32,025 bases of DNA from Ruminiclostridium sp. (GTDB taxonomy: Bacteria; Bacillota; Clostridia; Oscillospirales; Ruminococcaceae). Every line of letters begins with the position of its first letter. The first letter of the stretch is position 1. The position numbers and the translations under genes were made by a program. The notes below the pieces were generated by a model, which worked only from the letters and a program-made list of their open reading frames with translations, made no database searches and was not told the DNA's origin. The DNA is taken from assembly GCA_017635095.1 (NCBI GenBank), contig JAGBMA010000114.1:1-32025 (forward strand), written 5' to 3'. This document shows, piece by piece, positions 1-32,025 of this stretch.

Positions 1-14
1 CCCCCCCCCCCCCC
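1..14. other. C14 homopolymer at window edge
   Basis: The window opens with 14 consecutive C, three bases before the stop codon of the first gene. No gene or known signal explains it. On the coding strand of that gene it is a G run just after the stop. It could be a true homopolymer or an assembly or sequencing artefact at a contig edge; two-colour sequencing chemistry is known to produce false G runs. Confidence 0.6.
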
Positions 15-17
15 ACG

Positions 18-3000
18 TCAGTCGTCGTCGCTCAGGTCGTCGATGTCGTCGATGTCACCGTTAGTGTCGGTGAGGGAGGCTGTGGTGTCGGCATCTGTAG
101 GATCGGGGTCGTTTTCGGGAACTATGGGAGCTTCATCGGAGCTGTCCTCGGGTTCGTCCGGATCAACAACTTCCTCGACTTCTTCGTCCTCTTCTTCATC
201 TTCTTCCTCGTCCTCGGGTTCGGTCTCCGGCGGAGCTGCTGTGACTTCCGGAGCAGCGGTGGTCGTCGCCGCCGGGAGAGAAGCGACGGCTTCTCCGGAC
301 TGGGCGGCAGAGTAGCCCTCCGCTGCATAAGATATGCTGCTGCGGGCTATGTAGTTCTTGATCCCCTGAACTATGCCGGCTGCAATACCTGCGCGGTGAG
401 TGTCGGAAGCGAGCGCCATTGCGTCCTGAATGTTATCGACAAATCCGGTCTCTACGAGTACCGACGGGAAATCCTGCTGCAGCGTGACGTGATAGTAACT
501 GTAACGGGCACCGCGATTCCTGTCCGCACCGTCGGAGTAAACGCTCGTCTGATAGTATGCGGCTATCCCCTTTGATATCTCGGCTGCAAGAGGCTCCGAC
601 CAGGAAGTGAAATAGTATGCCTCCGCTCCGCGTGCATCTCCGAGCGCCTTGTTCGCGTGTACGGATATGTAGATGTCACACCCGTAGCCCCGTGCATAGA
701 TCGGGCGTTCCTTTGTGAGCAGAAACTCACTCTCCGTCTTTAAGCGGATCACGTTTGCGCCGGCTTCCTTGAGCTGGGATTCGAGCTGTTTTGATATTGC
801 AAGCACAGCCTCCTGCTCCACCACCTCGCCTATGGCACCTGGGTCAAGCACAGTCGCCGATTTGCCGTAGCCGTGACCGGGATCTATCACCACGGTGAGC
901 CCGCTGAGGCTGTTCACGGGAACTGGGAAGGACAGTATCAGTTCGCCGTTTCCGTCATACTTTGCGGCGTGTCCGAAGTAAACTCCGGGCTGGCGCAGTT
1001 CAAGAATGAGCCTGAACTTAACGCCGTTGTCCTCGGTGACAGTGTCCCACTTGCCCGATCTGAACACGAGATTGTGCTCAAAAGACGGGAGCGCGGTAAC
1101 ACTCGTGATGTCCTCGAACGTTATGTACAGGTGAGTTGCAGTAAAGTCCTTAACGTTGTAATCTCCGTCCCAGGCGGTGTAGTAGCTGTTTCCTGCAAGA
1201 CGCATATTGAATCCCGTGCGGTGGGCGAGGGACATTTTTATGTAGCTGTTGCCGTTGGAAGTCCCTACAGACTTCACGAAAAGCGGGTTTTCGGTTATCG
1301 CCGTACCGTCCTCAAGCGATGAGGCGCTTATGGCGATGCGCTTTCCGGATTCGGTGACGTAGTAGTTGCCGGAAGTCGAGCGGTACATCTCAAGAGTGCC
1401 TGCGGGGAGCTGTGAAAACAGCGGTGAGGGAATGTCGTCCGCAGTCTTTCCGTCATATACGATAGTGTTGTCCGCAAGAACTTTGACGAACTTCACGCTT
1501 TCGCCTGTGAGGTGAGTGGAGCCGAGAGTTGCGAGCACCTCTCCGCTGCCGACATCGTCCTGGTCTGCCGCCATTACTACCTCGGCCTTTTTGGGAGGCT
1601 CGGGTTTTGCATTCACGGTAACGGAAGCGCCTGCCGCTTCCATGCTGTAACCGGCGTAGGACGCGTAGATCGTGATCTTGCCGAGCTGCTGCGCCTGACC
1701 GACGATACCGTCGGGAGTGGTGTATGTCCCGGTATAGCGGACGTAGGACGAATTCACCTCGTCTTCGTCGGTGCTTTCCGCCGCGGTCATGGGAACAGTC
1801 GTTCCCCCTACCGTGCCATATACGTTCGCACCCTTGTACGCGCGAGCCGTAAGCGTTATCTTTGTGCCGCCGTCAACGGAAAGGCTCTTGCCTTCCGAAA
1901 TGGTGGCTCCGATAGACTTTAGCACGGTTATGCGGCGGGTGATGCTGTATGTATATGATTCGTCCTTGTGACTTATGGTGAACTTGTTCATTCCGTCTTC
2001 GAGAGGTCTCTCGAAGTAGAAGTTGCCCGCGTCGTTGAGGTGTATCTCATCGCCGTTGAAGTAAACGGGGAAGTTGCTGTCGAAAGTTCCCATGAAAGCA
2101 ACGGTAGCTTCGGTGGTGGTGAAAGACAGGCTCGAAGGAGATGTCATTTTAAGTCCCTCGAAGAGAGAGCTTTCGTCTATCTGTTCGTTGTAGTATGAAA
2201 CAAGCGCTGCGGTAGAGCCGAGTGGGTCTTTTTCGAGAGCCGAGAAAGAGTTGAACACGCTTCCCGAGTAGCTCTTTATCTCCTTGACGGAAGAAAGCTG
2301 TTTCAGGAGCTGGTCTGCGGAGCCCCAGCCCGCCGTGTCGGTTCCGATGTATTCGTTGTGGTGCATCACATATAGCGGTATATCCGCAGCGTCCGTAAGA
2401 GCGCCCCACCAGCCCGTTACCTTATCGAAGGGGAGGGTCTGGGACGTAAGTGAGCCGTAAGCGCGTACTACTGCAAAATCGACATAGCCTTTCTCTATGA
2501 AGCCCTTGGTGTCCGCATGACCGTCGTAGTAAGCCTGAACGCTGTCGTTTGTCTCACTTCCGGCTTCGTTTACGGAGGAGTTTGCCCACATATCGTTGAT
2601 GACGATACCGACAGCTATGGAGTTGTCGGTATTGCGGATAACGTCCGCGGCGGCAGAAAAGCACTGCTCCGCCGAATCGTAGAGCCAGTTCCCGTAGCCT
2701 ATGCCGGAGCCGTTCTGCATATATTCCCCGAAGCTCGCCACATTGCGGCGAACGTAGTAATCATCGAGGATTATGCCGCTGCAGCCGTATTTAAGAGCAA
2801 AGCGGTGAGTCTTGGAAACGAGGGTGTCGATAGCGTCCGCGCCTGATCTGCAGTCAGACAGCGCGTGACCGATATCGAACACGACGTAGGGCGATATGCC
2901 GCTTTCGTATGCGCTCTCTATCGCCGCCAGCACCGGGTCTGCTCCGGAAGCGTTCGCGTCCAGTGAGTAGTAGGGAGTGCTGCCGTTCATGGTGTTGATT

Positions 3001-3329
3001 ATGACGGTGTTGAGACCGAGCTCCGCAAACTCGGAGTAGATGTTGTCGAGCTCATTCGCCAGAAGTGCGGCGTCCGGTTCGTCCTCGCCGAAAAAGTCCA
3101 CCGCAGGGGTTATCACCGCGGCCCTCATGTCCGTCGGGAGCGAGAACATCGGCATATTCTCCGCGGGCGCGGTCACGAGCGCTTCATCTTCGACTATCTG
3201 CGCGAAGTAATCGGTGTCTTCCGACAGGTCGTCCTCTATTTCGGCAAAAACCGGCACCGTGAGTGCAGTCACGGCTATTGCAGCCGCCGCGAATAACGCA
3301 GCCGCCTTTTTTCTTATAAAGTCTTTCAT
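18..3329 (-). CDS. Secreted GHL10-like / N-acetylmuramoyl-L-alanine amidase fusion with acidic tail
   Basis: 1103-residue secreted protein, probably cutting the amide bond between muramic acid and the stem peptide of peptidoglycan. Residues 1-29 are a signal peptide ending in VFA. Residues about 65-390 resemble a family-10-like glycosidase (GHL10/DUF187) barrel: a long alpha/beta region with strands such as NTVIIN and GIILDDYY. A beta-rich linker follows. Residues about 810-985 are an Amidase_3 domain, with DPGHG, an early Glu in EVVEQEAV, SVHAN and VETGF supplying the expected zinc ligands and catalytic Glu. The last 75 or so residues are almost all Asp, Glu, Pro, Ser and Thr. No sortase motif or membrane anchor is seen, so the tail may bind cations or the wall. 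The start has an AGGAA site upstream. It lies 88 bp downstream of another GHL10-type gene, probably in the same operon. The barrel assignment is less certain than the amidase. Confidence 0.88.
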   Translation of the reverse strand: MKDFIRKKAAALFAAAAIAVTALTVPVFAEIEDDLSEDTDYFAQIVEDEALVTAPAENMPMFSLPTDMRAAVITPAVDFFGEDEPDAALLANELDNIYSEFAELGLNTVIINTMNGSTPYYSLDANASGADPVLAAIESAYESGISPYVVFDIGHALSDCRSGADAIDTLVSKTHRFALKYGCSGIILDDYYVRRNVASFGEYMQNGSGIGYGNWLYDSAEQCFSAAADVIRNTDNSIAVGIVINDMWANSSVNEAGSETNDSVQAYYDGHADTKGFIEKGYVDFAVVRAYGSLTSQTLPFDKVTGWWGALTDAADIPLYVMHHNEYIGTDTAGWGSADQLLKQLSSVKEIKSYSGSVFNSFSALEKDPLGSTAALVSYYNEQIDESSLFEGLKMTSPSSLSFTTTEATVAFMGTFDSNFPVYFNGDEIHLNDAGNFYFERPLEDGMNKFTISHKDESYTYSITRRITVLKSIGATISEGKSLSVDGGTKITLTARAYKGANVYGTVGGTTVPMTAAESTDEDEVNSSYVRYTGTYTTPDGIVGQAQQLGKITIYASYAGYSMEAAGASVTVNAKPEPPKKAEVVMAADQDDVGSGEVLATLGSTHLTGESVKFVKVLADNTIVYDGKTADDIPSPLFSQLPAGTLEMYRSTSGNYYVTESGKRIAISASSLEDGTAITENPLFVKSVGTSNGNSYIKMSLAHRTGFNMRLAGNSYYTAWDGDYNVKDFTATHLYITFEDITSVTALPSFEHNLVFRSGKWDTVTEDNGVKFRLILELRQPGVYFGHAAKYDGNGELILSFPVPVNSLSGLTVVIDPGHGYGKSATVLDPGAIGEVVEQEAVLAISKQLESQLKEAGANVIRLKTESEFLLTKERPIYARGYGCDIYISVHANKALGDARGAEAYYFTSWSEPLAAEISKGIAAYYQTSVYSDGADRNRGARYSYYHVTLQQDFPSVLVETGFVDNIQDAMALASDTHRAGIAAGIVQGIKNYIARSSISYAAEGYSAAQSGEAVASLPAATTTAAPEVTAAPPETEPEDEEEDEEEDEEVEEVVDPDEPEDSSDEAPIVPENDPDPTDADTTASLTDTNGDIDDIDDLSDDD

Positions 3330-3417
3330 TTCTTACATTCCTTTTTATCCGAACCGGGTCTCCGGCAATGCCGGAAGGCTCGTATTATTGCAATTGCTGC
3401 GGTGCGCACGGCACCGG

Positions 3418-5025
3418 TCATTTCAGGTTTTCAAGCTCGGTCTTCATAGCGGTGGTGGCATATCCGCTGTCGAACATATATGAGTAGCTGTAGAGGGCGA
3501 TGCCGCTGCAGCCGTTGCTGTCGGCATATTCCTTCTGGCGTTTCAGCATAGTGGTGGTGTTCTGCCATTCGTACTTGCCGTTTCCTGCCCAGGTGTCCTC
3601 GTTGCCCGCCTTATAGACTGCAAGCCCGGCATAGAGCTTCGTTTTCGTGCCGCTTACGATACCTGCCCACTCGTTCACACAGCTCTTGTATGGCACTCCG
3701 GAGTTCTCGAAGCCGTAGTATATCTGCGGCGTGAAGTAATCGACATAGCCGCCCTTGCACCAGGCTTTCGTGTCGGCGTAGAGCTGGTTGAGATTGTTGA
3801 TGTTGTTGCCCTGGGGCGCAGCGCCGAATATTGCGGAACCGCATTCGTGGGCAGCGTCGTATATCTCCTTTACCATTGCGGAGCAGTTGGCGATCCTGAA
3901 TGCGGACAGACTTGCCTCGCCGCTTTCCGTAAATGCGGCGCTGTCGAAAGAAGCGTCGGTGGTGGGGTAGAAGTAGTCGTCGATGTGGACACCGTCAACG
4001 TTGTAGCCGGAGACTATCTCGCGGACACCGTCACCGATGAGCTTCCGCACCGCTTTGTATGCGGGATTGAGATACCATGTCCCGTTCACGCTTACGAGGT
4101 ATTTGCCTTTTTCCGCGCCGTTGTACCATTTCCCGACGGGGTAGTCCGAGGAAACTGACGAAATGTCCGTTCCCGAACCGAGCCGGAGCGGGTTTATCCA
4201 TGCGTGGAAAGAGATGTTCCGGGAGTGAGCCTCCGCCACCATTGCCTTAAGCGGGTCATATGCCGTCTTTTTCCCGACGGAACCGCTGAGGTGCTTCGTG
4301 AAAGGGAAAAGTGACGAGTAGTAGTACGCGTCGCCGAACGCACGGACGTGGACATAAACGGTATTCACGCCCATTCCCGCGCAGTTGTCCAACATCTTGC
4401 CGAACTCCTGTCTGAAAGCGCTCTCAGATTTTCCGTAAAGGTGGTTATACAGTTCGATGTATGAGATCCAGACAGCTTTTACATAGCTGTGGTTGACTGC
4501 CTTGTAGCTGTTTTTTCCGTAGTTTCCCGGACTTGACGGCTCTGTTTCCGCTGCGGTCGTTGCCGGCGCCGCAGTTGTTGTCGTTGATGCCGTTGTGGTC
4601 GCTGCAGAAGTTGTTGCAGCAGCTGTGGTTTCCGTGCTCGTCGCTGACGCAGTTGTTGTTGATGCGGCGGCAGAAGTACCGGCAGTCGTCGCTGCGGCTG
4701 TTGCGGAAGTCTTTGCTGCAGCCGAAGCCGCTGTTGTCGTTTCCGCAGAGCTTACGTTCTGCTCTTCCGGGATATCTGCGGGAGTTTCAGCGGGCTCGTC
4801 CGGCAGGTCGGGCACGGATACCGCCGAAGCAGCTGTTACGGGTGCGGTATCGAGCATTATGCCGCCGAAGTCGCCGTTGCGCACGGGTGCCGGTGTTTCG
4901 GCGAGGGAAGCTGTCGAAGACGAGGTGGAGGTGAGGACAGCAGTTTCCATGCTCCTGCAGCCGGAAATAAGTGAAAACGCAGTAAGTGCGGCGAGAAGCC
5001 TGCAAAAAAATTTTCTTTTTTTCAA
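3418..5025 (-). CDS. GHL10/DUF187-family lipoprotein (putative glycoside hydrolase)
   Basis: 535-residue lipoprotein. The signal peptide ends in the lipobox LISGC with Cys23 as the lipidated residue. Residues about 40-170 are a low-complexity Ala/Thr/Ser linker that would hold the domain away from the membrane. Residues about 180-530 match the GHL10 (DUF187) family-10-like hydrolase pattern: AVWISYIELYNHL, MGVNTVYVHVRAFGDAYY, FHAWINPLR, GVHIDDYFYP and FTPQIYYGF. Family members are thought to act on wall or extracellular polysaccharide, but the substrate is generally unproven. The start is TTG at 5025, with GGAGG about 8 nt upstream and the sigma-A-like promoter at 5061-5089. It is the first gene of a probable two-gene wall-remodelling operon with the amidase. 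Confidence 0.88.
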   Translation of the reverse strand: MKKRKFFCRLLAALTAFSLISGCRSMETAVLTSTSSSTASLAETPAPVRNGDFGGIMLDTAPVTAASAVSVPDLPDEPAETPADIPEEQNVSSAETTTAASAAAKTSATAAATTAGTSAAASTTTASATSTETTAAATTSAATTTASTTTTAAPATTAAETEPSSPGNYGKNSYKAVNHSYVKAVWISYIELYNHLYGKSESAFRQEFGKMLDNCAGMGVNTVYVHVRAFGDAYYYSSLFPFTKHLSGSVGKKTAYDPLKAMVAEAHSRNISFHAWINPLRLGSGTDISSVSSDYPVGKWYNGAEKGKYLVSVNGTWYLNPAYKAVRKLIGDGVREIVSGYNVDGVHIDDYFYPTTDASFDSAAFTESGEASLSAFRIANCSAMVKEIYDAAHECGSAIFGAAPQGNNINNLNQLYADTKAWCKGGYVDYFTPQIYYGFENSGVPYKSCVNEWAGIVSGTKTKLYAGLAVYKAGNEDTWAGNGKYEWQNTTTMLKRQKEYADSNGCSGIALYSYSYMFDSGYATTAMKTELENLK

Positions 5026-5060
5026 GCGTCACACCTCCGCACACACCGTATCGCATTATG

Positions 5061-5089
5061 ATTATAACATCTGCAAACCGTACAGTCAA
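5061..5089 (-). promoter_or_regulatory. Sigma-A-type promoter of the GHL10-amidase operon
   Basis: On the minus strand, TTGACT (5084-5089) and TATAAT (5061-5066) are separated by exactly 17 bp, 36 bp before the TTG start. It is divergent from the aconitase promoter. Confidence 0.85.
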
Positions 5090-5103
5090 TAGGTTTTGCG
5101 AAA

Positions 5104-5157
5104 TTTGTTCATAAAATTTAAAGCTATGAAATTGTGCAATTTGTTCATATTTAACGA
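5104..5157. promoter_or_regulatory. Repeat and palindrome block between divergent promoters
   Basis: The string TTTGTTCATA occurs twice (5104-5113 and 5140-5149), and the inverted repeat AAATTG-TG-CAATTT lies at 5129-5142. The block fills the space between the two divergent promoters, where operators are usually found. The binding protein is unknown. TTGTTCA-TAT-TTAACGA (5141-5157) resembles two Rex half-sites but has a 3-nt spacer where 4 is usual. The core TGTTCATA is also paired upstream of the surface protein gene at 13371. Confidence 0.4.
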
Positions 5158-5192
5158 TTTACAGAACAGGAATATTTTTTGCTGTCAAAATA

Positions 5193-5221
5193 TTGACAAA
5201 TTTCATTATATATAGTACAAT
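5193..5221 (+). promoter_or_regulatory. Sigma-A-type promoter of the acn-icd-rex operon
   Basis: Consensus TTGACA (5193-5198), a 17-bp AT-rich spacer and TACAAT (5216-5221), 41 bp before the aconitase start. The ribosome site GGAGGA is at 5251-5256. Confidence 0.88.
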
Positions 5222-5262
5222 ATGTGGTATGAAATCTGTACTTAAATTCAGGAGGAAAACGA

Positions 5263-7194
5263 ATGGGACTCACACTTACCGAAAAAATAATCAAAGAACA
5301 CATTGTTGACGGCGAGATGGTCAAGGGCAAGGAGATCGGTCTTCGCATAGACCAGACCCTCACCCAGGACGCGACCGGAACAATGGCATATCTCCAGTTC
5401 GAGGCTATGGGCGTTGACCGCGTAAAGACAGAACGCTCGGTCGCCTACATCGACCATAACACTCTCCAGTCGGGCTTTGAGAATGCCGACGACCATCGCT
5501 TTATCGGAAGCGTCGCTAAGAAGCACGGCATCTGGTTCTCACGTCCGGGTAACGGTATCTGCCACCAGGTACATCTTGAGCGTTTCGGAAAGCCCGGAAA
5601 GACGCTTATCGGCTCCGACAGCCACACTCCCACCGGCGGCGGTATCGGAATGTTCGCCTGCGGCGCGGGCGGTCTCGATGTTGCGGTCGCTATGGGCGGC
5701 GGCGCGTACTACATAACCATGCCCGAAGTGGTGAACATTAAGCTCACAGGAAAGCTCCCGGACTGGGTATCCGCAAAGGACGTGATCCTCAAAGTCCTCC
5801 AGATCCTCTCGGTAAAGGGCGGTGTCGGCAAGGTAATGGAGTACACCGGTGAAGGTGTGCTTTCGCTGTCCGTTCCCGAGCGTGCAACGATAACGAATAT
5901 GGGCGCGGAGCTCGGCGCTACCACTTCTATCTTCCCCTCCGACGAAACTACCCGTGCTTTCCTTAAAGCACAGGGACGTGAGGAAGACTACGTTCCGCTT
6001 TCCGCAGATCCCGACGCGGTATATGACCAGACCGTTGAGATCAACCTTTCGGAACTCGTTCCGCTTGCTGCATGTCCTCATTCTCCCGACAACGTAAAGA
6101 CCATAGATGAGATAGGCAATATCAAGATAGACCAGGTCTGCATCGGTTCCTGCACGAACTCTTCCATGCAGGATCTCCTGAAAGTGGCGCATATACTCAA
6201 GGGTAAGACTGTTCACCCCGACGTTAGCCTTGCGATAGCTCCCGGCTCCAAGCAGGTGTATAACATGATGGCTCAGTGCGGTGCGCTCTCCGACCTTATC
6301 GACGCCGGCGCAAGAATACTCGAATGTGCCTGCGGCCCCTGCATAGGCATGGGTCAGTCCCCGAACAGCCACGGTATCTCCCTCCGTACATTCAACCGTA
6401 ACTTTGAGGGACGTTCCGGAACAAAGGACGGTCAGATCTACCTCGTTTCCCCCGAGACCGCAGCTATCTCCTCTGTCACCGGAGTCCTTACGGATCCGCG
6501 CACAATAGGTGCAATGCCGCCTTACGTTATGCCCGAGCATTTCGTTATCAACGACAACATGGTCGTTCCTCCGGCAACTCCCGAGGAAGCTCCCGCTGTG
6601 GAGATACTCCGCGGTCCGAACATCAAGCCGTTCCCGATAAACAAGCCCCTTGCGGAGAATATCGCCGCAGGTGTCACACTGAAAGTCGGCGACAACATCA
6701 CTACCGACCATATCATGCCCGCAGGCGCAAAGATACTTCCTCTGCGTTCCAATATCCCGGCTATCTCCGAGTACTGCTTCACAGTCTGTGACGAGACGTT
6801 CCCGAAGCGCGCAAAGGAAGCCGGCCAGTCGATCATCGTCGGCGGCTCGAACTACGGCCAGGGTTCCTCCCGTGAGCACGCGGCTCTTGCACCTCTCTAC
6901 CTCGGCGTAAAGGCGATAATCTGCAAGTCGTTTGCAAGAATACACAAGCAGAACCTTATCAACAACGGCATTCTCCCGCTCACATTCGAGAATGAGGAGG
7001 ATTACGACAAGATAGAGCAGGGTGACAAGCTTGAGATACCCGGCGTAAAGACTGCAATAAAGAACGGCGGCAAGATCCTTGTCAAGAACATCACCAAGGG
7101 CACCATGTTCAATACCACCCTCGAACTCTCCGAGCGCGGAAAGGGCATGATCCTCGAAGGCGGTCTGCTCAACTATACCAAGAAGAACGGCTGA
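5263..7194 (+). CDS. acn: Aconitate hydratase (compact Aquifex/clostridial type)
   Basis: 643-residue aconitase that interconverts citrate and isocitrate through a [4Fe-4S] cluster. The iron-sulfur ligands are visible as Cys297 in GSCTNSS and as Cys357 and Cys360 in CGPC. The N-terminal region has [20 protein letters not shown]. The C-terminal swivel domain carries [16 protein letters not shown] with the substrate-binding Ser-Arg pair. At about 640 residues it belongs to the short aconitase group and not to the roughly 900-residue AcnA/IRP type. It opens an operon with isocitrate dehydrogenase and rex, making the citrate-to-2-oxoglutarate branch that feeds glutamate synthesis in anaerobes. 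No citrate synthase gene is present in this window. Confidence 0.96.
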
Positions 7195-7205
7195 GCGTCG
7201 TCTGC

Positions 7206-7290
7206 GGCATCAAAGATGCCGACAGCCGAATGAGGAAGAGGCGCCGCCTCTCCCTCAAGCTCCCTCACTGCTTCCCTTGGGAAGGGAAGC
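7206..7290. repeat. Cluster of small hairpins between acn and icd
   Basis: Three palindromes lie in a row in the 149-bp spacer: GGCATC-AAA-GATGCC (7206-7220), AGAGGC-GCC-GCCTCT (7237-7251, extended by outer GAGG/CCTC) and GCTTCCC with GGGAAGC (7270-7290). None is followed by a T tract, so termination is unlikely. They could set relative expression or stabilise the downstream mRNA, or be a copy of a dispersed intergenic repeat. Confidence 0.6.
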
Positions 7291-7343
7291 GGAAGCTGGC
7301 TGCTTCGCCCGGGATACGAAAACAAGCGAAAGGAATTAATACA

Positions 7344-8555
7344 ATGGCAAAAATTCAGATGAAGACTCCGCTCGTCGAAATGGACGGCGACGAAATGACC
7401 CGCGTGATCTGGAAGATGATAAAGGATAAGCTCCTGCTCCCTTACATCGACCTCAAGACCGAGTATTACGATCTCGGACTCGTTAAGCGCAACGAGACCA
7501 ACGACCAGATCACCATTGACAGCGCTAATGCAACAAAAAAATACGGCGTTGCAGTTAAATGCGCGACGATAACTCCGAACGCACAGCGCATGACCGAGTA
7601 TAACCTCAAAGAGATGTGGAAGTCCCCCAACGGTACTATCCGTGCAATTCTCGACGGTACAGTATTCCGCGCTCCGATCATAGTCAAGGGCATCAACTCC
7701 CTTATCCCCACATGGACAAAGCCCATAACCATAGCGCGTCACGCTTACGGCGATGTCTATAAGAACAGCGAAATGAAGGTGAAGGACGGCTCGAAGGCTG
7801 AACTCATCGTCACCGACAAGGACGGCAACGAGACCCGCCAGCTTATTCACGAGTTCAAGGGAAGCGACGGCATTATACAGGGGCTTCACAATATCAACGG
7901 CTCTATCGCCTCCTTCGCGCGCTCCTGCTTCAACTTCGCCCTCGATACAAAGCAGGATATCTGGTTTGCAACAAAGGACACTATCTCCAAGCAGTATGAC
8001 CATACCTTCAAGGATATCTTCGCCGATATCTTTGAGACAGAGTACAAGACTAAATTCGCGGAAGCCGGCATAGAATATTTCTACACCCTTATCGACGATG
8101 CAGTCGCAAGAGTGGTACGCTCCGAGGGCGGCTATATCTGGGCGTGCAAGAACTACGACGGCGACGTTATGTCCGACATGGTGGCTACAGCCTTCGGAAG
8201 CCTCGGTATGATGACCTCCGTGCTTGTTTCACCCTCCGGCGTATATGAGTACGAAGCTGCCCACGGCACAGTCACCCGTCACTACTACAAGCACCTCAAG
8301 GGCGAGGAGACATCTACAAACTCCGTTGCGACTATCTTTGCATGGACAGGCGCACTCAAAAAGCGCGGCGAGCTTGACGCTATCCCTGAGCTCACCGAGT
8401 TTGCGAAGAAGCTGGAGGCTGCAACGATAAAGACTATCGAGGACGGAGTTATGACCGGTGATCTTTACGTTCTCTCTTCTCTTGAAAATAAGAGAAAGGT
8501 GAACACCGAGCAGTTCCTCGACGAGATAAATTTAAGACTCAAAGAAACGGTTTGA
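7344..8555 (+). CDS. icd: NADP-dependent isocitrate dehydrogenase (eukaryote-like subfamily)
   Basis: 403-residue enzyme that oxidatively decarboxylates isocitrate to 2-oxoglutarate with NADPH formation. It has the signature of the homodimeric eukaryote-like subfamily: [11 protein letters not shown] at the N terminus, [43 protein letters not shown] and [10 protein letters not shown] with the coenzyme loop. The frame stays open back to 7230, but that stretch is the hairpin-rich spacer and makes an unlike, basic peptide. ATG at 7344 has an AAAGGA site 9 nt upstream and gives the family's normal N terminus. It follows aconitase in the same pathway order and is followed at 43 bp by rex. Confidence 0.96.
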
Positions 8556-8597
8556 CGCTCTGCGCAGACACGCTCGCTGCATAAAAGGAGCATAAAA

Positions 8598-9284
8598 ATG
8601 TCCAAAAACGATAAAGTCTCAAACTCTGTCATACGCAGGCTCCCGAGATATTACAGATTTCTCGGCGAGCTCATTTCGGAGGGCGTGAGCAAGATCTCCT
8701 CCCGCGAGCTTGCGGAAAGAATGAATGTCACCGCGTCTCAGATCAGACAGGATCTCAACTGTTTCGGCGGGTTCGGCCAGCAGGGATACGGCTATAACGT
8801 ATCCGAGCTTCGCAGCGAGATCGGCGAGATACTCGGTATCGACCGCGATCACCCGGCTGTTCTTATCGGCGCCGGCAACCTCGGACGTGCTCTTTCCGTC
8901 CACCTCGACTACGCGAAGTATGGCTGCAGGCTCTGCGGGATCTTTGACAGCAGCGAAACGCTTGTGGGTATGCGTCTCGGCCAGCTTACCGTATCACCTA
9001 TGTCGGCACTTGCCGGCTTCTGTGAAAAGTACAAGCCGGTCATCGCTATCCTTTGCATTCCGAAAGAAGCCGCGCCGGAAGTCTGTGAACAGCTCGCGTC
9101 TCTCGGCATAAAGGCGTTCTGGAACTTCTCCCATTACGATATATCGCTTGAAAACATCTCCGACGTAGTGATCGAGAACGTCCACCTCGGCGACAGCCTT
9201 ATGGCGCTCTGCTACGGTATAAGCAAAAACGAGAAAGATAAAGAGAACAGTGTTCCGGAGGAAAATGGAAATGAAGAAGCTTAA
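8598..9284 (+). CDS. rex: Redox-sensing transcriptional repressor Rex
   Basis: 228-residue cytoplasmic repressor that senses the NADH/NAD+ ratio and controls fermentation and respiratory genes. Residues about 10-65 form the winged helix: VIRRLPRYYRFL, SRELAERMNVTASQIRQDL and the wing GGFGQQGYGYNV. The Rossmann fold follows with GAGNLGRAL (glycine loop at residues 91-96). The closing region, HLGDSLMALCYGI, is the domain-swap helix. The acidic tail after residue 210 is poorly conserved in the family. AAAGGAG lies just upstream of the ATG. It is the third gene of the acn-icd operon, so it may set the redox response of that branch; autoregulation is plausible, but no exact Rex palindrome was found. 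Confidence 0.96.
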   Translation: MSKNDKVSNSVIRRLPRYYRFLGELISEGVSKISSRELAERMNVTASQIRQDLNCFGGFGQQGYGYNVSELRSEIGEILGIDRDHPAVLIGAGNLGRALSVHLDYAKYGCRLCGIFDSSETLVGMRLGQLTVSPMSALAGFCEKYKPVIAILCIPKEAAPEVCEQLASLGIKAFWNFSHYDISLENISDVVIENVHLGDSLMALCYGISKNEKDKENSVPEENGNEEA

Positions 9285-9768
9285 GATCGTGTCTGCTCTT
9301 GCCGCCTCTGCGCTCGTAATATTGTCTGTCAGCTCATGCGGCGCCGATGTCGTTACGGGCCGGGACGGAATGCTCGGCTATATACGGGACTACTATTCAA
9401 ATGACCAGCTCGTGATGAATGCTTCGACCTACGACCACAGTGAGAATATCGTATGGGTAACGTCGGAGTCCGGTCTTGCAGGATACTGCATAGCGGCGAC
9501 ATTCCGTCTCAAGCCGGACAACAAGTATGAATTCGTGAGAATGGAGTCGCCTGCCGAAGCCGCGGACGGGATATGGGAATGCCGCTGGCACGGCGGAACG
9601 GCAGTCTTTGTGAATAATCCGGACTGCAGGCAGGTATGCTACTCCGACGGTGAAAACACGATGACCGTAGATATTCTCTCGACTCCCGCAGACTTCTTCA
9701 CCCCGTTCAACGGCGGAAACGCTGACTCGTACATTTACTATTACGACGCAAAAGGCAGAAAGCTCTGA
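9271..9768 (+). CDS. Small lipoprotein of unknown function
   Basis: 165-residue predicted lipoprotein with signal peptide MKKLKIVSALAASALVILSV and lipobox VSSC (Cys23). The mature part is a mixed alpha/beta stretch of about 140 residues with several aromatic residues and Cys; I do not recognise its family. ATG at 9271 is chosen over GTG at 9250 and ATG at 9265 because GGAGG (9257-9261) sits 9 nt before it and the signal peptide begins there. It overlaps the end of rex by 14 nt in another frame, so translation may be coupled. It ends at a strong hairpin and is the last gene of the acn operon. Its link to redox control rests only on position. Confidence 0.8.
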   Translation: MKKLKIVSALAASALVILSVSSCGADVVTGRDGMLGYIRDYYSNDQLVMNASTYDHSENIVWVTSESGLAGYCIAATFRLKPDNKYEFVRMESPAEAADGIWECRWHGGTAVFVNNPDCRQVCYSDGENTMTVDILSTPADFFTPFNGGNADSYIYYYDAKGRKL

Positions 9769-9771
9769 TAG

Positions 9772-9810
9772 AAAAACAGCAGCCCCGGAGGATAAGTTCC
9801 TCCGGGGCTG
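9772..9810 (-). terminator. Terminator of ackA, possibly bidirectional
   Basis: A 13-bp perfect stem (9780-9792 with 9798-9810, loop TAAGT) lies between the convergent lipoprotein and acetate kinase genes. On the minus strand it is followed by GCTG and five T. On the plus strand the T tract is weak, so it may stop plus transcripts less well. Confidence 0.85.
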
Positions 9811-9829
9811 ATTTGTCTCATACTGTTTA

Positions 9830-11029
9830 TCAGAGATTGCAGAGCGCCTTGGTGTCTCTTGCAATAAGGAGCTCTTCGTTTGTGGGGATAACCCATACTT
9901 CCGTCTTGCTGTCGGGAGTGGAGATCTTGCAGAGCTTTCCGTGGATAGTGGAGTTGAGCTCTTCGTCGATCTTGATGCCGAAGTAATCCATATCGCGGCA
10001 TACATCGCGTCTTACGAGATCGGCATTCTCGCCGATACCGCCCGTGAAGATGACAACATCGAGTCCGTTCATTGCCGCAGCGTAAGCACCGATGTACTTC
10101 TTGATGCCGTAGCGGAGGATATCGCCGGCGAGGATAGCGCGCTTATTGCCCTTCTGAGCTGCGTCCTCAACGTCGCGGTTGTCGCTCGAAACTCCGGAAA
10201 CGCCGAGGAAGCCGGACTTCTTGTTGAGGTATTCCGCCATTTCGGGAGCAGAAAGACCGAGCTTGTCTGCAACAAATGTAACTGCGGAGGGGTCAACGCA
10301 GCCGGAGCGTGTTCCCATGAGAACGCCATCGAGGGGAGTGAAGCCCATGGAGGTATCAACGGACTTTCCGCCGTCAACCGCTGTAATGGACGAACCGTTT
10401 CCGAGGTGGCAGGAAACGATCTTGAGGTTTGCGAGATCCTTGCCTGTCTCCATAGCGTACTTCATTGTAACGAAGCGGTGAGATGTACCGTGGAAGCCGT
10501 ACTTTCTTACTGCGTACTTTTCATATACCTCATAGGGCATACCGAACATATATGCCTTTTCGGGCATTGTCTGGTGGAATGCTGTATCGAAGATAACTGC
10601 CTGGGGAACGGAAGCGGGAACTACCTTCTTGCAGGCACGAAGAGCGAGAGCATGACCGTGGTTGTGCACGGGAGCGAGTTCGCGGAGATCGTCGATCTTG
10701 TCGATAACTTCATCGGTAACGAGCACGGACTTGGGGAATACTTCCGCACCCTGGACTATTCTGTGACCTACCGCCGCTATCTCGGACATATCCTTGATAA
10801 CTGCCGCATCGCCCTTTGTGAGCACCTCAACTACCTTTTCAAAAGCTTCGGTATGTGTCGGGAACTCACAGTCTGCCTCGTACTTTCTGTCATCGAAAGT
10901 GCTGTGCTTGATATGACCGCCGATACCTATTCTTTCACAGAGACCTTTTGCGATGACCTTTTCGTCCGTCATCTCGATAAGCTGGTACTTGAGGGACGAG
11001 CTTCCCGCATTGATTACAAGAATGTTCAT
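9830..11029 (-). CDS. ackA: Acetate kinase
   Basis: 399-residue cytoplasmic enzyme that turns acetyl phosphate and ADP into acetate and ATP, the energy-yielding end step of acetate fermentation. Visible family motifs are NAGSSSLKYQL near the N terminus, the VGHR segment, FDTAFHQTMP, KYGFHGTSHRFV, CHLGNGSSITAV, DTSMGFTPLDGVLMGTRSG and FTGGIGENA near the C terminus. The length is the family norm. An AAGGAA site precedes the ATG. It has its own promoter and terminator and so appears to be monocistronic. Phosphotransacetylase, often adjacent, is not in this window. Confidence 0.97.
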   Translation of the reverse strand: MNILVINAGSSSLKYQLIEMTDEKVIAKGLCERIGIGGHIKHSTFDDRKYEADCEFPTHTEAFEKVVEVLTKGDAAVIKDMSEIAAVGHRIVQGAEVFPKSVLVTDEVIDKIDDLRELAPVHNHGHALALRACKKVVPASVPQAVIFDTAFHQTMPEKAYMFGMPYEVYEKYAVRKYGFHGTSHRFVTMKYAMETGKDLANLKIVSCHLGNGSSITAVDGGKSVDTSMGFTPLDGVLMGTRSGCVDPSAVTFVADKLGLSAPEMAEYLNKKSGFLGVSGVSSDNRDVEDAAQKGNKRAILAGDILRYGIKKYIGAYAAAMNGLDVVIFTGGIGENADLVRRDVCRDMDYFGIKIDEELNSTIHGKLCKISTPDSKTEVWVIPTNEELLIARDTKALCNL

Positions 11030-11090
11030 GTTTACAAATTCCTTTCAGATTTGATAAGTCCGTGACCTGCACGGAAAATATTACCTATTA

Positions 11091-11119
11091 ATTTTACACT
11101 ATTTCCGCAAAAAAATCAA
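11091..11119 (-). promoter_or_regulatory. Promoter of ackA
   Basis: On the minus strand, TTGATT (11114-11119) and TAAAAT (11091-11096) are separated by 17 bp, 61 bp before the ackA start. Confidence 0.7.
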
Positions 11120-11130
11120 TACCTTTTTAT

Positions 11131-11160
11131 AAAAAAGAGTGCCGCGTGTGTACGGCACTC
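11131..11160 (-). terminator. Terminator of the cysE-ttcA operon
   Basis: Stem GAGTGCCG/CGGCACTC (11137-11144 with 11153-11160, 8-nt loop) followed on the minus strand by six T. It lies 33 bp past the ttcA-like stop and just upstream of the ackA promoter, so it separates the two units. Confidence 0.88.
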
Positions 11161-11192
11161 TCCGTCTGTCCGTGATAATGACACGGAAGCTG

Positions 11193-12059
11193 TCATTTTA
11201 TCGTTCCCTTGATATTCCTGCCTTCGTCGTAGGTATCGAGGAAGTGGTGGTAATCCTTTCCGATGTGGTACGAGATAAGGGTCTGGAGGTTCACGTTCTC
11301 GACGCTGCGGAATATATGCATATCTACGGCGGGATCAACGGCGCGGAGCTGTTTTAAGAGCTGTTTTATCTCCTGACGTTTCGAGCCGCCGTCACCGTTC
11401 GCGGTTATTGTCTCGGTAACGCTGCAAGCGCAGTTGAGGAACCGGAGACCGTTTATATCGCGCCATTTTATGATATCATCTTCGCGCACCATATACATAG
11501 GACGGATGAGCTGCATACCCGGGAAGTTCTCGCTGTGGAGCTTCGGCATCATCGTCTGCATCTGTGAGCCGTAGAGCATACCCATGAGTATCGTTTCGAT
11601 GACATCGTCGAAGTGGTGACCGAGGGCTATTTTGTTGCAGCCCAGCTCCTTTGCGTTCTTGTAAAGATACCCGCGCCGCATTCTTGCGCACATATAGCAT
11701 GGATTTTTACCGATTATCTCCACCGCGTCGAAGATGCGCGCGTCGAATATCTTTATGGGGATATCGAGAAGCGCCGCGTTATCTACGATGCGCTGACGGT
11801 TTGCGGGCGCATAACCCGGATCCATAACGAGGTATTCCGCTTCAAAGGGGACTTTGCTGTATTTCCGGAGCTGCTTCATGCACATAGCCATGAGCATGGA
11901 GTCCTTGCCGCCGGAGATGCAGACCGCGATACGGTCGCCCTCCTGTATTAGCTCGTAGTTCTTTATGCCTTCGAGAAAGCGTCCCCATATGGGTTTGCGG
12001 AATTTCCGCACAATCGTCCGGGTGATCTCTTCGGCGCGGGTGATCTCATTCTCTTCCAT
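11193..12059 (-). CDS. ttcA: TtcA-family tRNA 2-thiocytidine synthetase-like PP-loop protein
   Basis: 288-residue PP-loop ATPase. In characterised TtcA proteins the activity is ATP-dependent thiolation of cytidine 32 in tRNA using an iron-sulfur cluster. The PP-loop SGGKDS is at residues 49-54. Cys121 and Cys124 form CYMC, and a third Cys is available at 210 or 212 in NCACS, matching the three-cysteine cluster pattern of TtcA. GHHFDDVIET is the second conserved block. It lies 14 bp after the serine acetyltransferase stop, so the two are probably co-transcribed, which puts cysteine (sulfur) supply next to sulfur use. Many Firmicutes TtcA-like proteins are not characterised, so the exact tRNA target is inferred. 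Confidence 0.82.
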   Translation of the reverse strand: MEENEITRAEEITRTIVRKFRKPIWGRFLEGIKNYELIQEGDRIAVCISGGKDSMLMAMCMKQLRKYSKVPFEAEYLVMDPGYAPANRQRIVDNAALLDIPIKIFDARIFDAVEIIGKNPCYMCARMRRGYLYKNAKELGCNKIALGHHFDDVIETILMGMLYGSQMQTMMPKLHSENFPGMQLIRPMYMVREDDIIKWRDINGLRFLNCACSVTETITANGDGGSKRQEIKQLLKQLRAVDPAVDMHIFRSVENVNLQTLISYHIGKDYHHFLDTYDEGRNIKGTIK

Positions 12060-12073
12060 TTTTCCCGTCCTCG

Positions 12074-13030
12074 TCAGATTATATAGAACCAGTCCGTATC
12101 CTGCTGTGCCTTTGCGGTCTGTGCAGCCTTCGGGTCATCGAAGTTGAACCGGAGCTCCTGATTTACGATGCTGACCTTTGCGCCGGCGGGAACGGATTTT
12201 GTGATGAAGGCATTGCCGCCGATGACTGCGTTTCTGCCGATAACGGTATTGCCGCCGAGGATAGATGCGCCGGAGTAGATAGTGACGTTGTCTTCGATGG
12301 TGGGGTGGCGCTTTTTGCTGCGAAGGGACTGGCCGCCGCGGGTGGAGAGAGCGCCGAGGGTAACGCCCTGATAGATCTTTACGTTATCGCCGATCTCGGT
12401 CGTCTCACCTATGACTATGCCGGTGCCGTGGTCTATGAAGAAGTACTTGCCGATAGATGCGCCGGGGTGAATGTCGATACCGGTCCGGCTGTGGGCGTAC
12501 TCGGTCATGATACGGGGAATGAGCGGCACTCTGAGCAGGAACAGCTCGTGAGCTATACGGTTCACGAGGATAGCGAAAAGACCGGGGTATGAGTATATGA
12601 TCTCGTCCTTGTTGTATGCGGCGGGATCGCCCTCGAAGGAAGCTTCAACGTCCATTTCGATGTACTCGCGGATCATCGGGAGCTTTCCGAGAAACTCGAA
12701 GGTTATATCCTCGGCTCTTTTTGCAAGTGTTAACTCGTCAGCGTCCGCAAACTCGCTGTCATAATGCAGGACTATTGAGATCTGGCGGATAAGCTTGAAG
12801 ATCACGTCTTCGAGGATCATAGATATATTGTTGCGCACGGTATAGACGCGGTAGGATTTGTTGCGGAAATATCCGGGGAATATGATCTTTCTGATGCTGT
12901 AGATGATCTCAACTACGACCTCTTTGTCTGGGTGGTCGAAGCTCTTGACTTCATCTATGACTCTGTTGTTGTCATAGTCATCGAGCAGAGTTCTCACGAT
13001 TCCGTTTATTCTGTCTTCTATCTGTTTCAT
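12074..13030 (-). CDS. cysE: Serine O-acetyltransferase (EpsC/CysE type)
   Basis: 318-residue enzyme that acetylates serine with acetyl-CoA, the first committed step of cysteine synthesis. The N-terminal half is helical. From about residue 185 comes the left-handed beta-helix with hexapeptide repeats: GIDIHPGASIGKYFFIDHGTGIVIGE, containing the catalytic His-Gly-Thr-Gly segment, then GVTLGAL, a loop RGGQSLRSKKRHPTIED and further repeats up to VPAGAKV. The frame is open to 13057, but ATG at 13030 is preferred because GGAGG (13038-13042) is 7 nt upstream. It leads the operon with the TtcA-like gene. No T-box or S-box is evident in the short leader. Confidence 0.93.
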   Translation of the reverse strand: MKQIEDRINGIVRTLLDDYDNNRVIDEVKSFDHPDKEVVVEIIYSIRKIIFPGYFRNKSYRVYTVRNNISMILEDVIFKLIRQISIVLHYDSEFADADELTLAKRAEDITFEFLGKLPMIREYIEMDVEASFEGDPAAYNKDEIIYSYPGLFAILVNRIAHELFLLRVPLIPRIMTEYAHSRTGIDIHPGASIGKYFFIDHGTGIVIGETTEIGDNVKIYQGVTLGALSTRGGQSLRSKKRHPTIEDNVTIYSGASILGGNTVIGRNAVIGGNAFITKSVPAGAKVSIVNQELRFNFDDPKAAQTAKAQQDTDWFYII

Positions 13031-13071
13031 TCTGCAGCCTCCGTGATGCATATTCATACATATTTAATAGT

Positions 13072-13100
13072 ATTATATGCGACCCGGGCATTCAAGTCAA
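13072..13100 (-). promoter_or_regulatory. Promoter of cysE-ttcA
   Basis: On the minus strand, TTGACT (13095-13100) and TATAAT (13072-13077) are 17 bp apart, about 41 bp before the cysE start. The leader is too short for a T-box. Confidence 0.85.
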
Positions 13101-13235
13101 TGACTGCGGCGGAATTTTGTACCAACAGACAATTTTTTTGCACCCGCCGTCCGACTTTTTGTATGCCGTCACAAACGGTATGCGGTAAACAAAATGTAGT
13201 TGCACGGGCGCGTATTATTGCATTATTCTCGTTGG

Positions 13236-13263
13236 TGTTCATATTTTTCGGAAAATGTTCATA
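13236..13263 (+). promoter_or_regulatory. Paired TGTTCATA repeats upstream of the LRR-protein promoter
   Basis: TGTTCATA occurs at 13236-13243 and again at 13256-13263, 20 bp apart start to start (about two helical turns), ending 7 bp before the -35 box. The same 8-mer is paired at 5106-5113 and 5142-5149. The placement and helical spacing fit an activator or repressor site; the factor is unknown. The rest of the 340-bp intergenic stretch (13031-13370) holds only the two divergent promoters and AT-rich DNA. Confidence 0.4.
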
Positions 13264-13270
13264 CAAGATG

Positions 13271-13299
13271 TTGACAAAAGGCGATATTTGTAGTATAAT
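13271..13299 (+). promoter_or_regulatory. Promoter of the LRR surface protein
   Basis: Full consensus TTGACA (13271-13276), 17-bp spacer and TATAAT (13294-13299), 71 bp before the ATG. Confidence 0.9.
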
Positions 13300-13370
13300 T
13301 TAGTGTGATATATAATGAAGTGAAATTTTGCGCGTTTTAGTGTAAAATTGTATAGAATTGGAGAACAGCA

Positions 13371-15587
13371 ATGGAAAACAAACGTTTCTGCAGTCCATAT
13401 AACTTCCCGATGCGTATTCTTGCAGTGATAACCGCTGTGCTGATATTGTCCGTCCTGTTTCCGCAGATCTCGGCTCCCGCTTCCGCCCAGACGAACACCG
13501 CTATATATTCCGGCGATTTCGGATATATCATAGATGTTGACAAGGATACCGGAAAGTTCGTCGCGTCGATATGTGATTTCAAGCCGGAAAAGACAGATGC
13601 CGAAACTTACGACGTTACTATCCCGGACACCATAGATTCTGTGAAATATCCCGTAACTTCCATAAGCTCAAACGCCTTCACCAACTATCTTTACAGAAAC
13701 AGGATAAAGACCGTCAAGATCCCCACCGGCGTCAAGACGATAGGCGACTACGCTTTCTCCGGCTGTACGATCCTTGAAAAAGTCGATTTTCCGAACGAGC
13801 TCCTGAAAGTCGGCCGCTATGCGTTCTATGGCTGCAGCGCCCTCCAGAAAGCCGATCTTCCCGCAAAGACCACGGAGATCTACGAATCCGCGTTCCAGAA
13901 CTGTACAAGTCTTACCGAAGTCAAGTTTCCGAATACGCTCACTTATGTTGGTCAGTATGCGTTTGCAGGCTGCACGCTCCTCAAAGCCGCAGAGTTCGCC
14001 GACGCTCTCAAAGGCATCGGTTCGTCGGCGTTTGAAGGCTGCTCAAGCCTTGCCGCCATCAAGCTCTCAAAGCTTATGACGTCCATTGATTCAAGCGTTT
14101 TTCAGAACTGCACGAGCCTTGTGAACGTAACGATCCCCGAAGGCATAAAGTCCATAAACACCTCTGCGTTCATGGGCTGTTCGTCCCTTACGACACTCGC
14201 TATCCCGGAAAACGTAACATCTGTATCTGCTTACGCCTTTGCGAACTGCAAAAATCTTACTGCCGTGATCGTGCCGTACACACTGCAGGATATCAGCGAT
14301 ACCGCGTTCCTGAGCTCTCCCGTTGAGATATGGGGATATACCGGCTCGTATGCCGATACATACGCATACAGAAACGGCATTCCTTTCCACGCCAACGGTT
14401 CCGTCCAGCGCATCACTTTCTCTGCGGACAACCTTTACGCTACCGTAAACAACATCGCTATAAGATCCTCAAAGGGCGTACTTGTTATCCCGCCTTCCAC
14501 GGTAATGGAGGGGGACAAGCTTACGATCACCGTTACCGCCCCCACGGATTACATAGTAGATTATATAACTATCAACGGTGCCGCATTCGCAAACGGCACC
14601 ACATACACGGTCGGCAGGAACGATGTCGATATCTTCGCTTCATACAGACACAAAGATGCGATAACGACACCGGCACCCGAGGTGACTGCGGTAACGACAT
14701 CGAATGTAACTACATCGACGACAACTACGTCCGGGACAACAGCTCCGATCACATCGGTCATCAACGATGATGATGACGATGAAGAGGAGGACGAGGACGA
14801 TGATACTACTGTCCAGATCGAAGACGACAGCAGCAGGGAAGACTCACTGCTCACGGTTGACAGCGACCTTGAAGATGTAAACGGAGTAAATGTCCGCGCC
14901 ATGAGCGCACGCAGCAATTTCATCGGACCCGCTACTCTGCGGATCACAAACACTCCCGAAGCTTATGATGCCGCACGGAGCGCTTCCGAGGCTCTCGATA
15001 TCGAGAAAGCTATGTACTATGCATTCGATATAAGTATTTACGACGAGCTCGGAAAGGAAAACCAGGGTGTTCTTGCGAAGGGCGAGATAACTTTCCAGAT
15101 CCCTGTTCCGACCAATCTCCTGCCCTATGCCGACACTATACAGGTCTATCATATCTCGGACGAGACTCCCGAGCGGATCCCGAGCACTATCGTTGAGGAC
15201 GTAAACGGGGTAAAGAAAGTGGAGTTCAGCGCTTCAAGCTTCTCGCCGTATATGCTTATTGCAAGCACAGGAGATGAGGCAGTCCCGGTCATTGATGATG
15301 AGGAGACCACAAGACCCGCGTCCGACGATGACGAGGATGAAGAGAACGACTATGCCGGCGTTATCGGCAACGACACCAACAATAACAGCGGAAACAACAC
15401 TCCCGACGCAAGTATAGTTGACGACACACGCACGCCGACGTATAACCGTCCCAACTACAATGGCAATATCAATCCTCATACCGGCGCAATAATCGCCGGA
15501 AGCGCGATCTGCGGCGTTTCGCTTATCTGCATTCCCCTTGTCCGCAGCCGCAAAAAGAGAAAACGTACCAAATCGCCCATAGAATGA
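13371..15587 (+). CDS. BspA-like leucine-rich-repeat surface protein with putative NPHTG sortase signal
   Basis: 738-residue secreted protein. A signal peptide spans about residues 14-39, ending APASA. Residues about 93-320 hold roughly ten LRR_5/BspA-type repeats of 23 residues, each with a core like IGDYAFSGCTSLEKVTIP. A beta domain and a Thr-rich linker follow, then an acidic run (about residues 465-480) of Asp and Glu, and a second beta-sandwich region. The C terminus has NPHTG at residues 701-705, a hydrophobic stretch and a basic tail RSRKKRKR. This is the layout of a sortase sorting signal with Asn in place of Leu, a variant that occurs in clostridia; a simple membrane anchor is the alternative. 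BspA-like proteins usually mediate binding to host or other cells. GGAGA precedes the ATG. Single-gene unit with its own promoter and terminator. Confidence 0.9.
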   Translation: MENKRFCSPYNFPMRILAVITAVLILSVLFPQISAPASAQTNTAIYSGDFGYIIDVDKDTGKFVASICDFKPEKTDAETYDVTIPDTIDSVKYPVTSISSNAFTNYLYRNRIKTVKIPTGVKTIGDYAFSGCTILEKVDFPNELLKVGRYAFYGCSALQKADLPAKTTEIYESAFQNCTSLTEVKFPNTLTYVGQYAFAGCTLLKAAEFADALKGIGSSAFEGCSSLAAIKLSKLMTSIDSSVFQNCTSLVNVTIPEGIKSINTSAFMGCSSLTTLAIPENVTSVSAYAFANCKNLTAVIVPYTLQDISDTAFLSSPVEIWGYTGSYADTYAYRNGIPFHANGSVQRITFSADNLYATVNNIAIRSSKGVLVIPPSTVMEGDKLTITVTAPTDYIVDYITINGAAFANGTTYTVGRNDVDIFASYRHKDAITTPAPEVTAVTTSNVTTSTTTTSGTTAPITSVINDDDDDEEEDEDDDTTVQIEDDSSREDSLLTVDSDLEDVNGVNVRAMSARSNFIGPATLRITNTPEAYDAARSASEALDIEKAMYYAFDISIYDELGKENQGVLAKGEITFQIPVPTNLLPYADTIQVYHISDETPERIPSTIVEDVNGVKKVEFSASSFSPYMLIASTGDEAVPVIDDEETTRPASDDDEDEENDYAGVIGNDTNNNSGNNTPDASIVDDTRTPTYNRPNYNGNINPHTGAIIAGSAICGVSLICIPLVRSRKKRKRTKSPIE

Positions 15588-15628
15588 TGCGCTCCGGAAC
15601 ACTCGTCCCGCAGTAAAAGCCGATAATA

Positions 15629-15667
15629 TGACCCCGCACTGCTTGTGCAGTATGGGGTCACGTTTTT
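15629..15667 (+). terminator. Terminator of the LRR surface protein gene
   Basis: Outer stem TGACCCC/GGGGTCA (15629-15635 with 15654-15660) and inner stem ACTGC/GCAGT, followed by CG and five T. It lies 42 bp past the stop. Confidence 0.92.
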
Positions 15668-15774
15668 ATATATACTGCAGTATCGCCGGGCTGCTTACGG
15701 GAGCTTTGTCAAGGCTCTGAGCGAGGGCGGCAGTTTATCCCGCGATCCTATTTCCGGCGAGCCCCGATGCACTC

Positions 15775-15823
15775 GGCAGTCCGGCAGCACGTTCATCACC
15801 CGCCCGGGTAATGACGGACTGCC
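15775..15823. other. Long imperfect palindrome in a 500-bp intergenic region
   Basis: GGCAGTCCG (15775-15783) pairs perfectly with CGGACTGCC (15815-15823). Inside, TCAT-C-ACCCG pairs with CGGGT-A-ATGA around a CC turn, leaving a 9-nt bulge on the left. A smaller inverted repeat TATCGC/GCGATA lies at 15864-15890. The region 15671-15900 has no convincing gene and no promoter that I can see in it; the palindrome may be a small RNA, a repeat remnant or a protein site. The rest of 15588-16087 holds the terminator upstream and the ridA promoter and leader downstream. Confidence 0.45.
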
Positions 15824-15910
15824 ACATACATACTCACTGTCAAAAGGCTTTCGCGTCATAAAATATCGCATTTTTATGGTTATGGCGATAGAACCCTGCT
15901 AAATATGTTA

Positions 15911-15939
15911 TTGACAAGTTATTCCCGCAGTGGTATAAT
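15911..15939 (+). promoter_or_regulatory. Promoter of ridA-bioB
   Basis: Full consensus TTGACA (15911-15916), 17-bp spacer and TATAAT (15934-15939). The transcript would carry a leader of about 140 nt before ridA, longer than those of most genes here. I recognise no riboswitch in it. GGAGG is at 16076-16080. Confidence 0.9.
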
Positions 15940-16087
15940 ATACTATATATTCTATGTGCAAAGTAGGCATAGCAGCCCGGACATAATTTTTCCGATCGAA
16001 GAAAAAGACTGCATTTCCTGAAAAACGGTTGCTGTCTGCGGCGCACAGAATCCTGAAAATGCCAGAATAATTCCAGGAGGCAGCACT

Positions 16088-16459
16088 ATGCAGAAGATCC
16101 ACACAAACACCGCTCCCGCAGCGGTAGGCCCCTATTCACAGGCGATAGTAAGCGGAGGTCTCGTTTTCACATCGGGACAGATAGCCATTGACCCCGCAAC
16201 GAACACAGTCGAAGCCGCAGACATCACCGGACAGACCGAACAGGTGATGAAAAACCTCGGTGCGGTGCTTGAAGCCGCAGGCTCATCGTTTGAAAAAGCG
16301 GTGAAGACTACCTGTTTTCTCGCGGATATGGGGGATTTCGGAACTTTCAACGAGATCTACGGCAGATACTTCACATCTCTTCCCGCAAGAAGCTGTGTGG
16401 CAGTAAAAACGCTTCCGAAAAACGTACTTGTCGAGGTGGAAGTAATTGCCGAGGTATGA
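16088..16459 (+). CDS. ridA: RidA family enamine/imine deaminase
   Basis: 123-residue RidA (YjgF/YER057c/UK114) protein. Family members hydrolyse reactive enamine and imine intermediates made by PLP enzymes, protecting other PLP enzymes. It has the standard length and motifs: APAAVGPYSQAI near the N terminus, FTSGQIAIDP, and LPARSCVAVKTLPKNVLVEVEVIAE with Arg101 as the substrate-binding arginine and the closing Glu. GGAGG lies 7 nt before the ATG. Its last 14 nt overlap the start of bioB in another frame, so the two are co-transcribed and likely translationally coupled. Confidence 0.95.
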   Translation: MQKIHTNTAPAAVGPYSQAIVSGGLVFTSGQIAIDPATNTVEAADITGQTEQVMKNLGAVLEAAGSSFEKAVKTTCFLADMGDFGTFNEIYGRYFTSLPARSCVAVKTLPKNVLVEVEVIAEV

Positions 16460-17435
16460 TGAAATACTGAGAAACTACAGCGAGGATCGTCCGCTCACAC
16501 GGGAAGAAGCTATTGTATTATTGCAAACGCCCGATGAACAACTCGGAGAGCTTATCAAAAAAGCAGGCGAACTTCGCCGGAAGTACAAGGGCAACAAGGT
16601 CAGTGTCCAGCTCCTAACCAATGTGCGCAGCGGGAACTGCTCGCAGGACTGCGCCTACTGCGCCCAGTCGTGCGGATCGACAGCCGATATCGGGAAATAC
16701 CGAAGCATTCCCGACGAGAAGCTGTACGCCGACAACAGTGTCGTAAACGAGAAGCATCTTGCAAGACACTGCATCGGACTCAGCGGCATGAGTTTCACCG
16801 ACGGCGAGATAGCGGAGCTTGCAGACAGAATAAGAGCAATGAAGCAAACCGGGACACACATCTGCTGCTCAATAGGTTTCCTGACGGAGAAGCAGGCGAG
16901 AATGCTCAGAGACGCGGGGCTTGACCGCATAAATCACAATCTCAACACGAGCCGCAGATTTTACCCGAATATCTGCTCGACCCACACCTACGAACAGCGC
17001 ATCGAAAATCTTCGTATGCTGAAACGCATCGGGTTCGAGATATGCTGCGGCGGCATAATCGGCATGGGCGAGAGCGCGGAAGATGCAGCGGATATGCTGC
17101 TGGATATACGGGAGATATCTCCGCAGTCTGTGCCGATAAATTTTCTCCTGCCTATAAAGGGGACCCGTCTTGCGGAACAGCACCCTCCTAAGCTGACAAC
17201 GGAATACTGTATAAAGGTGCTGTGCCTTGCGAGACTTATGCTGCCGAAAGCTGATATTCGCTGTGCGGCAGGCAGAGAAGTGTATTTCGCGGGACGTGAG
17301 GAAACACTGTTCGGCATCGTCGATTCGATCTTCGCCGCCGGCTACCTTACCGCCGGCGGTCAGAGCATCGACGATACACTGCGGCTTATCGCTTCACTCG
17401 GATATGAAGGCGCAGTCGAAAGTACGGGAGAATAA
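16446..17435 (+). CDS. bioB: Biotin synthase
   Basis: 329-residue radical-SAM enzyme that inserts sulfur into dethiobiotin. The SAM-cluster motif CSQDCAYC gives Cys65, Cys69 and Cys72. By motif matching to E. coli BioB, the [2Fe-2S] ligands are present: Cys109 (HCIGLSG), Cys140 (ICCSIG), Cys200 (ICCGGIIGMGE) and Arg272 (IRCAAGRE). INHNLNTS and YLTAGGQS are further BioB blocks. The only in-frame start near the 5' end is TTG at 16446, with GAGGTGGA 5 nt upstream, inside the end of ridA. No bioA, bioD, bioF or bioY is present in this window, so the source of dethiobiotin is not shown. A related HydE/PylB-like role is less likely given the four ligands. Confidence 0.92.
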   Translation: MPRYDEILRNYSEDRPLTREEAIVLLQTPDEQLGELIKKAGELRRKYKGNKVSVQLLTNVRSGNCSQDCAYCAQSCGSTADIGKYRSIPDEKLYADNSVVNEKHLARHCIGLSGMSFTDGEIAELADRIRAMKQTGTHICCSIGFLTEKQARMLRDAGLDRINHNLNTSRRFYPNICSTHTYEQRIENLRMLKRIGFEICCGGIIGMGESAEDAADMLLDIREISPQSVPINFLLPIKGTRLAEQHPPKLTTEYCIKVLCLARLMLPKADIRCAAGREVYFAGREETLFGIVDSIFAAGYLTAGGQSIDDTLRLIASLGYEGAVESTGE

Positions 17436-17541
17436 AACACATGACCGCCTATGTGGCAGTGAGAGTTTCCGGCAAACATCTCCCGCACAATATCGTTTGG
17501 GGCATCTCATCTTCGGCAGCCCCTTATCGACCAACGAAAAA

Positions 17542-17581
17542 ACAGCAGACCCGATTGTTACGAGTCTGCTGTATCTTTTTT
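17542..17581 (+). terminator. Terminator of ridA-bioB
   Basis: Nine-bp perfect stem ACAGCAGAC/GTCTGCTGT (17542-17550 with 17564-17572, 13-nt loop) followed by ATC and six T or more. It lies about 105 bp past the bioB stop. Between the stop and the stem (17436-17541) I see nothing further. Confidence 0.88.
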
Positions 17582-17617
17582 GTTGTGTAGAAACTGACGG
17601 GAAAGTCGCGGCAGCTT

Positions 17618-17795
17618 CGGGTGCAGGGCTTGCCCTGCCGCGGGGGTCGGGGCGGCGTAAGCCCCGAAACCGTCTGTTAAGACGCGCGGGAGCGCCGGAC
17701 ACGGGGTGTGGGGCGGAGCTCCACACGCGCGTCCGCAGACGCGCTGAGGGTGCAGGGCAGAGCCCTGCCGGGGCGTGGGGCGGAGCTCTACGCCC
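17618..17795. repeat. GC-rich tandem palindrome cluster (REP-like intergenic repeat)
   Basis: Two related units lie in tandem. Each begins GGGTGCAGGGC with a GCAGGGC/GCCCTGC stem (17621-17636 and 17752-17768), and the string GTGGGGCGGAGCTC occurs twice, inside stems GTGTGG/CCACAC (17706-17726) and GGGCGT/ACGCCC (17771-17795). Extra stems are TCGGGGC/GCCCCGA (17645-17665) and GCGCGTC/GACGCGC (17727-17744). The block is GC-richer than its surroundings and runs into the last codons of the methyltransferase gene. It resembles dispersed intergenic palindromes of Ruminococcaceae, judged from memory only. Confidence 0.8.
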
Positions 17796-18591
17796 GAGTG
17801 AGCGCCCAGAAGGCGACGGCGCTGGCGGCAGCGGCGTTAAGTGAGTCAACGCCGTTGTGCATAGGTATCTTAACGACATGATCCGCGGCTGCGACAGTCT
17901 CTTTACGAAGACCGGTGCCCTCTGTTCCGATGAGGACGGCGAGCTTTTGTTCCGCGGAAAGGCGCGGGTCGTCAACGCTGATCGAGTTTTCGGAAAGCGC
18001 CATGGCGGCGACTGAAAATCCCGCATCATGAAGAGCGTGAACATACCCTGGCGGCTGCTCGGCGAGATATGCCCAGGGTATCTGCATGACCGCGCCCATG
18101 CTTACGCGGACTGTTCGCCGGAAAAGCGGGTCGCTGCAGCCTTTTGTCAGCAGAACTGCATCAAAGCCGAGAGCTGCTGCGGAGCGGAATATCGCTCCGA
18201 TGTTCGTCTGGTTCATTATGTCTTCGAGAACCGCTACCCGCACAGCATCACTTAGCACAACGGAAAGGGCGGGCTGCGGCTTCCTTTTAAGCACGCACAT
18301 CACACCCTGGGTAAAGCGGAAGCCCGTGAGTTCTTCAAGCCTGATGTCGGGGGCGGTATAGACGGGAATGCCGCCGCAGCGGGCTATGATGTCGCTTGCC
18401 TGACCGGAAATGTATTTCTCGGAAACGAGGAGGGATAAAGGTTCGTATCCGCTGTCAAGGGCGGTGCGGACGACCTTGGGGCTTTCCGCAACGAATATGT
18501 CGAGCTCATTTTTTAGCCGGAGCTCAGACGTGTCCGTGAACGGGAGAAGCTCCGGGGCAGAAAGATCGGTAACTCTGATGATATCACTCAC
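17788..18591 (-). CDS. SpoU/TrmH-family RNA 2'-O-methyltransferase
   Basis: 267-residue RNA ribose methyltransferase of the SPOUT superfamily; the substrate (rRNA or tRNA) cannot be told from sequence alone. The N-terminal part is a substrate-binding domain, with FVAESPKVVRTALDSG. The trefoil-knot domain shows motif 1 LEDIMNQTNIGAIFRSAAALGFDAVLL, motif 2 VLIGTEGTGL and motif 3 IPMHNGVDSLNAAAASAV. The start is GTG at 18591, overlapping the end of the flavodoxin gene by 8 nt, so it is in an operon with it. The final residues and TAG stop lie inside the GGGCGT/ACGCCC stem of the repeat cluster, which suggests that the repeat invaded or supplied the 3' end. Confidence 0.9.
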   Translation of the reverse strand: MSDIIRVTDLSAPELLPFTDTSELRLKNELDIFVAESPKVVRTALDSGYEPLSLLVSEKYISGQASDIIARCGGIPVYTAPDIRLEELTGFRFTQGVMCVLKRKPQPALSVVLSDAVRVAVLEDIMNQTNIGAIFRSAAALGFDAVLLTKGCSDPLFRRTVRVSMGAVMQIPWAYLAEQPPGYVHALHDAGFSVAAMALSENSISVDDPRLSAEQKLAVLIGTEGTGLRKETVAAADHVVKIPMHNGVDSLNAAAASAVAFWALTRA

Positions 18592-19069
18592 CGTAGCCGA
18601 GTTCCTTTACCCATGATGCGATAACAAGGGGCTGGACTTTTGAGAGGATCCTTCCTTCTTTGATGACGGTGCTTTCGGGAACGCTTGCCTTGAGGTTCTG
18701 GAGCGTCTTACCGAATCTGCTTCCGTCGGAAGTTGCAAAAAGAATTACGGTCTTTCCGGAGAAATCGTAGCTCTCAAGGAACGTATTCACGATAGTAGGA
18801 GCCATGTACCACCATATCGGGAAACCGAGGAAAACAGTGTCATATGCCTCAACGTTGGCGTTCTTATCGGCAATTTCCGGACGCGATCCAAGGTCTGACA
18901 TTTCGACACTGCTGCGGGACTGTTTGTTCTTGAAATCAAGGTCTTCCTTGGTGTAGGGAACTGCGGGTCTGATCTCATAGAGATCGCCGTTTGCAGCTTC
19001 GGCTATCGCTTTTGCCTTATCGGCGGTAACTCCGGTGGCGCTGAAATATGCTACAAGTACTTTGTTCAT
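18584..19069 (-). CDS. Flavodoxin (Flavodoxin_4-like)
   Basis: 161-residue flavodoxin-like FMN protein, a low-potential electron carrier or part of a small oxidoreductase. The phosphate-binding start LVAYFSATGVTADKAKAIAE is canonical, followed by DTVFLGFPIWWYMAPTIVNTFL with the aromatic flavin stack and by VILFATSDGSRFGKTL. ATG at 19069 is preferred over the upstream in-frame start at 19084 because GGAGG (19078-19082) is 8 nt before it and the protein then begins MNKVLVAYFS. It leads a two-gene operon with the RNA methyltransferase and has a near-consensus promoter upstream. Confidence 0.92.
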   Translation of the reverse strand: MNKVLVAYFSATGVTADKAKAIAEAANGDLYEIRPAVPYTKEDLDFKNKQSRSSVEMSDLGSRPEIADKNANVEAYDTVFLGFPIWWYMAPTIVNTFLESYDFSGKTVILFATSDGSRFGKTLQNLKASVPESTVIKEGRILSKVQPLVIASWVKELGYGE

Positions 19070-19132
19070 GATCTTGTCCTCCACGTTGAAAATCTGTGAA
19101 TAATTGTCGGAATGCAGTTATCACTTACATTT

Positions 19133-19161
19133 ATTATACACGATTTTTCTCATGCCGTCAA
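19133..19161 (-). promoter_or_regulatory. Promoter of flavodoxin operon
   Basis: On the minus strand, TTGACG (19156-19161) and TATAAT (19133-19138) are 17 bp apart. The 12-bp perfect palindrome TTTTCCGGAAAA lies at 19173-19184, 11 bp upstream of the -35 box, and could be an operator. Confidence 0.83.
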
Positions 19162-19223
19162 CTTATAATGCATTTTCCGGAAAAATTTTTACATCATTTT
19201 AAGTATGCTTTAAGTCAGTGGAT

Positions 19224-19229
19224 TATAAT
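19224..19229 (+). promoter_or_regulatory. Probable -10 box for the beta-helix surface gene
   Basis: A perfect TATAAT lies 61 bp before the start, but no good TTGACA is found at the right distance, so this promoter may need an activator or another sigma factor. A clear GGAGGA precedes the ATG at 19291. Confidence 0.45.
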
Positions 19230-19290
19230 ATGCACATAAAGCGGAGGGAAAACTTACCGTTGTACAATTTCAGACCAGGAGGAATATACT

Positions 19291-21126
19291 ATGAAATTAA
19301 GAAGTCTTAAAGCCATAAGTGCAATAGCGGCTGCAGCAGTCATCATATCGTCTGCTCAGATCACGGCTTATGCCGCGCCGCCGGAGCCGCCCTCGGGCGC
19401 AGCCGACGGAGGCGGAATGGGTGCTCCGCCCGACGGAAACCCGCCTGAGGGCGATCCGCCCGGAGATCCGCCGGACGGTCAGGGCGGAGGAAAGGGCGGC
19501 CCCGGCGGCCAGTCTCAGGCTCCGACTTCGTACAAGGCTGTCACCGAGTACAGTTCCGATACAACAGCTTCCGGCAAGACCTACAGCTCCACCGGTACAG
19601 ATGAGAGCGCTATCCTCGTAAGCGGCGGGAATGCCGTCATCTCGAACCCGACAGTCACCCGCAAGAGCTCGGATTCCACCGGCGGTGACAGTGCAAGCTT
19701 CTACGGCGTCGGTGCCGCAGTCCTATCCACAGGCGGTACCGCGTACATTGACGGCGGCAAGATAACCACCGATTCCAAGGGCGGCGCAGGTGCGTTCGCT
19801 TACGGAGACGGTACTATATACATAGGCGGTACCACTATCCGCACCACCCAGGATACCTCCGGCGGTATCCATGCAGCGGGAGGCGGAAAGGTCTATGCAT
19901 GGGATCTTGACGTGCTTACTAAGGGCGGCTCGTCGGCTGCAATAAGAAGCGACCGCGGCGGCGGAACAATGGTAGTTGACGGCGGTACATACACCACCAC
20001 CGGTACCGGCTCTCCCGCAGTTTACTGCACAGCCGATATAGCGGTGAACAACGCGACGCTTACTGCGAAGAACTCCGAGGGCGTATGCATAGAGGGTCTC
20101 AACAAGCTTTACATCTTCGATTCCGCTCTCACTTCCAATATGCCCACGACCAAGCAGAACGAGAACCTCGTCTGGGGCATTATCGTTTACCAGAGTATGT
20201 CCGGCGACGCTAAGGTGGGCAACTCCGAACTCTACGTTGACGGCGGCTCGATAACCTGCAACGGCGATATCATCTACACCACGAATACCGAGAGCCACAT
20301 AACCCTGAAAAATGTCAAGCTCACAAGCACAGCAAGCAACTACGCCGTACTCAGAGCTACGGGCAATGCCAACGGAAGAGGCTGGGGTCAGTCCGGCAAG
20401 AACGGTGCGGACTGCACATTCACAGCTATAAGCCAGACCCTCGACGGAAATGTTATCTACGACAGCATCTCCAACCTCAACTTCTACCTCACAAGCGGGA
20501 GCGTCCTCACAGGAGCGGTCATAGACGATGAGACAGACGCGGGAAGCGGCGGCAGCGGCAAGGCGAACATCTATATCGACAAGAAGTCCAAGTGGGTAGT
20601 TACCGCCGACAGCACCTGCACAAATCTCTATAATGCAGGCACCATAGTTGACGCGTCCGGCAAGACCGTGACGATCAAGGATTCCACTGGAAAGGTTCTT
20701 TCAAAGGGCACCGGCAGCGTGACGATAACAGTCAGCGGTACATATTCCACTACCGCCAAAACCACGGGCGCAACGGCTTCCACCACCTTCTCGAAGTTTG
20801 CGGTCACAAAGCCGTCCTACATAACTGCAGGCTCATCTTCGTCCTCCGCGACCCTCGCAAAGACCACACTTTCCGTGAAGAAGACCGACACAAAGTTCAG
20901 ATTTTCATGGACAGCGGTAAGCGGGGCTGAAAAGTACCAGCTCTATTACTCCGAGGACGGAGGAAAGACGTACAAGAAGCTTGGCAATATCGCGGGCACT
21001 AAGACGAGCGCGGCTACCACAAAGCTCGATATGAGCAAATCGTACAAATTCAAGATACGCTCGTTCAAAACCGTAAACGGAAAGAGAGTTTACAGCAAGT
21101 TCTCCAATGCGGTCACGGTGAGCTGA
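19291..21126 (+). CDS. Secreted Pro/Gly-rich beta-helix-like protein with C-terminal FN3-like domain
   Basis: 611-residue secreted protein. The signal peptide covers residues 1-28 (ends ITAYA). Residues about 29-75 are a Pro/Gly/Asp-rich low-complexity segment. Residues about 85-470 show repeated short strands rich in Gly, Thr, Ser and Asp, such as IYIGGTTIRT, MVVDGGTYTTTG and ITLKNVKLTST, as expected for a right-handed parallel beta-helix. Residues about 515-611 look like a fibronectin-type-III domain: FRFSWTAVSGAEKYQLYYS, then SYKFKIRSFKTVNGKRVYSKFSNAV. No anchor or catalytic motif is recognised, so an adhesin or polysaccharide-associated role is only a guess. It forms a single-gene unit ending at the terminator at 21136-21166. 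Confidence 0.82.
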   Translation: MKLRSLKAISAIAAAAVIISSAQITAYAAPPEPPSGAADGGGMGAPPDGNPPEGDPPGDPPDGQGGGKGGPGGQSQAPTSYKAVTEYSSDTTASGKTYSSTGTDESAILVSGGNAVISNPTVTRKSSDSTGGDSASFYGVGAAVLSTGGTAYIDGGKITTDSKGGAGAFAYGDGTIYIGGTTIRTTQDTSGGIHAAGGGKVYAWDLDVLTKGGSSAAIRSDRGGGTMVVDGGTYTTTGTGSPAVYCTADIAVNNATLTAKNSEGVCIEGLNKLYIFDSALTSNMPTTKQNENLVWGIIVYQSMSGDAKVGNSELYVDGGSITCNGDIIYTTNTESHITLKNVKLTSTASNYAVLRATGNANGRGWGQSGKNGADCTFTAISQTLDGNVIYDSISNLNFYLTSGSVLTGAVIDDETDAGSGGSGKANIYIDKKSKWVVTADSTCTNLYNAGTIVDASGKTVTIKDSTGKVLSKGTGSVTITVSGTYSTTAKTTGATASTTFSKFAVTKPSYITAGSSSSSATLAKTTLSVKKTDTKFRFSWTAVSGAEKYQLYYSEDGGKTYKKLGNIAGTKTSAATTKLDMSKSYKFKIRSFKTVNGKRVYSKFSNAVTVS

Positions 21127-21135
21127 ATATAACGG

Positions 21136-21166
21136 AACGGCAGTGCAGAGGTGCATTGCCGTTTTT
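21136..21166 (+). terminator. Terminator of the beta-helix gene
   Basis: Twelve-bp stem (21136-21147 with 21152-21163, loop GAGG, one G-T pair) running into a T tract that ends at 21166, just past the stop codon. Confidence 0.9.
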
Positions 21167-21297
21167 CTACATTCCGTATAGTTTACGGCAGAGAAAAGAC
21201 CGTAAATTTCTCTCAAAGTCACTAAAGTGTGACAATTGTTGTTGAAAATCGCCAAAAGTGTAACCGTTTGATTATGAAATTTGTTGAGAAATTGCGC

Positions 21298-21326
21298 TTG
21301 ATTATTGATTAACAATGTGTTATAAT
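21298..21326 (+). promoter_or_regulatory. Promoter of the small acidic protein gene
   Basis: TTGATT (21298-21303), 17-bp spacer and perfect TATAAT (21321-21326). Upstream, 21167-21297 is AT-rich and holds two overlapping, mutually exclusive small inverted repeats: TTTACGG/CCGTAAA (21182-21206) and GAGAAA/TTTCTC (21191-21212). No gene is seen there. Confidence 0.82.
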
Positions 21327-21353
21327 GTCAAAAATAGAAATGAAAAGTACTAC

Positions 21354-21431
21354 ATATTGCCATTTTACCTATCTGACTGCACTAAATATGGCAATATAAA
21401 TGATAATGCTGTAGTATATCCTGCGAGGATA
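21354..21431 (+). promoter_or_regulatory. Structured 5' leader of the acidic protein gene
   Basis: The transcript from the promoter at 21298-21326 would have a leader of about 125 nt. It contains ATATTGCCAT (21354-21363) and ATGGCAATAT (21388-21397), a perfect 10-bp pairing around a 24-nt loop, and then TATCCT-GCG-AGGATA (21417-21431) just before the ribosome site. It matches no riboswitch I know. Confidence 0.45.
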
Positions 21432-21456
21432 CGGCACAAGGGACAAGGAGAACAAT

Positions 21457-21942
21457 ATGGGCTATACCGAAGTAATGAAAGATGTAAGCACTGCTTATGA
21501 CAACGCTGTGATGCGTGGAGCATACGACGGCAGAACATCTGCCGACGGAGCTTCAAAGGAGCCGATCAATTTCGGCGATCTCATAAGGGAGAAGTATTCC
21601 GAAGGCACTCAGAACACAGTTTCCCACACTTCTTTACAGGAGAATGCCACATATTTCACAGGCGCTTCTTTGGGCGTGACCGGTGCTGCGCCGCAGATAA
21701 AGGAGATCGCTTTTCCCGATGAGCTCGACCAGTTCGGTGAGCCCGAGGATCTCGATTCCGCAATAAGCTTCGATGAGATAAGCGAGCTCGATGACATAAC
21801 CGATACCGAGGCAGCAAAGATCGCGGAGCTCAAGGCTCTCGACAAGTTCAACGGTTTCGATGAGCTTTCCGATGCTATGTCTTCCGAAGAGGACGAGGAA
21901 GAGGATCTTTCCATGTTCTCCGATTTTGAGGAAATAATCTGA
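21457..21942 (+). CDS. Small acidic protein of unknown function
   Basis: 161-residue protein with no signal peptide or membrane segment, so probably cytoplasmic. I do not recognise its family. The N-terminal 45 residues (MGYTEVMKDVSTAYDNAVMRG and following) are mixed and may be helical. The second half is very acidic, with repeated Glu/Asp-Leu and Phe-Asp-Glu patterns such as SFDEISELDDITDTEAAKI and a final EEDEEEDLSMFSDFEEII. Such tails often bind basic proteins or cations, but no function should be assumed. AAGGAG precedes the ATG. It has its own promoter and a structured leader and is followed by a hairpin at 21961. Codon use resembles that of its neighbours. Confidence 0.72.
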   Translation: MGYTEVMKDVSTAYDNAVMRGAYDGRTSADGASKEPINFGDLIREKYSEGTQNTVSHTSLQENATYFTGASLGVTGAAPQIKEIAFPDELDQFGEPEDLDSAISFDEISELDDITDTEAAKIAELKALDKFNGFDELSDAMSSEEDEEEDLSMFSDFEEII

Positions 21943-21960
21943 ACAGAACAGAAGAATGAA

Positions 21961-22167
21961 AGCCGGTATGCAAACGCGTACCGGCTCAGTTTGTCAATAT
22001 AGTATCATTTTTTTTGCAGATGTACTGATCTCCGTGGTACGGTATTGGATCCGGCATCATGCCGGCGCGGGACGGGGGCGCGCAGCCCCGGCGCTGTCCG
22101 CGAGGACATCTGTCGAAAAAGTACCTTTTTCGGCAGACTGAGCCGGTATGCAAACGCATACCGGCTC
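21961..22167. repeat. Hairpin cluster bounded by a duplicated 27-bp palindrome
   Basis: Nearly identical 27-bp copies at 21961-21987 and 22141-22167 start exactly 180 bp apart. Each forms an 11-bp stem (AGCCGGTATGC on the left) around AAAC. They differ at one stem base, where a T-G pair becomes T-A, so both still fold. Between them lie CCGGCAT/ATGCCGG (22051-22065), TGTCC-GCGA-GGACA (22095-22108) and a 12-bp stem CTGTCGAAAAAG/CTTTTTCGGCAG (22110-22136). The 233-bp gap contains no gene. The hairpins could end transcripts of the acidic gene and of the convergent MATE gene, although good T tracts are missing. Confidence 0.75.
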
Positions 22168-22175
22168 TTGTGATT

Positions 22176-23543
22176 TCATACGGTCTGTCTTGAAACGCTG
22201 TGCATAGTCTTATCGGCTTTTTTCAGGAACGCCATGTAGTCGATCACCACGATAAGCGCACATATCGCCCAGATGATCGGTTCGAGAATGCAGATACCGA
22301 AATAGCCGAGCTGAGGTGCAAGTACCGCGGCGGCTATCACTTTCATGATAAGCTCTATGCCGCTGCCGCAGACCGGAACGAGCTTGCGTCCGACACCCTG
22401 GAGACTGCTGCGCAGGACAAGGAGAACGCCGAGCACGAAGAAAAACGAGATGTTTATGAGAATGTACTCGGAGGCGGTGGATATGATGCTTTCATCTGAC
22501 GTACCGGTCAGAGCGGATATGAGCGGTACACGGAAAAGTACCGCGCACAATACTGAGAATGCGCTCCAGGCGAAGGAAAGGAGTATCCCGCAGCGTATCC
22601 CTCTGCGCACACGGTCGATCCTGCCCGCGCCGTAGTTCTGGCTTGCAAAAGTCGAGGAAGCGGAGGCGATAGTCCCGAGGGTGAGCATGAATATATCGTC
22701 TATCTTTCTTGCGGCTGTGTGTGCGGTTATCGTCGAGGTGCCGAGAGAGTTCACCGCACCCTGCAGGATTACCGAGCCCACGGAAACGATCGCGTACATG
22801 AGCCCCATAGAGAGTCCCGTTATCGTGAGGTCGCCGAGCATGGATCTGTTCCACTCCAGCTCCGAGCGGTCGAAGAGCAGGAAGCTGCATTTTTTCGCGG
22901 TGTAGATGAAGCACAGCACCACCGATATCGCCTGAGAGATAACGGTGGCATAAGCCGCGCCCGCTACTCCCATTCCGAAGCCGCTTACGAAAAGAAAGTC
23001 AAGCCCTATGTTCACGAATACCGCAGCCATAAGGAAGTACAGCGGAGCTTTGCTGTTGCCGACTGCGCGCATGAGCCCGGCGAGCATATTGTAGGCTATG
23101 GTTATGGCGGAGAAGAGCAGGATCGTGCTGAGGTAGCTCTCGGTGTCCGAGATTATCTCCGCCGGGGTCTGGAGCGATGCCATGAGCGGGTGTAGCGTGA
23201 GAAGCCCTGCCGCGGTGAGCACCACGGCGATTACGGCGGAGAGAACGTATGTCAGCGCGGCCGCTTTTTTTAGTCTCCGCATATCGCCTGCACCGAAGAA
23301 ACGGGAGATTATTACAGCAAATCCGTTGGTGAGACCGCCGGCGAACCCGATAATGAGATTATAGACCGGAGCGGAAGCACCTACTGCGGCAAGTGCGTTA
23401 TCGCCGAGGATATTGCCGATTATGGCAGTGTCCGCAACGTTGTAAAGCTGCTGGAAAACGTTTCCGATAAGTATGGGGAGGGCGAACCATACGAGGTTTT
23501 TGAGAATGCTGCCCTCGGTCATGTTCAGTGTAGATGATCTCAT
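22176..23543 (-). CDS. MATE family efflux transporter
   Basis: 455-residue inner-membrane antiporter, expected to expel drugs or other cationic compounds using a sodium or proton gradient. It begins MRSSTLNMTEGSILKNLVWFALPILIGNVFQQLYNVADT, the standard MATE opening with P-I-L-I and the N-V-A-D-T helix. About twelve hydrophobic segments follow, including IGFAGGLTNGFAVIISRFFGAGD and a second half starting near GLMYAIVSVGSVILQGAVN that repeats the pattern. The open frame continues to 23627, but that extension is Asn/Lys-rich and unlike the family. ATG at 23543 follows an AAAGGAAAG site and gives the usual length. The substrate is unknown. Confidence 0.93.
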   Translation of the reverse strand: MRSSTLNMTEGSILKNLVWFALPILIGNVFQQLYNVADTAIIGNILGDNALAAVGASAPVYNLIIGFAGGLTNGFAVIISRFFGAGDMRRLKKAAALTYVLSAVIAVVLTAAGLLTLHPLMASLQTPAEIISDTESYLSTILLFSAITIAYNMLAGLMRAVGNSKAPLYFLMAAVFVNIGLDFLFVSGFGMGVAGAAYATVISQAISVVLCFIYTAKKCSFLLFDRSELEWNRSMLGDLTITGLSMGLMYAIVSVGSVILQGAVNSLGTSTITAHTAARKIDDIFMLTLGTIASASSTFASQNYGAGRIDRVRRGIRCGILLSFAWSAFSVLCAVLFRVPLISALTGTSDESIISTASEYILINISFFFVLGVLLVLRSSLQGVGRKLVPVCGSGIELIMKVIAAAVLAPQLGYFGICILEPIIWAICALIVVIDYMAFLKKADKTMHSVSRQTV

Positions 23544-23594
23544 ATATGTCTTCTTTCCTTTGTTCTGCACATTGTCTCTGTTTTTGTTTTGCAT

Positions 23595-23623
23595 ATTATA
23601 CTGCATTTTTCCGCAAATGTATA
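23595..23623 (-). promoter_or_regulatory. Probable promoter of the MATE gene
   Basis: On the minus strand, TATACA (23618-23623, weak -35) and TATAAT (23595-23600) are 17 bp apart, about 50 bp before the chosen ATG. Confidence 0.6.
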
Positions 23624-23725
23624 TCATCTGTGTTGGATTTTAAGCAGAATTGTTGGCTGGCCGGCAAAAAAACAGCACAATTTTTTCGTCCGGGGAAACC
23701 TGTCATCTGTGAGATCCTACAATAC

Positions 23726-23760
23726 AAAACAAGCCGCAGTCAATCTTTGCTGCAGCTTGT
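23726..23760 (-). terminator. Terminator overlapping the stop codon of the ABC ATPase gene
   Basis: ACAAGCTGCAG (23750-23760) pairs with CTGCGGCTTGT (23729-23739) on the minus strand with one mismatch, and is followed by TTTT and GTATT. The upstream arm lies inside the coding sequence and the TGA stop (23740-23742) is at the end of the loop, so ribosomes finishing the gene would cover the stem. Confidence 0.72.
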
Positions 23761-24504
23761 GAAGAAATATTGTCCGGAATGCTCGTCGCGGAACGCGGAA
23801 ACTCCGAATGCGCTCTCGACGGAGCCGTTTTTTGCAGTTTCCCCGGGCGGCGCGAATGAGATCACACTTCCGTTCTTCATTACGGCGATACCGTCGGAGC
23901 AGCGGAATGCGAGGTCAAGGTCGTGAAGCGTCATTATCACAGTTCTGCCCTTTGCGGCGAGTGACGAGAACAGCTCCATAAGCTCCAGCCGGGCACCGAT
24001 ATCGAGGTAGGTGGTGGGCTCGTCGAGGAAGATGACATCCGTATCCTGCGCGAAAAGCATGGCAATGCGGACTTTCTGCTTCTGTCCGCCGGAAAGCCCG
24101 GAGACCTTCCGGTCGGCAAGCTCCGTGATCCCGAGCGTTTCGAGAGCGCTGTCTATACAGCGGAGGTCTTCCGCACTGTAACGCCGGGGGTAGGGCAGGT
24201 AAGGAAAGCGTCCGTGTGAGACGAGCGCCCGCACCGTTATATCGCCGCCTGCGCCGGACTGGGGCAGGAATGAGAATTTACGCGCAAGCTCCTTCGGCTT
24301 TATGGCGGAGATGTCGGTGCCGTCGGCGGTGATACTGCCGGAAAAGGGCTTCATGAGCCCCGCCGCCGTCATAAGAAGCGTGCTTTTCCCGCAGCCGTTC
24401 TTTCCGATGATGCTGTAAAGTTTTCCTGCTTCAAATGAAAGGTTCACGTCATGCACGACCGTGTCCCTGCCGTAGCCGCAGCAAAGTTTGTCAAGTACGA
24501 TCAC
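23740..24504 (-). CDS. Iron/siderophore/heme-type ABC importer ATPase (FecE/FhuC-like)
   Basis: 254-residue cytoplasmic ATPase that powers a metal-chelate importer. Walker A is GKNGCGKSTLL, the Q-loop LPQSG, the signature LSGGQKQKV, Walker B VIFLDEPT and the switch histidine is in MTLHDLDLA. The frame is open to 24534, but GTG at 24504 is preferred: GGAGGG lies about 7 nt upstream and the protein then starts IVLDKLCCGYG. It overlaps the end of the permease gene by 14 nt, so translation is probably coupled. It is the third gene of the binding-protein/permease/ATPase operon. The substrate class is inferred from the partners; cobalamin remains possible. Confidence 0.93.
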   Translation of the reverse strand: MIVLDKLCCGYGRDTVVHDVNLSFEAGKLYSIIGKNGCGKSTLLMTAAGLMKPFSGSITADGTDISAIKPKELARKFSFLPQSGAGGDITVRALVSHGRFPYLPYPRRYSAEDLRCIDSALETLGITELADRKVSGLSGGQKQKVRIAMLFAQDTDVIFLDEPTTYLDIGARLELMELFSSLAAKGRTVIMTLHDLDLAFRCSDGIAVMKNGSVISFAPPGETAKNGSVESAFGVSAFRDEHSGQYFFTSCSKD

Positions 24505-25507
24505 CGTGCCGCCCTCCCTTCTTACGCAGTACAAGGTATATGAAGAACGGGACGCCTATGTATGAAACGATTATGCCGAGGGGGATCTCGAACGGCGCGA
24601 AAAGCGTTCTTGCAACTATATCGCAGACTGTCAGGAACGCGGCACCGAGAAGCGCGCATACCGGGAGTGTGAGGCTGTTCCCGCTTCCGGTGATCTTTGC
24701 GGCGCAGTGCGGCACGATAAGTCCCACGAATCCGATAAGCCCCGCGAAGCTGACGGCTGCCCCCGCAAGCGCAGCCGCCGTTGTGAGAAGCAGGAACCGG
24801 GTGAGTTCCGCGTTCATGCCGAGGCTTTTTGCAGTCGTATCGCCCAGTGAAAGCACGTCAAGGTCACGGCTGAGCAGGATTGCGGCGAGAAGCCCCACGA
24901 GTATTATTATCCACGCGGGTGAGAGCTTGCCGAAAGTTACTCCCGCAAGCCCGCCGATCTTATACGATGTTATCCCGGGAACGGAGTTCGGCATGAACAC
25001 GGTTATAGTGTCGATACCCGCATTGAGCAGGCTTCCGACGGCTATTCCCGCAAGCACGAGGGTGATCCTCGAAGCGCCGGTCTTTCTTGCAATGAAGTAA
25101 ACCGCCATTACCGCCGCAAGCGCGCCTAAGAATGCCGCAAACGGCTGGAGGGCGGTATCATACGGGAAAAGCGCTATGCACAGTACGGTGAAGAAGCCTG
25201 CACCGGCGTTTACTCCTATAATGTTCGGAGAGGCGAGGGGATTGCCGAGGACGCACTGGATAATGCGTCCTGCCACAGAAAGCGCCGCTCCCGCAAGCAA
25301 TGTTCCCGCGGTACGCGGAAGCCGCACATGGAGCAGTATCCGGGCTGCTGCCGTATCGGAGCTTCCGGCAAGCGCGGAGATAAGCTCGCCGGGTGAGACA
25401 GGCACAGCTCCGAGGCATACCGCAAGCACAGCCGAAGCGGCCATGCACAGGAAGCATATCGCCAGTATCTTAGCCGTTCTCGTAGAGGATCTCATAGAGC
25501 ATTTCAT
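24491..25507 (-). CDS. FecCD-family ABC permease
   Basis: 338-residue integral membrane permease of the BtuC/FecCD family, forming the channel of an iron-siderophore, heme or cobalamin importer, probably as a homodimer since only one permease gene is present. Characteristic blocks are RLPRTAGTLLAGAALSVAGRIIQCVLGNPLASPNIIGVNAGA, GLIGFVGLIVPHCAAKITG and the C-terminal PFEIPLGIIVSYIGVPFFIYLVLR. About nine to ten hydrophobic segments are visible. The start at 25507 overlaps the end of the upstream binding-protein gene by 38 nt and has GGTGG about 10 nt before it; ATG at 25495 is an alternative four residues in. Confidence 0.94.
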   Translation of the reverse strand: MKCSMRSSTRTAKILAICFLCMAASAVLAVCLGAVPVSPGELISALAGSSDTAAARILLHVRLPRTAGTLLAGAALSVAGRIIQCVLGNPLASPNIIGVNAGAGFFTVLCIALFPYDTALQPFAAFLGALAAVMAVYFIARKTGASRITLVLAGIAVGSLLNAGIDTITVFMPNSVPGITSYKIGGLAGVTFGKLSPAWIIILVGLLAAILLSRDLDVLSLGDTTAKSLGMNAELTRFLLLTTAAALAGAAVSFAGLIGFVGLIVPHCAAKITGSGNSLTLPVCALLGAAFLTVCDIVARTLFAPFEIPLGIIVSYIGVPFFIYLVLRKKGGRHGDRT

Positions 25508-26420
25508 AACTTTCGTTCCACCTTGCGTTCGGTTTGTAGTGGAAAAGGTCTTTCGGGAGTATGCGGAACCTGCTGTTTTTCACTGCCGTGAGTTCCGCCC
25601 ACGCGGGGTTTGACGTGAGGTTCTTTTCGAGGGTGTCGAGCGCCTTTTCTGTGTCGCTTCCCATAGTCGTGACGAAGATGAAATCCGGGTCGCGGCGGAT
25701 TATTTCTTCCATGCTCAGCTCGGCTCTAAGCTCGGAGGAGCTGTCTGCGATGTTTGTGCAGTTAAGATCCGCGAGCATCTGACCGGTCATGGTGTCGCTG
25801 GCTTTTGCCTTTGCGCCGGTGGAGTATGCGCGTATATAAAGCACCGAGGGGCTTTCCTTGCCGGTGGTCTTTGCTATTATACTGTCGATGCTGCCCTTTA
25901 TGTCGGTGCCGTTTTTTGCATATAGTTCCTTGTGTCCGGTAAGGTCGGTGCATTGATCCAGGGCTTTCAGATAATCGTCAAAGGTCTCGATGCCGAAGAA
26001 CACGGTCCTGAGCCCGGCAGCGGTGAAAGTGTCGTAAAGCTCGCTATGGTCGGCAATATCCGACGAAAGCAGCACGATATCCGGCGCCAGCACTATGATA
26101 TCCTCAACGGACGGGGTCTTGACGCTTCCTATGGTGACCGCAGTATCGGGCACTTCGAAGCGGTTCTCCTCAAATACATCACTGGTCACCCCGGCGAGCT
26201 CTCCGCCGGCAAGCTGCCAGAGTTCGGCGAGGCTTGAACTGCAGGCGGCAGCGGTAACGGTACGGGAGATCGTGACGGTATGGCCGAGGGCGTCCGTGAA
26301 CGAGCCTCCGCTTTCCCCGGCAGGCTCCGACGCAGCCTGAGACTGTGCCGCACAGCCTGCAAATAAAGCTGCGGCAAGCGTAAGTGCGGTCACGGATAAT
26401 ACTTTTCTTATACTTTTCAT
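25470..26420 (-). CDS. Metal-chelate substrate-binding lipoprotein (BtuF/FecB-like)
   Basis: 316-residue lipoprotein that captures the ligand outside the membrane. The signal peptide ends in LFAGC with Cys23 as the lipidation site. The mature protein starts with a short Ser/Gly/Glu linker, then TDALGHTVTISRTVT, the usual opening of the periplasmic-binding class-III (PF01497) fold. It continues with LAPDIVLLSSDIAD, the interdomain helix, RRDPDFIFVTTMG and a C-terminal region ending ENG. The ligand cannot be read from the sequence. First gene of the importer operon, with a perfect consensus promoter and a GAGGA ribosome site. Confidence 0.93.
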   Translation of the reverse strand: MKSIRKVLSVTALTLAAALFAGCAAQSQAASEPAGESGGSFTDALGHTVTISRTVTAAACSSSLAELWQLAGGELAGVTSDVFEENRFEVPDTAVTIGSVKTPSVEDIIVLAPDIVLLSSDIADHSELYDTFTAAGLRTVFFGIETFDDYLKALDQCTDLTGHKELYAKNGTDIKGSIDSIIAKTTGKESPSVLYIRAYSTGAKAKASDTMTGQMLADLNCTNIADSSSELRAELSMEEIIRRDPDFIFVTTMGSDTEKALDTLEKNLTSNPAWAELTAVKNSRFRILPKDLFHYKPNARWNESYEMLYEILYENG

Positions 26421-26477
26421 AACTTTTTCCTCGTAAATTATTTTGTAAACATATCGGAATGCTATGTTATGACTGTT

Positions 26478-26506
26478 ATTATATCACAGTACTCGTTTTG
26501 TGTCAA
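26478..26506 (-). promoter_or_regulatory. Promoter of the importer operon
   Basis: Full consensus on the minus strand: TTGACA (26501-26506), 17-bp spacer and TATAAT (26478-26483). No clear Fur or DtxR-type box and no cobalamin riboswitch were recognised in the short leader. TATCACA occurs over the -10 (26482-26488) and again at 26564-26570, with ATCACA at 26577-26582. Confidence 0.9.
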
Positions 26507-26609
26507 TGGTCCGGGCAAAAAAATTTTCATTTTATGGAAACATCTTTGCGCCCCTTTCAGGCGTATCACATATTCGATCACAGCGCAGGATATGCTGAGG
26601 AAATAAGCC

Positions 26610-26638
26610 TTGACATTCGGGAGAATGAGTGGTATCAT
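26610..26638 (+). promoter_or_regulatory. Promoter of the exporter-like operon
   Basis: TTGACA (26610-26615), 17-bp spacer and TATCAT (26633-26638), facing away from the importer promoter 104 bp away. A small GTTAG/CTAAC hairpin (26654-26669) lies in the leader. GGAGAG (26683-26688) precedes the ATG. Confidence 0.85.
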
Positions 26639-26695
26639 TTAATATATGGTGCTGTTAGGCAGCGCTAACGGATTTGATAAACGGAGAGTGATCTG

Positions 26696-28489
26696 ATGTT
26701 CGATAAAAGACTTATGGGGGTCTGTCCCGAGAGCCGGAAATACATCATAGGGAACGTGATACTGCAATGGTTTGAGCTTATTTCAAGCGCGGTCATTTTT
26801 TACGCCGTCGCTTATGTGATAAGCAGCTTCATCACGGGCGTGGCCGTGAACGGCACAGCCGAGGAGATGAGAGCGCTTCATTTACAGCAGCTCATAACTG
26901 CTCTCATCGTTGCGGCGGCTATGATACTGATACGGTTCTTCTGTACGAGAGCCGCTCTTCGCATGAGCCACCTCGCGTCAAAGACGGTAAAGCGGAAGAT
27001 GAGAGAGATGATCTACGGTAAGCTCCTGAAGCTCGGGAGCAGTTACCGCGAGAGCGTGACTACGGCGGAACTGGTGCAGGAGTCGGTGGAGGGCGTTGAC
27101 CAGCTCGAAAGCTACTTCGGTCAGTATGTTCCCCAGTTTTTCTATGCGTTCATAGCGCCGGTCACTCTTTTCGTGATCTTCGGCATTGCCGGGAGCTGGT
27201 CGGTGGGCGGAGTCCTGCTCATATGCGTGCCGCTTATCCCGGGAGCGATAATGATGGTGCAGAAGATAGCGAAGAAGCTGCTCTCGAAGTACTGGGGCCA
27301 GTACACGAAGCTCGGCAGCACGTTCCTGGAAAATCTTCAGGGAATGACCACACTTAAGACCTATCAGGCGGACGAGTACAAAAATAAACAGATGAATGAG
27401 GAGAGCGAGAACTTCCGGTTCGTGACCATGAAAGTCCTGACCATGCAGCTAAACTCCATCATCATCATGGACTTCTTCACTTACGGCGGCGCGGCGATCG
27501 GCATAGCTATGGTCCTGTCGCAGTTCGATATGTGGTCCTTTATTCCCGGGGCTTCGGGCGGGATAGGCTTATGCGAAGCGATATTCATGATACTTATGTC
27601 GGCGGAATTCTTCCTGCCCATGAGAAGGCTTGGGAGCTACTTCCACGTTGCTATGAACGGAATGGCGGCGAGCGACAAGATCTTTAAGTTCCTGCAGCTC
27701 CCCGAGCCTTCCGGAAAGACGGAAACAACAGACGGCATCAATGATATCCGGTTTTCCGACGTTCATTTTTCCTACAGCGAAGAGAGGGAGATACTGCACG
27801 GGATAAATGTGACGATACCCGCCGGAAGCTTCGTAGGTATCATCGGCGAGAGCGGCTGCGGAAAATCTACCGCCGCGGCTCTTATCATGGGGCGCTGTGC
27901 CGCAGGCTCGGGGTCTGTGACCATAGGCGGGGTGAATGTGGACAGCGTGTGTGTGGAAAGCCTTATGCGCACAGTGACCTACATCGGTCATAACAGTATG
28001 TTCTTCAAGGGCAGCGTGCGTGAGGCGCTTCTCATGGCGGCTCCGGACACGGAGGACGGGCGGCTGTGGCAGGTGCTGGAGGACTGCGGGCTCGCGGAGT
28101 TCCTTAAAGCAGGAAACGGGCTTGATACGCAGCTTACGGAGAATGCAGGGAACCTCTCCGGCGGCCAGCGGCAGAAGCTTGCTCTTGCACGGGCGGTACT
28201 CCACGATACGCCGGTTTACATTTTCGACGAAGCTACCAGCAGCATCGACGTGGAGAGCGAAGAAGCCATTCTTGCACAGATACACAGAATGGCAGAGACA
28301 AAGACGGTGATAATGATATCACACAGGCTCGCAAATGTCGCGGAAGCGGATATGATATTCGCAATGGAGGACGGAAATGTGTCGGAGAGCGGCACTCACG
28401 ATGAACTCATTGCCCGGGGCGGAGTTTACGCAAAACTCTGGGAGCGTCAGCAGGCGCTTGAGAATTACGGAAAGGGGGAGTCTGCATGA
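26696..28489 (+). CDS. ABC half-transporter, CydD-like (heterodimer subunit 1)
   Basis: 597-residue fusion of a six-helix membrane domain and an ATPase. In the first half, TTAELVQESVEGVDQLESYFGQYVPQFFYAFIAPVTLF is the CydC/CydD-type signature in the loop between helices. The ATPase shows Walker A GESGCGKSTAA (near residue 382), signature LSGGQRQKLALARA (near 486), Walker B VYIFDEATSSID and the switch ISHRLANV. No cydAB genes are present here, so a cytochrome bd role is not indicated. Similar proteins also move siderophores, heme or thiols. It overlaps the next gene by 4 nt (ATGA) and faces a metal-chelate importer operon. A heterodimer with the next gene is inferred. Confidence 0.9.
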   Translation: MFDKRLMGVCPESRKYIIGNVILQWFELISSAVIFYAVAYVISSFITGVAVNGTAEEMRALHLQQLITALIVAAAMILIRFFCTRAALRMSHLASKTVKRKMREMIYGKLLKLGSSYRESVTTAELVQESVEGVDQLESYFGQYVPQFFYAFIAPVTLFVIFGIAGSWSVGGVLLICVPLIPGAIMMVQKIAKKLLSKYWGQYTKLGSTFLENLQGMTTLKTYQADEYKNKQMNEESENFRFVTMKVLTMQLNSIIIMDFFTYGGAAIGIAMVLSQFDMWSFIPGASGGIGLCEAIFMILMSAEFFLPMRRLGSYFHVAMNGMAASDKIFKFLQLPEPSGKTETTDGINDIRFSDVHFSYSEEREILHGINVTIPAGSFVGIIGESGCGKSTAAALIMGRCAAGSGSVTIGGVNVDSVCVESLMRTVTYIGHNSMFFKGSVREALLMAAPDTEDGRLWQVLEDCGLAEFLKAGNGLDTQLTENAGNLSGGQRQKLALARAVLHDTPVYIFDEATSSIDVESEEAILAQIHRMAETKTVIMISHRLANVAEADMIFAMEDGNVSESGTHDELIARGGVYAKLWERQQALENYGKGESA

Positions 28490-30132
28490 AAAAGCGGTCA
28501 AAGGCAGGTACTCTGTTCAGAATGCTGGGGCTGGTGAAGCCGCTCACGGGATATATGTGTCTTGCGGTTCTCTGCGGCACCCTCGCTTATCTGGCGGTGC
28601 AGGCTATCCCGACGATCGGCGTATATGCGCTTTTTGACGGGGCGCTCAGAACGAGCTGGTGGATATGGGTACTTCTTTTCGGGCTTGCGCTGCTGCGGGC
28701 GGTGCTCCGGTACGCGGAGCAGAAGACCAATCACTATATCGCGTTCACTCTGCTTGCAATAGTACGCGACAAGGTGTTCCGCGCATTGCGGAGACTTTGT
28801 CCCGCTAAGCTTGAATGCAGGGACAAGGGCGACCTCATTTCGCTCATAACATCGGACGTGGAGCTGCTCGAAGTGTTCTATGCCCACACCATATCACCGA
28901 TATGCATAGCGGCGCTCACAGAACTTATCGTCTGCATATTCATCGCGTCTATAGATCCGGTAATGGGTATTTACGCGGCAGTTTCCTACCTTATCGTCGG
29001 GGTCGCGGTGCCGCTCATAATATCGAAGATAAGCGGCGATACCGGTGACAGGCTCCGCAGTCAGGCGGGAGAGCTTTCCGCGTATGTGCTGGAGAATATA
29101 CGTGGGCTTGACGAGACGATACAATTCGGCTGCGGAGAAGCGAGAATGGAGGGCATGAACGCTCTCACCGACAGGCTCACCGCAGGTCAGGGGAGACTGA
29201 ACCGGCTCACCGGTCTTAACGCGGCGATAGCAAACACCGTGATATTCCTTCTTGACGCGGGAATGGTGGTGACGATGATATGGCTGCATCACATCGGGCT
29301 CGATTCATTCCCGGAGATGTCCATAGCTTTCGCGGCATTCGTATCATCTTTCGGACCTGTGTCGGCGCTTGCGGCTCTGGGTACGACACTGCAGAACACA
29401 ATAGCTTCCGGCGGAAGAGTGCTTGATATAATAGATGAAAAGCCGGTCACAGAGGACGTGACCGGAATGGAAAAGACGGAGTTCGCGGGCGCGGAGCTGA
29501 AAAACGTGAGCTTCGGTTACGGAAGCGGGAACGTACTTGATAACGTAAGCGCTAAGCTGGCGGAAAACAGGATCATCGGTATCGTTGGAAAGAGCGGCAG
29601 CGGAAAGTCAACCATGCTGAAACTGCTTATGCGGTTCTGGGAAGCCGGGAGCGGCGAGGTGCTCGTTTCCGGCAGAAACGTGGGGCAGATAAACACCGCA
29701 GACCTTCGGGATATGGAGAGCTATATGACGCAGGAGACCCAGCTTTTCATGGACACCGTGGCAAACAATATACGCATAGCAAAGCTTGACGCCACCCGTG
29801 AGGAGATAGAGGAAGCCTGCAGAAAGGCATCGCTCCACGAGTTCATAATGACGCTTCCGGAGGGGTACGAGACACAGGTGGGTGAGCTCGGGGAAACGCT
29901 CTCCGGCGGTGAACGCCAGCGTATAGGTCTTGCCCGCGCATTCCTGCACGACGCGCCGTTCATGCTCCTCGACGAGCCCACAAGCAACCTCGACAGTCTC
30001 AATGAAGCCGTGATCCTTAAAGCGCTTCGTGAAGAGGCGGCAGGCAGGACGGTGGTGCTCGTCACACACAGGCGTTCGACGGTCCGTATAGCCGATGAGA
30101 TCACGGAGACAGACAGTATCAGACAGAGCTGA
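28486..30132 (+). CDS. ABC half-transporter, CydC-like (heterodimer subunit 2)
   Basis: 548-residue partner half-transporter. The membrane domain spans about residues 15-300, with RLCPAKLECRDKGDLISLITSDVELLEVFYAHTISPI, the CydC-like loop. The ATPase has Walker A GKSGSGKSTMLKL (near residue 368), signature LSGGERQRIGLARA (near 471), Walker B FMLLDEPTSNLD and switch VTHRRST. Both subunits have intact ATPase motifs, unlike many heterodimers with one degenerate site. It starts in the ATGA overlap with subunit 1 and is followed at 36 bp by the YbaN-like gene. Confidence 0.9.
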   Translation: MKKRSKAGTLFRMLGLVKPLTGYMCLAVLCGTLAYLAVQAIPTIGVYALFDGALRTSWWIWVLLFGLALLRAVLRYAEQKTNHYIAFTLLAIVRDKVFRALRRLCPAKLECRDKGDLISLITSDVELLEVFYAHTISPICIAALTELIVCIFIASIDPVMGIYAAVSYLIVGVAVPLIISKISGDTGDRLRSQAGELSAYVLENIRGLDETIQFGCGEARMEGMNALTDRLTAGQGRLNRLTGLNAAIANTVIFLLDAGMVVTMIWLHHIGLDSFPEMSIAFAAFVSSFGPVSALAALGTTLQNTIASGGRVLDIIDEKPVTEDVTGMEKTEFAGAELKNVSFGYGSGNVLDNVSAKLAENRIIGIVGKSGSGKSTMLKLLMRFWEAGSGEVLVSGRNVGQINTADLRDMESYMTQETQLFMDTVANNIRIAKLDATREEIEEACRKASLHEFIMTLPEGYETQVGELGETLSGGERQRIGLARAFLHDAPFMLLDEPTSNLDSLNEAVILKALREEAAGRTVVLVTHRRSTVRIADEITETDSIRQS

Positions 30133-30167
30133 CGTAAGCTGCGGAAGCAGAAAAGGAGAACAGAAAA

Positions 30168-30581
30168 ATGACGCTTAAAAGACTTATATTCCTTATTATC
30201 GGCTGCATTTGTCTCGGGCTTGGCACGATAGGCGTGTTCCTCCTAATTCTTCCGACAGTCCCGTTTTACCTTGCGACGGTCTTCTGCTTTTCTCAGAGCT
30301 CGAAAAAACTTCATGACTGGTTCGTAGGCACCGGCTTGTATAAAAAACATCTGCAGTCCTATGTGGAGAAGCGGGGAATGCTCCTTAAAACAAAGATAAG
30401 CATAATCGCCGCCGTGACCCTGCTCATGGGAACGGGTGCTGCTATCATGGCAGTGAAGGGGATATGGATACCGTGTGTTATCATAGCTGTTGTCTGGGTC
30501 GCCCACATAATTTACTTCATCTTCGGCGTAAAGACCGTGACCGGCACAGACGGATCCTCCGCAGACGACAGCGCATCATAG
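30168..30581 (+). CDS. YbaN family (DUF454) membrane protein
   Basis: 137-residue membrane protein with two hydrophobic hairpins: residues about 5-40, LIFLIIGCICLGLGTIGVFLLILPTVPFYLATVFCFSQSS, and about 78-118. The first block with its G-x-LP-TVPF pattern and the following KLHDWFVGTGLYKKHLQSY are diagnostic of the YbaN/DUF454 family. The biochemical function is unknown; in several bacteria the gene sits near heme or iron genes, which fits this location. GGAGA precedes the ATG. It is the last gene of the operon with the two half-transporters and is followed by a bidirectional terminator-like structure. The C-terminal tail is Ser/Asp/Thr-rich. Confidence 0.92.
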   Translation: MTLKRLIFLIIGCICLGLGTIGVFLLILPTVPFYLATVFCFSQSSKKLHDWFVGTGLYKKHLQSYVEKRGMLLKTKISIIAAVTLLMGTGAAIMAVKGIWIPCVIIAVVWVAHIIYFIFGVKTVTGTDGSSADDSAS

Positions 30582-30601
30582 AACGCCGGCGGTACTGCAA
30601 T

Positions 30602-30704
30602 AAAAAACTCCGCGCACATCTCGAAGGTTTCTTTTTATACGCGCATCGTGCGCGTCTTTGGAAACCTTCTGTACGACGTCCTGTCGTCTGTGTACGGAGT
30701 TTTT
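30602..30704. terminator. Bidirectional terminator-like long stem between convergent genes
   Basis: AAAAACTCCG (30603-30612) pairs with CGGAGTTTTT (30695-30704), extended inward by CACA/TGTG (30615-30618 with 30689-30692). Read either way, the stem runs into a T tract (plus TTTTTGTTG, minus TTTTTTATTG), so it should stop both the YbaN transcript and the opposing diguanylate cyclase transcript. Unlike a simple terminator it encloses the branched element at 30623-30687. Confidence 0.75.
30623..30687 (+). ncRNA. Branched structured element, copy A (candidate RNA motif)
   Basis: Two hairpins lie in series. Helix 1: GAAGGTTTC (30623-30631) with GAAACCTTC (30661-30669), interrupted by an internal loop (5' strand TTTTTAT, 3' strand CTTTG), then ACGCGC (30639-30644) with GCGCGT (30650-30655) around a 5-nt loop ATCGT. 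Helix 2: ACGAC (30673-30677) with GTCGT (30683-30687) around GTCCT. The same layout with different bases occurs at 31888-31948. I cannot name a known family. Its expression as an RNA is inferred, and orientation is set by comparison with copy B. Confidence 0.5.
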
Positions 30705-30710
30705 GTTGTA

Positions 30711-31814
30711 TCATGCTCTTACAGCTTTAAGGGCGCGCTTATTGTCGTACATTCTGTCATCGGCTTCCTTGTAAACTTCGGTGAAGCTTTTGTCGGTCTC
30801 CCATGAGGAATAGCCTATCGCACAGACATAACCCGCTTTTTTCACGGCTTTCCGCATCTTCTCGGACATCTCACGGACATCTTCGTCGGACTTGTTAAGG
30901 CATATCGCGGAGAACTCGTCGCCGCCGACCCGGTAGATATAGCAGTTTGGCAGGCACGACCTCTTGAGGGCATTTGCTGTGGCTTTGAGCGCAGTATCGC
31001 CCTCGTTATGCCCGAGAGTATCGTTGATCTTCTTGAGGTCGTTGAGGTCTATGCTCATAAGATGTGAGATGCTGCTCCTGCCGAAACGCTCGATGTCGGC
31101 ATTGAACGACTCGCGGTTCAGTATCTCCGTCAGCGGGTCGAAGCGGAAATGGTCTATGTGCAGATGCAGGTAGTAGAACACGATATCGAGTGCGACTACG
31201 CCGATAAGTATTCCGCGGAGTGAGAAGAGAAATTCCGCGAGAAAACCCATGAATGAAAGCACCCCGCACAGAAGGAGTATCACCATTTCCTCGCTCATGC
31301 CATTTTTCCGTGAAAGGAATGCAAGCGCAAACAGAAACATCAGATATACCGCCGAAAGCAAATGGGGTTCATACGCGAAAATGCCGCGTCCGATAGTTCC
31401 GTCGTCCTTGAAATAGAAGAAAAGGTCGGTGAAAAGGCACGGGATAAGGACTGCAACATTTATCAGCGACGGCAGGTAGGTTACAAGCACAGTATTCTTG
31501 TGGCCTATTATACGCGAAGACGCGATAGACACAAGGCTTGCCATAAGTATTATCCTGATGTCGTAGCCGAGCATTGAAAACATCCGGTGGACAAGATCGG
31601 GAATGCCGGTATTCAGAAAGGTGTCGTAGGCGTAGTAGTCGAGGTTGTCCACAACTATAAGCGCGAGAAGAAGTATCACCGACGGTATGAATTTCTTCGT
31701 AAGCTCTTTTTCATATATGTAGTTCGATTTAAGAAAGAAGAACAGGAATACGATTATCAGAACGGGAATACAGTTGATCTGCACAAGGCTCTGCAGAAAA
31801 GCGTCCTTAATCAC
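30711..31814 (-). CDS. Membrane-bound diguanylate cyclase (GGDEF)
   Basis: 367-residue signalling protein, expected to make cyclic di-GMP from GTP. The N-terminal half (about residues 1-190) has six or more hydrophobic segments and probably acts as the sensor; no named sensor domain is recognised. The GGDEF domain spans about residues 205-365: DPLTEILNRESF, SIDLNDLKKINDTLGHNEGD and the intact active site RVGGDEF near residue 297, ending with ADDRMYDNKR. The inhibitory RxxD site five residues before GGDEF is absent. The start is GTG at 31814 with GGAGG about 12 nt upstream, a rather long spacing. No clear promoter was found. Structured elements lie on both sides (30623-30687 and 31888-31948). 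No phosphodiesterase or cyclic-di-GMP riboswitch is present in this window. Confidence 0.92.
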   Translation of the reverse strand: MIKDAFLQSLVQINCIPVLIIVFLFFFLKSNYIYEKELTKKFIPSVILLLALIVVDNLDYYAYDTFLNTGIPDLVHRMFSMLGYDIRIILMASLVSIASSRIIGHKNTVLVTYLPSLINVAVLIPCLFTDLFFYFKDDGTIGRGIFAYEPHLLSAVYLMFLFALAFLSRKNGMSEEMVILLLCGVLSFMGFLAEFLFSLRGILIGVVALDIVFYYLHLHIDHFRFDPLTEILNRESFNADIERFGRSSISHLMSIDLNDLKKINDTLGHNEGDTALKATANALKRSCLPNCYIYRVGGDEFSAICLNKSDEDVREMSEKMRKAVKKAGYVCAIGYSSWETDKSFTEVYKEADDRMYDNKRALKAVRA

Positions 31815-31887
31815 TTTACAGTGTATCCTCCTCGTTATAGGGAACCTCTAAAAACCCAATTTGAGAGAAAAAGAGCTATCCACTATA

Positions 31888-31948
31888 TGCCGCTTTGTAT
31901 GCGCGCGTCCTGCGCGCTTTTGGCGGCAATACCACGGCTTCCTGCCGT
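31888..31948 (+). ncRNA. Branched structured element, copy B (candidate RNA motif)
   Basis: Helix 1: TGCCGC (31888-31893) with GCGGCA (31923-31928), internal loop TTTGTAT / TTTTG, then GCGCGC (31901-31906) with GCGCGC (31912-31917) around GTCCT. Helix 2: ACGGC (31934-31938) with GCCGT (31944-31948) around TTCCT. It has the same order of parts as copy A, with compensating stem changes, but lacks an obvious outer closing stem; flanking partners could lie beyond the window. Confidence 0.5.
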
Positions 31949-31975
31949 GACCGTCTACTGCGTCAAACCTCCTAA

Positions 31976-31991
31976 CCGGGCGCCAGCCCGG
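31976..31991. repeat. Perfect small palindrome near window end
   Basis: CCGGGC (31976-31981) with GCCCGG (31986-31991) around GCCA. The remaining sequence 31949-32025 contains no gene; the window ends in intergenic DNA. Confidence 0.6.
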
Positions 31992-32025
31992 CTTCGTCGG
32001 CTTTCCTTGTATCCGATGCCAGAGC

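Follow-up and report, generated by a model that had tools for sequence, protein, structure and literature searches.

The window analysed here, a stretch of 32,025 nt from the genome of a Ruminiclostridium sp. (the host; G000), carries two copies of a hairpin-built motif that belong to a dispersed, structurally conserved family. The motif is probably a bacterial double-hairpin element, a mobile DNA unit of about 67-76 bp that is non-autonomous, and its best reading is that of an element kept foldable by its manner of spread, which would work like REPINs, Rickettsia palindromic elements (RPEs) or mitochondrial double-hairpin elements. On this reading, tiny double-hairpin elements reach dozens of copies in a group of rumen bacteria (Ruminococcus) and can enter a gene in frame, and genome annotation should flag the motif as mobile and not as an RNA gene.

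Two copies of the motif around a diguanylate cyclase gene

Copy A occupies positions 30620-30689 of the plus strand as a covariance-model match and is made up of a TCG-type start, a first hairpin with an internal loop (H1, 30623-30669), a linker and a second hairpin (H2, 30673-30687; ACGAC GTCCT GTCGT). H1 consists of an outer helix (30623-30631/30661-30669) and an inner helix (ACGCGC/GCGCGT) with the loop ATCGT, and its helices covary across the family. Copy B, likewise a covariance-model match on the plus strand (31882-31950), has a GCCGC-type outer helix. With a covariance model built from nine copies (R1) copy A scored 91.4 bits and copy B 67.5 bits, and with a second model built from 63 copies (R2) they scored 84.7 and 65.7 bits (31883-31950 for B), both copies being among the sequences from which both models were made. 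The first-pass annotation had placed two such copies here, with near-constant single strands and compensating differences in the paired bases, and the helix and loop strings bear this out. Both copies have a six-pair inner helix with a 5-nt loop, followed by a 5-pair hairpin with the loop GTCCT or TTCCT; the internal-loop strand is TTTTTAT in A and TTTGTAT in B and the second strand CTTTG and TTTTG, respectively, while the outer helix is GAAGGTTTC/GAAACCTTC in A versus TGCCGC/GCGGCA in B. The region of copy A together with its surrounding stem folded with z values of -7.5 and -6.9 on the two strands (0 of 200 shuffles as good); folding of the copy B region was weaker (z -3.3 and -1.8; 1 and 12 of 200 shuffles as good).

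Copy A is held in the loop region of a longer, terminator-like stem (30603-30704), the arms of which, AAAAACTCCGCGCACA (30603-30618) and TGTGTACGGAGTTTTT (30689-30704), are 88% complementary. Preceded by an A-tract and followed by a T-tract, this host stem is terminator-like on both strands (flank score 10) and stands between two convergent genes, both outside the element: a DUF454 protein gene (30168-30581, plus strand; PF04304, E 1e-30) and the diguanylate cyclase gene between the copies (30711-31814, minus strand; GGDEF domain, PF00990, E 2e-23). The stem is not listed by a terminator scan restricted to loops of 3-8 nt, which is blind to long-loop stems. No empty counterpart of copy A was found in the ten genomes searched, one of which, the host itself, matched the neighbouring gene.

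Size and distribution of the family

The motif goes beyond a chance resemblance between two copies, as blastn with copy A as query returned 17 matches in the host genome, among which are A itself and two tandem pairs, and R1, for which A and B were among the nine founding copies, found 79 at E<=1. R2 matched 64 copies in G010, 49 in G033, 39 in G013 and 64 in G014. A covariance-model search for tens of further copies in a shared genomic context had been proposed by the first-pass annotation; the copies exist, in the host and in each of these four relatives, and no shared context was found, the copies inspected lying in many different places with a few inside genes, by crude calls from a simple longest-ORF caller whose context counts are unusable because GC-rich palindromes create spurious frames.

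Among 60 genomes, the host included, R1 matched 15, all of the host genus; the 24 genomes from other genera gave no match. Wider searches with R2, in which absence is weak since 12 candidates were scored per genome, matched at least eight of 396 genomes of the family, four of them in another genus (g118) with divergent copies, and at least eight of 394 genomes of the order, several of which were common to the family set. A degenerate DNA pattern run over named genomes gave 62 stretches, every one from a record whose title names Ruminococcus, Ruminiclostridium, Clostridia or Ruminococcaceae; several came from ruminants. Single weak matches outside these genera, in distant genomes, were taken as chance: L126, in what we take to be a DnaN-like frame, and L141, presumably in a permease-like frame. 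These two were left out of the nearest-relative, close-copy, 121-copy flank and 155-copy loop and pair counts given below, and are still contained in the 12-nt left-flank (157 copies), 123-copy permutation, 3063-cell and 157-copy loop counts. The motif pattern had no exact match in viral contigs, and a phage or plasmid origin found no support, the region of neither copy having matched in phage or plasmid records.

The copies fetched for comparison were our own selection among the matches listed. For 84 of 155 copies, tandem copies included, the nearest relative was found in the same genome (shuffled mean 20.6, maximum 39), which fits spread within genomes. Rfam 15 gave no match at the gathering score in the whole window and none at E<=1 in 30500-32025; in 11 further loci the only matches at the gathering score were an FMN riboswitch and two tRNAs, all outside the motif copies. 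No description of the family was found in the titles and opening abstract lines of open-licence papers on Ruminococcus or on bacterial double-hairpin and terminator insertions.

Covariation of the helices and scarcity of wobble pairs

When 63 copies were aligned to R1, 97.1% of the base-pair cells held standard pairs, both sides had changed at 18 of the 20 pairs and all three helices covaried, which is the significant covariation that the first-pass annotation had suggested looking for. None of 500 shuffles reached the paired percentage or the covariation score, and sliding one side destroyed the signal; one shuffle came up to the number of pairs with changes on both sides and four to the number of pair types, and none of the 500 did so for the other three measures. 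The same paired changes are seen in an alignment made from sequence only. The conserved single strands are the two apical loops, which are NTC-type in 151 of 155 inner hairpins and in 151 of 155 second hairpins; both hairpins share the loop NTC[C/G]T, ATCGT is the commonest inner loop (45 of 157), and both sides of the internal loop are rich in T.

Textbook covariation alone does not amount to a functional RNA, and a count of wobble pairs helps to separate the two: RNA would tolerate G-U and not A-C. Among 3063 cells from 157 copies, 2951 are Watson-Crick, 37 G-T (1.2%), 30 A-C (1.0%) and 45 other, and omission of the two doubtful rows changes these counts little (3032 cells; 2922, 36, 30 and 44, respectively), with no difference in frequency between G-T and A-C (P=0.46). 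As a control, G-U accounts for 41 of 419 stem pairs (9.8%) in 20 tRNAs of the fetched loci, from mixed genomes, and is about eight times rarer in the family stems (Fisher P=1e-18); the tRNAs contained no A-C pair, so that only the G-U fraction is compared. The pair counts were taken from model-fitted alignments, which favour pairing; as such models generally accept G-U more readily than A-C, the missing wobble should not be a product of the model.

Comparisons between copies, which are not mutually independent, gave a similar picture. Close copies (1-6 differences) differ at 8.1% of unpaired sites and 0.8% of base pairs, and copies at 7-12 differences show 102 both-arm versus 33 one-arm changes, the latter including 6 G-U and 18 A-C, again without an excess of G-U. 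Because G-T is no commoner than A-C, RNA-level selection is not supported, and we read the pair statistics as selection on, or renewal of, the duplex hairpin itself. The first-pass annotation had left the choice between an RNA fold under selection and a family of folding repeats; the evidence favours the second, in view of the insertions of motif length described below and the lack of RNA-type wobble.

Presence and absence of copies as a unit

Comparison of filled with empty sites shows single copies to be present or missing as a whole. The flanks of the copies were joined and searched against all fetched loci, which yielded 253 junction-spanning alignments, many of which join tandem or repeat copies. 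We examined 22 hand-chosen pairs, of which an untidy one (L054 versus L205) and a self-match (L058 versus itself) were dropped and to which L108 versus L284 was added; in the 21 comparisons, covering 19 copies, the net insertion measured 67-76 nt, which is about the length of the motif. As the filled and empty sites come from different species or paralogues, precise deletion is possible in any single case. The 70-nt unit showed no clear, constant target duplication at the empty sites and no constant flanking sequence, the 12 nt to the left of 157 distinct copies containing no invariant position; the copies start with a weak TYTCG-type sequence.

The clearest insertion lies inside a protein gene, the glycerate kinase gene (PF02595) of the host (L108/L282; G000 C16), where the element contributes 24 extra codons without a stop and the frame is kept. 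The gene is uninterrupted in G010 and G033, and a truncated second glycerate kinase in the host (L286; G000 C202), which has no insertion, is 94% identical downstream of the site; in addition, a solved glycerate kinase aligns on either side of the 24-codon insertion. A conjugation-type ATPase gene in g118 probably also carries a frame-keeping insertion, since its TraG/AAA-type frame, with P-loop matches, contains a similar open insertion as read from its own sequence only.

A larger element carrying copy B

Copy B is a passenger of a classical MITE bearing terminal inverted repeats (TIRs), the left part of which, with the terminal inverted repeat GGGAACCTCTAAAAACCC..., spans 31840-32025 of the plus strand and runs off the contig end. 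Complete MITEs of this kind, found by their ends in the fetched loci, number 24 and measure 213-397 bp, with the ends GGGAACC.../...GGTACCC; reading of the alignments revealed a 4-bp direct repeat at the ends of about 16 of the 24. Judged by TIRs and target-site duplication, the larger element is a MITE, having both in most of its complete copies, and the 70-nt unit is not. The MITE separates the ribosome-binding site of the cyclase gene from any upstream promoter. With copy B a passenger of the MITE, A and B reached the surroundings of this gene by different routes, and the flanking of the gene by two copies is best explained by insertions that took place independently, of A on its own and of B within the MITE. 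Many contigs of the draft host genome end in this MITE.

Complementary flanks, nested and tandem copies

Complementary flanks (score >=8) embrace 13 of 121 non-redundant copies, against 0.54% of 2420 control boxes from the same loci; a 123-copy version gave the same number (13), and none of 20000 permutations reached the observed mean. Several of the 13, copy A among them, are terminator-like, with an A-tract, a GC-rich stem and a T-tract. The other 108 lie outside any detectable stem, and the excess may reflect either a preference for such targets or a tolerance of insertions there. The palindrome GGAAAT/AATTTCC in G014 is split by a copy at its centre, to within a base, and three copies in G013 lie within the inner hairpin of another copy or at its margin. 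Copies also stand in tandem and in inverted pairs.

Alternative explanations

The strong covariation would suit a functional non-coding or cis-regulatory RNA family under selection at the RNA level, whose minus-strand GGA-loop hairpins might for example bind CsrA. Of the 155 copies, 92 read GGA on the minus strand in the inner loop and 117 in the second; 134 have it in at least one of the two loops and 75 in both. The host genome has one CsrA gene (G000 C98:47224-47373), and some copies, as read from the sequence, follow a promoter-like stretch (for example C9:10394 and C60:1082). We nevertheless consider an RNA family improbable, because G-U is scarce and no commoner than A-C, the unit shows presence/absence insertions with one copy inside the glycerate kinase gene, Rfam has no match in the window, and the commonest inner loop, ATCGT, carries GGA on neither strand; the GGA loops may nonetheless be linked to CsrA, or may be no more than the conserved loop of the element. 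A hairpin module used in transcription terminators and selected there would account for the embraced copies, several with T-tracts and copy A among them, and is more improbable still: 108 of 121 copies are not in such flanks, others are found within a gene or arrayed in tandem, and the excess is equally explained by tolerance of insertions in terminator loops. Even less credit can be given to the motif being merely part of the copy-B MITE, with all other copies as its remains. MITE flanks like those of copy B do surround 37 of the 79 host matches of R1, but the remaining 42 lie outside the MITE, so that a pure MITE was rejected, and the insertions of about 70 nt (67-76 nt) at empty sites, shorter than the shortest complete MITE of 213 bp, contradict it.

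For a non-autonomous mobile element, as we prefer to read the motif, Y1 transposase genes are the obvious mobiliser candidates by analogy with REPINs (PMC3116915). The family could then be of the REP/REPIN type, its two hairpins being recognised by a Y1 transposase (RAYT or IS200-like) that would mobilise it, and its general anatomy and behaviour are indeed alike. Y1 genes (PF01797) were detected in 8 of the 15 carriers within the genus; G013 has seven, and the host two fragments at contig ends. They also occur, however, in 6 of 21 genomes of the genus without an R1 match, and no Y1 match was obtained in the high-copy draft genomes G014 (64 copies, 99% complete) and G033 (49 copies, 96% complete) or in the carrier drafts G001, G006, G015, G024 and G034. 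Moreover, the family has no fixed flanking tetranucleotide, and the single contig of G013 gave no support for IS200-like strand-biased insertion, orientation relative to replication being 23 versus 17 of 40 matches (P=0.43), counted by eye with origin and terminus from a noisy skew. No enzyme could be linked to the family. Movement by a Y1 transposase appears unlikely to us, though less so than the three explanations above. The contigs of the two host fragments (L118 and L119; G000 C32 and C214) end in the N-terminal part of seemingly one Y1 transposase gene, which is probably an IS200-like element present in multiple copies that the assembly conceals.

Comparison with known element families

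By behaviour the family appears to stand closest to REPINs, RPEs and mitochondrial double-hairpin elements, and as tested here it lacks at least one defining feature of REPINs and of RPEs. REP and REPIN elements of Pseudomonas and enterobacteria have a fixed 5' tetranucleotide such as GTAG, and the family has none, its left flank lacking an invariant position. They are described as short, dispersed, palindromic hairpin elements with compensatory stem changes and with clusters thought to have formed by insertion (PMC3116915), and the family is equally short, dispersed and palindromic and has such stem changes. REPINs are, however, composed of two inverted REPs and lie near RAYT genes, whereas the motif has two unlike hairpins and no consistent Y1 gene, as judged by presence at the genome level (8 of 15 carriers and 6 of 21 others); unlike REPINs, the family also has a copy inside a protein gene.

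RPEs are reported from intergenic positions and, as in-frame fusions, from within protein genes (PMC2229807), a likeness that extends to the in-frame insertion in glycerate kinase, with its empty counterparts, and to the open TraG/AAA-type frame. In size and build the two differ: RPEs measure 105-146 bp and have a long stem-loop and terminal inverted repeats, whereas the unit described here measures 67-76 nt and is a double hairpin with conserved loops. The double-hairpin or repetitive hairpin-forming elements of fungal and sponge mitochondria are described between genes, in rRNA genes and, without frameshift, in protein genes (PMC2800124). They resemble the family in anatomy, being small, mobile-looking and built of one or two hairpins; they reside in organellar genomes, and their way of moving is presented as unsettled too. 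EFA-1 and Pae-1, repeated bacterial stem-loop families (PMC2267715), share with the family a predicted double hairpin according to their description; the main text of that paper does not mention Ruminococcus.

A possible mode of spread

We infer that the element would act as folded single-stranded DNA, its two hairpins with the common loop being recognised by an enzyme supplied in trans; the equal loops on both hairpins suggest such two-site recognition. It would insert without target duplication, often at a palindromic or hairpin-forming site, and its stems would remain perfect either through the exclusive spread of copies able to fold or through the use of one arm as template for the other. 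Copying from arm to arm would explain covariation without wobble intermediates.

A more specific version of this scheme can be put forward tentatively, and we hold it to be possible, if doubtful. The hairpins would serve as the form that is recognised and, quite often, also as the landing site (terminator loops, palindromes and the hairpins of earlier copies), folds would grow by the insertion of folds, arms would be renewed by arm-to-arm copying, and the enzyme would belong to a class so far not connected with repeats like these. If landing of hairpins in hairpins were a real target rule, it would provide a testable model for the growth of complex folds and for a mobilising activity.

Some individual arrangements of copies may be recorded. 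Inverted pairs of copies 17-52 nt apart were seen in three genomes (L054, L253, L257 and L260; 548557/548681 and 661554/661651 in G013), and such pairs may act or move as composite units. One copy (L099:1495-1567; G000 C9:10394) lies between a TTGACA/TATAAT-like promoter and a T-followed hairpin, a layout like that of a small-RNA gene and possibly an accident. At 2499872-2500079 of G013 (L064), near tRNA matches, three or more double-hairpin units follow one another in tandem, and their outer helices are of more than one type.
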